NCBI RefSeq assembly: GCF_023498005.1
Contig: NZ_CP097289.1
Span: 5,146,001 to 5,210,000, forward strand
Length of the DNA: 64,000 nucleotides
From: Streptomyces durmitorensis
GTDB lineage: Bacteria > Actinomycetota > Actinomycetes > Streptomycetales > Streptomycetaceae
Direction: 5' to 3'
The notes beneath the pieces were generated by a model. The model was not told where the DNA came from. It saw only the letters and a list, made by a program, of their open reading frames with translations, and did no database searches. Within the stretch, counting starts at the first letter, position 1; the number at the start of each line of letters is the position of its first letter. This document shows, piece by piece, positions 1 through 64,000 of this stretch. The position numbers were made by a program, and so were the translations under genes.

Positions 1-150
1 GTGCGAGAAGGCCTCGATCTGCACGCGCCGGTTCTTCTCGTCCTTGGCCAGCGACTCGCCCTCGGCGAACTGCACCCAGGTCGCGCGCAGGAGCAGGGCG
101 AGCGTGAGCACCCCGCAGAAAACGGCTATGTGGCGCAGCGGCCTGTTCAT
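1..150 (-). CDS. Penicillin-binding protein, N-terminal part (cut by window edge)
   Basis: Only the first 50 codons are inside the window and the rest continues past base 1. The translated start has a short basic N-terminus (MNRPLRHIAVF), one hydrophobic helix of about 17 residues, then WVQF and DEKNRRVQIE. This is the characteristic opening of Streptomyces PbpA/FtsI-class bifunctional peptidoglycan transpeptidases, where the helix anchors the enzyme outside the membrane. A run of six G about 5 bases before the ATG fits a ribosome binding site. The transpeptidase domain cannot be seen, so the assignment rests on the N-terminal signature alone. It lies downstream of, and on the same strand as, the reductase gene at 242. 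Confidence 0.7.
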   Translation of the reverse strand, partial: MNRPLRHIAVFCGVLTLALLLRATWVQFAEGESLAKDEKNRRVQIEAFSH

Positions 151-241
151 ACGGTCCCCCCAAGACCCGTGACACCAGGACAGGATGAGGCTTCATCATG
201 CGCACGGATTTACGGGTCCTGCCCGGGTTGTTGCCGAATGG

Positions 242-1219
242 TCACACGCGGGTCCCGTCGTCCTGCCGTTGTCCGCGAAGCACCTCGATCACGCTCGCGT
301 AGCTGTCGGAGCCGTGCCCGGCCGCGCTCGCGCGCTCCATGGTGGCCTTGAGGAGCTCCGGCAGCGCGTTGTCGATGCCGCGGTCGGCCGCCGCGTGGAT
401 GAGGTGGCCGACCGTCGCGATCTGTACGTCGACGGTGGCGTCGTCGCCCGGATAGTGCCCCGCGTCCACCTGCGGGGCGTACGTGGCGAGGAAGCCGGCG
501 ACCGCGTGCGTCATCCAGCGGATGGCGACGGGCGTGAAGTCGGCGGCCTTGGTCGCGTCCGCGCCGACCAGGGCCGTTCCGTGCAGCCAGCCGGTGAACG
601 TCGACCACATCAGGCCGAGCAGGGCCACGTCGTAGAGCGAGGCCCTGCCGGGCTCCCGGCCCAGGTAGAGCGGGTCGCCGAGCACGGCGAGCGCCGCACG
701 GTGCTCCTCGAACACCTCGGCCGAGCCGCTGTAGAGGAACATCATCTCCGGGTTCCCGACGCCCGGCGGCGTGGTCATGATCGCCCCGTCGAGATAGCCG
801 AGCCCCAGCGGCGCGGCCCACGCCGCCGCCTCGTCGGCCTGCTCCGGTGAGCCGGAGGTGACGTTGACCAGGGCCTTGCCGGCCAGGGATCCGGCGAGGG
901 ATCCGGCCAGGGATCCGGCGAGGGATTCGGCCAGGGATCCGGCGAGGGATTCGGCGACCGGGTCCAGGACGGTGTGCAGGGCGTCGTGGTCGAGGACGCA
1001 GACGAGGATCAACGGGCTTGCCGCGACGGCCTCTTCGGGGGTCGCGGCGAGGCGTGCGCCCCGGTCGACGAGGGGCTTGGCCTTGGCCGCGGAACGGTTC
1101 CAGACCGTGGTGGGGTGGCCGTTCTCCAGGAGGGTGGCGGCGAGGGCGGAGCCCATGTTGCCGAGGCCGATGACGGTGACGGGGGTCTTCCCCGCGGTGA
1201 CGGTGTTCTCTGTGCTCAT
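242..1219 (-). CDS. NAD(P)-dependent imine-reductase-like oxidoreductase
   Basis: 325-aa member of the 6-phosphogluconate dehydrogenase/imine reductase superfamily. A Rossmann dinucleotide site (VTVIGLGNMG) spans residues 14-23. The C-terminal half, with motifs such as YDVALLGLMW and GHLIHAA, resembles the helical dimerisation domain of imine reductases, which reduce cyclic imines or carry out reductive amination. The physiological substrate is unknown. The ATG at 1219 is chosen because it directly precedes the Rossmann fold; the open frame extends further upstream without homology. Residues 90-113 consist of six four-residue units (ESLA or GSLA) encoded by a 12-bp tandem repeat, sitting just before the conserved strand ALVNVTSG. 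The gene is divergent from a GlxA-type regulator that could control it. Confidence 0.85.
   Translation of the reverse strand: MSTENTVTAGKTPVTVIGLGNMGSALAATLLENGHPTTVWNRSAAKAKPLVDRGARLAATPEEAVAASPLILVCVLDHDALHTVLDPVAESLAGSLAESLAGSLAGSLAGSLAGKALVNVTSGSPEQADEAAAWAAPLGLGYLDGAIMTTPPGVGNPEMMFLYSGSAEVFEEHRAALAVLGDPLYLGREPGRASLYDVALLGLMWSTFTGWLHGTALVGADATKAADFTPVAIRWMTHAVAGFLATYAPQVDAGHYPGDDATVDVQIATVGHLIHAAADRGIDNALPELLKATMERASAAGHGSDSYASVIEVLRGQRQDDGTRV
881..952. repeat. 12-bp tandem repeat, six copies, inside the reductase gene
   Basis: Six contiguous 12-base units alternate between GGCCAGGGATCC and GGCGAGGGATYC. They are in frame, so each copy adds Ser-Leu-Ala-Gly or Ser-Leu-Ala-Glu to the reductase at 242-1219. 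Copy-number change would not break the frame. Confidence 0.95.
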
Positions 1220-1329
1220 GCGGACCACGTTCGCAGCGGGCGGCGTCGCCGGACAGTGACAGGGATGACGGCGCCCACCAAATTCCTGCCACGCCCCGGC
1301 CGTGCCGCGCGGCGGCCTAGTCTCGCCGT

Positions 1330-2316
1330 ATGAGCGCTGGTTCCGTCGCCCTGGTCGTGACCGATGAGATAGCGATCCCGTCGTGGGATCTGTACGAACT
1401 GAGCATCCCCTGCACGGTGTTCGGGAAGCCCCAGCCGGACCTGTCGGACCACTGGTACGACTTCCGGCTGTGCAGCGCCTACGAGGGCGAGGGCCCGGGA
1501 GCATCCGACTTCGGCCTCTCGGTGCGCACGCCGTACGGCCTGGAGGGCATCGTCGGGGCGGACACGGTCATCGTCACGTCCGTGCCGGACGCCTGCGTGG
1601 AGGAGGGCCGCCCGCTGCCGGACGGTCTGGCCGCGACGCTGCGTCGCGCGTACGACGCGGGCGCCCGCATGGTCTCCCTGTGCACCGGCGCCTTCGCGCT
1701 CGCCGAGGCGGGGCTGCTCGATGGGCGCAGGGCCACCGCGCACTGGATGCACACCGCCCAGCTCGCCGCCCGCTACCCGAAGGTGGAGGTCGACGACTCC
1801 GTGCTCTACGTGGACGACGGCGACGTCCTGACCAGCGCGGGCGTGAGCGCGGGCCTCGACCTGTGCCTGCATCTGGTCCGCCGCGACCTGGGCGCGCACG
1901 TCGCCAACCAACTGGCCCGCCGCATGGTCGTACCCGCCCACCGCCCCGGCGGCCAGGCCCAGTTCATCGACCTCTCCGTCCCGCCGACGGACGACGAGGG
2001 CCTTGGCCCCGTACTCGACTGGGCGCGGGCCCGCCTCGACCGGCCCCTGACGGTCGAGGACCTGGCGCGCCGCGCGGCGATGAGCCCACGCACGCTCTAC
2101 CGCCGCCTCCAGGCCGCCACCGGCACGACCCCGCTCCAGTGGCTGCTCAACCAGCGCCTGGCCCGCGCGCAGAGCCTCCTGGAGTCGACGGCCGCCCCGA
2201 TCGACAAGATCGCCGAACTGAGCGGCCTCGGCACGGCGAACAACCTCCGGCACCACTTCCTCAAGCAGGTGGGGGTGTCGCCGGGGGACTACCGGCGGGC
2301 GTTCGGTGCGGGCTAG
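1330..2316 (+). CDS. GlxA-family transcriptional regulator (DJ-1/PfpI + AraC HTH)
   Basis: 328 aa. The N-terminal half is a DJ-1/PfpI-like domain with the family nucleophile-elbow cysteine at about residue 118 (SLCTGAFALAEAGLL). The C-terminal 100 residues are an AraC-type double helix-turn-helix (EDLARRAAMSPRTLYRRLQ, then KIAELSGLGTANNLRHHF). Proteins of this architecture are cytoplasmic regulators, often of catabolic genes. It is divergent from the imine-reductase-like gene with about 110 bp between starts, which makes that gene a plausible target. A TAGTCT -10-like hexamer lies only 7 bp before the ATG, so the transcript may have a very short leader. Confidence 0.9.
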   Translation: MSAGSVALVVTDEIAIPSWDLYELSIPCTVFGKPQPDLSDHWYDFRLCSAYEGEGPGASDFGLSVRTPYGLEGIVGADTVIVTSVPDACVEEGRPLPDGLAATLRRAYDAGARMVSLCTGAFALAEAGLLDGRRATAHWMHTAQLAARYPKVEVDDSVLYVDDGDVLTSAGVSAGLDLCLHLVRRDLGAHVANQLARRMVVPAHRPGGQAQFIDLSVPPTDDEGLGPVLDWARARLDRPLTVEDLARRAAMSPRTLYRRLQAATGTTPLQWLLNQRLARAQSLLESTAAPIDKIAELSGLGTANNLRHHFLKQVGVSPGDYRRAFGAG

Positions 2317-2327
2317 GCTCGACGATC

Positions 2328-2825
2328 ATGCAGAACTCGGAGGCCCCGCCGACCCCGCCGACCCCGCCGACCCCGGACATCGCTCGACGCGAAGGCCCGG
2401 AGCGCAGGCGCGAGACGCTGGAACGCCTCGACCGGGAGCGGGACATCTGGCTGTCGACGTCCCACCCGCGGCACGGCCCGCACCAGGTGCCCCTGTGGTT
2501 CTGGTGGGACGGCCGGGCGCTGTGGATGTGCACCGGCGCGAACTCCGCGACGGCCCGCAACGCGCTCCAGGAGCCACGCGTACGCCTCGCGCTGCCGGAC
2601 ACCGCCGACGTGGTGCTCGTGCAGGGCGAGGCGGAGTGCTTCCCGGCCCGTGACGTCCCGCGGGACGCCGCGGACGGGTTCGCGGGCAAGTTCGGCTGGG
2701 ACCCGCGCAAGGAGGAGGGCCCCTTTTTGTACCTGCGCGTGACGCCGGGAACGGTGCGTGCCTGGCGCGGCGAGCACGAGCTGACCGGCAGGGTCCTCAT
2801 GCGTGACGGGGCATGGGTGGCGTAG
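2328..2825 (+). CDS. Pyridoxamine-5'-phosphate-oxidase-like flavin-binding split-barrel protein
   Basis: 165 aa. Features such as DIWLSTSHPR, PLWFWWDGRALWMCT, NALQEPRVRLAL and EGPFLYLRVTPGTVRAW match the PNPOx-like split-barrel fold that binds FMN or F420 in small actinobacterial oxidoreductases; the substrate is not predictable. It starts 12 bp after the GlxA-type regulator and may be co-transcribed. Near the N-terminus a 9-bp tandem repeat at about 2346-2376 encodes Pro-Pro-Thr repeats, giving a proline-rich leader before the conserved domain. The true start could be slightly further downstream. Confidence 0.75.
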   Translation: MQNSEAPPTPPTPPTPDIARREGPERRRETLERLDRERDIWLSTSHPRHGPHQVPLWFWWDGRALWMCTGANSATARNALQEPRVRLALPDTADVVLVQGEAECFPARDVPRDAADGFAGKFGWDPRKEEGPFLYLRVTPGTVRAWRGEHELTGRVLMRDGAWVA

Positions 2826-2875
2826 CCCTGGCCGCGTGCCGCTGCTTGGCTCGTGCCGCTGCTTTGCTCGTGCCG

Positions 2876-3292
2876 CTACTTCTTGCTCGGCTGGTTGATC
2901 CGCAGCATGTTCCCCGCCGGGTCGCGGAAGGCGCAGTCGCGGACGCCGTACGGCTGGTCCATCGGCTCCTGGAGCACCTCGCCGCCCGCGGCACGGACCT
3001 GCTCGAACGTGGCGTCCACGTCGTCGGTCCGGAAGATGACGCCGCGCAGCAGGCCCTTGGCCATCAGCTCGGCCACGGCCTGCCGGTCGGCGTCGGTGGC
3101 GTTCGGGTCCGCGAGCGGCGGCTCGATGACGATCTCGACGTCCGGCTGCGACGGCGAACCGAGCGTCACCCAGCGCATCCCCTCGAAGCCGACGTCATTG
3201 CGTACTTCGAGGCCCAGCGCGTCGCGGTAGAAGGCGAGCGCCTTGTCGTGGTCGTCGACGGCGATGAAACACTGTGCGAGGTTGATTTCCAT
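2876..3292 (-). CDS. VOC (glyoxalase/bleomycin-resistance fold) family protein
   Basis: 138-aa vicinal-oxygen-chelate protein with paired beta-alpha-beta-beta-beta modules. The motifs FIAVDDHDKALAFYRDALGLE, VIFRTDDVDATFEQVRAAGGEV and RDCAFRDPAGNMLRI are typical of the VOC superfamily. Such proteins act as glyoxalases, dioxygenases, isomerases or antibiotic-binding proteins, and no specific function can be assigned. It begins about 10 bp after the stop of the AraC regulator at 3303 on the same strand, and a GTG three codons upstream of the chosen ATG is also possible. The pair looks like one transcription unit. Confidence 0.85.
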   Translation of the reverse strand: MEINLAQCFIAVDDHDKALAFYRDALGLEVRNDVGFEGMRWVTLGSPSQPDVEIVIEPPLADPNATDADRQAVAELMAKGLLRGVIFRTDDVDATFEQVRAAGGEVLQEPMDQPYGVRDCAFRDPAGNMLRINQPSKK

Positions 3293-3302
3293 GCGTTTCA
3301 CG

Positions 3303-3755
3303 CTACGGAGTGGCCGGGGGTTTCGCTTCTCCGTTCCTGACCGGACGGGTGCGGATCTTGGCGATGCAGGCCGGGATGGCGGCGCTGTCGCCGTGGTCAC
3401 GGGCCCGGTAGGCGCTGGGGCTCTCGCCGACCAGCTCGGTGAACCGTGAGCTGAAGGATCCGAGCGAGGTACAGCCCACCGCCATGCAGACCTCCGTCAC
3501 CGACAGGTCGCCGCGCCGCAGCAGCGCCTTGGCCCGCTCGATCCGGCGGGTCATGAGATAGCTGTACGGCGTCTCGTCGTAGGCGGCGCGGAAGCTGCGC
3601 GAGAAGTGCCCCGGCGACATGAGGGCAGCCCGTGCCAGGGCCGGGACGTCCAGGGGCTCCGCGTAGTCGCGGTCCATGCGGTCACGGGCCTGGCGCAGCC
3701 GGACGAGGTCGGAGAGAGACACAGACACACCGGCAACGTTACCGACCGCCGGCAA
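3303..3755 (-). CDS. AraC-family transcriptional regulator (short)
   Basis: 150 aa consisting almost entirely of an AraC/XylS DNA-binding domain: first helix-turn-helix DVPALARAALMSPGHFSRSF, second VTEVCMAVGCTSLGSFSSRF, ending in the family signature ESPSAYRAR. There is no separate ligand-binding domain. The following VOC gene is its immediate neighbour, a common arrangement in actinobacteria in which the VOC protein may be target or partner. The start is uncertain: a GTG at 3728, nine codons inside, would also give a complete HTH protein. Confidence 0.85.
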   Translation of the reverse strand: MPAVGNVAGVSVSLSDLVRLRQARDRMDRDYAEPLDVPALARAALMSPGHFSRSFRAAYDETPYSYLMTRRIERAKALLRRGDLSVTEVCMAVGCTSLGSFSSRFTELVGESPSAYRARDHGDSAAIPACIAKIRTRPVRNGEAKPPATP

Positions 3756-3773
3756 ACGGGGCCGCCGGTCGGG

Positions 3774-4200
3774 CTACCGCCACACCAGCGCGGCGACGCG
3801 GCGGAAGTTGCCGCCCAGAATCACGGCGACGGCGTCGTGGGGGTATCCCCGTGCGAGAAGCGCGTCCGTGCTCAGGACCGACGAGGTCGACGGCGTGGTC
3901 GATGACTCCACCCGTGGCGGCACATTCCTTGGTCTGCTCGTCGGTGATGTTGCGGGGGTGGTCCCACACCGAGCGCATGCACGAGTGGCTGTAGATCACC
4001 GGCTGCTCGGAGACCTCGCAGAGGTCGAGGCCGGTACGGGCGTCGCAGTGCGATCCGTCCGCCACCATGCCGACGGCGTTCATCTCCCCGCACGAGCGCC
4101 CGGTCGTAGCCGGTGAGCCCCTCGTCGACCTCGTCCAGGCAACCGCCGCCCGCGGCGTTCCGGTTGTTGTAGCTGGGCGGCATCGTGCGGACAGCAGGGC
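3774..4200 (-). pseudogene. Decayed membrane-dipeptidase (peptidase M19) gene
   Basis: On the minus strand three frames carry consecutive fragments of one M19 dipeptidase C-terminal half. The first resembles YNNRNAAGGGCLDE...GLTGYDRALV. A second frame continues GEMNAVGMVADGSHC...QPVIYSHS...DHPRNITDEQ. A third gives the terminal part ARGYPHDAVAVILGGNFRRV ending in a stop at 3774. The order matches the family, but at least two frameshifts and an internal deletion (after AVDLVGPEH) separate the pieces, and the N-terminal half of the enzyme is missing. No intact start is visible. The product would have hydrolysed dipeptides with a zinc centre. It is called a pseudogene rather than a small gene because homology crosses frames. 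Confidence 0.8.
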
Positions 4201-4239
4201 TGCTCCCACAGCAGGGGCGGGCGGCGCGGCCCTGAGGGT

Positions 4240-4782
4240 TCACTCGGCACGGTAGGCGTCATGCCGACTGCCGCGGCGCGAGCTCCAGTTGAGATACCGG
4301 CCGAAGGCGTCGTGACTGTCCGGGGTGAAGCGCCACTCCAGCAGGGCCGACCGCAGTTCGTGCTCGGTCAGCCAGCCGTGCCAGGCGACCTCGTCGGGAT
4401 CGGGGACCACGGCGTCCGGCACCACGGCTTCGTGCACGCCGAGCCAGTGAGGGCTCAGACCGCCGTGGCTGAGAAACGTGAACAGCAAGCGCGGCAGCAC
4501 ACGGATGCCCAGCTCTTCGGCAAGCTCCCGCGCGGCGGCCTGTTCATAGGTCTCACCGGCACCCACGGCGCCACCGGCCACGACCTCGTAGAGCCCGGGG
4601 AAGCGCGACAGGTGCTCCGACCGCCGGTGGACGAGGATCCGCCCCCGCCCATCACGGCACAGCGTCACGGCGACCCGGTGCAGCCAGCCCTCCCGGACGG
4701 CCTGCCGGCGGCCGACCACCAACCCCAGCGCACGATCCTGCTCGTCGACACGCTCCACCAGTTCATCCACACCTTCATCCAC
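4240..4782 (-). CDS. NUDIX hydrolase
   Basis: 180 aa with a complete Nudix box (GGAVGAGETYEQAAARELAE followed by ELGI, matching Gx5Ex7REUxEExGU). The flanking strands HRVAVTLCRDGRGRILVHRR and FPGLYEVVAGG resemble the subfamily related to isopentenyl-diphosphate isomerase and YfcD-like Nudix proteins. It would hydrolyse a nucleoside diphosphate linked to another moiety; the substrate is unknown. The start is placed at GTG 4782 because AGGG lies 8 bp upstream; the open frame runs on to 4893 over the operator-like repeat of the next gene, which is unlikely to be coding. It is divergent from the XRE regulator at 4924. Confidence 0.85.
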   Translation of the reverse strand: MDEGVDELVERVDEQDRALGLVVGRRQAVREGWLHRVAVTLCRDGRGRILVHRRSEHLSRFPGLYEVVAGGAVGAGETYEQAAARELAEELGIRVLPRLLFTFLSHGGLSPHWLGVHEAVVPDAVVPDPDEVAWHGWLTEHELRSALLEWRFTPDSHDAFGRYLNWSSRRGSRHDAYRAE

Positions 4783-4873
4783 GCCGCACACCCTGACAGG
4801 GCCCACTGACAGCGCTGCTTCCCTCGGCTCACCGGTGGTGGTGGCCGGCGGCGTCCAGTGGCGTAGCGCACTT

Positions 4874-4893
4874 TTGCAAGCAGGTGCTTGCAA
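4874..4893. promoter_or_regulatory. Perfect inverted repeat upstream of the XRE regulator
   Basis: TTGCAAGC-AGGT-GCTTGCAA is a perfect inverted repeat with 8-bp arms and a 4-bp spacer. A third related half-site (TTAGCAAG, 4897-4904) follows 3 bp later. It lies 31 bp before the ATG of the regulator at 4924, in the promoter region shared with the divergent NUDIX gene. Inference: operator for that HTH protein, probably autoregulatory. Confidence 0.6.
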
Positions 4894-4923
4894 TAGTTAG
4901 CAAGGGGCGTGCAGTATCGAGGC

Positions 4924-5403
4924 ATGGCATCACTCAACGTCGGCAATCTCGGTGAGTATCTGCGCGAGCAGCGGCGCAACGCGCAGCTCTCGCTCAGGCA
5001 GCTCGCCGACGCCGCCGGGGTGTCCAATCCGTATCTGAGCCAGATCGAGCGCGGCCTGCGCAAGCCGAGCGCCGAAGTGCTGCAACAGGTGGCCAAGGCG
5101 CTGCGGATCTCCGCCGAGACGCTGTATGTCCGGGCCGGGATCCTCGACGAGAAGGAGCGGGACGAGCTGGAGACGCGCGCCGTCATCCTCGCCGACCCCT
5201 CCATCAACGAGCGGCAGAAGCAGGTCCTGTTGCAGATCTACGAGTCGTTCAGAAAAGAGAACGGCTTCGAGGTCTCGGGGTACGCGGATGACGCGTCGTA
5301 CGCCGACGAGGCTTCGTACGCGGACGACGTGGACGCCACCGCTGACGGCCCCCGCACGGCCGACGGCAGTGATGCCGCCACCAAGGACCATCCCTCAAGC
5401 TGA
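4924..5403 (+). CDS. XRE-family helix-turn-helix regulator
   Basis: 159 aa. An N-terminal HTH_3 domain (about residues 8-62) contains LREQRRNAQLSLRQLADAAG, then VSNPYLSQIERGLRKPSAEV. After it come a helical region and an acidic tail with repeated YADDASYADEASYADD units. The closest architecture is the widespread Streptomyces regulator preceding a heparin-binding-haemagglutinin-like gene, and here that gene follows 25 bp downstream. ATG 4924 is used because the HTH begins right after it. The perfect inverted repeat at 4874-4893 is a likely binding site. The repeated acidic tail has period 15 bp at the DNA level. Confidence 0.88.
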   Translation: MASLNVGNLGEYLREQRRNAQLSLRQLADAAGVSNPYLSQIERGLRKPSAEVLQQVAKALRISAETLYVRAGILDEKERDELETRAVILADPSINERQKQVLLQIYESFRKENGFEVSGYADDASYADEASYADDVDATADGPRTADGSDAATKDHPSS

Positions 5404-5428
5404 ACGCGAATCCGGGAGGACCATCGCC

Positions 5429-6028
5429 ATGGCCATCAAGGACGACCTGCGCAACACCCTCACCGACACCACCCCCGCCTACTTCGTCGTCGGCACCGCC
5501 GACCTGGCGTTCCAGCAGGCGAAGAAGGTGCCGGGCGCCATCGAGCAGCTGATCGCCGAGGCGCCCGCCCGTATCGACGCCGTGCGCAACACCGACACCA
5601 AGGCCGTCCAGGACAAGGCCGTCGCCCGCGCCAAGGAGGCGCAGGAGACCCTTCAGGCCAGGGTCGCCGAGCTGCTCGGCACGCTCGACACGGACCTGAA
5701 GAAGCTGGGCGAGAGCGCTCAGGGCCTCGCCCTCAGCTCGGTCGGCGTCGCCGCCGAGTACGCCGTGAAGGCGCGCGAGAAGTACGAAGAGGTCGCCGAG
5801 CACGGCGAGCAGGCCGTGAAGACCTGGCGCGGCGAGGCCGCCGAGGAGATCACCGAGCTGGCCGTGGCCGTCGAGCCTGACGCCGACGAGAAGCCCGCGT
5901 CGGCCGACGCGGGGACGTCCGCGTCCTCCGAGCCGAAGGCCGCGGCCTCGGCGAAGAAGCCCGCCGCCAAGAAGGCCCCGGCCCCCCGCAAGCCCGCGGC
6001 GAAGAAGACCACGCCGCCCGCCAAGTAA
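5429..6028 (+). CDS. Heparin-binding-haemagglutinin (HBHA)-like helical protein
   Basis: 199 aa starting MAIKDDLRNTLTDTTPAYFV, the typical opening of actinobacterial HBHA-like proteins. A long charged alpha-helical segment (about residues 35-135, rich in Ala, Glu and Lys) is predicted to form a coiled coil. The C-terminus from about residue 165 is a Lys-Ala-Pro-rich tail (KKPAAKKAPAPRKPAAKK), comparable to the polycation tail of mycobacterial HBHA. In Streptomyces the role is unknown; binding of polyanions or nucleic acid is an inference. A GGGAGGA sequence precedes the ATG by 9 bp. It is probably co-transcribed with the XRE gene and is followed by a strong hairpin at 6040. Confidence 0.8.
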   Translation: MAIKDDLRNTLTDTTPAYFVVGTADLAFQQAKKVPGAIEQLIAEAPARIDAVRNTDTKAVQDKAVARAKEAQETLQARVAELLGTLDTDLKKLGESAQGLALSSVGVAAEYAVKAREKYEEVAEHGEQAVKTWRGEAAEEITELAVAVEPDADEKPASADAGTSASSEPKAAASAKKPAAKKAPAPRKPAAKKTTPPAK

Positions 6029-6039
6029 CCGGTGAGGAG

Positions 6040-6068
6040 GGGCCGGGCACTCCAGAAGTGCCCGGCCC
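6040..6068 (+). terminator. Hairpin terminator after the HBHA-like gene
   Basis: Perfect 12-bp stem GGGCCGGGCACT / AGTGCCCGGCCC with a 5-base loop, 12 bp after the stop codon. There is no U-tract, as usual for Streptomyces terminators. Confidence 0.8.
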
Positions 6069-6117
6069 GTTCTCCGGGTAGCGGGTACGGTGTCCGCGTA
6101 ATCAAGAGCCGAGACTG

Positions 6118-6474
6118 GTGGTGGACGTTGTGCTGATGCAGGGGTTCGCAAACTTCATGTGGCTGCTGTCGTTGGCGCTGATCGTCTTCAGCGGCTTCGC
6201 GCTGGTCGACGCGGCCATCCGGCGTGAGGACGCCTATCGCGCGGCGGACAAGAAGACCAAGCCGTTCTGGCTGATCATCCTCGCGCTCGCCTTCATCGTG
6301 AACCTGATCTTCAACATCCTGTCGTTCCTGCCGATCATCGGGCTCATCGCGACCATCGTCTACATGGTCGACGTGCGCCCCGCGCTGCGGCAGATCACCG
6401 GCGGGGGCGGCGGACGCCGCGGCGGCGGCTCAAGCAGCGACGGTCCTTACGGGCCGTACAACGGCGGTCGCTGA
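6118..6474 (+). CDS. DUF2516 family membrane protein
   Basis: 118 aa with two hydrophobic segments, NFMWLLSLALIVFSGFALVD (about residues 12-31) and FWLIILALAFIVNLI continuing into the IIGLIATIVYMVDVRPAL region. These are joined by a charged stretch, and a Gly/Arg/Ser tail follows. The pattern, including MVDVRPALR, is that of DUF2516 proteins, which are small actinobacterial inner-membrane proteins of unknown function. The start is one of two adjacent GTG codons (6118 or 6121); no strong Shine-Dalgarno is visible. It is separated from the upstream HBHA-like gene by a terminator and so is probably its own unit. Confidence 0.8.
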   Translation: MVDVVLMQGFANFMWLLSLALIVFSGFALVDAAIRREDAYRAADKKTKPFWLIILALAFIVNLIFNILSFLPIIGLIATIVYMVDVRPALRQITGGGGGRRGGGSSSDGPYGPYNGGR

Positions 6475-6509
6475 CCCCTGGCGCCCGGCCCCGGCCGCCT
6501 GCCCCTCGG

Positions 6510-7847
6510 CTAGCGGTCGCGGTCCCGGTCGAGCAGCAGCACGGCCACGTCATCGGTCAGGTCGCCGCCGTTCAGCTCGCGCACCTCGTTCACCGCGGCC
6601 TCAAGGAGCTCGTCGCCCCGCAGGCCCGCGGCGATCTGGCGGCGCACCATCTCGACCATGCCCTCCTGCCCCAGGCGCTGGTTGCCCTCGCCGATGCGGC
6701 CCTCGATCAGGCCGTCCGTGTAGAGCATCAGGCTCCACTTGCCGCCGAGCTCCACCTGGCGGCGCGGCCAGCGCGCGTTCGGCAGGAGTCCGAGCGCGGG
6801 GCCGTTGTTCTCGTACGGAAGCAGCTCGGCGAGGCGGCCGTCGCGGGCGATCAGCGGGGACGGGTGTCCCGCCAGGCAGAGCCCGGCCCTGCGGCCGTCC
6901 GGGGCGATGTCGACAGTGCAGAGCGTCGCGAAGATCTCCTCGTCGGCGCGCTCGTGCTCCAGGACCTTCTGCAGCGTGCCGAGCAGCTCGTCGCCGCACA
7001 GGCCCGCGAAGGTCAGCGTCCGCCAGGCGATGCGCAGCTCGACGCCGAGCGCGGCCTCGTCGGGCCCGTGGCCGCAGACATCGCCGATCATGACGTGCAC
7101 GGAGCCGTCGGGGGTGCGCACCGTGTCGTAGAAGTCGCCGCCGAGCAGCGCCCGCGAACGTCCCGGGCGGTAGCGCGCGGCGAACCGCAGCGGTGAGCCG
7201 TCGAGCAGCGGCGTCGGCAGCAGGCCGCGCTCCAGACGGGCGTTCTCCTGGGCCCGAAGGCGCGACTCCGTCAGCTGGCGCTGGGCGGCGTCCGCGCGCT
7301 TGCGCTCCACGGCGTACCGGATGGCGCGGCTGAGGAGGCGCCCGTCCAGCTCGTCACGGAAGAGATAGTCCTGGGCGCCGACCCGCACGGCTTCCGCGCC
7401 GCCCTCGGTGTCGCCGCTCGCGGTGAGCGCGAGGACGGCGTGCCGGGGTGCCAGGCGCAGGACGTGCTTGAGCGTGGCCAGCTCGTCCTCGTCGTCCTCC
7501 GCGGCGGTGGGGCCCGTCAGGGCCAGGTCGAGCAGGATGCAGTGCACGTCGTCGGTGAGCAGCCGCTCGGCCTCGGTGAGGTTGCGGGCGGTGCGGACCC
7601 TGATGGGCTTTCCGGCGGAGTCCAGCATCTGGGGAACGCTGAGGGAGCCCACCGGGTCGTCCTCGATCACCAGGAGGCTGAGGCCGGTGCTGCTCGCCTG
7701 CTGGTCGATGTCCGTGGACGTGGGCAGGGGACCCACGGCTGTGGGTCCGGAGGTGGGCACCGGCGCAGGGGCCGGCGTCGGCAGAGTGTCAGCCTGACCG
7801 CTTTCCACGGCCGGGATCGCTCTCTGCCGCGGTATGGGTACGGGCAT
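6510..7847 (-). CDS. Receiver domain plus PP2C/SpoIIE-type serine phosphatase
   Basis: 445 aa. A Pro-rich N-terminus (1-55) is followed by a response-regulator receiver (about 56-185) with the acidic pair in LLVIEDD (61-64), the phospho-acceptor Asp 107 (CILLDLALTG) and Thr 142. The lysine normally conserved near the end of the domain is replaced by Arg 164 (AQDYLFRDEL). A short coiled linker leads to a SpoIIE/PP2C phosphatase domain with LLGGDFYD and IGDVCGHGPDEA metal-binding motifs, ending GGDLTDDVAVLLL. Such proteins dephosphorylate anti-anti-sigma factors under two-component control; no cognate kinase is adjacent. ATG 7847 has GGAAGG about 11 bp upstream; an in-frame start at 7919 is less likely. 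Confidence 0.88.
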   Translation of the reverse strand: MPVPIPRQRAIPAVESGQADTLPTPAPAPVPTSGPTAVGPLPTSTDIDQQASSTGLSLLVIEDDPVGSLSVPQMLDSAGKPIRVRTARNLTEAERLLTDDVHCILLDLALTGPTAAEDDEDELATLKHVLRLAPRHAVLALTASGDTEGGAEAVRVGAQDYLFRDELDGRLLSRAIRYAVERKRADAAQRQLTESRLRAQENARLERGLLPTPLLDGSPLRFAARYRPGRSRALLGGDFYDTVRTPDGSVHVMIGDVCGHGPDEAALGVELRIAWRTLTFAGLCGDELLGTLQKVLEHERADEEIFATLCTVDIAPDGRRAGLCLAGHPSPLIARDGRLAELLPYENNGPALGLLPNARWPRRQVELGGKWSLMLYTDGLIEGRIGEGNQRLGQEGMVEMVRRQIAAGLRGDELLEAAVNEVRELNGGDLTDDVAVLLLDRDRDR

Positions 7848-8147
7848 CGCTTTGGTTTCCTTCCCTCCCCCCGAGGGCACGGTGGATCGACGGTCGAACG
7901 CTCCACCGACGGGGACCATAGCGTTAGCCGCGCCCCGATTGGAATGGCGCGCAGAAAACAGCCACCGTCATATGCCGCATCAAGGACCGCAATTGGGCAC
8001 GACAGGTCCTGACCGGGATGACGAACATCACGCCTGAAGGGTTGAGAGGCGCCCGAAGGAAGGGAACGGGGTGCGGTGGGTCACATGACGTACGGCACAA
8101 CCGCGGCCGTCCGGTCCGGGACCCCTACTTGTCGGGCCGCACGACCC
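7848..8147. other. Intergenic region between the phosphatase gene and the NlpC/P60 gene
   Basis: About 300 bp without a supported gene. It holds the promoter region of the phosphatase gene (minus strand) and, at its right end, one copy of a 23-bp tandem duplication covering the stop codon of the NlpC/P60 gene. Nothing else structured was recognised. Confidence 0.6.
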
Positions 8148-8167
8148 CTACTTGTCGGGCCGCACGA
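8122..8167. repeat. 23-bp tandem duplication over a stop codon
   Basis: Two perfect contiguous copies of a 23-base unit beginning CCCCTACTTGTCGGG (8122-8144 and 8145-8167). The right copy encodes the last codons (VRPDK) and stop of the NlpC/P60 gene. The left copy repeats the same bases outside the gene. Confidence 0.95.
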
Positions 8168-9197
8168 CCCCGAGAATCTGCATCGACCCCGCGCCCGCGA
8201 CGGTGACGTCGCGGCCGGGCCGCGGCGCGTGCACGATCGCGCCGTCGCCCACGTACATCCCGACATGGCTGGCGTCCGCGTGATAAATGATCAGGTCGCC
8301 GGGGCGCATGTTCTTGATGTCGATGCGCGGGAGCTGCTTCCACTGCTCCTGTGACGTACGCGGAATTCCCTTGCCCGCGGCGGCCCAGGCCTTGGACGTG
8401 AGGCCGGAGCAGTCGTACGAGGACGGGCCCTCGGCGCCCCAGACGTACGGCTTGCCGAGCTGCGCGGTGGCGAACTCGACGGCCTTCTTGCCCGGCCCGG
8501 TCGCCTTGCCCTTGATGTCCTTCAGGACACCCGAACTCACCCACGCCGACTGCTTCTTGAGCTGGGCCTCCTCCTCGAGCTTCCGGAGCCGCTCCAGCTC
8601 CTTCTTCTCGAGCTTGGACTCCATCTCCTCGGCGTCCGCGATCTTCTTCTTGATCTTCTTCTTCGACTCGGCCTTCGCCTTGCGGTTGGCCTCGAGCTTC
8701 TTCCACTGGGCCGTGGCGTCCTTGGCGTAGATCCGCAGGTCTTCCTGCGTCCGCTCCATGTCGGTCAGCATGCCCTTGGTGGCCTTGTGGCCCTGCCGCA
8801 TGCGCCCGGCGCTGTCCAGGAACTCCTGGGGGTCGTCGCTCAGCATCAACCGGGCCTCGGAGGACACCCCGCCGCTGCGGTACTGCTCGCGGGCGGCGGC
8901 GCCCGCGCGGGACTTGAGCTTCTCCAGCTTCTGCTGGCCCTTGGTGATGGAGCGGGCCAGCTTCACGATCTGCTTGGACTGCTTCTCGCTCTTCTCCTCC
9001 GCCGCGTTGTACGCGTCCGTGGCGACACCCGCGTCGTGGTAGAGCTTCTCGATCTGCTTGCGCAGGTCCTCAAGGGACTTGGTGGTGCCGGGCGTTGGCT
9101 TCGCCGGACTCGCGTGGGCCGCGCCCGGTGCGCCAAGGACCGCTGCCGCGCAGATCAGCGCCAGGCCAGCCACTGTCGAACTCCGCTTGCCGGTCAC
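8148..9197 (-). CDS. Secreted NlpC/P60 peptidoglycan endopeptidase with coiled coil
   Basis: 349 aa. A signal peptide (residues 1 to about 29, GLALICAAAVLGAPGAAHA) leads to a long Lys/Glu-rich coiled coil (about 38-230) and a C-terminal NlpC/P60 domain. The catalytic residues are visible as Cys 263 (YDCSGL), His 311 (ASHVGMYVG) and His 323 (AIVHA). The architecture is that of actinobacterial RipA/PcsB-like cell-wall hydrolases, which cut the D-Glu-to-diaminopimelate bond of peptide stems, with the coiled coil acting as a regulatory or docking arm. GTG 9197 is chosen because GGGGGAGG lies directly upstream. Three GTTCACCC units lie about 170-220 bp upstream. Confidence 0.9.
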   Translation of the reverse strand: MTGKRSSTVAGLALICAAAVLGAPGAAHASPAKPTPGTTKSLEDLRKQIEKLYHDAGVATDAYNAAEEKSEKQSKQIVKLARSITKGQQKLEKLKSRAGAAAREQYRSGGVSSEARLMLSDDPQEFLDSAGRMRQGHKATKGMLTDMERTQEDLRIYAKDATAQWKKLEANRKAKAESKKKIKKKIADAEEMESKLEKKELERLRKLEEEAQLKKQSAWVSSGVLKDIKGKATGPGKKAVEFATAQLGKPYVWGAEGPSSYDCSGLTSKAWAAAGKGIPRTSQEQWKQLPRIDIKNMRPGDLIIYHADASHVGMYVGDGAIVHAPRPGRDVTVAGAGSMQILGVVRPDK

Positions 9198-9366
9198 GTC
9201 CGCCTCCCCCAAAGCTGATTTACCGTCAGTAACTTCCGGTTGATCCGGGGATGGTGCCACGTCGGCGCGCAATGCGACAGAGCGCGCAGGCAACTCCCAT
9301 CCCCAACCGCCCCATGTGACGAACGGCACGCGGAGATCGTTCCCTCCGCGGCGCGCCGCACGCGGA

Positions 9367-9420
9367 GTTCACCCGCCGTCGCCTCGCGAGTTCACCCGCG
9401 GGCACCCCGCGCGTTCACCC
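9367..9420 (+). promoter_or_regulatory. Three GTTCACCC units at 23-bp spacing (possible PHO-box-like array)
   Basis: GTTCACCCGCC (from 9367), GTTCACCCGCG (from 9390) and GTTCACCCCTG (from 9413) recur exactly every 23 bp. Individual units match the Streptomyces PhoP direct-repeat unit (GTTCA followed by pyrimidines). The spacing is one base longer than the 22-bp unit spacing at phoU/phoR in this window. The array lies upstream of the NlpC/P60 gene and runs into the 3' end of the methyltransferase gene. Confidence 0.4.
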
Positions 9421-10257
9421 CTGAGGGGCCTGAGGAGCCCGGCGCGCCTGACGCGCCTGACCCGCCTGACGCGGCGCCAATGCCTCCCACCGCACCGTCA
9501 CTTCGCCCTGCCGCCACCGCGCGGGACGGTCCGCCACCGGCCAGTCGGCGGCCAGGTCCCGCACCGTTCTGATCCACCGCTGCCGGGCGCCGTACGAGGC
9601 GTAGGGCGCGGCGGCGGCCCAGGCGCGGTCGAAGTCGCGCAGGAACGCGTGCACGGGCTCGCCCGGCACGTTCCGGTGGATCAGCGCCTTGGGCAGGCGC
9701 TCGGCGAGGTCGGAAGGACGGTCGAGCGATCCGAGGCGGGTCGCGAAGGTCACCGTGCGTGGGCCCTCGGGCCCGAGCGCGACCCAGACGTGCCGCCGCC
9801 CGATCTCGTCGCACGTCCCCTCGACGAGCAGCCCGCCGGGAGCGAGCCGCCCGCACAGCCGCTCCCACACGGCGGCGACCTGCTCCTCGTCGTACTGCCT
9901 GAGCACGTTCGCGGCCCGGATCAGGGCGGGCCTGCCCGGCAGCGGGACCTCGAAGCCGCCGTGCCGGAAGGAGAGCCCTTCCCTCTCGTACGGCTTCGCG
10001 GCCGCGACCCGCGCCGGATCGATCTCGACGCCGACCACGCGCGCGTGCGGTGCGGCGGTCCTGAGCCGGACGAGCAGCTCGACGGCGGTCCAGGGGGCGG
10101 CTCCGTAGCCGAGGTCGACGGCGACGGGGTCGGTGGAGCGGCGCAGCTCGGCGCCGTGCGCGGCGGCGATCCAGCGGTCCATGCGGCGCAGGCGGTTGGG
10201 GTTGGTGGTCCCGCGCGTCACCGTTCCCACGGGGCGGGAAGGGGTGCGGGAGGCCAT
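9415..10257 (-). CDS. Class I SAM-dependent methyltransferase-like protein
   Basis: 280 aa with a Rossmann-like SAM site ([18 protein letters not shown], then [13 protein letters not shown]) in the N-terminal third and [12 protein letters not shown] and [16 protein letters not shown] further on. The substrate is unknown. It is a conserved neighbour of mshA in Streptomyces but is divergently transcribed here. The C-terminus is a low-complexity [17 protein letters not shown] tail. ATG 10257 is chosen as the first methionine before the conserved basic N-terminus ([20 protein letters not shown]); upstream frame lacks homology. Confidence 0.8.
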
Positions 10258-10338
10258 GGGGGAAAGGGTATGCGCCGCGGACGCGTGGGTACGCGGCGAT
10301 CTTCGGTTGAGCCGCGTCCAGTAATCATTTGGCAAAGA

Positions 10339-10365
10339 GGAAATGGAGTTGTGCCTTCCGACGTT
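10339..10365 (+). promoter_or_regulatory. SigR-type promoter of mshA
   Basis: GGAAAT (10339-10344), an 18-bp spacer and GTT (10363-10365) fit the published SigR consensus of GGAAT, N18, GTT. SigR is the thiol-oxidative-stress sigma factor, and mycothiol biosynthesis genes including mshA are established SigR targets in S. coelicolor. It lies about 70 bp before the GTG of mshA. Confidence 0.65.
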
Positions 10366-10434
10366 CTCGCCTCTGGAGGACCGTGCACGCCCTCCCTTAA
10401 GCCATGCCCGCGCGCGCACAAGGAGGACCGCCAC

Positions 10435-11781
10435 GTGAGCCAGTACGTGACCAGGCTCGGTCGCCGCTCACCGGCGGCACCCAGCAGGCTCCGGCTCCCC
10501 GGCACACACCGGCGGCCACGCCGGGTGGCCATGCTGAGCGTGCACACGTCCCCGCTGCACCAGCCGGGGACGGGCGACGCCGGCGGCATGAACGTCTACA
10601 TCGTGGAGCTGGCCAAGCGCCTCGCGGCGATCAACATCGAGGTCGAGATCTTCACGCGCTCGACGACGGGCGCGCTGCCGCCCGCCGTCGAACTGGCCCC
10701 GGGCGTCCTCGTACGTCATGTGGACGCGGGACCGTACGAAGGCCTGGCCAAGGAGGAGCTGCCCGCCCAGCTCTGCGCCTTCACGCACGGCGTCATGCAG
10801 GCGTGGGCGGGCCACCGCCCCGGCCACTACGACCTGGTCCACTCGCACTACTGGCTCAGCGGCCACGTCGGCTGGCTGGCCGCCGAGCGCTGGGGCGTGC
10901 CCCTTGTGCACGCCATGCACACGATGGCCAAGGTCAAGAACGCGGCGCTCGCGGTGGGCGACACCCCGGAGCCCGCGGCGCGCGTGATCGGCGAGACGCA
11001 GATCGTCCGCGCGGCCGACCGCCTGATCGCCAACACCTCCGAAGAGGCCGACGAGCTCGTACGTCACTACGAAGCGGAGGCGGGCAAGGTCGCCGTCGTC
11101 CACCCCGGCGTGAACCTCGACCGCTTCCGGCCCGCCGACGGCCGCGCGGCCGCCCGGCACCGCCTGGGCCTCCCGCAGGACGCACTCGTCCCGCTCTTCG
11201 CGGGCCGCATCCAGCCCCTGAAGGCCCCGGACGTCCTGCTGCGCGCGGTCGCGGTCCTCCTGGACCAGCGCCCCGAGCTCCGCTCGAACATCGTCGTCCC
11301 CGTGGTGGGCGGTCCGAGCGGCAGCGGTCTCGCCAAGCCCGAGGGCCTGCAGAAGCTGGCCGCAAGGCTGGGCATAGCGGACGTGGTCCGCTTCCAGCCG
11401 CCGGTGGGCCAGGAGCAGCTCGCGGACTGGTTCAGGGCGGCCTCGGTCCTGGTGATGCCCTCGTACAGCGAGTCCTTCGGCCTGGTCGCCATAGAGGCGC
11501 AGGCGGCGGGCACTCCCGTCCTCGCGGCGTCCGTGGGCGGCCTGCCGGTCGCCGTACGCGACGGGGAGACGGGCTTCCTGATCGACGGCCACGAACCGGC
11601 CCACTACGCGCGCGTGCTGCGTGATTTCGCCGAGAACCCCCACCTCGTGGACCGCATGGGCGAGGCCGCCGCACGGCACGCGGAATCCTTCGGCTGGGAC
11701 ACGGCCGCGTCCGCCACGGCGGACGTGTACACGGCGGCCGTGCATGAGCACAGGCGTCGCGTACGCTCGCATCATGGCTGA
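10435..11781 (+). CDS. mshA: D-inositol-3-phosphate glycosyltransferase MshA
   Basis: 448-aa GT4 retaining glycosyltransferase that joins UDP-GlcNAc to inositol 3-phosphate, the first committed step of mycothiol synthesis in the cytoplasm. Diagnostic features are the N-terminal acceptor loop [18 protein letters not shown], the [11 protein letters not shown] segment, [13 protein letters not shown], and the donor-binding [20 protein letters not shown] with its catalytic glutamates. GTG 10435 is preceded by AGGAGG at 8-bp distance. Compared with mycobacterial MshA the N-terminus has a basic extension of about 30 residues. A SigR-like promoter at 10339 fits induction by disulfide stress. The 3' end overlaps the following ybjN-like gene by 8 bp, so the two are translationally linked. 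Confidence 0.93.
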
Positions 11782-12271
11782 TGAGGCGCGCGCGGCGGAG
11801 ATCATCGAGGGGACGCTGACGGAGGCGGACCTTCAGTGGGAGAACCCGGAGCCGGGTTCGTACGTGGTGACGCTGCCCGGCACGCGCAAGCTGTCGACGA
11901 CGCTCTCCCTGAAGGTCGGCAAGCATGCCCTGACGCTGATGGCGTTCGTGATCCGGCACCCCGACGAGAACGACGCCGCGGTCCACCGCTGGCTCCTGGA
12001 GCGGAACCTGCGCCTGTACGGCGTGAGTTACGCGATCGACTCCCTCGGCGACATCTACCTCACCGCCAAGCTCCCGCTCGCGGCGGTCACCCCGGACGAG
12101 CTGGACCGGCTGCTGGGCTCGGTCCTGGAGAACGCGGACGGCTCCTTCAATACGCTCCTGGAGCTGGGTTTCGCTTCGGCGATCCGCAAGGAGTACGCGT
12201 GGCGGGTGTCGCGCGGAGAGTCCACGCGCAACCTGGACGCGTTCACTCACCTGACCCAGCCGCAGGGCTGA
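11774..12271 (+). CDS. YbjN domain-containing protein
   Basis: 165 aa of the YbjN/T3SS-chaperone-like fold, with [40 protein letters not shown] and [14 protein letters not shown] as family-like segments. Family members in enterobacteria affect stress and motility phenotypes; the role in Streptomyces is unknown. The ATG lies inside the last codons of mshA (8-bp overlap), indicating co-expression with mycothiol synthesis, so a function in redox stress is a reasonable but unproven inference. Confidence 0.82.
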
Positions 12272-12376
12272 CGTAGGACTGACGTAGGACACCTTCCCCG
12301 TCACGGGTGCCCGTGGCATGCTCGCGCCCATCGCAGACATGAATGGCGTTCACATCCATGGAAGGTGGCGGATGGC

Positions 12377-14041
12377 ATGGGCATGGAACACCCCACGAGA
12401 CGTGGCGTACTGGGCGGTGCGATAACGGTGGCGGCGGTCGCCGTGACCGGCGGGGCAGCAAGCGCGGGGACGGGTGAAACCCCCACCCTCTGGCGGGAGT
12501 TCAAGGCAACCCCGTACACGCACCCCCAGATCCCCTACATCGCCCGAGCGGGCGCCCGCTCCGGCGCCCGCCGCCTGCCCCGCCCCCAAGTGGTCGCCAA
12601 CGTAAGGGACTACGGAGCGCGGCCGGACGGCACGACGGACGCCGCCCCCGCGATCAACCGGGCCCTGGCGGAAGCGGGAGCGAGGGGCGGCGGCACGGTC
12701 GTCATCCCGCCCGGCAGGTACCGCATCGACGACGTCATCCGCATCGCCCACGACAACGTGGTGCTCCGCGGGGCAGGCAGCACCCGCACCACACTCCATG
12801 CCACGAAGAACCTCACGGAACTGATCGGCCCGTACGGCTCCCGCTACGGCGGGGACAAGTCGAGCTGGTCCTGGGCGGGAGGCCTCATCTGGCTCTGCCC
12901 GCAGTCCCGTTGGGAGACGCTGACGACGGCGATCAAGGCGAAGGCGTGGCCCTTCGAAGGCTGGACGGGCAACAAGCGGGACGAGTGGCAGACCCTCACC
13001 ACGACCGCCCCCGCGAGCCGGGGCGACCGCACCCTCAGGGTCACGGACTCCTCCCGCCTCCACCCGGGCGACCTGGTGCTGCTGCGCCTGGCGGACGACG
13101 CGGACCACACGCTCCTGGAGCACATGGCGGGCGGGGGCGAGGGTGCGCAGGCGTACGTGTGGGACGACAAGACCAAGCTCACGTCGTACGTCCCGTACGA
13201 GTGGCCGGTGCGCATCACGTCACTGAAGAAGAACACGGTCACGCTGGAGCGCCCGCTCCCTCTCGACGTACGCGAGGAGTGGGACCCGCGCCTGACGACG
13301 CACGCAAAGGCACTGACGGGAGCGGGAGTCGAGGCGCTGACCCTGGAGGCGGTTCAGACCCCTCAGTCCCCCCATCTCCTGGACAAGGGCTACAACGGGG
13401 TCACGTTCCAGTGCGCGTACGACTGCTGGGCGGACGACATCGTGGTCCGGCACGTGGACAACGGCTTCGGCCTGGTGGCGGCCTCGGCCTGCACCCTGCG
13501 GGGCACGCGCGTGACGGGCCGGGGCGCGCACCACCCGTACTTCTGCCGGGAGGGCTCGCACGACAACCTCGTCGAGGACTTCAGGATCGACGAGCGCACG
13601 GTCCCGGCGCCTTCGGGCACCCAGCTCCACGGCATCAACGTGGAGGGCCTGTCCTCCTACAACGTCTGGACCCGGGGCGTCATGGAGATGGGCACGTTCG
13701 ACAGCCACAGGGGCATGCCCTTCGCGAATGTGCGCACGGACATCACGGTCGACAACAACGGCCGCCACGGCGGCGACGCGTCCGCGGGCCCGCTGTTCGG
13801 AGCCCGCTTCACGCACTGGAACATCCGCGTCACCAACGAGCGGGCGGGCCTGATGAAGATCGACGGCCTGGCGCCGTACAGCGCCACGGTCGGCATCAAC
13901 GAGGTCAGGGAGTTCGACCAGACCGACGTACCGGACTTCTCCGGAGACCTGCACTCCCGCATCGAGCTCTACGGGACGACGGGTGTGGTGCGGCCGCGGA
14001 ACCTGTACGAGGCGCAGAGGGAGCTGAAGCAGGAGCTGTAG
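12377..14041 (+). CDS. Secreted right-handed beta-helix (pectate-lyase-superfamily) protein
   Basis: 554 aa. The N-terminus has a twin-arginine signal (TRRGVLGGAITVAAVAVTGG...). It is followed by a pectate-lyase-type opening, VRDYGARPDGTTDAAPAINRAL and GGGTVVIPPGRYRIDDVIRI, then VVLRGAGSTRTTLHATKNL and many short beta-helix turns in the second half (NVEGLSSYNVWTRGV, DITVDNNGRHGG). This is the fold of extracellular glycoside hydrolases and polysaccharide lyases. No catalytic set could be matched, so the substrate is unknown. A GTG at 12365 and an ATG at 12383 are alternative starts in the same frame. It starts about 105 bp after the ybjN-like gene. Confidence 0.8.
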   Translation: MGMEHPTRRGVLGGAITVAAVAVTGGAASAGTGETPTLWREFKATPYTHPQIPYIARAGARSGARRLPRPQVVANVRDYGARPDGTTDAAPAINRALAEAGARGGGTVVIPPGRYRIDDVIRIAHDNVVLRGAGSTRTTLHATKNLTELIGPYGSRYGGDKSSWSWAGGLIWLCPQSRWETLTTAIKAKAWPFEGWTGNKRDEWQTLTTTAPASRGDRTLRVTDSSRLHPGDLVLLRLADDADHTLLEHMAGGGEGAQAYVWDDKTKLTSYVPYEWPVRITSLKKNTVTLERPLPLDVREEWDPRLTTHAKALTGAGVEALTLEAVQTPQSPHLLDKGYNGVTFQCAYDCWADDIVVRHVDNGFGLVAASACTLRGTRVTGRGAHHPYFCREGSHDNLVEDFRIDERTVPAPSGTQLHGINVEGLSSYNVWTRGVMEMGTFDSHRGMPFANVRTDITVDNNGRHGGDASAGPLFGARFTHWNIRVTNERAGLMKIDGLAPYSATVGINEVREFDQTDVPDFSGDLHSRIELYGTTGVVRPRNLYEAQRELKQEL

Positions 14042-14204
14042 CGGGAGCTGCAGCCAGAGCCTGGCAAGTCCGCCGATTGAGCCCCAGACGGGTGCTTTGC
14101 CGCCAAACCCGTCCAACTAGGTGCCCGCATCAGGCAGTTCCGGCTACACAGGAGAGCTGGGACGTTCTTGCCTGATGGGGGGACCCGGTGAGGGGGCTTG
14201 CCAC

Positions 14205-14420
14205 GTGGTGCTGACGATCGATCTCGCGGTTCTGCTGGCTGTCATCGTCTTCTTGCTGTGGCGCAGACGCGTGCAAGCCCGGAGCCGTCTCGACACGGGC
14301 ATGACCATGGCCGTGGTCCTGGTCTTCGGGGTGCTGATCGCTCCGACGGCCTTCGGGCACTGGATCCTGGGCACCGTGGGCGAAGTCGCGCAGGGGATCT
14401 CGGACGCGGGCAGTCCGTGA
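14205..14420 (+). CDS. Small membrane protein, unknown function
   Basis: 71 aa with two hydrophobic helices: VVLTIDLAVLLAVIVFLLW (about 1-19) and MTMAVVLVFGVLIAPTAF (about 34-51), connected by an Arg-rich loop RRRVQARSRLDTG. GTG 14205 is chosen because GGTGAGGGGG precedes it; the open frame runs further upstream (to 14121) but that part has no membrane or conserved character. It lies in a gap between the beta-helix gene and the spermidine-synthase-like gene. The fold resembles small conserved Streptomyces membrane proteins; no function is known. Confidence 0.6.
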   Translation: MVLTIDLAVLLAVIVFLLWRRRVQARSRLDTGMTMAVVLVFGVLIAPTAFGHWILGTVGEVAQGISDAGSP

Positions 14421-14522
14421 GCCTGTGAGCCCGTGATTTCCGGCCCCGGCCAGTACGGTGCTTCTCTGCGGCGCAGCTGAACCCGCCCGCGGACGCCGAC
14501 AGGACGCGGAGAAGAACACCGG

Positions 14523-15311
14523 ATGAGCGCACGTTTCGAAGAGATCGACTGGCGGGCGACTCCCATGGGCGAGATCAGCCTGCGGCGCCGGCGGGACCCG
14601 GCATCGGGGGAGGACGTCTACGAGGTGAAGCTGGACGACGAGTACCTGATGTCCAGCCTCTTCACCGCGGGAGAGGTCGAGCTGACCCGGCTCGGCCTCG
14701 CGGTGCTGCCCGACGGCCCGCTCGATGTCGCGGTGGGCGGCCTCGGCCTCGGGTACACGGCCAGGGCCGCGCTCGACGATCCGCGGGTGCGCTCGCTGAT
14801 CGTGGTCGACGCCCTGGCCGAGGTGATCGACTGGCACCGGCGCGGACTCGTACCGCTGGGCGCGGGCCTGGCCTCGGACCCCCGCTGCCGGCTCGTCCGC
14901 GGGGACTTCTTCGCGATGGCCGCGGGCGGCGCGGCGGCGGGCGGCCCGGTGCCCGCGGACGGGGTGCAGGCGGCCGACGGCTCCGACGAGGTCCCGCACG
15001 GCCTGGACCCCGAGACGCCCGGCCGCCGCTTCCACGCGATCCTGCTGGACGTCGACCACTCACCACGCCACGTGCTGCACCCCGGCCACGCGGCGCTGTA
15101 CCGCCCGGCCGGCCTGACGGCCCTGGCCGAACTGCTGCACCCCGGGGGCGTGTTCGCCCTGTGGTCGAACGACCCGCCGGACGAGGAGTTCGGCGCGGTG
15201 CTCGCGGAGGTCTTCACGGAGACCGCCGCGCACGTGGTCGACTTCGCCAATCCGCTCCAGGGCGGGACGGCGACGAACACGGTCTATGTCGCCCGCAGGC
15301 GCGAAGGCTGA
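14523..15311 (+). CDS. Spermidine-synthase-like methyltransferase-fold protein
   Basis: 262 aa with the polyamine-synthase type Rossmann core: DVAVGGLGLGYTARAALDDP, LIVVDALAEVIDWHRRGLVP and FHAILLDVDHSPRHVLHPGH. True spermidine synthases have a conserved GGGDG loop with an acidic proton acceptor; here the loop is GGLGLG, so aminopropyl transfer is doubtful. The protein is better described as a spermidine-synthase-family protein of unknown substrate. An Ala/Gly-rich insertion occurs around residues 140-165. It converges on gpmA with a shared terminator. Confidence 0.82.
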   Translation: MSARFEEIDWRATPMGEISLRRRRDPASGEDVYEVKLDDEYLMSSLFTAGEVELTRLGLAVLPDGPLDVAVGGLGLGYTARAALDDPRVRSLIVVDALAEVIDWHRRGLVPLGAGLASDPRCRLVRGDFFAMAAGGAAAGGPVPADGVQAADGSDEVPHGLDPETPGRRFHAILLDVDHSPRHVLHPGHAALYRPAGLTALAELLHPGGVFALWSNDPPDEEFGAVLAEVFTETAAHVVDFANPLQGGTATNTVYVARRREG

Positions 15312-15349
15312 GACCCCCCGGCAGCAGCCGCCCCCCCCCAGCAGGCAAA

Positions 15350-15386
15350 AGCCCCCTACCCGCGGCGAAACCGCAGGCAGGGGGCT
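15350..15386. terminator. Bidirectional hairpin terminator
   Basis: AGCCCCCT (15350-15357) pairs with AGGGGGCT (15379-15386), and an internal GCGG/CCGC stem extends the hairpin. It lies between the convergent spermidine-synthase-like gene and gpmA. Confidence 0.8.
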
Positions 15387-15410
15387 CAGTGAACCCAACA
15401 GACGAGTGGG

Positions 15411-16172
15411 TTACTTCTTCTTGCCCTGGTTCTTGACCGCCTCGATGGCCGCCTTCGCCGCGTCCGGGTCGAGGTACGTGCCCCCGGCCTTCACGGGCTT
15501 GAAGTCCGCGTCCAGCTCGTAGGCCAGCGGGATGCCCGTCGGGATGTTCAGGCCCGCGATGTCCTCGTCCGAGACGCCGTCCAGGTGCTTGACCAGGGCG
15601 CGCAGCGAGTTGCCGTGGGCCGCGACCAGGACCGTCTTGCCGGTCAGGAGGTCCGGGACGATGCCGTCGAACCAGTACGGGAGCATGCGGACGACGACGT
15701 CCTTGAGGCACTCCGTCTGGGGGCGCAGCTCGGGCGGGAGGGTCGCGTAGCGCGGGTCCTCGAACTGGGAGTACTCCGCGTCGCGGTCGAGCGCCGGCGG
15801 CGGGGTGTCGTACGAGCGGCGCCAGAGCATGAACTGCTCCTCGCCGAACTCGGCGAGCGTCTGCGCCTTGTCCTTGCCCTGAAGGGCGCCGTAGTGGCGC
15901 TCGTTCAGGCGCCAGCTGCGGTGGACCGGGATCCAGAGGCGGTCGGCGGACTCCAGGGAGAGCTGCGCGGTGCGGATCGCGCGCTTCTGGAGGGACGTGT
16001 GGACCACGTCGGGGAGCAGGCCGGCGTCCTTGAGCAGCTCGCCGCCGCGCGTCGCCTCCTTCTCGCCCTTCGCGGTGAGGTTGACGTCCACCCAGCCGGT
16101 GAACAGGTTCTTCTCGTTCCACTCGCTCTCGCCGTGGCGGAGGAGGATCAGCTTGTACGGTGCGTCGGCCAT
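15411..16172 (-). CDS. gpmA: 2,3-bisphosphoglycerate-dependent phosphoglycerate mutase
   Basis: 253 aa, the standard length of dPGM. It interconverts 3-phosphoglycerate and 2-phosphoglycerate in glycolysis. The phosphohistidine loop [18 protein letters not shown] places the catalytic His at residue 13. The second active-site histidine is in [13 protein letters not shown], and [16 protein letters not shown] and RSYD are the family's substrate-binding motifs. ATG 16172 starts directly before the conserved [11 protein letters not shown]. It is monocistronic and divergent from the MFS gene at 16385. Confidence 0.96.
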
Positions 16173-16320
16173 GCCCCTGAGCGTAATCGAACCGCCGGGT
16201 GCCTCGCGCGTCCGCCCGGACCCCGGACAGTGCGGCCGCGGGGGCGGCGACAGTTGACGGTTTCTGCTAATCCACTGGCTCTTCCGGGGCTCGGGATCGT
16301 AATGTGCAGTCGTCGCTAGA

Positions 16321-16359
16321 GACGCTTACATTCGACGCTTACACGTCACGCTTGCACAT
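16321..16359. repeat. Three 13-bp direct repeats upstream of the MFS gene
   Basis: GACGCTTACATTC, GACGCTTACACGT and CACGCTTGCACAT follow each other without gaps. The array ends 25 bp before the ATG of the transporter gene, in its promoter or leader. It could be a regulator-binding array. Confidence 0.7.
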
Positions 16360-16384
16360 CTGCCTGATCCTGTGGGGGACCCCG

Positions 16385-17671
16385 ATGCCACTCGCCGCCC
16401 TGAGACGTGCCGCCAAGGAGTCCGTCTCCGGCCTTCCCCGCGAGTTCTGGTGGCTGTGGACCAGCACCCTCGTCAACCGCCTCGGCGCCTTCGTCGCCAC
16501 CTTCATGGCGCTCTATCTGACCCTGGACCGCGGCTACTCCGCGACGTACGCCGGTCTCGTCGCCGCCCTGCACGGCCTCGGCGGCGTCATCTCCTCGCTC
16601 GGCGCCGGCGTCATGACGGACCGGCTCGGGCGGCGGCCCACCCTCCTCATCGCCCAGTCCTCCACCGCCCTGTCCGTCGCCCTCCTCGGCTTCATGAAGG
16701 ACCCCCTGGCCATCGCGGCCGTCGCCTTCCTCGTCGGCATGGCGAGCAACGCGTCCCGGCCCGCCGTCCAGGCGATGATGGCCGACATCGTCCGCCCCGA
16801 GGACCGGGTCCGTGCCTTCTCGCTCAACTACTGGGCCATCAACCTCGGCTTCGCCATCTCGTCCGCCGGAGCCGGATTCATCGCCGAGTTCAGCTACCTC
16901 GCCGGGTTCCTCATCGAAGCCGTGATGACCATGGTCTGCGCCGTCGTCGTCTTCGCGAAGCTGCCGGAGTCGCGGCCCGTGCGCACCGCCCTGGAGAAGG
17001 AGTCGGAGCCGGACGTCGGCCTCGGGACCGTCCTGCGCGACGGGCGCTTCATGGGCGTCGTCGGTCTGTCCTTCCTCATCGCGCTGATCTTCATGCAGGG
17101 CTCCGTGGGGCTGCCCGTCGCCATGGGCGAGGCCGGGTTCACGCCCGCCGACTACGGCATGGCCATCGCCGTCAACGGCGTACTGATCGTCGCCCTCCAG
17201 ATCCCCGTCACGCGCTTCATCGAACACCGCGACCCACAACGCCTGTTGGTCATTTCCGCGCTGCTCGCCGGATACGGCTTCGGGCTGACCGCCTTCGCCG
17301 GGTCCATCGGCGTCTTCGCCCTCACCGTGTGCGTCTGGACCCTGGCCGAGATCATCAACGCCCCCACGCAGACGGGCCTCGTCGTCCGGCTCTCGCCGAC
17401 CCACGGCAGGGGTCGCTACCAGGGCATGTACACCCTGTCGTGGTCCGTCGCCGCGCTCGTCGCCCCGCTGATGTCCGGCTTCGTCATCGACCGCTTCGGG
17501 GCCCGGTGGCTCTGGGGCATCTGCGCGGTCATCGGAACGGTCGCCGCCCTCGGCTACTGGTCGCTGATGCGCGGGCTGCCCGAGGAGGAGACGGCGGGCG
17601 GCGTGCTGCCGACGCCCACCGTCCCCGCACCCGACGCGGTCGCCGACCGCGTGCCTGGCGTCACCGGGTGA
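16385..17671 (+). CDS. Major facilitator superfamily transporter
   Basis: 428 aa with about 12 hydrophobic helices. The loop-2 signature GVMTDRLGRRPTLL (MFS motif A) and GFVIDRFGARWLWG in the second half support an MFS drug/sugar-efflux type fold in the cytoplasmic membrane. The sequence MASNASRPAVQAMMADIVRPEDR is typical of actinobacterial MDR-type MFS proteins. The substrate cannot be deduced. ATG 16385 is used because GGGGGACC precedes it. The C-terminal tail is Pro/Thr-rich and cytoplasmic. The three 13-bp repeats just upstream are the only regulatory signal seen. Confidence 0.9.
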   Translation: MPLAALRRAAKESVSGLPREFWWLWTSTLVNRLGAFVATFMALYLTLDRGYSATYAGLVAALHGLGGVISSLGAGVMTDRLGRRPTLLIAQSSTALSVALLGFMKDPLAIAAVAFLVGMASNASRPAVQAMMADIVRPEDRVRAFSLNYWAINLGFAISSAGAGFIAEFSYLAGFLIEAVMTMVCAVVVFAKLPESRPVRTALEKESEPDVGLGTVLRDGRFMGVVGLSFLIALIFMQGSVGLPVAMGEAGFTPADYGMAIAVNGVLIVALQIPVTRFIEHRDPQRLLVISALLAGYGFGLTAFAGSIGVFALTVCVWTLAEIINAPTQTGLVVRLSPTHGRGRYQGMYTLSWSVAALVAPLMSGFVIDRFGARWLWGICAVIGTVAALGYWSLMRGLPEEETAGGVLPTPTVPAPDAVADRVPGVTG

Positions 17672-17678
17672 ACCGGTG

Positions 17679-19691
17679 TCACCGGGTGAAGTTGAGGTAC
17701 TTCCAGGACCCGTGCGTCGTCGAGTTCACGTTGTCGCCCGACGTCCCGTTGACGTACGAAGCGCGCATCCGGGCGCGGATGCCCGACTCGCCGGGAGCCT
17801 CGACGCGCACGGCGGACGTGCCGTCGGCGCCGAGCCTGAAGTACTCGGACGCGCCCGCCGAGCGCCACCGGCCGTCCACGCGCACCTGCATCTCGAAGCG
17901 GTGCTTGCGGCCCTTGTAGTACGACATCGTCGTCTTCAGGACCGGGTCGGTGTTCTTGTGGAAGTAGTGGTACGTCGTCGAGCCGATCTTCCCCGTCTTG
18001 TAGTGCCCGGCGACCGACGCGGAGACCTTGACCTTGGCGTACGCCGTCGACGTGGCCTTCGTGGACGCGTAACGGGCGTCACCGGCGAAGACCGCGGTGA
18101 CCTTCGTGTCGCGCTTCATGTCGACGGTCGCCGACAGGTCGCCACGGGCGTTCACGGCGCCCTTCTTGACCAGCTTGTTGGGCTTGTCGGAGCCGTAGGG
18201 GTCGGCCCAGATCTCGACCGTGCGGTTCTTGTACGTGGTGCCGAGGTGCGCGGTGAAGGAGACGTCGGCGCCGTAGGAGTAGACGTTGCCGTTCTTGTTC
18301 AGCGTCAGCTTGGTCGCGCTCCGCGAGACCTCCACCGCGTCCGACCCGGAGGCCGCGGCGTGCGTGGCGTCGCCCGCGTACGCGACCTTGTACGCCACCT
18401 TGCCGCCGGCGGGCGGGGTGTCGTCGAAGGAGAAGGAGCCGTCCGCCTTGGTCTTCACCGCGGGCAGCTTCTTGCCGTTCGGGGTCTCGATGTCCGAGCG
18501 CGTGACGGTCAGTTCGGTCCCCGCGGGCAGCGCCGCCGCCGTGTCGGTGATCTTTCCGGAGACGGTGAGGGACTTGGCGCGCGTCCCCTTCTCGGGGGCC
18601 GCGACCGTGAGCTCTGGCAGCGACTTGTCCGGCTCGGTCAGGACCCGCAGGGAGAAGACGCCCTCGCTGTTCTCGGAGACTGCGAAGAGCCGGCTGCCGT
18701 CCGGCGCCCAGGCGAGGCCGCCCTCGGCCAGGGTGTCGGCGCCGCTGCTGTTGCCGGTGTTCGGGAACTCGTACTCCCGCACCTTGGACCACTTGCCCTG
18801 CTGGTAGATGTGCACGTCGGGCCCGTACCAGGAGGAGGTGCCCGCCGCCACGGTGCCGTCCGGGGCGATGTCCACGGCGGCGCCGTAGTCGCCGGAGTTG
18901 TAGCGGCCGATGGGGGACAGGTCCTCGGTGGAGTACACCGGGTGGTAGTACGGGGCGCCGCTGGCCGTGACGATCTGGGTCCCGTCGGGGGAGACCGCGA
19001 TGTCGTCGAAGAAGGCGCCGTCCACCGACTTGGTGACCTTCAGCTCCGGCTTCGGTCCCGACACGTCGTACACGGTCAGCTCGCCGGTGCTGATGTCCTT
19101 CTCGCCGGCCACCAGGACCCCGGAGTCGGGGTCGGAGCCGAGCTCGGGCGCGGCGTAGAAGCTCGCCTCGCCGTCCTGGCCGAGCGCGACGACGGGTTCG
19201 GCGCCGGAGAGGTCGAGCGAGCCGATGCCGCCCCCGCCGGACCCGTAGCCGAACCACAGCTTGCCGCTCGCCATCGCCAGGGTGCGCGGCTTCTCGGCGC
19301 CGTCCAGCTTGTAGCTCGCGCTCTGGGCGTACGAGGACGTGTCCACGGCGACGATGCGGTTGAGCCCGGCCACCGCCGCGTACACCTGCCCGGAGTCGGC
19401 CGAGAGGGCCAGGCCGTCGACGTCCGGCAGCCCGTCCAGGGTCGCCTTGACCGCGCCCGCGTAGTCCGTGACGACGATCTTGCCCTCGACCGGGTCGGAG
19501 ACGTAGACGCGCTGGTGGGCGCCGTCCACGAGGATGTCGGCCGCCGACTTCACGCCCAGGAGATGCGCCGAGTCGGCTGCCGCGGGTCCTGCCGTCGCGG
19601 CGACCAGGGCCGCGGAACTGAAGAGGACCGCGAGAGCTGTCGCGGTGGAAATGGTGCGTGTGCGTGTGCGTGTACGGCTGTGTGTGCGCAC
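17679..19691 (-). CDS. Secreted beta-propeller protein with Ig-like repeats
   Basis: 670 aa. The signal peptide (LAVLFSSAALVAATAGPAAA) is preceded by an Arg/Thr repeat made of GTGCGT-type codons. Residues about 45-320 form YVTN/YncE-like propeller blades (ILVDGAHQRVYVSDPVEGKI, LALSADSGQVYAAVAGLNRI, IAVSPDGTQIVTASG). The rest consists of Ig-like modules (LTVSGKITDTAAALPAGTEL, VAYKVAYAGDATHAAA, VTAVFAGDARYAST) of the kind found in surface adhesins. The domain at the extreme C-terminus (HGSWKYLNFTR) is unassigned. It is a probable extracellular or wall-associated protein; the ligand is unknown. GTG 19691 follows a run of six G about 9 bp upstream. Confidence 0.8.
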   Translation of the reverse strand: MRTHSRTRTRTRTISTATALAVLFSSAALVAATAGPAAADSAHLLGVKSAADILVDGAHQRVYVSDPVEGKIVVTDYAGAVKATLDGLPDVDGLALSADSGQVYAAVAGLNRIVAVDTSSYAQSASYKLDGAEKPRTLAMASGKLWFGYGSGGGGIGSLDLSGAEPVVALGQDGEASFYAAPELGSDPDSGVLVAGEKDISTGELTVYDVSGPKPELKVTKSVDGAFFDDIAVSPDGTQIVTASGAPYYHPVYSTEDLSPIGRYNSGDYGAAVDIAPDGTVAAGTSSWYGPDVHIYQQGKWSKVREYEFPNTGNSSGADTLAEGGLAWAPDGSRLFAVSENSEGVFSLRVLTEPDKSLPELTVAAPEKGTRAKSLTVSGKITDTAAALPAGTELTVTRSDIETPNGKKLPAVKTKADGSFSFDDTPPAGGKVAYKVAYAGDATHAAASGSDAVEVSRSATKLTLNKNGNVYSYGADVSFTAHLGTTYKNRTVEIWADPYGSDKPNKLVKKGAVNARGDLSATVDMKRDTKVTAVFAGDARYASTKATSTAYAKVKVSASVAGHYKTGKIGSTTYHYFHKNTDPVLKTTMSYYKGRKHRFEMQVRVDGRWRSAGASEYFRLGADGTSAVRVEAPGESGIRARMRASYVNGTSGDNVNSTTHGSWKYLNFTR

Positions 19692-19931
19692 GGTATGTGA
19701 CCCCCCACATAAGAAGAACCCAGGTCAGGCAACCTGGGCCTCGAACCCCCCGTTACGGCGCCATCACAATAAGGCATTGCTGTGAAGGTTGTGGAGAGAG
19801 TTTCGTGCGTGAGTTGTGGGGTGCGGGGGCGGCGCCGCGGGCCCGCCGAACGCGCGCGTGCGCCGTTGGTGCGCCCCTTCCCGGTGGGCATGGAACGGGC
19901 ATCAGGCAGTACGCCTTCGAGGAGGAGACCC

Positions 19932-20090
19932 ATGGCTGAGTCCCCGATGACCGAACCCGTCCCCGAGCAGCCGGCCGATACGCCCGGTCTGCCCGCCCTC
20001 GTGCTCCTCGGCGCCTGCGGCTGCGGCTCGGGCTGCGGCTGCGGCTGCCAGTCGGGCGGACCGTGCCAGTGCGGTGGCTGCTGCGGCTGA
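19932..20090 (+). CDS. 52-aa cysteine-rich mini-protein
   Basis: Short gene with a strong AGGAGGAG ribosome binding site 6 bp before the ATG. The first half is acidic and proline-rich (MAESPMTEPVPEQPADTPG), then a hydrophobic LPALVLLGA. The last 23 residues contain nine cysteines, mostly as CGC units, plus glycine, and the protein ends GGCCG. No known family is recognised. The composition suggests metal binding (metallothionein-like) or a modified-peptide precursor with a leader and a Cys/Gly core, but no maturation enzyme is adjacent. It lies between the propeller gene and phoU and is followed by a strong terminator. The RBS, start and compact length make it a credible gene despite its size. 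Confidence 0.65.
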   Translation: MAESPMTEPVPEQPADTPGLPALVLLGACGCGSGCGCGCQSGGPCQCGGCCG

Positions 20091-20150
20091 GGCATCTGGC
20101 GTGACGGGGTGTGCCCTGCCCCGCCGCGACGAGGTGTGCCCCGCCACGAA

Positions 20151-20185
20151 GGGTGTGCCCCGCACCGATGGTGCGGGGCACACCC
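20151..20185. terminator. Bidirectional terminator between the Cys-rich gene and phoU
   Basis: Perfect 16-bp stem (GGGTGTGCCCCGCACC with its complement at 20170-20185) and a 3-base loop. Two imperfect copies of the GGTGTGCCC unit stand upstream at about 20109 and 20133. Confidence 0.85.
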
Positions 20186-20214
20186 CTTCGCGCGCAGGCC
20201 GACCGCTGCCGGAC

Positions 20215-20895
20215 TCAGGCGCCCTCGACCGGCGTCCCAGCCGTCTGGATTTCGTCCGCGTGCTCGCCGGTGACCAGGTAGACGACCCTCTTCGCCACCG
20301 AGACCGCGTGGTCCGCGAAGCGCTCGTAGTAGCGGCCCAGGAGCGTCACGTCCACGGCCGTCTCGATGCCGTGCTTCCAGCGGTCGTCCATCAGGTGCTG
20401 GAAGAGCGTCCGGTGCAGCAGGTCCATCTCGTCGTCGTCCTGCTCCAGCTGGAGCGCCAGGTCGACGTCCTTCGTGATGATGACCTCCGCCGCCTTGGCC
20501 ATGAGGCGCTGCGCCAGCTGGCCCATCTCCAGGATCGTCGCGTGCAGGTCGTGCGGAACGGCCGACGCCGGAAAGCGCAGCCGGGCCAGCTTGGCGACGT
20601 GCTGGGCGAGGTCGCCCGAGCGCTCCAGGTCGGCGCTCATCCGCAGCGAGGTGACGACGATGCGCAGGTCGGTGGCGACCGGCTGCTGCCGCGCGAGCAG
20701 GGCTATCGCGCGCGCCTCCAGTTCGTGCTGGAGATCGTCGACCTTCTGGTCGGCGGCGATCACGCTCTCCGCCAGCTTCAGATCGGCGTCGAGCATGGCC
20801 GTCGTGGCGCGCCCGATCGCGGACCCGACCAGACGGGCCATCTCGACCAGGCCCTCGCCGATCGAGTCAAGTTCCTCGTGGTACGCGTCCCGCAT
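20215..20895 (-). CDS. phoU: Phosphate-signalling regulator PhoU
   Basis: 226-aa all-helical PhoU protein with two three-helix PhoU repeats: LVEMARLVGSAIGRATTAML with DDLQHELEARAIALLARQQP, and MGQLAQRLMAKAAEV with GRYYERFADHAVSVAKRVVY. The acidic metal-binding motifs (DLERSGD; YYERFADH) are intact. PhoU restrains the PhoR/PhoP system and links it to the Pst phosphate transporter at the membrane. ATG 20895 begins the conserved MRDAYHEELD. It is divergent from phoR, and the intergenic region carries two PHO-box-like arrays. Confidence 0.95.
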   Translation of the reverse strand: MRDAYHEELDSIGEGLVEMARLVGSAIGRATTAMLDADLKLAESVIAADQKVDDLQHELEARAIALLARQQPVATDLRIVVTSLRMSADLERSGDLAQHVAKLARLRFPASAVPHDLHATILEMGQLAQRLMAKAAEVIITKDVDLALQLEQDDDEMDLLHRTLFQHLMDDRWKHGIETAVDVTLLGRYYERFADHAVSVAKRVVYLVTGEHADEIQTAGTPVEGA

Positions 20896-20976
20896 GTGGA
20901 TGTCCCTCTCTAGTACGTCCCGGGGGGTGACCCCCACGCTCCCACGGTGCGGGTCGGACGCGTCCGTTTCCGACAT

Positions 20977-21009
20977 CCCGAATGAACCACCCCTGTCACC
21001 GAGGTGAAC
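20977..21009 (-). promoter_or_regulatory. PHO-box-like direct repeats proximal to phoU
   Basis: On the minus strand GTTCACCTCGG (21009-20999), a weak 11-mer, and GTTCATTCGGG (20987-20977) form an array with 11-bp periodicity. This matches the PhoP operator unit of Streptomyces (GTTCA then three pyrimidines, purine, C/G, G). It lies about 80-115 bp upstream of phoU. Confidence 0.65.
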
Positions 21010-21072
21010 TGTGGGCGACGCGTGGCACGCTCCCCGGAGCCGCACCGGCGAGGACCGGAGTAACCCGTTCAG

Positions 21073-21105
21073 CGGAAGTGAACCATCACCGTCCCCTCGG
21101 TGAAC
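21073..21105 (-). promoter_or_regulatory. PHO-box-like direct repeats proximal to phoR
   Basis: On the minus strand GTTCACCGAGG (21105-21095) and GTTCACTTCCG (21083-21073) are 22 bp apart with a degenerate 11-mer between them. This is the same geometry as the array at 20977-21009. It lies about 75-105 bp before the phoR start. It is the expected PhoP site for autoregulation of phoRP. Confidence 0.65.
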
Positions 21106-21178
21106 TCTGGGCGACGAGTGTTCGAGTGCGCACCCGTATGGCTGTGGTCCGTGCGTAAAGGGCGCATAACCTGGAGGC

Positions 21179-22438
21179 ATGGACGTGAACGCGGCGGTCG
21201 CCGCAGCGGCAGCGATCGCCGGGGTGTGCACCGGTGTCATCGCCATGCTGGCGTTCCGCTGGAGCGAGCGCGACCTGAAACGCCCCACCCGGACCTCCCT
21301 GCACACAGACCCCGTACTGCCGCCCGGCGTCGACACGGTGCTCTCCGTGCTCCGCTCGTCCGCCGTCGTCCTCGACGAGGCGGACAGCGTCGTCAAGGCC
21401 AGCTCGGCCGCGTACGCGCTCGGCCTGGTCCGTGGCGGCAAGCTCGCCGTGGAACCCATGCTCCAGATGGCGCGCGACACCCGGCGCGACGGCGAGATAC
21501 GCCAGGTCGAGCTCGACCTGCCACGCCGCGGCACCGGCCGGGGCGAGGCCCTCGCCGTCTCCGCCCGCGTGGCCCCCCTCGGCTCCCGCCTGGTCCTGCT
21601 CCTGGTGGAGGACCTCACCGAGGCCCGCCGCATCGAAGCCGTACGACGCGACTTCGTCGCGAACGTGAGCCATGAGCTCAAGACCCCGGTAGGGGCGCTC
21701 TCCCTCCTCTCCGAGGCCGTCATGGACGCCTCGGACGACCCCGAGGCCGTCGAGCGCTTCGCGGGCCGCATGCAGATCGAGGCCACGCGCCTGACCAACC
21801 TCGTCCAGGAACTCATCGACCTCTCCCGGGTCCAGAACGACGACCCCCTGGAGGACGCCGAACCCGTCCGTGTCGATGAACTGGTGGCGGAGGCGATCGA
21901 CCGCAGCCGTCACCAGGCCTCCCACAAGCAGATCACCATGGCCGCGGGCGGCACCGCCGACCTGCAGATATGGGGCAACCGCGGCCAGCTCGCGGCGGCA
22001 CTCGGCAACCTCGTCGAGAACGCCGTGAACTACTCGCCCGCACGCACCCGCGTGGGCATCGCCGCCCGCCGGGTCACCGCACCGGGCGGAGACCTCATCG
22101 AGGTGGCCGTCACCGACCAGGGGATCGGCATCTCCGACAAGGACAAGGAGCGCATCTTCGAGCGCTTCTACCGAGTGGACCCGGCGCGCTCCCGCGCCAC
22201 CGGCGGCACCGGCCTAGGCCTCGCCATCGTCAAACACGTGGCCGCCTCGCACGGCGGGGAGGTCACCGTGTGGAGCTCCGAGGGACAGGGCTCCACCTTC
22301 ACCCTGCGGCTGCCCGAAGCAGCCGCGAACCGCGACCGCGGATCCGGTCACGGCGGTGTCGGCAGCGAAGCCGACACCGCACGGCCCGACGAGACCACTG
22401 CGTACGAACCCATTCCTGCCCCGGAGGTCCTTCCGTGA
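21179..22438 (+). CDS. phoR: Phosphate sensor histidine kinase PhoR (SenX3 type)
   Basis: 419 aa. One N-terminal membrane helix (about residues 4-26) is followed by a PAS-like domain (SVLRSSAVVLDEADSVVKAS). The HisKA domain has the phosphorylated His 165 in DFVANVSHELKTPVGALS. The ATPase domain has its N box NLVENAVNYS, G1 DQGIGISDKD, F box FERFYRVD and G2 GGTGLGLAIVKH. It responds to phosphate limitation and phosphorylates PhoP, with PhoU as negative partner. ATG 21179 has GGAGG just upstream. The stop codon overlaps the phoP GTG by 4 bp (GTGA), showing translational coupling. Confidence 0.95.
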   Translation: MDVNAAVAAAAAIAGVCTGVIAMLAFRWSERDLKRPTRTSLHTDPVLPPGVDTVLSVLRSSAVVLDEADSVVKASSAAYALGLVRGGKLAVEPMLQMARDTRRDGEIRQVELDLPRRGTGRGEALAVSARVAPLGSRLVLLLVEDLTEARRIEAVRRDFVANVSHELKTPVGALSLLSEAVMDASDDPEAVERFAGRMQIEATRLTNLVQELIDLSRVQNDDPLEDAEPVRVDELVAEAIDRSRHQASHKQITMAAGGTADLQIWGNRGQLAAALGNLVENAVNYSPARTRVGIAARRVTAPGGDLIEVAVTDQGIGISDKDKERIFERFYRVDPARSRATGGTGLGLAIVKHVAASHGGEVTVWSSEGQGSTFTLRLPEAAANRDRGSGHGGVGSEADTARPDETTAYEPIPAPEVLP

Positions 22439-23115
22439 CCCGAGTGCTCGTCGTCGAGGACGAGGAATCCTTCAGCGACGCCCTGTCCTACATGCTCCGC
22501 AAAGAGGGCTTCGAGGTCGCCATCGCGGCCACCGGACCCGACGGACTCGACGAGTTCGAGCGCAACGGCGCCGACCTCGTCCTGCTCGACCTGATGCTGC
22601 CGGGCCTGCCCGGCACGGAGGTCTGCCGCCAGCTGCGCAGCCGTTCCAACGTCCCGGTGATCATGGTCACCGCCAAGGACAGCGAGATCGACAAGGTGGT
22701 CGGCCTGGAAATAGGAGCCGACGACTACGTCACGAAGCCCTTCTCGTCCCGCGAGCTCGTGGCCCGCATCCGCGCGGTCCTGCGCCGCCGGGGCGAGCCC
22801 GAGGAGGTCGCACCGCAGGCCCTGGAGGCAGGCCCGGTCCGCATGGACGTGGACCGCCACGTGGTGACGGTCTCCGGCTCCAAGGTCGACCTGCCCCTCA
22901 AGGAGTTCGACCTCCTGGAGATGCTCCTGCGCAACGCGGGCCGCGTCCTGACCCGCATGCAGCTCATCGACCGAGTCTGGGGCGCGGACTACGTGGGCGA
23001 CACCAAGACCCTCGACGTCCACGTCAAGCGCCTGCGCGCCAAGATCGAACCGGACCCGGGCGCGCCGCGCTACCTGGTGACGGTGCGGGGTCTGGGCTAC
23101 AAGTTCGAGCCGTAA
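22435..23115 (+). CDS. phoP: Phosphate response regulator PhoP
   Basis: 226-aa OmpR/PhoB-type regulator. The receiver domain has acidic residues E8-D9-E10, phospho-acceptor Asp 52 (VLLDLMLPG) and the switch Lys in DDYVTKPFSSREL. The C-terminal winged helix (DLPLKEFDLLEMLLRNAGRV, VDVHVKRLRAKIE-type recognition helix, YLVTVRGLGYKFEP) binds PHO boxes. In Streptomyces it controls phosphate scavenging and represses antibiotic production. It is translated from a GTG overlapping the phoR stop. A partial copy of its last 70 bases occurs 60 bp downstream. Confidence 0.95.
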   Translation: MTRVLVVEDEESFSDALSYMLRKEGFEVAIAATGPDGLDEFERNGADLVLLDLMLPGLPGTEVCRQLRSRSNVPVIMVTAKDSEIDKVVGLEIGADDYVTKPFSSRELVARIRAVLRRRGEPEEVAPQALEAGPVRMDVDRHVVTVSGSKVDLPLKEFDLLEMLLRNAGRVLTRMQLIDRVWGADYVGDTKTLDVHVKRLRAKIEPDPGAPRYLVTVRGLGYKFEP

Positions 23116-23173
23116 ACCGCAGATGGGTGGAGCGCCCCGAGTCGGCGCGCTACGGGGTGCGTCAAGAAGAGGC

Positions 23174-23252
23174 TCGAACCGGACCCGGGCGCGCCGCGCT
23201 ACCTGGTGACGGTGCGGGGTCTGGGGGTCTGGGCTACAAGTCCGAGCCGTAG
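23174..23252 (+). repeat. Vestigial duplicate of the phoP 3' end
   Basis: Bases 23174-23252 repeat the end of phoP (23045-23115) almost exactly: GAACCGGACCCGGGCGCGCC, then through the CTGGTGACGGTGCGGGG segment. After that come a small insertion (GGGTCTGG repeated), GGCTACAAG, one T-to-C change and a stop codon. A looser match (CGTCAAG) extends a few bases upstream. No start or RBS accompanies it, so it is non-coding. Confidence 0.9.
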
Positions 23253-23286
23253 ACGGCCCCCGGTAGACGGGCGCACGCGGACACAC

Positions 23287-23324
23287 GAGAGGGCGGGAAC
23301 CCGGCACCGGGTTCCCGCCCTCTC
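23287..23324. terminator. Bidirectional terminator after phoRP
   Basis: Perfect 18-bp stem GAGAGGGCGGGAACCCGG with its complement and a 2-base loop, between the convergent phoP and lipoprotein genes. Confidence 0.9.
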
Positions 23325-23341
23325 GCTCGTACGTACGTCGA

Positions 23342-24076
23342 TCAGTGCCCGGAACCAGCACCCGCGGCCGCGTCGTGCGACGCGGCGCCGGACGGGTCCG
23401 TGTTCGCCGCACCGGACGCGCTGCCCGACGGCTGTCCGGACGGCTGCCCCGAAGGGTTGGCGCCGCCGGTCGCGCCCTCGGTGGGCTCACCGCTCGCGGA
23501 GCCCGAGGGCTTCGTCGACGGCTTCGCGTCCGGGGCCTCGGGAACCTCGGTCGGGCCCCACTTCTTGAAGTAGCTCTCCGCCGGCACGACGAAGGTCTTC
23601 ATCTTCACGTCGCCGGTCTTGCTGAAGGCGAAGGTGACCGGCTGCGCGTTGCCGTCCTTGACGGCCTCGCGGCTGCTGGGCAGGACGGCCGACGCGTTGT
23701 CCTTGCCGCCGATGATGACGGAGCCACCGGCGGGGATGGTCAGCGGACCCCCGCGCTTGGAGGTCTTGTCGTCCTTGGCCGGCGTGATCTTGGCCGTCTT
23801 GCCGGTGCCGATGACCTTGATCTCGTCCAGGGTCTGATCGGTGCTGCCGTTGTTGAAGATCGTGGCGGCGACCACGGCGGGACCCGTCGACTTCAGGTCG
23901 GGCTGGGTGATCACCATGGCGTTCTGGATCTTGATGTCGCCGACGGCGGTCGCGGCGTTGTCCGGCTTGATCTCGTGCGTCTGAGCGTTGTTACCGGCGC
24001 CGCACGCGGCGAGCGACGCGAGCGAGAACGCGATGGCGGTGGCGGCGATGGCGCCACGTCGAAGGCTGCGGCTCAC
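23342..24076 (-). CDS. DUF461-type lipoprotein
   Basis: 244 aa. The lipoprotein signal ends in the lipobox LAAC (AIAFSLASLAACGAG), so the protein is lipid-anchored outside the membrane. The mature domain (about 40-170: DIKIQNAMVITQPD, GPAVVAATIFNNGSTDQTL, LTIPAGGSVIIGG) resembles DUF461/PCu(A)C-like beta-sandwich proteins, some of which are copper chaperones. The typical Met/His copper ligands are not obvious, so metal binding is uncertain. The tail (about 175-244) is a low-complexity Pro-Ser-Gly-Ala spacer. It is convergent with phoP; the long gap upstream separates it from carD. Confidence 0.8.
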   Translation of the reverse strand: MSRSLRRGAIAATAIAFSLASLAACGAGNNAQTHEIKPDNAATAVGDIKIQNAMVITQPDLKSTGPAVVAATIFNNGSTDQTLDEIKVIGTGKTAKITPAKDDKTSKRGGPLTIPAGGSVIIGGKDNASAVLPSSREAVKDGNAQPVTFAFSKTGDVKMKTFVVPAESYFKKWGPTEVPEAPDAKPSTKPSGSASGEPTEGATGGANPSGQPSGQPSGSASGAANTDPSGAASHDAAAGAGSGH

Positions 24077-24749
24077 GGCGGCGGCAACTCCTTGAACGAG
24101 GGCGGTACGGGAGGGGCGGGCGGCCGTAAAGCCGTCCTAAGTGTGTGTCAGCGGGCTTAGGTTACCGAGCCGTTCCCGCGCCACCGCACCCGACCCGCCC
24201 CTACGGCCCGCGAGCCTCTCTCGCGGCACTCCGGTCCCGCCGCACATGTTGCTTCCGTTCCCGCCGCACAAGCCACTTCCGTCACTCTGACGCCATTGGC
24301 CTCTCGTTCACCATTCACATAAGCGCCGTCAAGGGTCGCCGCGGCCCGTCCTGCGGATTTCCGGTAAGGAATGCATGGCGGTCCGGGGAAGTCCGGGGAA
24401 GTCCCGGAAATTGATCACCGCGGGGCGCTTGATCAATTCCGGATTCACGTCGAACGGCGACCGGCACGTGTCTCCGGTCGCCGAACGGAGTAGCGGAAGT
24501 TCACCGCTTGGAACCTGGCAAACCGGGACGTTCAGCCTCGTGGAGCGCTCTCGGAGGGCGTGTGACGGGCGCGTTTCCGCTTCCCCGGAGAGCCGCTCCC
24601 ACCTGCGAATACCTCGCTCCACAAGCCCTTCGCAGCACGTTCCTGTTGCTGTTGTCAAGCCCCGAGATATGCCCTGACCTGCGAAAACGCCATTCAGAAG
24701 AGGCGGTTCTCGTGTTAGGATGGATAGCCACGGAAGGGGTACCTGTCAC
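24077..24749. other. Long gene-free region between the lipoprotein gene and carD
   Basis: 673 bp without a supported gene. It holds a 24-bp tandem repeat (24235-24258 and 24259-24282, four mismatches) and two to three GTCCGGGGAA direct repeats (24381-24410). An inverted repeat around TTGATCA (24404-24417 with 24430-24442, one-base bulge) follows. The carD promoter lies at its right end. No RNA family was recognised. Confidence 0.6.
24693..24721 (+). promoter_or_regulatory. Putative carD promoter
   Basis: TAGGAT (24716-24721) with TTCAGA 17 bp upstream (24693-24698) resembles a housekeeping HrdB promoter. It is followed by a good Shine-Dalgarno (GGAAGGGG, about 10 bp before the carD ATG). Confidence 0.5.
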
Positions 24750-25232
24750 ATGACGTTCAAGGTTGGCGACACCGTGGTCTATCCCCATCACGGGGCCGCG
24801 CTGATCGAGGCCATTGAGACTCGCCAGATCAAAGGCGTGGACAAGACCTACTTGGTGCTGAAGGTCGCCCAGGGCGACCTGACGGTACGTGTGCCTGCGG
24901 ACAATGCGGAGTTCGTCGGCGTACGTGATGTGGTCGGTCAGGACGGGCTCGACCGGGTCTTCGAAGTACTGCGCGCGCCGTACGCCGAAGAGCCGACGAA
25001 CTGGTCCCGTCGCTACAAGGCAAATCTCGAGAAGCTCGCATCGGGCGATGTCATCAAGGTCGCGGAAGTCGTGCGTGACCTGTGGCGTCGTGAGCGTGAG
25101 CGCGGACTGTCCGCGGGTGAGAAGCGCATGCTCGCCAAGGCTCGCCAGATCCTGGTGAGCGAGCTCGCCCTCGCGGAGAACACGAACGAGGACAAGGCCG
25201 AGGCCCTGCTTGACGAGGTCCTCGCGTCCTGA
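24750..25232 (+). CDS. carD: RNA-polymerase-binding transcription factor CarD
   Basis: 160 aa, the usual length. The N-terminal Tudor-like RNA-polymerase-interaction domain ([38 protein letters not shown]) binds the beta subunit. The C-terminal helical DNA-binding domain includes the key tryptophan in [16 protein letters not shown] and [19 protein letters not shown]. CarD stabilises the RNA polymerase open complex at many actinobacterial promoters, notably rRNA. ATG 24750 is chosen over an upstream in-frame codon because of the GGAAGGGG RBS and the family start. Confidence 0.95.
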
Positions 25233-25556
25233 TCGCGTCCTGACATACGCAACATACGCATACGTCTTGGCGCCATGAATGCCGCGGTGCCCGCTGACCC
25301 TCAATGGTGTCGCCGGGCGCTGCGGCATGTTCGTACCCGGACTTCATGCCCAGGCGCAGTCCCTGTTCCTTTGTCTTTGAATTCGTGCCTCGTACTACCC
25401 AGTACTACGTCACGTACTCGGTTCTGCTCGGTGTGCGAGCCGGGCTCGGGCAGCTGACTCGACCAGATGTCACGGAAGGGTCCGGTCAAGGCGTTCGCGC
25501 CCGGCTCGCTGAGGCCATACCCACCTCGCCCGAGCCCACAAACCTGAACGGAAGCG
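25233..25556. other. Gene-free gap between carD and ispD
   Basis: 324 bp. Short repeats of CATACGCA (25244-25264) follow the carD stop and a CGTACTAC/CAGTACTACG cluster lies around 25390-25415. Open frames here have poor third-position GC and no homology. It probably holds the ispD promoter. Confidence 0.55.
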
Positions 25557-26294
25557 ATGTCTGAGGAATCCCGCACCGCGGTCGTGATCCCCGCCGCAGG
25601 ACGCGGCGTACGGCTCGGCCCGGGCGCCCCCAAGGCGCTCCGCGCGCTGAACGGCACGCCCATGCTCATCCACGCCGTACGGGCCATGGCCGCGTCCCGC
25701 GCCGTGTCGCTCGTCGTCGTCGTGGCCCCACCGGAGGGCGCGGCCGAGGTCAAGTCACTCCTGGCCGACCACGCACTGCCCGAGCGCACCGACTTCATGG
25801 TGGTCCCCGGAGGCGAGACCCGCCAGGAGTCCGTGAAGCTCGGCCTCGACGCCCTGCCCGAGGGCATCGGCGTCGTCCTGGTGCACGACGCGGCCCGCCC
25901 GCTCGTGCCCGTGGACACCGTCGACGGCGTCATCGAGGCCGTACGCGAGGGCGCACCGGCCGTCGTCCCCGCGCTGCCGCTCGCCGACACCGTCAAGCAG
26001 GTCGAGCCGGGGGACCCCAAACAGCCGGGCGCGCCCGAGCCCGTGGTGGCCACGCCCGAGCGGGCCCGCCTGCGCGCCGTGCAGACCCCGCAGGGCTTCG
26101 ACCGCGACACCCTCGTGCGCGCCCACGCGACGGTTACCGAGAACGTCACGGACGACGCCAGCATGGTCGAGCAGCTGGGCCTCCAGGTCGTCGTCGTGCC
26201 CGGCCACGAAGAGGCCTTCAAGGTGACGCGGCCCCTCGACCTCGTCCTTGCCGAGGCCGTACTCGCCCGCAGGAGGGCCAACGATGGCTTCTGA
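25557..26294 (+). CDS. ispD: 2-C-methyl-D-erythritol 4-phosphate cytidylyltransferase
   Basis: 245 aa. It activates MEP with CTP in the third step of the non-mevalonate isoprenoid pathway. The nucleotide-binding loop [20 protein letters not shown], the [17 protein letters not shown] segment, [20 protein letters not shown] and [16 protein letters not shown] are the IspD signatures. ATG 25557 is directly before [14 protein letters not shown]. The last 11 bp overlap the ispF start, so the two genes are translationally coupled. Confidence 0.95.
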
Positions 26295-26778
26295 GCAGCT
26301 GCGTCTCCCGCAGGTCGGCATCGGCACCGACGTGCACGCCTTCGAGGAAGGGCGTGAGCTGTGGTGTGCCGGGCTCCTCTGGGAGGGCGAGAGCGCCGGC
26401 CTCGCCGGGCACTCGGACGGTGACGTCGCCGCGCACGCCGCCTGCGACGCCCTGTTCTCCGCGGCCGGCATCGGCGACCTCGGCGCGCACTTCGGCACCA
26501 GCAGGCCCGAGTGGTCCGGCGCATCCGGTGTGACGCTGCTCGCCGAGGCGGCCAGGATCGTGCGCGCCGAAGGCTTCGAGATCGGCAACATCGCCGTCCA
26601 GGTCATCGGCGTACGACCCAAGGTCGGCAAGCGGCGCGACGAGGCGCAGAAGACGCTGAGCGCCGCAGCGGGCGCCCCGGTCGCCGTGTCCGGCACGACG
26701 ACGGACGGCCTCGGCCTCACCGGCCGCGCCGAGGGCCTGGCCGCGATCGCGACGGCACTGGTCGTGCGGACGGACTGA
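26284..26778 (+). CDS. ispF: 2-C-methyl-D-erythritol 2,4-cyclodiphosphate synthase
   Basis: 164 aa. It converts CDP-ME-2-phosphate to the cyclodiphosphate, releasing CMP, in the MEP pathway. The metal-binding motif [11 protein letters not shown] and [19 protein letters not shown], plus the conserved [14 protein letters not shown] terminus, identify the family; the enzyme is a homotrimer with a zinc and a second divalent ion. ATG 26284 sits inside the ispD 3' end. Confidence 0.95.
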
Positions 26779-26907
26779 CCGGGGAACGTACCGGCGAGGG
26801 GGGAAATGCCGCTGCGGCGGGGTGTGTTGGAGCAGTATCGGGACAGCACGCCCCGCACAGCCGCACGGCATCCACCGACGCAGAAGAGCAGAAGAGAGGC
26901 ACCCGCC

Positions 26908-27312
26908 ATGGCCGCCGAACTGTCCGACAAGCTCAAGGCCCTTCTCGACACCCCCGTCTTCATCTCCGTCGCCACCATCCAGCCCGACGGCAGCCCTCAG
27001 GTCTCACCGGTCTGGGTGAAGCGCGACGGGGACGACCTGCTCTTCTCCACCACCCTCGGCCGCCGCAAGGAGAAGAACCTGCGCCGCGACCCGCGCGTGA
27101 CGGTGCTGCTCCAGCCCTTCGACTCGCCGTACACGTACGCCGAGATCCGCGGCGAGGCGACGATGACCACCGAGGGCGGGCAGGAGCTCATCGACGAGCT
27201 GGCCCTGAAGTACACCGGCCTGAAGTACGTGGAGTTCAATCCGTCCTCCGTGAACGACGACCCCCGCGTCGTCGTCCGCGTCACTCCGCGCAAGGTCGTC
27301 GGCCGCCTCTGA
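26908..27312 (+). CDS. PPOX-class F420-dependent oxidoreductase
   Basis: 134-aa split-barrel protein. LLDTPVFISVATIQPDGSPQ, VSPVWVKRDGDDLLFSTT, RRKEKNLRRDPRVTVLL and YAEIRGEATMTTEGG are characteristic of PPOX-class proteins that use coenzyme F420. Their substrates are diverse and none can be named here. ATG 26908 is used because an AGAGAGG element lies 8 bp upstream and the conserved domain begins there; the frame is open further back without homology. Confidence 0.88.
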   Translation: MAAELSDKLKALLDTPVFISVATIQPDGSPQVSPVWVKRDGDDLLFSTTLGRRKEKNLRRDPRVTVLLQPFDSPYTYAEIRGEATMTTEGGQELIDELALKYTGLKYVEFNPSSVNDDPRVVVRVTPRKVVGRL

Positions 27313-27344
27313 GGGCTGCTCGCCCCCGCGCATGTCACAGTTCC

Positions 27345-27376
27345 GTGCCCTGTTGACCCAGGAGGTCGCAGGGCAC
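27345..27376 (+). promoter_or_regulatory. Stem-loop in the cysS leader region
   Basis: GTGCCCTG (27345-27352) and CAGGGCAC (27369-27376) form a perfect 8-bp stem with a 16-base loop, 27 bp before the cysS start. It could terminate the upstream PPOX gene or be a leader structure; it does not show T-box features. Confidence 0.4.
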
Positions 27377-27402
27377 TGTCCTTGGACCACTACCCTGGAG
27401 TG

Positions 27403-28803
<1,401 letters not shown>

Positions 28804-28820
28804 GCGTCTGACCTCGCGAT

Positions 28821-28846
28821 GTGCCGCCCGGCGACCCGGGCGGCAC
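28821..28846 (+). terminator. Hairpin after cysS
   Basis: GTGCCGCCCGG pairs with CCGGGCGGCAC (11 bp, 4-base loop) 18 bp after the cysS stop. Confidence 0.75.
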
Positions 28847-28927
28847 ACTTCATATACGTACGCAGTCACGCAGTGGGCCGCCGCGCAGTTCGCGGGCAGC
28901 CACACGCATCACAGAGACAGGTAGGTC

Positions 28928-29887
28928 ATGGCCGCTAACAACCGCCGCATGTCCGGCAAGAAGGGCGCGCAGGTCGGCAGCGGCGGAAATCGACGCCGCG
29001 GCCTTGAGGGCAAGGGCCCGACGCCGCCCGCCGAGGCGCGCAAGGGACACAAGAAGAACCGCATCGCCAACGCCGCGGCCAAGAAGGCCTCCGGCGGCCC
29101 CGGCGGCGGCCGGCGTCCCAGTGCCGTGAAGGGCCGCGGCAAGGGCACGTCCGAGATGGTCGTGGGGCGCAACTCCGTCGTCGAGGCGCTGCGCGAGGGC
29201 GTGCCCGCCTCGACGCTCTACGTCCAGCAGTTCATCGACAACGACGAGCGCGTGCGTGAGGCGCTGCAGCTCGCCGGTGAGCGCGGCGGCATCCACCTCA
29301 TGGAGGCCCCGCGCCCCGAGCTGGACCGCATGACGAACGGCCTCAACCACCAGGGCCTCGTGCTCCAGGTGCCGCCGTACGAGTACGCCCACCCCGAGGA
29401 GCTCGCGGCCGCCGCGTTCGACCAGGGCGAGGACCCGCTGATCGTCGCCCTCGACGGCGTGACGGACCCGCGGAACCTGGGCGCCGTGGTGCGTTCCGCC
29501 TCCGCCTTCGGCGGTCACGGCGTGGTCGTCCCCGAGCGGCGTGCCGCCGGGATGACCGCCGGTGCCTGGAAGACGGCCGCCGGTGCCGCGGCGCGTACGC
29601 CCGTGGCGCGCGCGACGAACCTGACCCGCGTCCTTGAGGCCTACAAGAAGGCCGGGCTCGCGATCGTCGGGCTCGCCGCGGACGGCGACCACGAGGTCGG
29701 CGACCTGGAGGCGCTGTCCGGTCCCGTCGTCATCGTCATCGGCAGCGAGGGCAAGGGCCTCTCGCGGCTCGTCGGCGAGACCTGCGACTACCGCGTGCGC
29801 ATCCCCATGCCGGGCGGCACGGAGTCCCTGAACGCCGGTGTGGCGGCGGGAGTCGTGCTCTACGAGGCGTCGCGGCGCCGGAGTTAG
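28928..29887 (+). CDS. rlmB: 23S rRNA (guanosine-2'-O-)-methyltransferase RlmB
   Basis: 319-aa SpoU/TrmH (SPOUT) methyltransferase. After a Lys/Arg/Gly-rich N-terminal extension (about 1-75) comes the substrate-binding domain ([33 protein letters not shown]). The knotted domain has SpoU motifs 1 ([17 protein letters not shown]), 2 ([16 protein letters not shown]) and 3 ([20 protein letters not shown]). It methylates a guanosine ribose in the 23S rRNA peptidyl-transferase region. The conserved actinobacterial partner of cysS, it starts 124 bp downstream and is likely in the same operon despite the hairpin. Confidence 0.92.
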
Positions 29888-29900
29888 TCCGCACCCCGGA

Positions 29901-29935
29901 CGCCCGTCGGCCCGCATTTCTCGGGCCGACGGGCG
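29901..29935 (+). terminator. Hairpin after rlmB
   Basis: CGCCCGTCGGCCCG pairs with CGGGCCGACGGGCG (14 bp, 7-base loop). Confidence 0.85.
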
Positions 29936-30012
29936 TTCGTGGGAGATCTTGACGCGGTCCGGACATTTCCGCGCGGTCAAGGCAGTGTCCTAAACACACA
30001 TCACTCGGTTAG

Positions 30013-31650
30013 ATGAGTGTGGACACCAGAACGCCCCGCAATCCCACGGGGGGAAGCTCGTCAGGGTTCGACGAAGCTCCCGCGCTGAGCATGGTGAAGG
30101 TGCCGAGCGACCCGGCGCAGGTCATCGTGAATCACGCGAGCTTCCGCGTGCAGCTCCCCACCGCGCAGCGGACCCAATCCCCGCGTATCGCACGGCACTT
30201 GAGCACTGCCGACGACACCGTGCGCATCCCCGCAGTCGGCTCCGCCGCACGGCGCCGCTCGCCCGTCGTCTGGAGCGGGAAGTCCGAGCCGGGTGACCCC
30301 GGAGCCACCGGACTCCTTCAGGCGGTGCGTGGCACCGGCGTGCGCCATTCGGTCGAAGCCGGCGGCTCCTCCTACGACGACGGAGGTGCCACGCAGGTCA
30401 TCCCCCGCATCGACGAGGACGAACTCGAGAGCACGCAGGCCACGCCTGCCGTCATCGGGCCGCGGCACCCCGATCCCGAGACCCGGCTCATCCCGCGCAT
30501 GCCGATGTCCCAGAGCGACCTCGACGAGCGGCTCCCCTACGAGGACGACGAGTTCGACGACGGCGACGACGACACGCGCCAGGTCGTCAGGCGGCACGGG
30601 GCCGATCCCGTGCGGCACGCCTATTACCCCGGTCGCCGCATGAACCTCGGCGTCGTGCTGCTCCCGCTGCGCGTCTTCCTCGGGTTCATCTCCATCTACG
30701 CCGGCATGGGCAAGCTCTGCGACCCCGTGTACTTCGACGGCGGCGACCGCGGCTCCATGGTCAAGTGGCTCAACTCGCTGCACCCCTGGGCGCTCGCCGA
30801 GCCGCTGCGGGACTTCGCGCTCTCGCACCCGGTGGGCGCGGGCCTCTGCATCGCCTTCCTCCAGATCATCGTGGGCGTGCTCACGGTGCTCGGGCTCTGG
30901 CAGCGGGTCGCGGCCAGCATCGGCGTGCTCCTGTCCGCCGCGCTCATCGTCACCGTCAGCTGGAAGACCGTCCCCGCCTACGACGCGCCGGACATCATCT
31001 ATCTGGCCGCATGGTCGCCGCTGATCATCGCGGGCGCACCCGTCTACTCCGTCGACGGACGCCTCGCGGGCGAGGCCTGGCGGACGCTCGGGCCGCGCGT
31101 GGACATCTGGGAGCTGCGGCGCCGTGTGCTGCGGCGCGGCGCGCTCATCGGCTCGATCGTCGTCGGGCTCACGCTCCTCATCGGCTCGATGCTCGGCGGC
31201 GCGGTGCGCGATGCCGACCGCGTGACCGTGCCGGGGCCCGGCGAGGCCCCGCGCAACGAACTGCCGGGCTCGCCGCTTCCGGGGGAGCCCGGGAAGAAGC
31301 AGCAGCAGCGCCAGGGCCAGTCGCAGAGCCCCACGGCCTCCGGGGCGGGGGCGCCGACGCAGGGCAGCTCCGCGAGCCCCACGCAGGGTGCAGGCGCTGC
31401 GACCACGCCGGGCGCGGCGCGCGAGACCGCGGGCGCGGGCGCGGGCCAGGGGCAGCCGAGCCAGACGCAGGGCACCACGGGGCAGGCCCCGCCCCAGCAG
31501 TCCTCGCCCCAGCAGCCTCCGTCGTCGGCCACCGCAGGACCCACGTCCAGCGGCGGCAGCGGCGGTGCGCCCGAGGGCGGCACGAGCGGCGGCAGCACGG
31601 GCGGCGGCGGCAACGACCGGCTCGTGGGCGGGCTGCTCGGCGGCGGCTGA
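30013..31650 (+). CDS. DoxX-family membrane protein with long polar extensions
   Basis: 545 aa. Residues 1 to about 205 are a disordered acidic cytoplasmic segment (EDDEFDDGDDDTRQ near the end). A DoxX-type four-helix domain follows (LGVVLLPLRVFLGFISIYAG, FLQIIVGVLTVLGLWQRVAA, IGVLLSAALIVTVSW), then another helix (LIGSIVVGLTLLIGSMLGG). The C-terminal 145 residues are a Gln/Pro/Ser/Gly low-complexity tail. DoxX proteins are often linked to quinone or sulfur redox chemistry; the specific role is unknown. The start at 30013 has no Shine-Dalgarno upstream, suggesting a leaderless transcript. Confidence 0.8.
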   Translation: MSVDTRTPRNPTGGSSSGFDEAPALSMVKVPSDPAQVIVNHASFRVQLPTAQRTQSPRIARHLSTADDTVRIPAVGSAARRRSPVVWSGKSEPGDPGATGLLQAVRGTGVRHSVEAGGSSYDDGGATQVIPRIDEDELESTQATPAVIGPRHPDPETRLIPRMPMSQSDLDERLPYEDDEFDDGDDDTRQVVRRHGADPVRHAYYPGRRMNLGVVLLPLRVFLGFISIYAGMGKLCDPVYFDGGDRGSMVKWLNSLHPWALAEPLRDFALSHPVGAGLCIAFLQIIVGVLTVLGLWQRVAASIGVLLSAALIVTVSWKTVPAYDAPDIIYLAAWSPLIIAGAPVYSVDGRLAGEAWRTLGPRVDIWELRRRVLRRGALIGSIVVGLTLLIGSMLGGAVRDADRVTVPGPGEAPRNELPGSPLPGEPGKKQQQRQGQSQSPTASGAGAPTQGSSASPTQGAGAATTPGAARETAGAGAGQGQPSQTQGTTGQAPPQQSSPQQPPSSATAGPTSSGGSGGAPEGGTSGGSTGGGGNDRLVGGLLGGG

Positions 31651-31680
31651 GGCCGAGCAGGCGCGTGACCGGCAGTACGC

Positions 31681-31719
31681 CGACGGGGCCCCGCACAGAC
31701 ACTGTGCGGGGCCCCGTCG
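31681..31719. terminator. Bidirectional terminator
   Basis: Perfect 17-bp stem beginning CGACGGGGCCCCGCACA with a 5-base loop, between the convergent DoxX and nucleotidyltransferase genes. Confidence 0.9.
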
Positions 31720-31778
31720 GCGTATGCGGAGACGCGTGTGGCGAGGCGGCGAGGGCGGAGAGGGCGGCGAGGGCGGCC

Positions 31779-32510
31779 TCAACCGGTCTGTGCCGCGAGC
31801 TCCTTGGCCGCTTCCGTCAGGTCCTTGGCCGTGTCGATGGCCCGCCAGTACGCGCCCTGCGGCAGCGGGAAGCCCGCGAGGCTCTTCTCGCGGGCGAGGC
31901 GCGGGAACGTGGTGCGCTCGTGGTCGCCGCGGTCCGGCAGGAGCCCGGTGAAGGAGGCGGAGAAGACGTACACGCCCGCGTTGATCAGGTACGGGGACGG
32001 CGGGGACTCGATGAAGTCCGTGATGTGGCCGAACGCGTCCGTCTCGACGGCGCCCCACGGGATGCGGGGGCGGGCCAGGGCGAGGGTCGCGGTGGCGTCG
32101 CGCTCGGCGTGGAAGGCCGCCATGTCGCGCAGCGAGAAGCGGGTCCAGATGTCGCCGTTCGTCGCGTACCAGGGGCGGTCCGCGTGCGGGAGGTGGCGGG
32201 CGGCGTACTTGAGGCCGCCGCCGCGGCCCAGGGGTTCGGTCTCGACGACCGTGGTGACGTTCAGGGGGAGGTCCGCCGACTCCAGCCACTCCTGGAGCAC
32301 TTCGGCGAGATGGCCGCACGAGACGACCGCGTCGGTCACGCCCTCGGCGGCCAGCCAGGAAAGCTGATGGCCGATGATCGGGGTCCCTGTGCCAGGGATC
32401 TCGACCATCGGCTTGGGCCGGTCGTCGGTGTACGGGCGGAGGCGCGAGCCTTGGCCTCCGGCCAGGATGACGGCCTGCGTGGGTCTGTGAGCGTGAGGGT
32501 CGCCGGTCAT
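31779..32510 (-). CDS. Sugar-phosphate nucleotidyltransferase
   Basis: 243 aa. The N-terminal signature AVILAGGQGSRLRPYTDDRPKPMVEI and GTPIIGHQLSWLAAEGV define the NTP-transferase family (RmlA/GMPP type). WYATNGDIWTRFSL supplies the catalytic Asp and PYLINAGVYVFSASF the substrate loop. It would make an NDP-sugar from a sugar 1-phosphate. Without a downstream left-handed beta-helix it resembles monofunctional glucose- or mannose-1-phosphate transferases; the sugar is not determinable. ATG 32510 starts immediately before the conserved THR-type N-terminus. Confidence 0.85.
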   Translation of the reverse strand: MTGDPHAHRPTQAVILAGGQGSRLRPYTDDRPKPMVEIPGTGTPIIGHQLSWLAAEGVTDAVVSCGHLAEVLQEWLESADLPLNVTTVVETEPLGRGGGLKYAARHLPHADRPWYATNGDIWTRFSLRDMAAFHAERDATATLALARPRIPWGAVETDAFGHITDFIESPPSPYLINAGVYVFSASFTGLLPDRGDHERTTFPRLAREKSLAGFPLPQGAYWRAIDTAKDLTEAAKELAAQTG

Positions 32511-32536
32511 GCCGGAAACCCTACGTGCCGACCCCG

Positions 32537-32995
32537 TCAGCCGTTCTGGTGGGCGGCGACGCCCGCCGCGAAGGACGTGTCGCAGACCGGGCGCGAGTAC
32601 GACTGGGCACGGCTCGGGCCGTACTTCTGGACTGCGGCGCGGCCGAGGGCACGGGCGATGGAGACGCAGTGCCGGGCGAGCGACGGGTGGCGGTTCACCT
32701 CCTGCTGGAGGTGGGTGAGCGCGACGCCCGGGTTCCTGTCCTGGAGCTCCAGGAGCAGCCGGTCGCGCAGGACGTCCTGCGGCGCGCGGGACTTGGCCGG
32801 TACGGAGAGGTCGTCGGCGGATGCGGTGAGCATCGAATCCGAGGAGTTCCCGGACCAGTTGACGCTGGTGACCGCGAGGGTCCCGGAGAGCACCAGCATC
32901 ACGGGCAGGACGAGGGAGAGCGTGCGGCCGATGCGTCGGGCGGGGCCTCGGTGGGCTCGGCGCGGCTTCTGGGTGTAGTTGGCGGAGTGCGTCAC
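32537..32995 (-). CDS. Conserved hypothetical secreted or membrane-anchored protein
   Basis: 152 aa. A basic N-terminus (about 1-25) precedes one hydrophobic helix (TLSLVLPVMLVLSGTLAVTSV). The remainder is polar and helical (DVLRDRLLLELQDRNPGVAL, HPSLARHCVSIARALGRAAV), with two cysteines (HCV and PVCDTSF) that could form a disulfide. Family unknown. It is followed 26 bp later by the nucleotidyltransferase gene on the same strand, so the two may be co-transcribed. Confidence 0.65.
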   Translation of the reverse strand: MTHSANYTQKPRRAHRGPARRIGRTLSLVLPVMLVLSGTLAVTSVNWSGNSSDSMLTASADDLSVPAKSRAPQDVLRDRLLLELQDRNPGVALTHLQQEVNRHPSLARHCVSIARALGRAAVQKYGPSRAQSYSRPVCDTSFAAGVAAHQNG

Positions 32996-33146
32996 GCGAG
33001 TGAGCGTAGCGGTCGGTGATGATTTGGCGACATTACGTCACTCGGTCGAGCGACGGAGAATGAGGTTTCTCTGGAGCGGCGTTGACGGGCGCCGGGCGAA
33101 ATGACCGGTCTGCCGGGGTATTTGTCGACACCATGGGCGAACGCGC

Positions 33147-33174
33147 AGGGCCCCGCACCGAAGTGCGGGGCCCT
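33147..33174 (-). terminator. Terminator after msiK
   Basis: AGGGCCCCGCAC / GTGCGGGGCCCT, perfect 12-bp stem with a CGAA tetraloop, about 30 bp beyond the msiK stop. Confidence 0.88.
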
Positions 33175-33202
33175 CCGTATGGCGCGGGGCCAGTCGGTGA
33201 GG

Positions 33203-34339
<1,137 letters not shown>

Positions 34340-34395
34340 GGTGAAGGCCCCCTTCACCGGCAGGAACGTGCCGGACGATCCGTTGTAAAGAGAGG

Positions 34396-34411
34396 AGTGG
34401 TGTAGTCCACC
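34396..34411. promoter_or_regulatory. DasR-operator-like site upstream of msiK
   Basis: AGTGGTGTAGTCCACC matches the dre consensus (A C/G TGGTCTAGACCA C/G T) at about 13 of 16 positions and is a near-palindrome. It is 57 bp upstream of the msiK ATG. Confidence 0.6.
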
Positions 34412-34546
34412 TGAGTGAACTGCTCGGACGGTACCCCGGGGGGGACCGGTCTGTCTGTAGTCCTGCACCCGCGACCTTCGAGGAAATTTTCGACGGGCGC
34501 ACGGGCGGTGTTGGTTACACTGCTCGGGCACGTCAGTGCAGCGCAT

Positions 34547-34620
34547 GCCTCCTTAGCTCAGATGGCCAGAGCAACGCACTTGTAATGCGTAGGTCGTCGG
34601 TTCGAATCCGACAGGGGGCT
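34547..34620 (+). tRNA. tRNA-Thr (anticodon UGU)
   Basis: 74 nt. The acceptor stem GCCTCCT pairs with AGGGGGC (34613-34619), discriminator T. The D arm is TAGCTCAGATGGCCAGAGCA; the anticodon stem is ACGCA/TGCGT with loop CTTGTAA, giving anticodon TGT for ACA codons. The T arm carries GTCGG-TTCGAATC-CGAC. CCA is not encoded. A TACACT -10-like hexamer is at 34516-34521. It is followed by a hairpin; no integrase lies adjacent. Confidence 0.95.
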
Positions 34621-34630
34621 CGGAGCAGGG

Positions 34631-34669
34631 CGAAGGCCCAGGACGACGGAGAGGTGTCCTGGGCCTTCG
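34631..34669. terminator. Hairpin after tRNA-Thr
   Basis: CGAAGGCCCAGGAC (34631-34644) pairs with GTCCTGGGCCTTCG (34656-34669). It also lies at the 3' end of the convergent FAD oxidoreductase gene. Confidence 0.88.
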
Positions 34670-34687
34670 TGCGTTCTCGTGCGTACG

Positions 34688-36082
34688 TCAGTGGCGGCCC
34701 GACAAGCGGTCCGCGATGCGGGCCAGGCGGGGGGCCCTGGCGGTCGGGGTGGTCAGTTCGTGGCGGTCCGCGTTGCGGTACGTCGCGTACATGCCCTGGA
34801 CGCCGATCCAGCGGAACGGTTCCGGCTCCCACTTGCGGACCTTGTGGTTGACCCAGGGGAGTGTGGTGAGGTCGGTGCTGCCCGCCTGGCCCGAGTCCTG
34901 CTGGACCAGGTCGCGCAGGGTGCGGGCCGCGAGGTTGGCCGTGGCCACGCCCGAGCCGACGTAGCCGCCCGCCCAGCCGAGGCCCGTCGCGCGGTCCAGG
35001 GTGACGGTGGCGCACCAGTCGCGGGGGACGCCGAGCACGCCGGACCAGGCGTGGGCCACCTGTACTCCGGCCAGTTGGGGGAAGAAGCGGGTCAGGATTT
35101 CGTGGAGGGCTTCGATCGTGGCGGGTTGCGTGCGGCCGTCGTTGTCCGTGCGCGAGCCGTAGCGGTATGGGACGCCTCTGCCGCCCAGCGCGATGCGGCC
35201 GTCGGCGGTGCGCTGGGCGTACATGTACGCGTGCGCCATGTCGCCGAGCGTCTCGCGGCCCTCCCAGCCGATCGACTCCCATTGGGTGGGCGTGAGGGGT
35301 TCCGTTGCGATCATTGAGGAGTTCATGGGGAGCCAGGTGCGGCGCTGGCCCTTCAGGGACGCCGTGAAGCCCTCCGTGCAGCGCAGGATGTACGGGGCGC
35401 GGACCGTGCCGTACGGGGTGATGGCGTGCTTCGGCTTGATCTCCGTGACGGGGGTCGACTCGTGGATCGTGACGCCGAGCGCCTCGACCGCCGCCGCCAG
35501 GCCCTTCACCAGCTTCACCGGGTGCAGGCGCGCGCCGTGCGGGGTCCAGGTGGAGCCGACGGCGCCCGCGACGCGGATCCGGTCGGCCGTCTCCCGGGCG
35601 CCGTGCAGGGTGCGGTCCTTCTCGCCGTAGGCCAGTTCTGTTTCGTGGAAGGCTTTCAGGCGTGCCAACTGGGCTGGGGTGTACGCCACTTCGAGTACGC
35701 CGCCGTGGTGGATGTCCGCGTCGATCCCTTCCGCCCTCGCCGTCTCGATCACCTCGGTGACCGTGTCGTTCATCGCCTCCTGGAGGCGGACCGCCGCGTC
35801 CCTGCCGTGCAGGCGGGCGTAGCGGTCGCGGCCCGCGATGCCGTTGTAGAGCCAGCCGCCGTTGCGGCCGGAGGCTCCGTAGCCGCAGAACTTCTGCTCC
35901 AGGACGGTGATGCGGAGGAAGGGGGCGGCCTTCTTCAGGTAGTACGCGGTCCACAGGCCCGTGTAGCCGCCGCCGACTATGCAGACGTCGGCACTCTCGT
36001 CGCCCGGCAGGGGTTCGCGGGGGGCCGGGGTGCCGTGGTCCGCGTACCAGTACGAGATGCCGCCATTGATCGTGCTGCTCAT
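34688..36082 (-). CDS. FAD-dependent oxidoreductase (DAO family)
   Basis: 464 aa. The FAD-binding signature ADVCIVGGGYTGLWTAYYL begins at about residue 31; CGYGASGRNGGWLYNG and GGYVGSGVATANLAARTL are DAO/glycine-oxidase-like motifs. Such flavoenzymes oxidise amino acids or amines, with the C-terminal domain forming the substrate pocket; the substrate is not evident. ATG 36082 gives MSSTINGGISYWY, a typical start for the puuB-like or gamma-glutamylputrescine-oxidase-like group. The start is divergent from the DsbA-like gene and the 3' end converges on the tRNA-Thr terminator. Confidence 0.88.
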   Translation of the reverse strand: MSSTINGGISYWYADHGTPAPREPLPGDESADVCIVGGGYTGLWTAYYLKKAAPFLRITVLEQKFCGYGASGRNGGWLYNGIAGRDRYARLHGRDAAVRLQEAMNDTVTEVIETARAEGIDADIHHGGVLEVAYTPAQLARLKAFHETELAYGEKDRTLHGARETADRIRVAGAVGSTWTPHGARLHPVKLVKGLAAAVEALGVTIHESTPVTEIKPKHAITPYGTVRAPYILRCTEGFTASLKGQRRTWLPMNSSMIATEPLTPTQWESIGWEGRETLGDMAHAYMYAQRTADGRIALGGRGVPYRYGSRTDNDGRTQPATIEALHEILTRFFPQLAGVQVAHAWSGVLGVPRDWCATVTLDRATGLGWAGGYVGSGVATANLAARTLRDLVQQDSGQAGSTDLTTLPWVNHKVRKWEPEPFRWIGVQGMYATYRNADRHELTTPTARAPRLARIADRLSGRH

Positions 36083-36207
36083 GAGCCGGACGTTACTGCG
36101 CTGGTGGGGGCTTTGGGGAGGGGTACAGGGGAGGGCATTCCGATACGTTGATCCGGTGCGTGGCGATGTCGAAGCGTCACGTGCCGAGATCATGGAGGAC
36201 TGTTCAG

Positions 36208-36975
36208 ATGGCCGTACGCAAGGCCGCACGCAAGGCCGGGCGCATCGTCGCCGCGGTGGCCGCCACCGCACTCGTCGCCGGGGGCGCAGCCGCCTGCGGG
36301 CCCGAGGACCTCACGGGCGGGGGCGACGACAAGGGGGCGTCGGCCTCGGAGTCCGCGTCCGCAGGCGGTCCCGAGGCGAAGGAGCCGCCGGCCGGCACCG
36401 ACGCGCTCGCCAAGACGCCCGCCACGGTGAAGGGCGGCGTGATCACGGTCGGCGACCCGAAGGCCGGGCACACGGTCAAGCTGTACGAGGACGCGCGCTG
36501 CCCGATCTGCAAGAAGTTCGAGGAGTCCGGCGCTCAGGCCCTGGTGAAGCCGGTGGCCGAGGGCAAGGTGAAGGTCGAGTACACGCTCGCCTCGTTCCTC
36601 GACAAGAACCTCGGCGGCAGCGGCTCGGTGAACGCGGCGAACGCGCTGCGGGCGTCGGTGGATGCGGGCAAGTTCCCGCAGTTCCACGCCGCGGTCTTCG
36701 CCAACCAGCCGGAGAGCGAGACCGAGGACGCCTACACGCCCGCCTTCCTGCTGAAGATCGCCGACAAGGTGGACGGTCTTCGGGGCGCCGAGTTCGACAA
36801 GGCCGTGCAGAAGGGGACGTACAAGAAGTGGGTCGGTGAGGCCATGCAGGCCTTCACCGACGACGGCATGCAGGGCACGCCGACCGTCGTCATCGACGGC
36901 AAGAAGGCGGACGCCAACTCGCTGTTCGATCAGGACGCGTTCGCCAAGGAGCTCAAGGCTTCCGGGATCTCCTGA
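36208..36975 (+). CDS. DsbA/thioredoxin-fold secreted protein
   Basis: 255 aa. A signal or lipoprotein-like N-terminus (AGRIVAAVAATALVAGGAAAC) is followed by a Ser/Gly/Glu spacer, then a DsbA-type thioredoxin fold with active-site CPIC (YEDARCPICKKFEE), a helical insertion and the cis-proline loop QGTPTVVIDGKKAD. It would form or rearrange disulfides in exported proteins. Cys at the lipobox position follows AAA, so the lipidation motif is weak. ATG 36208 is chosen for its GGAGG; the frame extends back to 36148. Its last 23 bp overlap the convergent rhomboid-like gene. Confidence 0.87.
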   Translation: MAVRKAARKAGRIVAAVAATALVAGGAAACGPEDLTGGGDDKGASASESASAGGPEAKEPPAGTDALAKTPATVKGGVITVGDPKAGHTVKLYEDARCPICKKFEESGAQALVKPVAEGKVKVEYTLASFLDKNLGGSGSVNAANALRASVDAGKFPQFHAAVFANQPESETEDAYTPAFLLKIADKVDGLRGAEFDKAVQKGTYKKWVGEAMQAFTDDGMQGTPTVVIDGKKADANSLFDQDAFAKELKASGIS

Positions 36976-37633
36976 TCACCCATCGCGTCGGCGCCGGGCG
37001 TACGGCGCTCCGGGTCAGCGGGAAGCAGGCCAGGCCGATCAGGACCGAGGTGAAGTGGCCCAGGTCGGTGAAGGTCCTGCCGGTGATCAGCGGAGTGCCG
37101 TACACGGCGATGACGATCAGGAGATACGCGTGTCTCCAGGGTGTGGGGACCCAGTAGGTGAGGACCGCCACCACGCCCGCGAGGGCATAACTGACGCCCA
37201 CATCAAGGGTGTTGACCGAGGACGGCGGCGCGGCGCCGTGGTGGATCGCGAGCGCGAGGACGCCCTCGCTGATGAGCGTGGCCATGATGTGCGCGCCCGC
37301 GGCCACCGCGAGCCAGCGCGCCGTGCCGAGCCAGCGTTCGGCGGTGGCGTGGAAGACGGTGTAGAGCACGGCGTACGAGAGCCAGGTGCCGCCGTCGGTC
37401 CACAGCGCGCTGGAGACCAGGACGCGGACGGGGTTCTTCGACAGCTCATGGATGTTCGTGGAGCGCTGCCGCAGGAAGTCCTGCTCGAACTCCGGTGACA
37501 TGTGGTGCATCGCGACCGTCGTGACGAAGAGGACCGCGAGCCAGATGTACGTGCCGGGAGCGCTGCGGATGTAGGAGCGAATGCCGCCGGCGCAGGCCCG
37601 AATGCCGTCGGCGCAGGCCCGAATAATCCCCAT
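36953..37633 (-). CDS. Rhomboid-like membrane protein
   Basis: 226 aa with about six hydrophobic helices (TYIWLAVLFVTTVAMHHM, WLSYAVLYTVFHATAERWLG, WLAVAAGAHIMATLI, YALAGVVAVLTYWV, YLLIVIAVYGTPLI, LGHFTSVLIGLACFPL). The order of a serine-containing helix (VGVSYALAG) and a late His (DLGHFTSV) mirrors rhomboid proteases, but the exact GxSG motif is not seen, so proteolytic activity is unproven. The first codons contain a 21-bp direct duplication (37579-37620). Its 3' end overlaps the DsbA-like gene tail to tail by 23 bp. Confidence 0.75.
   Translation of the reverse strand: MGIIRACADGIRACAGGIRSYIRSAPGTYIWLAVLFVTTVAMHHMSPEFEQDFLRQRSTNIHELSKNPVRVLVSSALWTDGGTWLSYAVLYTVFHATAERWLGTARWLAVAAGAHIMATLISEGVLALAIHHGAAPPSSVNTLDVGVSYALAGVVAVLTYWVPTPWRHAYLLIVIAVYGTPLITGRTFTDLGHFTSVLIGLACFPLTRSAVRPAPTRWVIRRSRKP
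37579..37620. repeat. 21-bp tandem duplication at the rhomboid-like gene start
   Basis: Two contiguous copies of GAATGCCGYCGGCGCAGGCCC (one C/T difference) encode the repeated ACADGIR/ACAGGIR segment just after the start codon. Confidence 0.9.
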
Positions 37634-37667
37634 GCGGCGATTCACCCACGCCGGTAGCGTCGCGAGG

Positions 37668-38567
37668 GTGATCGACATTCGCATTCCGGACGGGCTTATC
37701 GAGTCGCAGTACGCGTACGCGGGGGAGCCGGGCCGTGCCTTCATCGCGGCGCTGCCCGCGCGCGTGGCGGAGTTCGTGGAGCGGTGGGAGCTGACGGTCG
37801 ACGGGCCCTCGATGCACGGCATGGCCGCGCTCGTGCTGCCCGTGGTGCGGCGGGACGGCACTCCCGCCGCGGTCAAGTTCCAGCTGCTCGACGAGGAGAC
37901 CGAGGGGGAGCCCGTCGGGCTCCGGGTGTGGGACGGCGACGGGGCCGTGCGGCTGCTCGACCACGACGCGGGCACCGGAACGATGCTGCTCGAACGCCTG
38001 GACTCCGGGCGGATGTTGTCGACGATGGCGGGGGAGCGGGCGGACACGCGGAAGGCGGTCCTGGTCATCGCCGAGCTCCTCGCACGGCTCACCGCTGTGC
38101 CCGCGCCGGAGGGGATGCGGCGGCTCGGGGACATCGCGGGGGAGATGGTCGACGACCTGCCGGGGGCGCTGAAGGCGATCTCCGATCCGGCCGAGCGTGC
38201 GATCGTGGAGCGGTGCGGGGGCGCCGTGCGCGAGGTCATGGGGGAGCCCGGTGACCGGCTGCTGCACTGGGACCTGCACTTCGAGAACGTCCTCGCGGCC
38301 GAGCGCGAGCCGTGGCTCGCCATCGATCCGAAGCCGCTGGCCGGGGACCCCGGGTTCGACCTCTGGCCCGCGCTCAACAATCGCTTTGATGCTGACGATG
38401 TGCTGTGGCGGTTCGACGCGATGACCGAGGTGCTGGCGTTGGACAGGGAGCGGGCGCGCGCCTGGACCTTGGGGCGGGTGCTGCAGAACGCGCTCTGGGA
38501 GATCGAGGACGGGCGGGCGCTGGACGAGGACGATCTGGAGGTCGCGCGGCTGCTGCTCGGGGCGTGA
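37668..38567 (+). CDS. APH(6)/hydroxyurea-phosphotransferase family kinase
   Basis: 299 aa. The sequence has the kinase-like ATP fold (AALVLPVVRRDGTPAAVKFQ with the beta-3 Lys, then TGTMLLERLDSGRML) and the Brenner motif LHWDLHFENVLAA carrying the catalytic Asp, followed by AIDPKPLAGDPGFDLWP. This is the streptomycin 6-kinase/hydroxyurea-type subgroup (APH_6_hur), which phosphorylates aminoglycosides or small alcohols. Whether it confers resistance cannot be told from sequence. GTG 37668 (VIDIRIPDGL) is the family-consistent start, although an ATG at 37632 is in frame. Confidence 0.82.
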   Translation: MIDIRIPDGLIESQYAYAGEPGRAFIAALPARVAEFVERWELTVDGPSMHGMAALVLPVVRRDGTPAAVKFQLLDEETEGEPVGLRVWDGDGAVRLLDHDAGTGTMLLERLDSGRMLSTMAGERADTRKAVLVIAELLARLTAVPAPEGMRRLGDIAGEMVDDLPGALKAISDPAERAIVERCGGAVREVMGEPGDRLLHWDLHFENVLAAEREPWLAIDPKPLAGDPGFDLWPALNNRFDADDVLWRFDAMTEVLALDRERARAWTLGRVLQNALWEIEDGRALDEDDLEVARLLLGA

Positions 38568-38610
38568 GACGCAGGTTGGCCCCGGCGGGCGGTCTGGTTA
38601 GCCTGCGGCC

Positions 38611-39090
38611 ATGATTCGTAGCGCCACGCCTGACGACGTTCCCCTGATCCACGCCATGGTCCGCGACCTCGCGGAGTACGAGAAGGCCCTCGACGAGGCA
38701 AGGGCCACCGAGGAGCAGCTGCGTGAGGCGCTCTTCGGGGAGCGGCCTGCCGCGTTCGCGCACATTGCGGTGGACGATGGGTCGGGTGCGGAGGAGGTCG
38801 TCGGGTTCTCGCTGTGGTTCCTGAACTTCTCCACGTGGCGTGGGGTGCACGGGATCTACCTGGAGGACCTGTACGTACGGCCCGAGGCGCGCGGCGGTGG
38901 CCACGGCAAGGCGCTGCTGACCGAGCTCGCGCGGATCTGTGAGGAGCGGGGTTACGAGCGGCTCGAATGGTCCGTGCTCGACTGGAACGAGCCGTCGATC
39001 AACTTCTACAGGTCGCTCGGTGCGCTGCCGCAGGACGGGTGGACCGTGTATCGGCTGACCGACGGGGCGCTGGCCGAGCTGGGTTCCTGA
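38611..39090 (+). CDS. GNAT N-acetyltransferase (diamine acetyltransferase-like)
   Basis: 159 aa of GNAT fold with IRSATPDDVPLIHAMVRDLA, FLNFSTWRGVHGIYLEDLYV and the acetyl-CoA loop RPEARGGGHGKALLTELARI (Q/RxxGxG/A type), ending in NEPSINFYRSLGALPQDGW. The pattern is that of spermidine/spermine or diamine N-acetyltransferases, including the ED at LEDLYV that contacts the amine substrate. It starts 43 bp after the kinase gene and is convergent with the quinone-oxidoreductase gene. Confidence 0.85.
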   Translation: MIRSATPDDVPLIHAMVRDLAEYEKALDEARATEEQLREALFGERPAAFAHIAVDDGSGAEEVVGFSLWFLNFSTWRGVHGIYLEDLYVRPEARGGGHGKALLTELARICEERGYERLEWSVLDWNEPSINFYRSLGALPQDGWTVYRLTDGALAELGS

Positions 39091-39102
39091 ACCTCCGGGG
39101 GC

Positions 39103-40116
39103 TCAGGGGATGAGTACCACCTTGCCCGTGGTGCGGCGGTTCTCCAGGTCGGCGTGGGCCGTTGCCGCCTTCGACAGGGGGTAGCGCTGGACCGCCGGGG
39201 TGAAGTGGCCCTTCGCCGCTTCGGCGAGCGCCGCGAGCTCCAGGGTGCGGATGGGGTTGTCGCCGCCTGCCTTCCGCATCATCACCGGGCCCAGGACGTT
39301 GAGTTGCGTGATGCCGCGGGCCGCCAGCTGCTCGTCCGTGAGGGTGAGGGGCTCGCCGTCGTGCGGGCCCTTGCCCGACCAGCCGAAGACGAGGTGCGTG
39401 CCGCCGGGGGCGAGGAGGTCCACGGCGGCCAGGCCGGATGCCCCGCCGACTCCGTCGAAGACGACGGTCGCGCCCGGGACGCCGATCTTCGTCAGGAACG
39501 CGTGCGCCTCGTCCGGCCAGTCCGGGTTCCTGTAGTCGACGGCGAGGTCAGCGCCGTACGTGGCGACCCGGTCCGTCTTCTCCGGGCCGCCCGCCAGGCC
39601 GATGACCGTGGCGCCCGCGTGCTTGGCGTACTGGACCAGGAGCGTGCCGATGCCGCCCGCCGCCGCCGGGATGACGGCGACGGAGTCGGGGGTCAGCTCG
39701 GCGAACCGCAGGATTCCCATCGTCGTACGGCCCGTGCCGATCAGGGCCACGGCCTGTGCGTCGTCCAGGTCCTCGGGGAGCTCGTGCAGGCGGGACGCCT
39801 CCGTGACGACGAGCTCGGCGTATCCCCCGGGGGCGAAGCCGATGTGGGCGACCACGCGCTTGCCGAGCAGGGCGGGGTCGACTCCCTCGCCGAGGGACTC
39901 GACGGTGCCTGCCACCTCGCGGCCCGGGATCGTGGGCAGCTCGGGGAGTTCGGGGAGCGGGCCCTTGATTCCGGCGCGGATCGCGGTGTCCAGGAGGTGC
40001 ACGCCCGCCGCGGTCACCGCGATGCGGACCTGGCCGGGGGCCGGTGCCGGGTCGGGGGCCTCCTCGTACGTGAGGTGCTCGGCCGGGCCGAAGGTGTGCA
40101 GGCGGATGGCGTGCAT
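39103..40116 (-). CDS. Zinc-binding-dehydrogenase-family quinone oxidoreductase
   Basis: 337-aa MDR-superfamily protein: GroES-like N-terminal domain (PAPGQVRIAVTAAGVHLLDT, IPGREVAGTVESLG) and a Rossmann domain with the NADPH loop AAAGGIGTLLVQYAKHAGATV. The family's metal-ligating cysteines are absent, as in QOR/zeta-crystallin-like quinone oxidoreductases. It ends in VGKVVLIP-type NRRTTGKVVLIP. Function: NADPH-dependent reduction of quinones or enones, substrate unknown. The upstream 70 bp are a G-rich repeat. Confidence 0.88.
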   Translation of the reverse strand: MHAIRLHTFGPAEHLTYEEAPDPAPAPGQVRIAVTAAGVHLLDTAIRAGIKGPLPELPELPTIPGREVAGTVESLGEGVDPALLGKRVVAHIGFAPGGYAELVVTEASRLHELPEDLDDAQAVALIGTGRTTMGILRFAELTPDSVAVIPAAAGGIGTLLVQYAKHAGATVIGLAGGPEKTDRVATYGADLAVDYRNPDWPDEAHAFLTKIGVPGATVVFDGVGGASGLAAVDLLAPGGTHLVFGWSGKGPHDGEPLTLTDEQLAARGITQLNVLGPVMMRKAGGDNPIRTLELAALAEAAKGHFTPAVQRYPLSKAATAHADLENRRTTGKVVLIP

Positions 40117-40130
40117 GGGGCTTGCTCCTT

Positions 40131-40200
40131 GGGCGTTGGGGCGTTGGGGCGTTGGGGCGTTCGGGTGTGGGGCGTTGGGGTGTGGGGTGTGGGGTGTGCG
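40131..40200 (+). repeat. G-rich microsatellite, possible G-quadruplex
   Basis: Runs of GGGG separated by CGTT or TGT (GGGGCGTTGGGGCGTTGGGG, then GTGTGGGGTGTGGGG-like) fill 70 bp between the FAD oxidoreductase stop and the quinone-oxidoreductase start. Several sets of four G-tracts with short loops fit the quadruplex pattern on the plus strand. Confidence 0.85.
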
Positions 40201-40243
40201 GCGCGGTTGTCGGTTCAGGGGTTGGACTCACCACCCTGGTTCC

Positions 40244-41425
40244 TCAAGCGGACTTGAGGTCAAGCCCCGCGGGGGCCAGCGCGAGCGTCACCGCCTCCAG
40301 TGCGCTGTTGAAGGAGACCTCGGAGAGCAGGCCGGGTGCCGCCACCTGGTCTCCGGCCAGGTAGACGTCGTTGCCGCGGTTGATCGCGGGGCGGTCGCGC
40401 CAGGTGGTGCCCGGCAGGTCCACCGCGCCGGTGCGGCCGTTGGACACGGCGTCGCGGCGCCAGACCAGGCGGTCGCGCCAGCCGGGGAAGCCGAGGTCGA
40501 GGAGGTGGTCGGCGCGGGCCGTGCCGTCCGCCTTGGACTCCTCGGGGGCGAGCGGGATCTGCCCCTGGATGAGTTCCTGTCCCGCGGGGGCGAGGGTGCG
40601 GTCCTGGGTGGTGAACCGTTCGACCCAGCCGGTCCTGTCCAGGTCGGAGATCGCGAAGGGGTCGCCCTTGCGGGTTCTGAGGGCCACGTCGACGAGGGTG
40701 GTGCGGGCGCTGTCCCACTGGAGGGTGTCGTCCTGGAGGAGGCGGCGGGCCGCGGGGAGGGACGTGGCGACGATGACGGGGCCCGCGGCGGGGAGCGAGG
40801 TGAGGGTGTCGACGCGGGACAGCGTCTCCACGCGTACGCCCAGGTTCCAGGCGAGTGTCGCCATGCGGTCGATGACCGAGCCCCAGCCGCCGCGCGGGTA
40901 GTGCGCCTCCGGGGGCAGCTTCGTGGCGCGGCGCAGGCGTTCGTGCACGAACCTGGCGGAGAGGGAGCCGGGGTCGTGGTGGAACGTCGCCACGGCGATG
41001 TAGTGAGCGGCGGCGCGTGCGCCTTCCTCGCCGACCTCGCCGGTGGCCCAGGTCATGAAGTCCTGCTCCACGGGGGCCTGTTCGGGCTTGCGGCGCAGGA
41101 GCTTCAGCATCGCGAGGGGTGGGGTGCGGCGGAGCTTTCCCTGGTGGTGGAGGCGGAGGCGGGTGCCTTCGATGGGCGGGAGTGGGGCGAGGGGGCCGAT
41201 GAGGTCGCGCTGCTTGAGCCAGGTCCAGTGGGGGCCGCCGTTGTAGAGGGCGTGCGGGCCTTCGTTCGTGCGGTACGTGCCTTCGGCGGTGCGGGCTCGG
41301 CCGCCGAGGGTGTGGTGGGACTCGTGCAGGGTGACCCGGGCGCCGGCTTCGGCGGCGGAGATGGCCGCGGTGAGGCCGGCGAAGCCGCCGCCGATGATGG
41401 TCAGGGGGGTGGCGGGCTTGGACAT
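40244..41425 (-). CDS. FAD-dependent phytoene-desaturase-like oxidoreductase
   Basis: 393 aa. The N-terminus LTIIGGGFAGLTAAISAAEAG is followed by the ESHHTLGGRARTAEG segment, which matches the amine-oxidase/phytoene desaturase FAD-binding motif. The C-terminal NDVYLAGDQVAAPGLLSEVSF is the FAD-contacting terminus of that family. No carotenoid genes are adjacent, so the role is unknown; relatives include protoporphyrinogen or carotenoid-like oxidases. ATG 41425 is the first codon before the FAD motif. It lies upstream of the quinone-oxidoreductase gene on the same strand with the G-rich repeat in between. Confidence 0.82.
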   Translation of the reverse strand: MSKPATPLTIIGGGFAGLTAAISAAEAGARVTLHESHHTLGGRARTAEGTYRTNEGPHALYNGGPHWTWLKQRDLIGPLAPLPPIEGTRLRLHHQGKLRRTPPLAMLKLLRRKPEQAPVEQDFMTWATGEVGEEGARAAAHYIAVATFHHDPGSLSARFVHERLRRATKLPPEAHYPRGGWGSVIDRMATLAWNLGVRVETLSRVDTLTSLPAAGPVIVATSLPAARRLLQDDTLQWDSARTTLVDVALRTRKGDPFAISDLDRTGWVERFTTQDRTLAPAGQELIQGQIPLAPEESKADGTARADHLLDLGFPGWRDRLVWRRDAVSNGRTGAVDLPGTTWRDRPAINRGNDVYLAGDQVAAPGLLSEVSFNSALEAVTLALAPAGLDLKSA

Positions 41426-41578
41426 GGGGTGGGCTCCTGTCGTGGACGGGTGGCTTTGGTTGCGGTCACTCGGTACGACGGACGGGGGTGCCCGGGATGT
41501 GACATCGGGGTGTCACGGCGTTGTCGGTGGCGGGTAGAGGGGGCCGTGGGTGTCAGTGGGTGGGTGCACGATGGGTGC

Positions 41579-42274
41579 ATGGGACAGAAGGATCGGCAGA
41601 GGGACGCGGCAGGGGTGAAGAAGGCTCGGCGGCCCGAGGTGCGGTTGCCCGTGCTGCGGGGGTTCGGGGAGTTGGGGCTCGGCGGGGGCGAGTTGGAGCC
41701 TGACGGGGACTATGACGGGGTCGAGTTCCGGGACCTCGATCTCGCGGGGCAGGACGGCGGGGGAGCGCTGTTCCTGGACTGTGCGGTGACGGGCTGCGGG
41801 GTGACCGAGACGCGGCTCAGCAGGGCGCGGTTCGTGGACTCCGTGTTGACGGAGCTGCGGGGGGTCGGCACGGAGCTGGTGGAGGCTTCGCTGCGGGACG
41901 TGGAGGTGGTGGACGCGCGGCTGGGGGGCGTTCAGCTGCACGGGAGTGTGCTGGAGCGGGTGGTCGTGCGGGGCGGGAAGATCGACTATCTGAACCTGCG
42001 GAAGGCGCGGTTGAAGGACGTCGTCTTCGAGGGGTGCGTGCTGGTCGAGCCGGACTTCGGGCAGGCGTCTCTAGAGCGGGTGGAGTTCGTGGGCTGCGTG
42101 CTGAAGGGGGCGGACTTCAGCGGGGTCCGGATGAAGGATGTCGACCTGAGGGAGGCCGCAGAGGTGGGCATCATGCGGGGGATCGACTGCTTGGCGGGGT
42201 CGGTGATCAGTACTGCGCAGCTCATGGATCTGGCGCCGGCGTTCGCTGCGCAGGTGGGTGTGCGGGTGGACTAG
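41579..42274 (+). CDS. Pentapeptide-repeat protein
   Basis: 231 aa. After a polar N-terminus the protein shows pentapeptide-like beta-helix steps (GVEFRDLDLAGQDG, TRLSRARFVDSVLTEL, ASLRDVEVVDARLGGVQL, FGQASLERVEFVGCVLKGAD). The repeat fold often mimics DNA or binds protein partners. Function unknown. ATG 41579 begins MGQKDRQRDAAG; the large open frame upstream is a shadow. Downstream lies about 700 bp of repeats, the first of which copies the gene's own last bases. Confidence 0.75.
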   Translation: MGQKDRQRDAAGVKKARRPEVRLPVLRGFGELGLGGGELEPDGDYDGVEFRDLDLAGQDGGGALFLDCAVTGCGVTETRLSRARFVDSVLTELRGVGTELVEASLRDVEVVDARLGGVQLHGSVLERVVVRGGKIDYLNLRKARLKDVVFEGCVLVEPDFGQASLERVEFVGCVLKGADFSGVRMKDVDLREAAEVGIMRGIDCLAGSVISTAQLMDLAPAFAAQVGVRVD

Positions 42275-42346
42275 CGTCCGGCTTGGCGGTGCGGTGTCGC
42301 TGCGGCTGCGGGTGCGGGTGCGTGCGGGTGGACTAGCGTCCGGCTT
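42262..42346. repeat. Duplicated stop-codon segment of the pentapeptide gene
   Basis: GTGCGGGTGGACTAGCGTCC, covering the end and stop of the pentapeptide gene, recurs about 63 bp downstream (around 42325-42346), followed by the same GGCTT. Confidence 0.85.
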
Positions 42347-42496
42347 TGGCGGGCTGCGGGGGTGTCCGTCTGTGGGGGCGGGGCCCTTCGGGTGTGTTCC
42401 CGGCTGCGGGTGTATTCGTGCTGCGGGTCTGCTCCGGCTGTGGGTGCGTGGCCGGGTGCGGGTGTATTCGTGCTGCGGGGTCGGTCCGTCTTGTGG

Positions 42497-42607
42497 GCGG
42501 GGCCGTGCCGGTATGTCCGTCCTCGCTATCGTCCGGTGGCCGCTGGGCTGCTTCGGGGATGGAGTGCGGGGAGCCGTGCTCCGGGCGGACATACCGGCCC
42601 GTCCCCT
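42497..42607. mobile_element. 111-bp element with inverted ends, copy 1
   Basis: The left end GCCGTGCCGGTATGTCCG is complementary to the right end CGGACATACCGGCCCGT, and internal sequence includes GGAGCCGTGCTCC. It is paired with copy 2, which is 166 bp downstream with about 93 percent identity and no gaps. It has the look of a MITE-like or palindromic intergenic repeat; no transposase or target duplication is seen. Confidence 0.5.
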
Positions 42608-42662
42608 CGCGAGTGCTCCCGGCTGCAGGTGCACCCGTGCTGCGGCGCCACTCCATCTGGGT

Positions 42663-42773
42663 GCGGGGCCGTGCCGGTATGTCCGTCCTCGCTATCGTCC
42701 GGTGGCCGCGGGGTTGCTTCGGTGTTGGAGTGTCGGGAGCCGTGCTCCGGGCGGACATACCGGCACGTCCCCT
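42663..42773. mobile_element. 111-bp element with inverted ends, copy 2
   Basis: Same unit as at 42497-42607 with 8 base differences. Its ends GCCGTGCCGGTATGTCCG and CGGACATACCGGCACGTC are a better-matched inverted pair (about 18 of 20 bases). Confidence 0.5.
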
Positions 42774-42971
42774 TGGGGGCGCTGCCGACTGCCGGTGCGT
42801 GCGGGCCGGTCTCCCATGGCTGGGGCGCGTCCCTGCTGACACTCACCGGCCCACCCCGGCTGGATGCTTCCCGCTCCCGTCAGAGCACCCTGGCACCGCG
42901 GGGCAATCGGGTGGGTGGTGGGAAAGGCTTGTTCGGTGCGGTCGGGGCTGCGGGGGTGAACCGCTGGGCGC

Positions 42972-43517
42972 CTACGCCCGGGGGAAGCGGGACTGGAGGG
43001 CCCAGATTGCGGGGTTGTCCGACAGGGGCTCGTGGAGGTCCGTGAGGTCCGCCAGGAGGTCCTGGAGGAAGTCCCGCGCCTCGCGGCGGAGTTCGGAGTG
43101 GGAGAAGGTCAGCGGGGGGTCCTCCGCCCGCATCCAGTCCGCCTCGATGTCCACCCAGCCGAACCGCCGCGTGAACAGCATGCGGTCCGTCGACTCCGTG
43201 AAGTCGAGCTCCGCGTACTGAGGGCGGGAGGCCCGGCTCCCCCGGGGGTCCTGATCCAGGAGCTCGACGATGTCGCACAGCGCCCACGCGAAGTCGAGGA
43301 CGGGAACCCATCCCCAGGCTGTGGACAGCTCCCGGTCCGCCTTCGTGTCCGCGAGATACACGTCCCCGCAGAACAGGTCGTGCCGCAGCGCGTGGACGTC
43401 CGCGCGGCGGTAGTCGAACTGCGGGGGGTCGGGAAAGCGGTGGGAGAGGGCGTAGCCGATGTCGAGCACGTGGTTGATGGTGTCATGGCCCGTGAGGGGG
43501 ACGACCGCGCTGCTCAC
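42972..43517 (-). CDS. Conserved hypothetical protein in the senSR operon
   Basis: 181 aa, hydrophilic, with INHVLDIGYALSHRFPDPP, WGWVPVLDFAWALCDIVELL, FTESTDRMLFTRRFGWVDI and a helical C-terminus (RREARDFLQDLLADLTDLHE). No catalytic motif is recognised. It resembles Streptomyces conserved proteins of unknown function. Its GTG overlaps the stop of the response regulator gene by 4 bp (GTGA), so it is translated with senR and may belong to that signalling unit. Confidence 0.72.
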   Translation of the reverse strand: MSSAVVPLTGHDTINHVLDIGYALSHRFPDPPQFDYRRADVHALRHDLFCGDVYLADTKADRELSTAWGWVPVLDFAWALCDIVELLDQDPRGSRASRPQYAELDFTESTDRMLFTRRFGWVDIEADWMRAEDPPLTFSHSELRREARDFLQDLLADLTDLHEPLSDNPAIWALQSRFPRA

Positions 43518-44158
43518 GGCAGCAGGCGTTGTTCCTTCGCCACCGCCACCGCTCCCGCCCTCGTGTCCACGCCGAGCTTGTCGTAGATCCGGCCCAGGTG
43601 CGTCTTGACCGTGGCCTCGCTGATGAACAGCGCGCGGGCGATGTCGCGGTTGCCGAGCCCGTGGGAGAGCTGCGCGAGGATGTCGAGCTCGCGGTCGGTG
43701 AGCGTGGGCAGCGGCTTGCGCATGCGGGCCATCACGCGGGACGCGACCGGCGGGGAGAGCGTGGTGCGGCCCTGCGCGGCGGCGTGGATCGCGGCGAAGA
43801 GCTCCTCGGGGCGTTCGGCCTTCAGGAGGTAGCCCGTCGCGCCCGCCTCGATGGCGCGGGTGATGTCGGCGTCCGTGTCGTATGTGGTCAGGACCAGGAC
43901 GTGGGGTGGGCGGGGTGTGGCGGATGACGTGATGTGGCGCGTTGCCTCCACGCCGTCCATTCCCTCGCCCAGCTGCAGGTCCATCAGGACCACGTCCGGG
44001 GTCAGCTTCGCGGCAAGGGCGATCGCCTCCTCGCCCGTGCCCGCCTCGCCGACCACCTCGATGTCCGGCGCGCTGCCGAGCAGGGCGAGCAGTCCGGCGC
44101 GTACGACGATGTGGTCGTCGCAGACCACGAGGCGGACCGGGGGTGCGGGGGGCGTCAT
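43514..44158 (-). CDS. senR: LuxR-type response regulator SenR
   Basis: 214 aa. The receiver domain (acidic D14-D15, phospho-acceptor Asp 60 in VVLMDLQLGEGMDG, Lys in GYLLKAERPEEL) is joined to a NarL/LuxR helix-turn-helix (LTDRELDILAQLSHGLGNRD, ATVKTHLGRIYDKLGVD). It is named SenR because it pairs with a NarL-type kinase divergent from an HbpS-type haem-binding protein, the organisation known for the redox-sensing HbpS-SenS-SenR system of Streptomyces reticuli. It overlaps the kinase stop by 4 bp (ATGA). Expected role: activation of oxidative-stress and haem-related genes. Confidence 0.8.
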   Translation of the reverse strand: MTPPAPPVRLVVCDDHIVVRAGLLALLGSAPDIEVVGEAGTGEEAIALAAKLTPDVVLMDLQLGEGMDGVEATRHITSSATPRPPHVLVLTTYDTDADITRAIEAGATGYLLKAERPEELFAAIHAAAQGRTTLSPPVASRVMARMRKPLPTLTDRELDILAQLSHGLGNRDIARALFISEATVKTHLGRIYDKLGVDTRAGAVAVAKEQRLLP

Positions 44159-45474
44159 GGGGACTCCTGGGGGGTCAGCGGGATCGAGACCGAGAGGACC
44201 GTGCCCTCGCCCGGTGTCGACTCGATCGTCAGTGTGCCGCCGAGCTGCCGCGCACGGGCGCGGATCGCGGGAAGGCCGTGTCCCCGCCGGTCCGATGCGG
44301 GCGGCTGCTGCGCGGGCGTGAAGCCGCGGCCGTCGTCCGCGACGTCGAGCACCACCTGGTCGTCCAGGTGCGTGAGCGTCAGCGCCGCCGTCGTCGCAAA
44401 GGCGTGCTCCGTCACATTGGCGAGGGCGCCCTGCGCGATGCGAAGGAGCGCGGACCGCGTCTGGTCGGGGAGTGGCGCGGGCGTGCCCTCGGAGTGGAAG
44501 CGGACCGCGAGGCCCGCGTCCTGCGCGGTGCGCGCGGCCAGCGTCCGAAGGGCCTCGTCGAGGCCGCCGCCGTCGGCGAGGTCGGCGGGCGCCAGGTCGT
44601 GCACGAAGCGGCGTGCCTCGGCCAGGCCGCGTTCGGTGATCGACTCGGCGGTACGGACATGGGCGCGGGCCTTGGCCGGGTCCGTGTCCCAGACGCGGTC
44701 GGCGGCCTGGAGCAGCATCTGCTGGCTGGACAGGCCCTGGGCGAGGGTGTCGTGGATCTCCATGGAGATGCGCTGGCGTTCGGCGAGGGTGCCTTCGCGG
44801 CGCTCGGTGGCGGCCAGTTCGCGGCGGGTGCGGATGAGGTCGTCGATCAGTTCGCGCTGGCGGGCCGCCTGGCGCTGCATGTAGGCGAAGACGGCTGTCG
44901 CGATTGCCGACACGGCGGGCGGCCCGAGGATCAGGTCCGGGTCGTAGCGGCCCGCGAGGCGCAGTTGGGACGCGACGACACAGCCGGTCAGGACGGCCAC
45001 CAGGACCAGAGCCGCGCGCAGGGGCAGCATCCGCATGCCGGTGAAGAAGAGCGGCACCGCGCACCATCCGAAGCTCGGCGCGAGGATCACGAGGACCAGC
45101 CAGACCGCGACGACCAGGGCGAGCCAGGAGAGGCGGCGGGGGGTGCGGCTGGTGCGGCGGGTGCCGGGTGCCGGGCCGCCGGGAGAGCGGGGCGCGGAAC
45201 GGTTCCCCAGCAGGGGCAGGGCGTAGAGGACGGCGAGGACCACGGAGAGCGCGATGATCCACGGGACGCGCGCACCTCCGGGGTGGCGCAGCAGGAAGCG
45301 GGCCAGCGAGGCGCCCAGGAGCAGGTAGAACGCCGTGTGCATGACGGCCGCGAGCCAGCGGGCGTCCGGGTCCGGCGTGCGGGGGGCCAGGCCGGGCGGG
45401 CCGGGTGGGCGCTGACCCTGACCCTGGCCGTGTCGTCCCTGGCGGTGTCGTCCCTGCCCGTGTCCCTGGTCCAC
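44155..45474 (-). CDS. senS: NarL-type sensor histidine kinase SenS
   Basis: 439 aa. The N-terminus has a Gly-Gln-rich GQGRH repeat (about 1-22), then about five to six membrane helices (residues 40-200). The dimerisation domain HisKA_3 has the phosphorylated His 241 (ERQRISMEIHDTLAQGLSSQ), and the ATPase domain has its N box (ALANVTEHAF), DVADDGRGF and GHGLPAIRARARQLGG. In S. reticuli SenS is controlled by extracellular HbpS, which modulates autophosphorylation with redox state. The GTG start is uncertain because the repeat-rich N-terminus could be shorter. Confidence 0.8.
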   Translation of the reverse strand: MDQGHGQGRHRQGRHGQGQGQRPPGPPGLAPRTPDPDARWLAAVMHTAFYLLLGASLARFLLRHPGGARVPWIIALSVVLAVLYALPLLGNRSAPRSPGGPAPGTRRTSRTPRRLSWLALVVAVWLVLVILAPSFGWCAVPLFFTGMRMLPLRAALVLVAVLTGCVVASQLRLAGRYDPDLILGPPAVSAIATAVFAYMQRQAARQRELIDDLIRTRRELAATERREGTLAERQRISMEIHDTLAQGLSSQQMLLQAADRVWDTDPAKARAHVRTAESITERGLAEARRFVHDLAPADLADGGGLDEALRTLAARTAQDAGLAVRFHSEGTPAPLPDQTRSALLRIAQGALANVTEHAFATTAALTLTHLDDQVVLDVADDGRGFTPAQQPPASDRRGHGLPAIRARARQLGGTLTIESTPGEGTVLSVSIPLTPQESP

Positions 45475-45555
45475 TGGGCGCCTCCTCTCGTACTGCCGTC
45501 ACGCGGTCGCTGAACTGGGCAAACACCCTCATTGTGACCCGGTGGGGCCACGGGA

Positions 45556-45577
45556 GGGTCAACCGATCGGTTGACCC
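45556..45577. promoter_or_regulatory. 22-bp perfect palindrome between senS and hbpS
   Basis: Core GGTCAACCGATCGGTTGACC is a perfect palindrome, extended to 22 bp by flanking G and C. It lies about 80 bp from the senS start and 140 bp from the hbpS start in the divergent promoter region. Candidate operator for SenR or a TetR/FurS-type regulator. Confidence 0.7.
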
Positions 45578-45716
45578 TGGTGTCGGCCGAGTCGCGCGCG
45601 GCTCCCAGCCGGTACGCCGAGGGGTTCGGACCGGAAACGGCCGGAGGATCGATGGCAGAGGAAAAAACAACCTCCCCTCTCCCTCCCGATCCCCGCCTCA
45701 TCTCAAGGAGCCCCCG

Positions 45717-46274
45717 ATGCAGAAGATCTCCCGCCGCACCCGTGTCCTCACCGTCGCCGCGACCGCCGCCGTCCTCGGCGCCGGCACCTTCGGAGCCGTC
45801 TCCGCCAGCGCCGAGGCCCCGGCCGCCGCCGCGAAGGCCGCCGTCTCCGCCGACGCGGGCAGCAAGAACCTCACGCAGTCGACGCACCTGAACATCGACG
45901 CCGCGACCAAGGCCGCCCAGGCCACTCTCGACGCCGCCGAGAAGGAGAACCAGCGCGTCACGGTCGCCGTGGTCGACCGCAACGGCAACACCGTCGTCAC
46001 GCTGCGCGGCGACGGCGCGGGCCCGCAGTCGTACGAGTCCGCCGAGAAGAAGGCGTACACCGCCGTCTCCTGGAACGCGCCCACCTCCGAGCTGGCCAAG
46101 AACCTGGAGAAGACGCCGAACCTGAAGGACATCCCCGGCACCCTGTTCCTCGCGGGCGGTGCGCCGGTGACCGCCAAGGGCGCGCCCATCGCGGGCATCG
46201 GTGTCGCGGGCGCCCCGTCCGGCGACCTGGACGAGAAGTTCGCGAAGGCGGGCGTCGCGGCGCTCGGCCGCTGA
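45717..46274 (+). CDS. hbpS: HbpS-like haem-binding GlcG-family protein
   Basis: 185 aa. The signal peptide (about 1-32, ending AVSASA) is followed by a GlcG/HbpS domain: STHLNIDAATKAAQATLDAAE, VTVAVVDRNGNTVVTLRGDG, ESAEKKAYTAVSWNAPTSEL and GGAPVTAKGAPIAGIGVAGA. HbpS of Streptomyces is an octameric extracellular haem/iron-binding protein that interacts with the SenS kinase. ATG 45717 has AAGGAG upstream and is divergent from senS-senR as in the known system. It is followed by a short GCCGCTGAAGCC-type repeat near its stop. Confidence 0.83.
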   Translation: MQKISRRTRVLTVAATAAVLGAGTFGAVSASAEAPAAAAKAAVSADAGSKNLTQSTHLNIDAATKAAQATLDAAEKENQRVTVAVVDRNGNTVVTLRGDGAGPQSYESAEKKAYTAVSWNAPTSELAKNLEKTPNLKDIPGTLFLAGGAPVTAKGAPIAGIGVAGAPSGDLDEKFAKAGVAALGR

Positions 46275-46375
46275 AGCCGCTGAGCCGCTGAAGCCGAGAC
46301 GCTGAGCTGCCGAAGCCGCCGGATCTCATCATGCCGAGGCTGTTCCCGGTCCGTACGACGACGAGGAGAACGATC

Positions 46376-46981
46376 ATGACAAGGACCGCTGACGACCAGC
46401 GGCTGCTCGACGCCGCACGGGCCGGGAACGCCGCCGGTGTGAGGGCGGCCCTCGACGCGGGCGCCCGCGTCGACGCCCGCGACACCGAGCTGCGCACGCC
46501 CCTGCTGCTCGCCGCGCTCGGCGACCACGTGGAGGCCGCCCGGCTCCTGGTGGCCGCGGGCGCCGACGTCGACGCGCAGGACCACCGCGCCGACAGCCCC
46601 TGGCTCGCCACCGGCGTGACCGGCAGCGTCGCCATGCTGCACGTCCTGCTTCCCGCGGGGCCCGACCTGAAGCTGCGCAACCGCTTCGGCGGGATCTCCG
46701 TGATCCCGGCCTCGGAGCGCGGGCATGTCGCGTACGTACGGGAAGTCCTGCGCGTCACGGACATCGACGTCGACCACGTCAACGACCTCGGCTGGACCGC
46801 CCTGTTGGAGGCAGTGATCCTCGGCGACGGCGGCCGCGCGCATCAAGAGATCGTGGAGCTGCTGCTCGCCGCGGGCGCCACGCCCGGTCTCGCCGACCGG
46901 GACGGCGTCACCCCCCTCGGGCACGCCGAGCGCCGTGGATTCGCGGAGATCGCCGCGCTGTTGAGGGGTGCTGCCTCGTGA
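46376..46981 (+). CDS. Ankyrin-repeat protein
   Basis: 201 aa made of about five to six ankyrin repeats (DQRLLDAARAGNAAGVRAAL, LRTPLLLAALGDHVEAARLL, GWTALLEAVILGDGGRAHQE, DGVTPLGHAERRGFAEIAAL). It has no enzymatic domain and is likely a protein-binding scaffold. ATG 46376 has GAGGAGAA upstream. Its stop overlaps the GTG of the next gene (GTGA), so the two are translationally coupled. In other Streptomyces an ankyrin protein next to a catalase or hbpS locus is often part of a stress module; here that is inference. Confidence 0.82.
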   Translation: MTRTADDQRLLDAARAGNAAGVRAALDAGARVDARDTELRTPLLLAALGDHVEAARLLVAAGADVDAQDHRADSPWLATGVTGSVAMLHVLLPAGPDLKLRNRFGGISVIPASERGHVAYVREVLRVTDIDVDHVNDLGWTALLEAVILGDGGRAHQEIVELLLAAGATPGLADRDGVTPLGHAERRGFAEIAALLRGAAS

Positions 46982-48093
46982 AGGCGTCCCGGACGGTCGT
47001 CATCGCTCTCCTGGGCGTCGCCGTCCTCGCGGGCTGCGGTGCCGGAGGCGACGGGGCGGCCTCGTCCGAAGGGCCCGAGCCCGCCGCCGCCACGTCCACC
47101 CTCCCCGCCGAGCAGCGCACCCCCGAAGGCACCCTGCTGGTCGCCGACTTCGGCTCCGACACCGTCACCTTCGTCGACCCCGAGCGCGGCCCCATCGACT
47201 CCGTGAAGGTCGGCACCGCCCCCTACGGGCTCACCGTGGGCGATGACGGCCGCGCCTGGGTCGCCACCGCCGACGCCGTCGCGGTCGTCGACACCAGCAC
47301 CCGCGAACGCGTCGACCGCATCCCGTACGAGACGGAAAGCGGCCCGGCGACGACCGGCGAGTACCGCGGCGGCGGCATGGGCATCGCCCTCTCCCCGGAC
47401 GGCGAGCACGCCTATGTGGGGGTCAACGTCCCTGACGGAAAGGGCACGTTGGAGGTCATCGACACCAAGAAGCGCGAGGTCACCGACACCGTCCCGGTGG
47501 GCAGGCGCCCCTTCGACGTGGACGTGTCGAAGGACGGCCGCGAGGTCTACGCGACCAACCACGACTCCTTCGACGTCACCGTCGTACGCGCCGACTCCCT
47601 CAAGCCCCGCCGCATCGAAGTCGCCCCCTACGGCACCGAAGGCGGCCTCGGCTCCTGGCTCAAGCCGCACTACGCCGCCGTACGCCCCTCGGACGGCAAG
47701 CTCCTCTTCCCCTTCGAGGGCGAGAAGCTCGTCGTGGTCGACCCGCGCACCGGCGAGTCCGACATCGAGCCGATGACGGCCAACACTCATCAGCACGGCG
47801 CGCAGATCATGGAGGACGGCACGCTGTTCGCGGTCGGCACGGGGCCCATCGATCCCTCGGAGGACAAGGGGCCCTCGCTGACCATGCGTACGAAGGACGG
47901 CGAGGAGAAGGTCTTCCCGCTCGAAGGCCCGCACGAGGACGTCGCCGTCTCCAAGGACGGCGGCACCGCCTACGTCTCCGGCGGCTTCACCCGCGACGGG
48001 TTCTGGAACGGGATCACCGTCATCGACCTGGAGAGCGGCGACACGCGTCGACTCCCGGCAGGGGAACGCCCGTTGGGCATCGCCGTTCTCTAG
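46978..48093 (+). CDS. YncE-like beta-propeller lipoprotein
   Basis: 371 aa. The lipobox LAGC at ALLGVAVLAGCGAGG directs lipid anchoring. YVTN-type repeats follow: TLLVADFGSDTVTFVDPERG, MGIALSPDGEHAYVGVNVPD, DVDVSKDGREVYATNHDSFD and DVAVSKDGGTAYVSGGFTRD. These form a seven-bladed propeller that may bind a ligand or surface partner. Function unknown. It is translated from a GTG overlapping the ankyrin gene stop, suggesting a joint function. Confidence 0.82.
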   Translation: MKASRTVVIALLGVAVLAGCGAGGDGAASSEGPEPAAATSTLPAEQRTPEGTLLVADFGSDTVTFVDPERGPIDSVKVGTAPYGLTVGDDGRAWVATADAVAVVDTSTRERVDRIPYETESGPATTGEYRGGGMGIALSPDGEHAYVGVNVPDGKGTLEVIDTKKREVTDTVPVGRRPFDVDVSKDGREVYATNHDSFDVTVVRADSLKPRRIEVAPYGTEGGLGSWLKPHYAAVRPSDGKLLFPFEGEKLVVVDPRTGESDIEPMTANTHQHGAQIMEDGTLFAVGTGPIDPSEDKGPSLTMRTKDGEEKVFPLEGPHEDVAVSKDGGTAYVSGGFTRDGFWNGITVIDLESGDTRRLPAGERPLGIAVL

Positions 48094-48190
48094 GCAGGGC
48101 GGCGACGGATGGGCAGGCCCGCGGTGGCGGGCCAGGCGCCCGCAGGCGTCCACGCGGCCCAGCGAACATATGCCGCATAAGATCACAGGC

Positions 48191-49618
48191 GTGCACCCAC
48201 GATCCACGGCGCTCCGCGGCACATCCGTCGCCGCCCTCACCGCCCTCGCCCTGACCGCCTGCGGCGGCTCCGGAGTGCACGGCACGCCCGGAGCCGACGG
48301 CCTGCGTGACCCGTACTTCCCGAAACTGGGCAACGGCGGCTACGACGTCGCGCACTACGACCTGACCCTCGGCTACGACCCCGACGCGCACCGCCTCACC
48401 GGCACGGCGGAGGTCACGGCGCGCGCCACCCAGGACCTGAGCGCCTTCAACCTCGACCTCAAGGGTCTGGACGTGAAGAGCGTGAGTGTCGAGGGGAAGG
48501 ACGCCTCTTTCCACCGTGACGGGCAGGAGCTGACGATCCGCCCGCCGGACGACCTCGACCAGGGCGAGACGTTCCGCACGACCGTCCGCTACTCCGGCGA
48601 CCCGGAGACCATCACCGACCCGGACGACTCCGAGGAGGGCTGGCTGCGGACGAAGGAAGGCGCCCTGGCGCTCGGCGAGCCGACGGGCTCGATGGCCTGG
48701 TTCCCCTCCGACAACCATCCCTCGGACAAGGCCTCGTACGACATACGCCTCACCGTCCCCAAGGGCCTGAAGGCCATCTCCAACGGCGAGTTGACGCGCG
48801 AGTCGACCAAGAACGGCCGCACCACCTTCGCCTGGCACAGCGCGGAGCCGATGGCGAGCTATCTGGCGACCGTCGCCATCGGGCCGTACGAGGTGAAGAA
48901 GTCGACGACGAAGTCCGGCATCCCGGTGCTCACGGCGGTGGAGCCCTCCGAGGCCAAGGACAGCGCGAAGGCGCTCGGCCGCATCCCCGAGATCATGGAG
49001 TGGCAGGAGCTGAACTTCGGCCCCTACCCCTTCTCGTCGACCGGCGCGATCGTCGCCCGCGAGGGGGACGCGGGATACGCCCTGGAGACCCAGACGCGCC
49101 CCACCTTCCCCGGCGCCCCCGACACCGGACTGGTCGTCCACGAGCTGGCGCACCAGTGGTTCGGGAACTCCGTGACGCCCAAGTCCTGGCAGGACATGTG
49201 GCTCAACGAAGGCTTCGCCACGTACGCCGAGTGGCTCTGGGAGGAGGACCACGACGGCGACAGCGTGCAGGAGACCTTCGACCAGATCTACGTCGGCGAC
49301 TACTACGAGGACAAAGAGGACAACGACGCCATCTGGGCCTTCCCGCCCGCGAAGCCGCCGTCCGCGGCGAACATCTCGGACAGTCCGGTGTACGAGCGCG
49401 GCGGCATGGTCATCCACAAGATCCGCCAGGCGGTGGGCGACGAAACCTTCTACGACATCGTGCAGGGCTGGACGAAGGAACACCGCCACGGCAACGCGGA
49501 CACCGAGGACTTCACGCGGTACGTGGAGAAGCACGCGGGCGGCGACGCGGCGCGCGAGAAGGTGCGGGCGATCTGGGGGCCGTGGCTGTACGGGGACGGG
49601 AAGCCGGAGCGCCCGTAG
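48191..49618 (+). CDS. Secreted M1-family metallopeptidase
   Basis: 475 aa. A lipoprotein-like signal (LTALALTACGGSG) is followed by the M1 aminopeptidase fold: an N-terminal beta domain (YDVAHYDLTLGYDPDAHRL), then the catalytic zinc motif HELAHQW with His 317 and His 321 and Glu 340 in LNEGFATYAEW (HExxHx18E). The GAMEN exopeptidase motif is replaced by YALETQTRP, as in this Streptomyces subgroup, so classical aminopeptidase specificity is not guaranteed. GTG 48191 (VHPRSTALRG) is one of two in-frame starts; an ATG at 48170 adds seven residues. It follows the propeller gene by 97 bp. Confidence 0.88.
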   Translation: MHPRSTALRGTSVAALTALALTACGGSGVHGTPGADGLRDPYFPKLGNGGYDVAHYDLTLGYDPDAHRLTGTAEVTARATQDLSAFNLDLKGLDVKSVSVEGKDASFHRDGQELTIRPPDDLDQGETFRTTVRYSGDPETITDPDDSEEGWLRTKEGALALGEPTGSMAWFPSDNHPSDKASYDIRLTVPKGLKAISNGELTRESTKNGRTTFAWHSAEPMASYLATVAIGPYEVKKSTTKSGIPVLTAVEPSEAKDSAKALGRIPEIMEWQELNFGPYPFSSTGAIVAREGDAGYALETQTRPTFPGAPDTGLVVHELAHQWFGNSVTPKSWQDMWLNEGFATYAEWLWEEDHDGDSVQETFDQIYVGDYYEDKEDNDAIWAFPPAKPPSAANISDSPVYERGGMVIHKIRQAVGDETFYDIVQGWTKEHRHGNADTEDFTRYVEKHAGGDAAREKVRAIWGPWLYGDGKPERP

Positions 49619-49622
49619 GGCG

Positions 49623-50150
49623 TCACGGCAGCGGCAGTGGCAGCGGCTTGCGGAGCACGGCGCAGGGGCGGTCCGCGGCGAGGTCGCGCCGGTGGCCGAT
49701 GACCTCGTAGCCGAGCGAGCCCCAGAAGGCGAGCCCGGCCTCGTTCCCGTCCAGGACGGCGAGCCGCACCCCCTCGCGTCCGTCCTGCCGGAAGCGCTCC
49801 TCGATCAGGCCCGCCAACTCCCGCCCGTACCCCCGGCGTTGCTGCCCCGCGTCGACCATGAGCAGGCCGATCCACGGGTCGGGGTCGGCGGGGTCGGGGT
49901 GCCGGTCCAGCGTGATGGCGACCCCGACGACCCGCCCCCTCGACCGCGCGAGGAGCACCTGGGCCGCCGGTTCGGCCAGCTCGTCCGCGAGCGCGGCGGC
50001 GACCTGTTCGGGCCGGATGTCGTCGGGGTCGGGGAAGTCCCCGGAGAGGGCGTGGAAGGCGCGGTTCGACGCGTACAGGGCGGTGAGCTCGGTGAGCAGC
50101 TCACCGGGGAGTGCGCCGTCCTCCGCGGAGGTGAGCGGTTCGAGGATCAT
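49623..50150 (-). CDS. GNAT N-acetyltransferase
   Basis: 175 aa. Motif A (IGLLMVDAGQQRRGYGRELAG) with the Q/RxxGxG acetyl-CoA loop and motif B (RLAVLDGNEAGLAFWGSLGY) define a GNAT enzyme. The acceptor substrate is unknown. The C-terminus is a (LP)3 repeat encoded by CAG/CGG-type hexamers at 49623-49646. It starts 11 bp downstream of the PEP-hydrolase-family gene on the same strand, so it may be in that operon. Confidence 0.82.
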   Translation of the reverse strand: MILEPLTSAEDGALPGELLTELTALYASNRAFHALSGDFPDPDDIRPEQVAAALADELAEPAAQVLLARSRGRVVGVAITLDRHPDPADPDPWIGLLMVDAGQQRRGYGRELAGLIEERFRQDGREGVRLAVLDGNEAGLAFWGSLGYEVIGHRRDLAADRPCAVLRKPLPLPLP

Positions 50151-50160
50151 GCGGCGCAGG

Positions 50161-51003
50161 TTAGCCGTGTTCCTTTGCCGCCAGGGATTTGAAGGCCCGC
50201 GTCTGGTCCACGATCGCGCGCTCCGTGGGGAGGCGTTCGATCGACGAGGCGCCGAAGAAGCCGACGATTCCCGTGGTGCGGGACAGGACGTGGGCCGCGT
50301 CCTGAGGTTCCGCGATGGGGCCGCCGTGGCACAGGACCAGGATGTCGGGGTTCACGCGCTTGGCCGCGTCGTGCATCTCCTGGACCGCCGTCGCCGCCTG
50401 GTCCAGGGTCAGGGCCGTGCCCGCGCCGATCGCGCCCTTCGTCGTCAGGCCCACGTGGGGGACCAGGACGTCCGCGCCCGCCCGCGCCATGTCCGCCGCC
50501 TGGCCGGGGTCGAAGACGTACGGGGTCGTCAGGAGGTCGCGGGCGTGGGCCTCGCGGATCATGTCGACCTCCAGGCCGTACCCCATGCCCGTCTCTTCGA
50601 GGTTGGTGCGGAACGTGCCGTCGTACAGGCCGACCGTCGGGAAGTTCTGTACGCCGGTGAAGCCCATCCCCTTCAGCTCGTCGAGGAAGCGGCCCATGTC
50701 CCGGAACGGGTCGGTGCCGCAGACCCCGGCGAGGACCGGGGTGTCCTTGACCACCGGGAGCACCTCCCTGGCCATGTCCACCACGATGGCGTTCGCGTCG
50801 CCGTACGGGAGCAGTCCCGCGAGGGAGCCGCGGCCCGCCATGCGGTAGCGGCCCGAGTTGTAGATGATCAGGAGGTCCACGCCGCCCTCCTCCGCGCACT
50901 TGGCGGACAGGCCCGTGCCCGCTCCCGCTCCGATCACCGGACTGCCCTTCGCCACCTGGGAGTTGAGGCGCGCCAGTGCTTCCTTGCGGGTGATCTGTGT
51001 CAT
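50161..51003 (-). CDS. Phosphoenolpyruvate-hydrolase-family TIM-barrel protein
   Basis: 280 aa. Features: [59 protein letters not shown] and [19 protein letters not shown], the signature of the PF09370-like TIM-barrel family annotated as phosphoenolpyruvate hydrolase or signalling TIM barrel. No reaction is established for these bacterial proteins. It is encoded together with the Tm-1-like protein upstream (79 bp gap), a pairing conserved in many bacteria and fused in the plant Tm-1 protein. ATG 51003 gives [10 protein letters not shown]. Confidence 0.82.
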
Positions 51004-51081
51004 CAGCTTCTCCTCGGGTGAAGTCGTGCGGCACGGCGATGCGGGGGTCACGGCGGCTCGTGGCTCACGGCGGGGCGTGGG

Positions 51082-52332
51082 TCACGGCGTCCGCTTCAGC
51101 GCGCGTGCGGTGATCAGTTCGTCCAGGCGGTCCGCCATCGTCACCGCGAACTCCGCGTCGTTGATGTGCGCGTCCACCTCATGGAGCCGTACGCCGCTGC
51201 CCCGCACCGTCGTCCGCAGCGCGCCGAGCCCGGCCTCGTCCGCCGCCGGGTCCTCGAAAGGGCCGCCCTCGACGTCCACCGCGGAGACCCCGCGCAGCGG
51301 CCAGAAGAACTCGACGGGGCCGCGCGCGGCGGCGAGCTTGTGGCCGAGGGTGGTGCCGAGCGCGGCCATCTCGTCGGCCGTCGTGCGCATCAGGGTGACC
51401 GTGGGGTTGTGCACGAGGAGCGTGCGGTCCGCGAAGTGGGGCGGGACCGTCGACGCGGGGCCGAAGTTGACCATGTCGAGGGCGCCGGGGGCGACCACCT
51501 GCGGGATGCCCGCGCGGCCCGCCGCGGTGAGGCGCTCGGGGCCCGCGGAGAGGACGCCGCCGACCAGTTCGTCGGCGAGTTCGGTGGTCGTCAGGTCCAG
51601 TACGCCGTCCAGGAGGCCGTCGGAGGCCAGCTTCTCCACCGCACGGCCGCCCGCGCCCGTCGCGTGGAAGACGAGCACCTCGTAACCGAGTTGGTCGAGG
51701 CGGGCGCGGGCCGCGTCGATCGCGGGCGTCGTCACGCCGAACATCGTCGCGGCGACCACCTTGCGGCCCTGGCCCGCCAGTTCGTCGTGGTTGCGCTCGA
51801 AGCGGCGGGCCATGCCCGCGGCGGCCGCCGCCGCGTTGCCCAGGACCTGCCGGGAGACCGCGTTGATGCCGGAGATGTCCACGACGCTGTACATGAGCGT
51901 GATGTCGCTGCTGCCGACGTACGGCGCCACATCACCGCCCGCCATCGTGCTGACCAGCACCTTCGGCACCCCGATCGGCAGCGCGCGCATCGCCTGCGCG
52001 GCGATCGACGAGCCGCCGCTGCCCCCGGCGGCGAGCACCGCGTGCAGCTCGCCCTTGCGGTGCAGGTCCAGGACCACCTCGGTCACGCCGTCCGCCATCG
52101 CCGCGACGGCCGCGCCCCGTTCGCCCGCGGTGCGCAGCTCGGCCAGGTCGTGCCCGGCCGCGCGGGCCACGGTGTCGGCCGTGACGTCGGGGGCGGGGGC
52201 CTGGGCGGGCGGGGGCAGTATGCCGGTGTCGACGAGCAGGGTGTCGCTGCCGTACTCCCTGAGCCGCTCGCGCAGCCAGGCGTACTCCGCGCCTTTGGTG
52301 TCGAGCGTCCCGACCAGCACCACGGTCGCCAT
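51082..52332 (-). CDS. Tm-1-like ATP-binding (UPF0261) protein
   Basis: 416 aa with VVLVGTLDTKGAEYAWLRER, VLAAGGSGGSSIAAQAMRAL, GVPKVLVSTMAGGDVAPYVG, VVAATMFGVTTPAIDAARAR and HATGAGGRAVEKLASDGLLD. These are the UPF0261 family signatures, the N-terminal half of the tomato Tm-1 resistance protein, which binds ATP. The bacterial function is unknown; with the PEP-hydrolase-family neighbour it makes a two-gene module equivalent to the plant fusion. ATG 52332 is used; a Met three codons upstream is equally possible. Confidence 0.83.
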   Translation of the reverse strand: MATVVLVGTLDTKGAEYAWLRERLREYGSDTLLVDTGILPPPAQAPAPDVTADTVARAAGHDLAELRTAGERGAAVAAMADGVTEVVLDLHRKGELHAVLAAGGSGGSSIAAQAMRALPIGVPKVLVSTMAGGDVAPYVGSSDITLMYSVVDISGINAVSRQVLGNAAAAAAGMARRFERNHDELAGQGRKVVAATMFGVTTPAIDAARARLDQLGYEVLVFHATGAGGRAVEKLASDGLLDGVLDLTTTELADELVGGVLSAGPERLTAAGRAGIPQVVAPGALDMVNFGPASTVPPHFADRTLLVHNPTVTLMRTTADEMAALGTTLGHKLAAARGPVEFFWPLRGVSAVDVEGGPFEDPAADEAGLGALRTTVRGSGVRLHEVDAHINDAEFAVTMADRLDELITARALKRTP

Positions 52333-52434
52333 GGCCCTCACACTCCCTCAAGTGGTGGGTGGTGCTGCCGATCCTGCTGCCGCCGCCGCGCGGAAGCAAT
52401 GACCGCAGGGCCGGTCGACGGGGGCGGCGGACAT

Positions 52435-52463
52435 GAGAGGGCCCCCCGGCGGAGATACCGCCG
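52435..52463. repeat. Partial copy of the terD terminator
   Basis: GGGCCCCCCGGCGGAGATACC followed by GCC repeats the left half and part of the loop of the perfect hairpin at 52470-52510. It can form only a shorter stem (GGCGG-AGATA-CCGCC). Confidence 0.7.
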
Positions 52464-52469
52464 CGGACA

Positions 52470-52510
52470 CACTAGGGCCCCCGGCGGAGATACCGCCGGG
52501 GGCCCTAGTG
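52470..52510 (-). terminator. Terminator after terD
   Basis: Perfect 18-bp stem CACTAGGGCCCCCGGCGG with an AGATA loop, 33 bp beyond the terD stop. Confidence 0.9.
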
Positions 52511-52542
52511 AACGTGGCTGTGAACCTCAGAGGCTATGAACC

Positions 52543-53118
52543 TCAGACGTTGACGCCGAAGTCCTGCGCGATGCCGACGAGGCCGGACGCGTAGCCCTGG
52601 CCCACCGCGCGGAACTTCCACTCCGCACCGCTGCGGTACAGCTCGCCGAAGACCATGGCGGTCTCGGTGGCGGCGTCCTCGCTCAGGTCATAGCGGGCGA
52701 TCTCGGTGCCACCGGCCTGGTTGATGATGCGGATGAAGGCGTTGCGCACCTGGCCGAAGTTCTGCGAGCGGTTCTCCGCGTCGTAGATCGAGACCGGGAA
52801 GACGATCTTGTCGATGTCGGCCGGGAGGCCCGCCAGGTTGACCTTGATCTGCTCGTCGTCGCCCTCGCCCTCACCCGTGACGTTGTCACCGGTGTGCTCG
52901 ATGGTCTGGTCCGGCGTCACCTTGTTGTTGAAGAAGACGAAGTGCTGGTCCGAGAAGACCTTGCCCTGCGGGTTCACCGCGATGGCCGAGGCGTCCAGGT
53001 CGAAGTCGGTGCCAGTGGTGGTACGGACGTCCCAGCCGAGGCCCACGGTGACGGCGGTCAGGCCCGGAGCCTCCTTGGTGAGCGAGACGTTGCCACCCTT
53101 GGACAGGCTTACTGCCAT
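52543..53118 (-). CDS. terD: TerD-family tellurium/stress protein
   Basis: 191 aa, the usual length. [60 protein letters not shown] and [20 protein letters not shown] are the TerD signatures, including the calcium-binding acidic loops. ter proteins confer tellurite, phage and colicin resistance in enterobacteria and form calcium-responsive complexes in actinobacteria. Alone here, without terZABC neighbours. ATG 53118 starts MAVSLSKGG. Confidence 0.94.
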
Positions 53119-53324
53119 TGTTGGGAGTCCCTTCCCTCGTTGCGTACGAACGGGCTTCGTACTGGGGACGAAGCTACCGTCACCCCTATGAACGTCGACC
53201 GGGGTCCCAGAGGTTCCAGGTCCTTTTACTTTCTTTACTCATCTCTTGCGCCCCTCCCGTCACAAGCGGGGCGCGCCGCAAATACGGGTGACGTGGACCG
53301 GACAGACGCGGGACCATAGGACTC

Positions 53325-53753
53325 ATGTCCGGTCCCTATGTCATCCGCGGCTCCGTCTGTCTGCCCGAGGCCGAGCTCATGTGGCGCTTCTCCAGGTCCT
53401 CCGGGCCGGGCGGTCAGCACGTCAACACCAGCGATTCGCAGGTGGAGCTGCGCTTCGACCTGGCCGGCACGGAAGCGCTGCCTCCGGTGTGGAAGGAGCG
53501 CGCCCTTGAGCGGCTCGCGAACCGGCTCGTCGGCGGCGTCGTCAGCGTGCGGGCCTCCGAGCACCGTTCCCAGTGGCGCAACCGCGAGATGGCGGCCACC
53601 CGCCTCGCCTCGCTGCTCGCCGAGGCCACCGCGCCGCCGCCCCGGCCCCGCCGCGCCACGAAGATCCCCCGGGGGATCAACGAGCGGCGGCTGCGCGAGA
53701 AGAAGCAGCGCAGCCAGACCAAGCGGGGCCGCGCGGGGGAGGGCTGGGGCTGA
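53325..53753 (+). CDS. arfB: Alternative ribosome-rescue factor ArfB
   Basis: 142 aa. The catalytic GGQ motif (SRSSGPGGQHVNTSDSQVEL, GGQ at 29-31) is that of ICT1/YaeJ-type peptidyl-tRNA hydrolases, and the basic C-terminal tail (RGINERRLREKKQRSQTKRG) enters the mRNA channel of stalled ribosomes. It releases peptides from ribosomes stalled without a stop codon. ATG 53325 gives MSGPYVIRGSV. It is divergent from terD and convergent with the flavin reductase gene. Confidence 0.93.
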   Translation: MSGPYVIRGSVCLPEAELMWRFSRSSGPGGQHVNTSDSQVELRFDLAGTEALPPVWKERALERLANRLVGGVVSVRASEHRSQWRNREMAATRLASLLAEATAPPPRPRRATKIPRGINERRLREKKQRSQTKRGRAGEGWG

Positions 53754-53826
53754 ACACCGAGGCCCGGAGCTGAATCCCGGCCCGGCCGCAAAGGTGCGCG
53801 AGCAAAGACCGCGCAGCCCGGATCCG

Positions 53827-54444
53827 TCAGCCCAGCTGTCGGTACTTCCCCTTGAAATACATCAGCGGGCCCCCGTCGGCGCTCGGCAGATCAGCCGAAA
53901 GTACTCGCCCGATGACGAGGGTGTGATCACCCGCCGTCACTGTCTGTTCGGTCCGGCATTCCAGCGTCGCGAGCGCCCCGCCGACCAAGGGCGCCCCTGA
54001 CGTCTCTCCCCTTGCGTAGGGGATGTCCTCGAAGAGCAGCCGGTCGCTGATCCTGCCCTTCATCGCGAACCGGCCCGCGATGTGGCGCTGGCTCTCGGAG
54101 AGCACCGAGACGCCCCACAGCGGCTGCTCGTCGAGCAGGTCGTCCATCCGGGAGCCCTCACGCAGGCTGACCAGCACGAGCGGCGGGTCGAGGGACACGG
54201 AGAGGAAGGCCGTCGCGGTCATGCCGACGTCCTCGCCGACCGGTGCCTGCGGGTCGTCCGCGTCCAGGGACGGCTCGCAGGCGGTCACCAGGACCACGCC
54301 CGCGGCGAGCCGGGACATGGCGGCGCGGAACTGTTCGTTGCTCACCCCCACAGGATGCCCGTCGGGGGACGGGACGCGTGGGGAGGGAGGTGCTGGGGGA
54401 GTCGCTGGAGCGCTCTCCGGAGATGTCTTCAGTACGGGAACCAC
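53827..54444 (-). CDS. Flavin reductase-like FMN-binding protein
   Basis: 205 aa. After a Pro/Ser-rich N-terminus (about 1-30), SNEQFRAAMSRLAAGVVLVT, GMTATAFLSVSLDPPLVLVS, ESQRHIAGRFAMKG and DHTLVIGRVLSADLP define the HpaC/flavin-reductase fold that supplies reduced FMN or FAD to a partner monooxygenase or acts alone. No partner is adjacent. The start at 54444 is a GTG; a GTG before SNEQF (inside the Pro-rich part) is also possible, since the N-terminal 30 residues are unconserved. Confidence 0.85.
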   Translation of the reverse strand: MVPVLKTSPESAPATPPAPPSPRVPSPDGHPVGVSNEQFRAAMSRLAAGVVLVTACEPSLDADDPQAPVGEDVGMTATAFLSVSLDPPLVLVSLREGSRMDDLLDEQPLWGVSVLSESQRHIAGRFAMKGRISDRLLFEDIPYARGETSGAPLVGGALATLECRTEQTVTAGDHTLVIGRVLSADLPSADGGPLMYFKGKYRQLG

Positions 54445-54600
54445 GGGAGCGACGCTAGCCCTGCCGCCCCCGTCACCACATCGGGCCCTGGGCCGAGACC
54501 AGGCCTAGGACCGATGGCCGAGGCGGCCGCCGGGGCCCTCACCGGGCCCTCACCGGGCACGCTTCGGGCAAGTGGACTGGACCAACGAAGGCTTCCCATC

Positions 54601-54616
54601 TGTGACTTGAGTCACA
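54601..54616. promoter_or_regulatory. Crp-type operator upstream of cdgB
   Basis: TGTGACTTGAGTCACA is a perfect palindrome matching both the E. coli CRP consensus (TGTGA-N6-TCACA) and the Streptomyces Crp pattern (GTG-N6-GNCAC). It lies 156 bp before cdgB and 157 bp from the divergent flavin reductase start. Confidence 0.65.
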
Positions 54617-54631
54617 GGACCCATATTTTGT

Positions 54632-54644
54632 TGACCCTGTGTAC
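54632..54644. promoter_or_regulatory. BldD-box-like site upstream of cdgB
   Basis: TGACCCTGTGTAC agrees with the BldD consensus (tnACnc(A/t)GnGTna) at all defined positions except the last. BldD is known to control cdgB in Streptomyces. It sits 128 bp before the cdgB start. Confidence 0.55.
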
Positions 54645-54771
54645 CGAGTGAGCTGCTCGCTGTGATTCAGTGACCGTGGCAATCAGACACTGAGAGAACT
54701 CAGGTACTGAGAGAACAGTAAGGGCGCTGCGAATCCTGGAGTTGCTGTCGAGGTCTCGGGGAGAGCGAGCA

Positions 54772-56445
54772 ATGGAGACCGAGTCGGAGCCGTACGTCCG
54801 TCTTGCGACCCTGCGGCAGCTGCATCAGGTGGTGGCGGATCTCAACACGGCCCGGAGCCTGGCGGACACGCTGCAGACCGTCGCCGACGGCGTGGTCAAC
54901 GGCCTTGGCTATGAGCTGGCGTGCGTCAATCTCGTGCGCCCTGACGGCGATCTCGTCGTCGCCGCCTTCGCGGGCAACACCGCCGCCGAGGCGCTCATCA
55001 CCGGCCGGGTCGGCTCCCGTGACGCCTGGGAGAAGCGGCTCTCCATGGGCGAGGCCTGGGGCGCCCTGAGGTTCATCTCGTACACCGAGGGCTGGGTCCT
55101 CGACGAGGACGACGTCCCGCAGTGGTACACCGACGGACCCGAGCCCCGCTTCGAGGACGAGTGGCACCCCGCCGACCGCCTCTTCGCCCCGATGTACGCC
55201 ACCGGCGCCGCCGGCGGCGAACTGCTCGGCGTGATCTCCGTGGACCGGCCGCGCAACGGCCGCAGGCCCGGCGCCTGGGGCCGCGAGGCCCTCCAGATGT
55301 ACGCCTTCCAGGCCGCCATCGCGATCAGCAACGCACGGCTCCGCGCCAACATGCAGCGCGCCCTGGTCCGCCTGGAGCGCGAGCAGCAGGCGCTGCGGGC
55401 CAGCGAGGAGTCCTTCCGGCAGGCCTTCGAGTACGCGCCGTCCGGCATGGCCATCGCCGAGATGGGCGGCGACCAGCACGGGCGGATCCTGCGCACGAAC
55501 GACGCCCTGTGCCGCCTGCTCGGCCGCCCCGCGTCCGCGATGCGCCGCTATTCGTTCTCCGACCTGGTCCACCCCGAGGACATCGGCACACTCCTGCGGA
55601 CCTCCGCCGAGGGAGGCCGCGCCGAGCTGCGCCTCGCGCGGCGCGACGGGACGTACGTCTGGGTCTCCCTGCGCAACTCGGTCGTCGCGGACGCGGCGGA
55701 CGGGCCGCGCTTCCTCCTGACCCACGTCGAGGACATAGAGGAGCGCAAGCGCCGCGAGCTCCAGCTCGCGCACCGCGCGTCGCACGACTCCCTCACCGGC
55801 CTGCCGAACTCCGCCGAGCTGCGCTCGCGCCTCAGCGCCCGGCTCTGTCGCAGGCCGCACGCGGGTCAGCCGAGCGCGGTGGACTCGCTGGACGCGGCGT
55901 ACGACGGCGTGTACGACGCGGACGGGCAGCACAGCTTCGACTACGGCTCGAACAACGCGCACGCCCTCCAGCAGGGCGGCGAGGGCTTCGATCACCACGT
56001 GCACACCGTCGCGCCGCCCGAGGGGCACGGTGACACGGACGACGGCACCAAGGGCCTCGCGGTGCTCTTCTGCGACCTCGACGGCTTCAAGTCGATCAAC
56101 GACCGCTTCGGGCACCACACCGGTGACGCCGTCCTCATAGAGGTGGCGAGGCGGCTGACCAGCGGCGTCCGCGACGGGGACACGGTCGCCAGGCTCGGCG
56201 GCGACGAGTTCGTCGTCCTCGCCGACGGCCTGGGCCGCGCCGACGCGCAGGACCTCGCGGTGCGGCTGCGGAACGCGATCATCCCGCCGATCCGGGTGGA
56301 CGGGCGTGCGGTCCGGGTAGGGGCCAGTTTCGGCATCGGCTGGGCGCACTGCGGGATGTCGGCGGACGAAGTCTTGCACTCCGCTGACCAGCGGATGTAC
56401 GTGGAGAAACGGTCACGTGCCAAGCAGCACAGGCGGGCGGGCTGA
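54772..56445 (+). CDS. cdgB: Diguanylate cyclase CdgB (GAF-PAS-GGDEF)
   Basis: 557 aa. A GAF domain (about 15-190; GYELACVNLVRPDGDLVVAA, GELLGVISVDRP), a PAS domain (about 205-325; ESFRQAFEYAPSGMAIAEMG) and a GGDEF domain (about 335-545) are present. The catalytic signature GGDEF is at 476-480 with the inhibitory RxxD site (RDGD) just before it, so feedback by c-di-GMP is expected. A low-complexity insertion of about 75 residues separates the first GGDEF helix from the core strand. It makes c-di-GMP, which with BldD controls development. ATG 54772 has GGGGAGAG upstream. Confidence 0.9.
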   Translation: METESEPYVRLATLRQLHQVVADLNTARSLADTLQTVADGVVNGLGYELACVNLVRPDGDLVVAAFAGNTAAEALITGRVGSRDAWEKRLSMGEAWGALRFISYTEGWVLDEDDVPQWYTDGPEPRFEDEWHPADRLFAPMYATGAAGGELLGVISVDRPRNGRRPGAWGREALQMYAFQAAIAISNARLRANMQRALVRLEREQQALRASEESFRQAFEYAPSGMAIAEMGGDQHGRILRTNDALCRLLGRPASAMRRYSFSDLVHPEDIGTLLRTSAEGGRAELRLARRDGTYVWVSLRNSVVADAADGPRFLLTHVEDIEERKRRELQLAHRASHDSLTGLPNSAELRSRLSARLCRRPHAGQPSAVDSLDAAYDGVYDADGQHSFDYGSNNAHALQQGGEGFDHHVHTVAPPEGHGDTDDGTKGLAVLFCDLDGFKSINDRFGHHTGDAVLIEVARRLTSGVRDGDTVARLGGDEFVVLADGLGRADAQDLAVRLRNAIIPPIRVDGRAVRVGASFGIGWAHCGMSADEVLHSADQRMYVEKRSRAKQHRRAG

Positions 56446-56532
56446 GGGTCCGGATGAGGTCAACGCCACCCCGTGACCTCACTCGGAGCGGGTAGGCTCC
56501 CCCGGTCAGCGATGTGAGGGAGTGACCTGGGA

Positions 56533-57516
56533 ATGACGCCCGGCAATAACGGCGAACCTACGCCGAACGCGCCAGAGGGCGACGAGGACGTGTTCGGCTA
56601 TCTGTACGAAGACGGACAGGCGGCCGGCGCCACCCCGCCCAGCGGCGGGGGCGGCTACGGATACCCGGGCACCCGGTCCTCGTACAACCAGGTGCGCGCG
56701 GTCGGCGACCGCCGCCCGAACGCCTACGGCACGCAGGCCGCGCCCACGTACGGCCAGCAGGTGCCCCCGCAGCAGCAGGCCTACGGCCAGCCGAACGCGC
56801 ACTACGCCGCCCCGGAGACGCAGCCCGGCGGAGCCCCCGCGGGCCCGCAGTACACCCCGGCGTCCCGCGGCTCCGGCGGCCGCGGCGGCGGCCCCAACAC
56901 CAAGGGCCTCCTGATCGCGGCGATCGCGGTCGTCGCGGTCGTCGCCATCGGGATCGCCGCGGCGATGCTGTCCGGCGGCGGCGACGAGGGCGGCGACAAG
57001 GAAGCGGGCGGCGGCTCGACGCAGGGCGAGACGGTCAAGCCCAGCGAGAAGCCGACCAAGGACCCGGCGGACCCGGTCGAGCTCCCGAAGACGGACGCGA
57101 AGGCGCTGAAGCTGGAGGGCGGCACGACGACGGCCTCGGACATAGAGGGCGCCGAGTCCGCGGGCGGTGCCTACGTGTCCGGGTTCGACAAGGTCGGTGC
57201 CCAGGTGACGTGGACCGTCAACGGCATCCCCAAGGCCGGCTCGTACAGCCTCCACGTGAAGTACGGCGTCCCCGGCAAGGACTCCAACGCCACGATCCTC
57301 GTCAACGGCAAGAAGCAGACCCGTCCCCTGAACATGGAGAACTTCGCGAAGGCGGATGAGGGGGACTGGGAGAAGGGCTGGACCAACACCTGGGCGGTGG
57401 TCCAGCTCAACAAGGGCACCAACGCGGTCACGCTCACCTGCGCCCAGAGCGACCTGTGCGGGACGACCGGGGCGAACATCGACCAGATGTGGCTCGTGGA
57501 GGGCAGCAACGGCTGA
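56533..57516 (+). CDS. Membrane protein with extracellular carbohydrate-binding-like domain
   Basis: 327 aa. The cytoplasmic N-terminus (about 1-120) is Gly/Pro/Gln/Tyr-rich. One membrane helix (LIAAIAVVAVVAIGIAAAML, about 127-147) is followed by a Lys/Glu/Pro spacer and a C-terminal beta-sandwich (YVSGFDKVGAQVTWTVNGIP, YSLHVKYGVPGKDSNATILV, TNTWAVVQLNKGTNAVTLTC, ANIDQMWLVEGSNG). The latter resembles CBM6/CBM35 carbohydrate-binding modules, with two Cys (CAQSDLC) likely bonded. Function unknown. It follows cdgB by 88 bp on the same strand. Confidence 0.75.
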   Translation: MTPGNNGEPTPNAPEGDEDVFGYLYEDGQAAGATPPSGGGGYGYPGTRSSYNQVRAVGDRRPNAYGTQAAPTYGQQVPPQQQAYGQPNAHYAAPETQPGGAPAGPQYTPASRGSGGRGGGPNTKGLLIAAIAVVAVVAIGIAAAMLSGGGDEGGDKEAGGGSTQGETVKPSEKPTKDPADPVELPKTDAKALKLEGGTTTASDIEGAESAGGAYVSGFDKVGAQVTWTVNGIPKAGSYSLHVKYGVPGKDSNATILVNGKKQTRPLNMENFAKADEGDWEKGWTNTWAVVQLNKGTNAVTLTCAQSDLCGTTGANIDQMWLVEGSNG

Positions 57517-57537
57517 CCCTCCACCGCCCGCCCGGGG

Positions 57538-58395
57538 TCACTCCTGGGGCTTCAGGAGCCCCAGGAACCCCGCCACCGTCCCGGCCATCGCCTCGCGAGC
57601 CGGGGCGAGGTATTTCCGGGGGTCTACGCCCTGCTCGTGGGTGGTGAGGTACTCCCGGACCGCTCCCGTGAACGCCGTGTTCAGGGCCGTGCCCACGTTG
57701 ATCTTCACCATGCCTGCTGCGATCGCCGCCCGGATCTCGTTGTCCGGTACGCCACTTGAGCCGTGGAGTACCAGCGGGACCGGGACGGCGGCCGTGAGGG
57801 CGGCTATCAACTCGTGGTCCAGCGTTGCCGTGCGGGACGTCATCGCGTGCGAGGAGCCGACCGCCACCGCGAGGGCGTCCACGCCTGTGTCCGACACGTA
57901 GGACGCCGCTTCCGTGGGGTCCGTGCGGACGCCCGGAGCGTGTGCGTCCAAGGGGGCCTCGCCCTCCTTGCCGCCCACCTTGCCCAGTTCCGCCTCGATC
58001 CAGATGCCGCGCTCGTGGCCCCAACGCACCGCGTCCGCCGTCGCCTTGACGTTCTCGCCGTACGGCAGCTTCGACGCGTCGAACATCACCGAGCTGAAGC
58101 CGTCGGGGTGTGCGGCCCGCATGAGTTCCGGGTCCGTGACGTGGTCCAGGTGCAGGGAGAGCGGGGACGAGGAACTCTTCGCCACCGCTGCTGCCGCCGC
58201 CGCGATCGCGGACAGGTTGCCGCCGTGGAACTTCACGGCGTTCTCGGAGATCTGGAGGATCGCGGGGCTGCCCGCCTGCTCGGCGCCCGCGGCGATCGCC
58301 TCCGCGTGCTCCAGCGTGATCACGTTGAACGCGGCGACTCCGCGCCCCGCGGTGCGCGCGTCGGCTACCAGGTCGCCGGTGGATACGAGTGGCAC
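57538..58395 (-). CDS. Class II fructose/tagatose-bisphosphate aldolase
   Basis: 285 aa. The metal-binding signature LSLHLDHVTDPELMRAA, GFSSVMFDASKLPYGENVKA, WIEAELGKVGG and VLHGSSGVPDNEIRAAIAAG identify class II aldolases of the FbaA/GatY/KbaY group. It cleaves fructose- or tagatose-1,6-bisphosphate. Next to a PfkB kinase and nagA/nagK it is best seen as the last step of an amino-sugar (possibly galactosamine) route rather than the housekeeping aldolase. GTG 58395 is preceded by GGGG at a suitable distance. Tagatose versus fructose specificity cannot be read. Confidence 0.85.
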   Translation of the reverse strand: MPLVSTGDLVADARTAGRGVAAFNVITLEHAEAIAAGAEQAGSPAILQISENAVKFHGGNLSAIAAAAAAVAKSSSSPLSLHLDHVTDPELMRAAHPDGFSSVMFDASKLPYGENVKATADAVRWGHERGIWIEAELGKVGGKEGEAPLDAHAPGVRTDPTEAASYVSDTGVDALAVAVGSSHAMTSRTATLDHELIAALTAAVPVPLVLHGSSGVPDNEIRAAIAAGMVKINVGTALNTAFTGAVREYLTTHEQGVDPRKYLAPAREAMAGTVAGFLGLLKPQE

Positions 58396-58462
58396 GATGA
58401 ATGTCCCCAATTCCTGGGCCGGTACGGCCCGTTGTGCGTCGCCCACGCGGTGACGCGTGCCG

Positions 58463-59395
58463 TCACGCCGCGGTGGCCTCCCCGGTCACCGCGACCCGCG
58501 TGAGCAGGTCTTCGTACACAGAGGGCACGAACTCGCCCGCCACGGGGGACGACACCGTCGCCGCCGAGAGGGCCACGGCGCGTGCGAGGCGCTCGGGCCA
58601 CGGGAGTTGCTCCACCAGGGCGGAGAGCAGGCCCGCCACCGCCGAGTCACCGGCGCCGGTCGGATTGCCGCGCACGAGGGCGGGCGGGGCCGCCTGCCAG
58701 GTGCCCTCCGGTGTGACGGCACGCAGGCCCTCCGCGCCCAGCGACGCCACCACCGCGTGCGCGCCCCTGCGGCGGGCGTCACGGGCCGCCTGGGCGGGCT
58801 CGTGGGAGCCGGTCAGCTCGGCGAGCTCGTCGGCGTTCGGCTTGACGATGTCGGGGCGGGCCGCGACGCCACGGCGCAGCGCCTCGCCGCTGGTGTCCAG
58901 GAGGACGGGGACCTTGGCGGCGCGCGCCGCCCGTACGAGCGTCGCGTACGCGCCGACCGGGACCCCCGGCGGCAGGCTCCCGCAGAGCGCGACCGCGGTC
59001 GTGCCCCGACGCAGCAACTCCTCGTACGACTCCCGGAACGCGGACCACTCCGCGGGCGAGATCGCGGGGCCCGGCTCGTTCAGCTGTGTGGTGTCGCCGG
59101 TGGCCGCGTCGACCACGGCGAGCGTGCGGCGGCTTGCGCCCTCCACGGGCACGAGCGCGTCCGTGACGCGGGGCTCGTGCGCGAGGCGCTCGTGCAGGAC
59201 GCGGCCCGTGTCACCGCCCGCGAAGCCCGTCACCGTCACGTCGTGGCCGATGGCCGCGAGGACGCGGGCGACGTTCAGGCCCTTGCCGCCGGGGCGTTCG
59301 GTGACCTCGGTGACGCGGTGCGAGGCGTGCGGGACGAGGGCGGGGACGCGGTAGGTGATGTCCAGGGCGGCGTTCAGCGTCACTGTGAGGATCAC
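58463..59395 (-). CDS. PfkB-family hexose-phosphate kinase (1-phosphofructokinase/tagatose kinase type)
   Basis: 310 aa. The N-terminal VTLNAALDITYRVPALVPHA, the RPGGKGLNVARVLAAIGHDV motif and the C-terminal RGNPTGAGDSAVAGLLSAL (PfkB signature 2 with catalytic Asp) are those of FruK/LacC-type kinases. It would phosphorylate fructose 1-phosphate or tagatose 6-phosphate to the bisphosphate used by the aldolase at 57538, whose start is 68 bp downstream. GTG 59395 begins MILTVTLN. Confidence 0.88.
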   Translation of the reverse strand: MILTVTLNAALDITYRVPALVPHASHRVTEVTERPGGKGLNVARVLAAIGHDVTVTGFAGGDTGRVLHERLAHEPRVTDALVPVEGASRRTLAVVDAATGDTTQLNEPGPAISPAEWSAFRESYEELLRRGTTAVALCGSLPPGVPVGAYATLVRAARAAKVPVLLDTSGEALRRGVAARPDIVKPNADELAELTGSHEPAQAARDARRRGAHAVVASLGAEGLRAVTPEGTWQAAPPALVRGNPTGAGDSAVAGLLSALVEQLPWPERLARAVALSAATVSSPVAGEFVPSVYEDLLTRVAVTGEATAA

Positions 59396-59470
59396 TTGTC
59401 ACTCACCCCCGAGATCATGTGAGAACGCGCTTGCTGTCGGCTTCTTTCGGGGCTGATCATGCCAAAGAGA

Positions 59471-59504
59471 AGGCGGTTGGCCCAGAGGTCCGGGCCAACC
59501 GCCT
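59471..59504 (-). terminator. Hairpin between nagA and the PfkB gene
   Basis: AGGCGGTTGGCCC pairs with GGGCCAACCGCCT (13 bp, 8-base loop) after the nagA stop, so the kinase/aldolase pair may be a separate unit. Confidence 0.85.
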
Positions 59505-59562
59505 GCTGTTTGTTGCCACTTCAACGGGGCGGCAACGGGAGGTGAAATCACCCCAGTCGGAC

Positions 59563-60705
59563 CTAATTGGGCGCAACCACCCACTCGCCCTTGCGCATGA
59601 CGCCCTTCAGCTCGAACTCCGCGTCCAGGACCACCAGGTCGGCGTCCTTGCCGGGCTCCAGCGAGCCGACCGTGTCGTACATCCCCAGCAGCCTGGCCGG
59701 GTTGGCGGAGATCGCCCGCACGACGTCCTCGACCGGGAGGCGGTCGACGGTCACCGAGCGCTTGAACGCGCGGTCCAGGGTGAGGGTCGAGCCCGCGATG
59801 GAGCCGCCCTCGACGAGGCGCGCGACGCTGTCCAACACCACGACCTCCAGCGGGCCGAGCATGTACCGCCCGTCGCCGAAGCCCGCCGCGTCCATCGCGT
59901 CCGTGATGAGCGCGGTGCGGGCCGCGCCCGCGTGGTGGAAGGCCAGCTCGAACGAGGCGGGGTGCAGATGCGTGCCGTCGTTGATCAGCTCGACCGTGAT
60001 CCGCTCGTCCTCCAGGAGCGCGGCGATCGGGCCCGGCGCGCGGTGCCCGAGGGTCGGCATCGCGTTGTAGAGGTGCGTGGCGACGGTGGCGCCCGCGTCG
60101 ATGGCTTCCTGCGTCTGCTCGTACGTCGCGTCCGTGTGGCCGATGGCCGCGATCACGCCGTGCTCGGCGAGCAGGCGCACGGAGTCGATGCCGCCCGGCA
60201 GCTCGGTGGCGAGCGTGAACATCTTGGCCCGCCCGTGGGCCGCGTCCATCAGCTTGCGTACGTCGGCGGGGTCGGGGTCGCGCAGGAGCGCCTCGCTGTG
60301 CGCGCCCTTGCGGCACGGCGAGATGAAAGGCCCCTCGAAGTGGATGCCCGCGATGTCGCCCTGCTCGGCCAGCTCGGCCAGCAGTCCGGCCCGCTGGGCG
60401 AGGAAGTCCATCTCGCCGGTGACGGTGGAGGCGACGACGGTCGTGGTGCCGTGCAGGCGGTGCGTGTGGACGCCCTTGAGTACGTCCTCGACGGTGCCGG
60501 AGGTGAAGGAGGCGCCGCCGCCGCCGTGGTTGTGGATGTCGACGAAGCCGGGGACCACCCAGTGGCCGGGCGGGAGGTCGATCGTCTCGGCGTCCGCGGG
60601 AGCGCTCCCGGAAATGCGCGTGCCGTCGACGATCACACGGCCGTTGGAAAGGGTCCCGGTGGGCAGGACCACCTGAGCACCGGCGAGGACCTTGCTAGTG
60701 GCCAT
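59563..60705 (-). CDS. nagA: N-acetylglucosamine-6-phosphate deacetylase
   Basis: 380 aa. It removes the acetyl group from GlcNAc-6-phosphate in the cytoplasm. Metal and substrate motifs are present: PGFVDIHNHGGGGASF, IAGIHFEGPFISPCRKGAHS, AAIGHTDATYEQTQEA, ATHLYNAMPTLGHR and ALITDAMDAAG. ATG 60705 follows a GGAGGTAACC RBS and overlaps the nagK stop (TGATG), giving translational coupling with the kinase. In S. coelicolor the nagKA pair is DasR-controlled; a dre-like site stands upstream of nagK here. Confidence 0.94.
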   Translation of the reverse strand: MATSKVLAGAQVVLPTGTLSNGRVIVDGTRISGSAPADAETIDLPPGHWVVPGFVDIHNHGGGGASFTSGTVEDVLKGVHTHRLHGTTTVVASTVTGEMDFLAQRAGLLAELAEQGDIAGIHFEGPFISPCRKGAHSEALLRDPDPADVRKLMDAAHGRAKMFTLATELPGGIDSVRLLAEHGVIAAIGHTDATYEQTQEAIDAGATVATHLYNAMPTLGHRAPGPIAALLEDERITVELINDGTHLHPASFELAFHHAGAARTALITDAMDAAGFGDGRYMLGPLEVVVLDSVARLVEGGSIAGSTLTLDRAFKRSVTVDRLPVEDVVRAISANPARLLGMYDTVGSLEPGKDADLVVLDAEFELKGVMRKGEWVVAPN

Positions 60706-61685
60706 CAGGTGGTTACCTCCGTGGATTGGGTGGGGTCGGGGGCGGGGTCGGGAGCGGGGTCGGTTCCTTCGAGCAGATCCCAGGCGAGCAGGCCCGCGCC
60801 CAGGCACCCGGCGGTGTCCCCCAGGGCGGCCGGGACGATGAGGGGCTGGGTCTGGAACGTGACGATGCGTGCCGTCATGGCCGCCCGCAGGGGTGTGAAC
60901 AAGGTTTCCCCGGCCTCGGCCAGACCGCCACCGATGATCAGGGTGTGCGGGTCCAGGAGGGTGAGGGCGGTGATGAGGCCGTCGGCGAGCGCGTCGACGG
61001 CGTTCTGCCAGACCTCCCGTGCCCGCGGGTCGCCCGACTCCACGGCCTTCGCGCAGTCCGCGGCGTCCGCGTCCGGGTCACCGCTGGCCGCGGCCCAGGC
61101 CTCGCTCACCGCGGACGCGGAGGCGAGCCGCTCCAGGCAGCCGCGCTGGCCGCAGCCGCAGAGGGGTCCGCCGGGGCGCACGATGATGTGCCCGATCTCG
61201 CCCGCCGAGCCGTGGGCGCCGGGCTCGATGCCGCCGCCGATGCCGATGGCTCCGGCGATGCCGGTGCCCAGCGGCACGAACAGGAACCGATCGGCGCCCT
61301 TGCCCGCGCCGATCCGGCCCTCGGCGAGGCCGCCGGTGCGGACGTCGTGGCCCAGGGCCACGGGTACGCCTTCCAGCCTGCGGCTCAGGAGCTCGCGCAT
61401 GGGGACGTCGCGCCAGCCGAGGTTCGAGGCGTAGACGGCGATGCCGCGCTCGGTGTCGACGATCCCGGGGATCGCGACGCCTGCCGCGGCGGCGGGTTCC
61501 CCGAACTCCTTGATCCCGTGGGCGCGGAGGTCGGCGGCGAAGTCGAGGATGGACTCGACCACGGCGTCGGGTCCGCGCTCCCGGCCGGTGGCCCGCCGCG
61601 CTTCGTGGAGCAGCGCGCCGTCCGTCCCGACCAGGGCGGCCTTCATTCCGGTGCCGCCCACATCGAGGGCGATGACGTGTCTCAC
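60705..61685 (-). CDS. nagK: ROK-family N-acetylglucosamine kinase NagK
   Basis: 326 aa. It phosphorylates GlcNAc (or a related amino sugar). The N-terminal ATP site ALDVGGTGMKAALVGTDGAL, the substrate loop FVPLGTGIAGAIGIGGGIE with EIGHIIV, and the ROK zinc signature CGCGQRGCLE are intact. It ends in a Pro-Asp repeat (TDPAPDPAPDPTQ). Followed by nagA with overlapping codons, as in the characterised Streptomyces nagKA operon, hence the name. GTG 61685 is the first codon before RHVIALDVGG; the open frame continues upstream through non-coding repeats. Confidence 0.88.
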   Translation of the reverse strand: MRHVIALDVGGTGMKAALVGTDGALLHEARRATGRERGPDAVVESILDFAADLRAHGIKEFGEPAAAAGVAIPGIVDTERGIAVYASNLGWRDVPMRELLSRRLEGVPVALGHDVRTGGLAEGRIGAGKGADRFLFVPLGTGIAGAIGIGGGIEPGAHGSAGEIGHIIVRPGGPLCGCGQRGCLERLASASAVSEAWAAASGDPDADAADCAKAVESGDPRAREVWQNAVDALADGLITALTLLDPHTLIIGGGLAEAGETLFTPLRAAMTARIVTFQTQPLIVPAALGDTAGCLGAGLLAWDLLEGTDPAPDPAPDPTQSTEVTT

Positions 61686-61711
61686 GGGGACAGTCTCGCG
61701 CGTCGGCCGCG

Positions 61712-61727
61712 AGAGGTCTAGTCCACT
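61712..61727. promoter_or_regulatory. DasR-operator-like site upstream of nagK
   Basis: AGAGGTCTAGTCCACT (minus strand AGTGGACTAGACCTCT) matches the dre consensus at about 14 of 16 positions. It lies 27 bp before the nagK start. DasR is the GlcNAc-responsive GntR regulator of Streptomyces. Confidence 0.68.
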
Positions 61728-61795
61728 TCGGGGGATTGCACCCGGGCAAAGGTCCCTTTCGGGGTGGGGTGCCCCTTTGTGCCGTACGGCCGCGT

Positions 61796-61998
61796 GGGGC
61801 TCGGCGCCGGGCAATCCCGCCGCTGCGGGGCGCTCGGCGCTGGCAAGCCTGTCGGTGCGGGGCGCTCGGCGCGGGCGATCCCGTCGGTGGGGGGGGGCTC
61901 GGCGCCGGTAATCCCGTCGGTGCGTCGGGCTCGGCGCTGGCAAGCCCGACGCTGCGTGGGGGGCTGCGTGGGGGCCCGGTAATCCCGTCGGTGCACGG
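61796..61998. repeat. Degenerate 31-33-bp tandem repeats
   Basis: About six units of the form GGGGCTCGGCGCYGGYAAT followed by CCCGTCGGTGCG recur with small length changes. Not CRISPR: there is no constant spacer and no invariant repeat. Confidence 0.8.
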
Positions 61999-62020
61999 GG
62001 AGACCTCCCCGCACACAAGC

Positions 62021-62115
62021 CCGCCGCTTCGCGGCGGATCTCTCCCGCCCACCCACCCATTACCCCGCAGGGCAATCGGGTGGGTGGGTGGGAATCATCC
62101 GCCGCGAAGCGGCGG
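62021..62115. repeat. Long inverted repeat (cruciform-forming)
   Basis: CCGCCGCTTCGCGGCGGAT (62021-62039) is exactly complementary to 62097-62115, with an inner CCCACCCACCCA (62048-62059) / TGGGTGGGTGGG (62081-62092) stem. Each outer arm is itself a small palindrome. Confidence 0.88.
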
Positions 62116-62240
62116 TTCAGGGCTGGCACCCAACAGCCCGAGGAGGTCGCGGCGGTTCAGTGCCCGCATCCACCCGCCCCGGGAAGTCGCGGCGGTTCAG
62201 TGCCCGCCCCCGCCCCACCCGCCCCTGGGGAACGGCGGAC

Positions 62241-63134
62241 TCAGGTCAGGATGACGCTCCGTGTCAGGTTCCGCGGGCGGTCGGGGTCGAAGCCACGGGA
62301 CTCGGCCAGGGCCACGGCAAGGCGCTGGGCGCGTACGAGGTCCGCCAGGGGATCCAGCTCCTCGCGGGCGACCAGTTCCCCGCCCACCCGGGCCACGTCC
62401 CCCGCAAGCCCCTCAGGAAGCACGCCGAACATCCACGCCACCCGGCCGGGGCCGGTGATGGAGATCGGCCCGTGGCGGTACTCCATCGCCGGGTACGACT
62501 CCGTCCACGCCCCCGCCGCCTCCCGCATCTTCAGCGCGGCCTCAAGGGCGAGCCCGTACGTCCAGCCACGCCCCAGGAACGTCCACTGCTCGGCGGCGAC
62601 CACGGAGGCCGGCAGCGGCTCGGTCACCGCGAGTTCCGCGTCGACCGCCGCATCCGCGATCGACTTCACGCCGGGGATGTCCCCGAGCCCGGCCCGCAGG
62701 AAGGCGAGCGCGGTCGTGGCGAAGCGGGTCTGGACGACCGACTCCTCGTCCGCCCAGTCCAGGACCGCCACCGAGTCGGCCGCGTCCATCACCGGCGTCT
62801 TCGGGTCGGCGGTCAGGGCCGTCGTCGGGACCACGCCCTTCAGTTCGCCGAGGAGCTCAAGAACCTCCGTCGTCGTGCCGGAGCGGGTGATCGCGACCAC
62901 CCGGTCGTACGTCCGCCCTGCGGGAAACTCCGACGACGCGAACGCGTCCGTCTCGCCCTGCCCGGCGGCCTCGCGCAGCGCCGCGTACGCGATGGCCATG
63001 AACCACGACGTCCCGCACCCGGTGACGGCGACCCGCTCGCCCGGCTTCGGCAGTCCGTCGAAGGTCGAGGCGGCATCGGCCGCCCGGTGCCAGCAGGCGG
63101 GCTGAGTTGCTATCTCTGCTGCGGTACGCGACAT
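62241..63134 (-). CDS. SIS-domain sugar-phosphate isomerase/deaminase-like protein
   Basis: 297 aa with two SIS domains: RVAVTGCGTSWFMAIAYAAL, VVAITRSGTTTEVLELLGEL, FLGRGWTYGLALEAALKMRE and AMEYRHGPISITGPGRVAWM. The layout resembles AgaS/GlmS-isomerase-domain proteins acting on amino-sugar phosphates (isomerisation or deamination). In this cluster it could convert the NagA product to a keto-hexose phosphate for the PfkB kinase and aldolase. No glutaminase domain is present. ATG 63134 starts MSRTAAEIATQP. It is divergent from the sugar-binding protein gene. Confidence 0.85.
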   Translation of the reverse strand: MSRTAAEIATQPACWHRAADAASTFDGLPKPGERVAVTGCGTSWFMAIAYAALREAAGQGETDAFASSEFPAGRTYDRVVAITRSGTTTEVLELLGELKGVVPTTALTADPKTPVMDAADSVAVLDWADEESVVQTRFATTALAFLRAGLGDIPGVKSIADAAVDAELAVTEPLPASVVAAEQWTFLGRGWTYGLALEAALKMREAAGAWTESYPAMEYRHGPISITGPGRVAWMFGVLPEGLAGDVARVGGELVAREELDPLADLVRAQRLAVALAESRGFDPDRPRNLTRSVILT

Positions 63135-63193
63135 GCGTCAAGGCTCCTTGCCGGTGGGACGTCATTGGTACGCCGTTGCACAAGCGATACTGA

Positions 63194-63209
63194 GGTGGTG
63201 TAGACCTCG
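63194..63209. promoter_or_regulatory. DasR-operator-like site between the SIS and sugar-binding genes
   Basis: GGTGGTGTAGACCTCG matches the dre consensus at about 12 of 16 positions, including the central TAGACC. It is about 60 bp from both divergent starts. Confidence 0.55.
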
Positions 63210-63266
63210 TGTCCATACGCGAGGGAAAATCGCAGTTCACGTAGATCATCGAGGGTGGGAACAGCT

Positions 63267-64000
63267 GTGCAGCGGCGCGCGACAGGACTGACCGCGGCGA
63301 TAGCCGCACTGGGCATGGCGGCGGCACTCGCCGGCTGCGGCGGTCCGGGCGACTCCGGCGACGTCACCCTCAAGCTGGTGGCCGCCGACTACGGCGACTC
63401 CAAGGCCAACAGCTCCCAGAAGTACTGGGACGAGCTGGCCGAGAAGTTCGAGGCCAAGAACCCCGGCATCAAGGTGGACGTCGACGTCTACTCCTGGACC
63501 GACGTCGACCGCAAGGTCAAGGAGATGGTCAAGGCGGGCGACGCCCCTGACATGGCCCAGATCGGCGCCTACGCCGACTACGCCGCGCAGGACAAGCTGT
63601 ACCGCACCGAGGACCTGGTCTCCATCTCCACCCAGGCCGACTTCATGGCCCCCCTCTCCGAGGCGGGCGAGGTCAAGCGCGTCCAGTACGGCATGCCGTT
63701 CGCCTCCTCCACGCGCCTGCTCTTCTACAACGAGAAGATCTTCAAGGACGCCGGTCTCACCCCGCCGCAGAGCTGGACCGACCTCGCGGCCGACGCCAAG
63801 GCGCTCAAGGCGCGCGGCGTGAAGATCCCCTACGCCCTGCCGCTCGGCAAGGAAGAGGCGCAGGCCGAGACGATGCAGTGGCTGCTCAGCGGTGGCGGCG
63901 GCTACACCGACAACGTCGGCACGTACGACATCGACTCCACGCAGAACGTGAAGACCTTCACCTGGCTGAAGGACGAGCTCGTCGGCAAGGGCCTGACGGG
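63267..64000 (+). CDS. Extracellular sugar-binding lipoprotein (ABC importer), N-terminal part
   Basis: 244 codons are visible; the gene runs off the window end. The signal peptide ends in the lipobox LAGC (AALGMAAALAGCGGPG). The mature domain is a CUT1 solute-binding protein: YWDELAEKFEAKNPGIKVDV, MVKAGDAPDMAQIGAYADYA, YGMPFASSTRLLFYNEKIF and LTPPQSWTDLAADAKALKAR. GTG 63267 is preceded by GAGGGTGGG. It probably captures an amino sugar or oligosaccharide for an importer energised by MsiK; its permeases would lie beyond the window. The divergent SIS gene and the shared dre-like site support this. Confidence 0.9.
   Translation, partial: MQRRATGLTAAIAALGMAAALAGCGGPGDSGDVTLKLVAADYGDSKANSSQKYWDELAEKFEAKNPGIKVDVDVYSWTDVDRKVKEMVKAGDAPDMAQIGAYADYAAQDKLYRTEDLVSISTQADFMAPLSEAGEVKRVQYGMPFASSTRLLFYNEKIFKDAGLTPPQSWTDLAADAKALKARGVKIPYALPLGKEEAQAETMQWLLSGGGGYTDNVGTYDIDSTQNVKTFTWLKDELVGKGLT

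Follow-up and report, generated by a model that had tools for sequence, protein, structure and literature searches.

What kind of gene, if any, is the short, cysteine-dense reading frame that lies beside phoU in Streptomyces durmitorensis? We examined it within a 64,000-nucleotide stretch of contig NZ_CP097289.1 (positions 5,146,001 to 5,210,000), referred to below as the window. A preliminary description made from the letters alone had called its product undescribed and suggested either a metallothionein-like chelator or the precursor of a modified peptide, with possible links to phosphate. We found a conserved protein-coding gene that appears to be mtpA, a gene already known and of predicted function, and our comparison added a family definition, minimal versions, a bd-oxidase neighbourhood and a flipped clade that are new. 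The features of the locus are collected in Table 1.

Table 1. Positions of the features around the cysteine-rich gene, numbered from the first letter of the window
Feature	Position	Strand	Remarks
Upstream block 1, TGCGCCGTTGGTGCGCC, consensus TGCGCCGTTGATGCGCC	19859..19875	+	-35-like hexamer TTGATG, flanked by TGCGCC repeats spaced 11 nt
Upstream block 2, GGGCATGGAACGGG, consensus GGGCATGCAATGGG	19886..19899	+	-10-like TGCAAT; column counts from the 73 loci with block 1
Ribosome-binding site, GAGGAGGAG	19919..19927	+	4 nt before ATG
mtpA-like gene	19932..20090, stop included	+	52 aa, nine Cys at residues 29-51
Perfect 16-bp hairpin	20151..20185		between convergent mtpA and phoU
phoU	20215..20895	-	same strand, upstream of the Cys gene in most relatives scored

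A conserved cysteine core

The reading frame encodes MAESPMTEPVPEQPADTPGLPALVLLGACGCGSGCGCGCQSGGPCQCGGCCG. Nine cysteines had been placed in the last 23 residues; they do fill a stretch of 23, but G52 follows the last of them, so that strictly they lie within the last 24. Read in six frames, the whole window has 935 stop-to-stop segments that are 30 codons or longer; nine cysteines per 23 residues occurred in this one alone, the runner-up having six. The ribosome-binding site previously described ahead of the frame was recovered, and its GGAGG was kept in all 27 aligned sequences. When the 20-codon core was compared across 75 Streptomyces loci, pN/pS was 0.128 in the mtpA frame; the shifted frames gave 2.8 and 4.5, and the antisense value was 2.8. 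These loci comprised 70 stretches from distinct genomes and five named records (L063-L067), possibly of the same species as one of the 70; a further locus, L061, was missed by the codon pattern used for the 75-locus counts. The core is under strong purifying selection as a protein, and conservation of the frame in relatives, which the preliminary description had left to be looked for, was borne out, as was conservation of the cysteine spacing.

That spacing was defined from 23 aligned members gathered by genome scans alone (9 from Streptomyces, 11 from family f19 and 3 from family f3). The pattern CxC(x3)CxCxC(x5)CxC was invariant in all of them, with the glycines and the glutamine of the longer motif CxCGxxCxCGCQxGxxCxCG fixed as well, and the N-terminal leader was variable. 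S. coelicolor SCO4227, the named gene compared below, would be expected to carry the core CGCGSGCGCGCQSG. The sequence traits of metallothioneins are present: the protein is small and rich in cysteine and CxC motifs, and aromatic residues and histidine are few or absent. The window protein has none of either, and some relatives carry histidine in the leader. An AlphaFold2 model had a low mean pLDDT of 55.6 and no secondary structure, which is compatible with an apo thionein, though as weak evidence.

Curated resources had little to say about this family. Searches with the window protein gave no Pfam match, and no curated metallothionein family, at E 10, no match to solved structures at E 10 and none in phage and plasmid collections at E 1. 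One of the 23 members alone matched a Pfam metallothionein entry (PF02067, Metallothio_5, E 0.0015), and none matched NCBIfam.

Probable identity with mtpA, and relatives beyond Streptomyces

The gene is widespread in its genus. A first scan matched 46 of 61 genomes (42 of the 56 of good quality), and a genus sample gave matches at E 0.001 or better in 273 of 295 (267 of 288 of good quality). phoU was present in all of the first 30 loci fetched and in six of seven loci from named genomes, at least seven of which were obtained; the seventh, L061 from S. fildesensis, carries a relative of the gene and no phoU within its 7.6 kb. One stretch, L129, showed no such gene, though the genus sample reports a match, at an unlisted place, for the genome it comes from (G068).

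Gene order was then compared between 163 listed mtpA-like places (150 from the genus sample and 13 from the first scan) and 150 listed phoU places; since 89 of the 163 had no phoU place among those listed, 74 genomes could be compared. In 73 of the 74 the cysteine gene was codirectional with phoU and came after it, the remaining one being the window, where the two converge. The gap was 101-616 bp in 72 of the 73 and 6,096 bp in one. On the other side, 60 of 79 genomes with both listed had a codirectional PF14026 (SCO4226-like) gene no more than 3 kb downstream, one PF14026 row under the family cut-off (G304:C3) being omitted, and in many Streptomyces it starts 114 bp or more after the cysteine gene. 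The best SCO4226-like match among the loci was 90.7%, and none of them was recognised as S. coelicolor itself; the protein from L093 matched PDB entries 4oi3 and 4oi6, 'Nickel responsive protein'. The same search found no PF14026 or SCO4226-like match in the genome of the window (G000).

Because the order SCO4226 - SCO4227 - phoU (SCO4228) was matched, we took the gene as mtpA; on this synteny it appears to be SCO4227, and if so the word 'undescribed' does not hold. Ghorbel and colleagues are said to have dealt with mtpA of S. lividans and S. coelicolor in the Journal of Bacteriology in 2006 (188:677), and the gene was reportedly named by then. In the available part of PMC2267785, a table lists SCO4227 as 'Metallothionein protein (mtpA)' beside phoU, and it is counted among the phosphate-starvation genes affected in a study of afsS. 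Excerpts of PMC11019849 place mtpA directly downstream of phoU, transcribed from its own promoter and by read-through; in one Streptomyces strain Mg raised promoter activity and neither Mn nor Zn did, and the antibiotic phenotype under study did not require MtpA. A link to phosphate is thus supported by published expression data, as far as these texts go, but the role of PhoP is in conflict: PhoRP regulates SCO4226 and SCO4227 according to the accessible text of PMC4991794, whereas phosphate limitation raises mtpA independently of PhoP according to that of PMC3282765. In four further papers, as available, mtpA is named in a cited title alone (PMC7244524, PMC4415409, PMC6283541 and PMC6988585). 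The literature searched, much of it in partial text, reports no metal-binding measurement of MtpA, and a term search of the SCO4226 nickel-protein study found neither SCO4227, phoU nor metallothionein in its text. Within the window, part of the phoP 3′ end occurs a second time immediately past the stop codon, as an exact 52-bp direct repeat (23045-23096 and 23174-23225).

Beyond the genus, a sample of the class matched in 43 of 345 genomes: 31 Streptomyces (of 33 listed), 11 of family f19 and one doubtful match in family f21 (L184), which was rejected as its frame was interrupted and the core motif absent. The 11 f19 proteins have 34-37 aa by the starts chosen, are almost the core alone and keep the seven cysteines. 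A wider scan of f19 matched 31 of 150 genomes, of which the weakest listed match (G741) was left aside and 30 loci were fetched; the core motif was present in 26 of these 30, and L217-L220, from which it was absent, were left out of the count. Upstream of the gene, on the same strand, 20 of the 26 loci had a match to cydB, encoding subunit II of cytochrome bd, and six had none; 18 of the matches were long and two were mere pieces of 53 and 31 residues (L201 and L209). Both bd subunits were seen upstream in seven of the first 11 loci when ORF tables were read by eye, and Pfam confirmed one such pair. This neighbourhood is new here, being absent from the literature searched, itself partly in excerpt. 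Another conserved gene, coding for about 115 aa, lies beside the short cysteine gene in 19 of the 26 loci (L195-L212 and L214), with or without cydAB; three members of it had no Pfam match and four no NCBIfam match.

In family f3, 10 of 14 genomes matched in the first scan, and the three loci read hold versions of 62-63 aa adjoining a thiolase gene (Pfam on L188). Near the thiolase and cysteine genes, L187 (3995-4837) and L189 (4041-4904) encode a protein with weak similarity to nitroimidazole reductases, assigned to Pyridox_ox_2 by Pfam in L187.

DNA flanking the gene

Two conserved blocks were found upstream of the start codon. Block 1, searched as GCGCYGTTGVY, preceded the gene in 73 of the 75 loci, L022 and L029 being without it. 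With a stricter pattern it lay within 230 nt of the start in 72 of the 75, with one match elsewhere in the 256 kb that these loci total. In the genome of the window the mtpA site was the sole one with at most one mismatch; allowing three gave 76 sites against 99 for the reversed control, so that no regulon was visible. The distance from TTGATG in block 1 to TGCAAT in block 2 is 18 nt in the consensus and 19 nt in the window, and is nearly fixed across loci. This upstream DNA is probably the mtpA promoter; the two elements can be read as its -35 and -10, and the TGCGCC repeats might be the site of a regulator. A consensus sigma-70 scan gave no promoter in 19690-20300, and no PHO-box-like GGTGAAC or GTTCACC occurred in 19692-19931 upstream of mtpA. 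Two GGTGAAC sites of this kind lie at 21003 and 21099, between the divergent phoU and phoR.

The orientation of the gene helped to show which upstream DNA belongs to it. Convergence with phoU was found in five genomes: the window, S. atriruber (whose loci L062 and L135 are apparently one contig and were counted once), S. sp. NBC_01446 (L065), L127 and L131. In 76 other loci with both genes, a few of them second copies of one genome, they share a strand. Block 1 was flipped along with the gene in all five convergent loci, indicating that the block moves together with mtpA, independently of the phoU end. The five also have a common leader ending in LVLLGAC, which makes a single inversion in one clade likely.

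Downstream, folding of 20088-20200 gave a z of -5.3. The perfect hairpin within it has no T run and was not reported by a consensus terminator scan; in each of the four remaining convergent loci a similar hairpin was seen by eye at the corresponding position. The preliminary description had given the gene its own terminator. A strong hairpin does follow it, but this is set between two convergent genes and is probably a two-way terminator common to mtpA and phoU. The sole terminator-like hairpin that the scan reported in 19690-20300 has a T-rich tail and lies at 19717-19740 on the minus strand, upstream of the gene at 17679-19691 of that strand.

Proposed function and comparison with known systems

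What the protein does was weighed against three other readings. It could be the precursor of a ribosomally made, modified peptide (RiPP), its acidic, proline-rich leader directing an enzyme encoded elsewhere to turn the Cys/Gly core into a thiazole, thioether or metal-chelating product; the two-part layout, with a hydrophobic LLGA ahead of the core, would fit such a scheme. In usual RiPP precursors the leader is conserved and the core more variable. Here the core is invariant, and leaders differ in both length and sequence and are all but missing from the 34-37-aa relatives, the reverse of that pattern, and no maturation enzyme was noticed by eye among the neighbours looked at in the window and the f19 and f3 loci. 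Because of this reversal the modified-peptide half of the earlier suggestion is not supported, and we regard it as highly improbable. A still smaller chance was given to a regulatory leader peptide, whose cysteine codons would attenuate a downstream gene when cysteine supply or translation changes, no working protein being made. Dense cysteine codons followed by a hairpin, and the codirectional SCO4226-like gene downstream in many Streptomyces, would fit such a device. The next gene downstream in the window, however, is phoU on the opposite strand, PF14026 was matched in 128 of the 295 Streptomyces genomes as against 273 for the cysteine gene, and the residues held invariant include glycine and glutamine as well as cysteine.

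The third reading, in which the protein buffers thiol redox state or assists oxidative-stress signalling near PhoU and binds metal only secondarily, seemed unlikely, if less remote. It draws on a review proposing, in the portion available, that PhoU and the mtpA metalloprotein may join in sensing or resisting oxidative stress (PMC7866108), and on the joint fall of SCO4226-SCO4230 under oxidative stress, dependent on HbpS-SenS-SenR, in the accessible text of PMC4991794. These observations are correlations only, and a drop in expression under oxidative stress is unlike the induction of a protective protein.

We favour, with fair though not high confidence, the reading of the gene as Streptomyces mtpA of the SCO4227 type, making a small, unmodified, cytosolic metallothionein-like protein. 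The metallothionein-like half of the preliminary description agrees with the published name, the invariant cysteine core and the variable leader; it sits less well with the lack of induction by Zn or Mn in the part of PMC11019849 available. MtpA most likely serves as a buffer built of thiolates; its ion may be Cu(I), and its role would be tied to a shortage of phosphate. Apo-MtpA would be unfolded, and its cysteine thiolates would wrap a d10 metal, Cu(I) in preference to Zn(II), and buffer the bound metal when phosphate is limiting or the cell is under redox stress, with the upstream block serving as promoter. Cu(I) is favoured because the core is rich in CxC, because the bd oxidase encoded near the short relatives is a copper-free enzyme (PMC8951039, as excerpted) and because of the reported lack of a Zn response; Zn or Ni may be the ion instead.

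Polyphosphate is itself a metal buffer and falls under phosphate shortage, when MtpA may take over metal buffering. A broader proposal, which we put forward as possible but doubtful, is that MtpA founds an actinobacterial metallothionein family handling Cu(I) when respiration changes or polyphosphate is lost: in Streptomyces mtpA would be expressed with the phosphate-starvation locus as polyphosphate runs down, and in family f19 the minimal version would be encoded together with the copper-free oxidase. A gene present in most good-quality Streptomyces genomes sampled, yet matching no curated family, now has a fixed cysteine pattern and a minimal natural version. A second genomic context, downstream of cytochrome bd genes, makes the label 'metallothionein' a concrete hypothesis about copper and respiration, and the flipped clade reveals which upstream DNA travels with mtpA.

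Among known systems, SCO4226 (PDB 4oi3 and 4oi6) resembles MtpA in being described as a metal binder, in its case of nickel, and is its neighbour in many Streptomyces; by the description in its abstract it is set apart as a ferredoxin-like protein of 82 residues, unlike MtpA. The closest likeness is to SCO4227 of S. coelicolor and S. lividans, also a gene beside phoU, whose other neighbour is SCO4226 and which is labelled, in the sources as available, a metallothionein or a predicted small metal-binding protein. The window gene differs in facing phoU and in belonging to a genome where no SCO4226-like gene was found, a matter of arrangement and not of a defining sequence feature. Plant type 1 and 2 metallothioneins contain a CGCGSGC-like stretch, and they, mycobacterial MymT and MtpA are all short and rich in CxC. 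MtpA would be distinguished from the plant types and MymT by the spacing CxC(x3)CxCxC(x5)CxC and by the fixed glutamine after its fifth cysteine.
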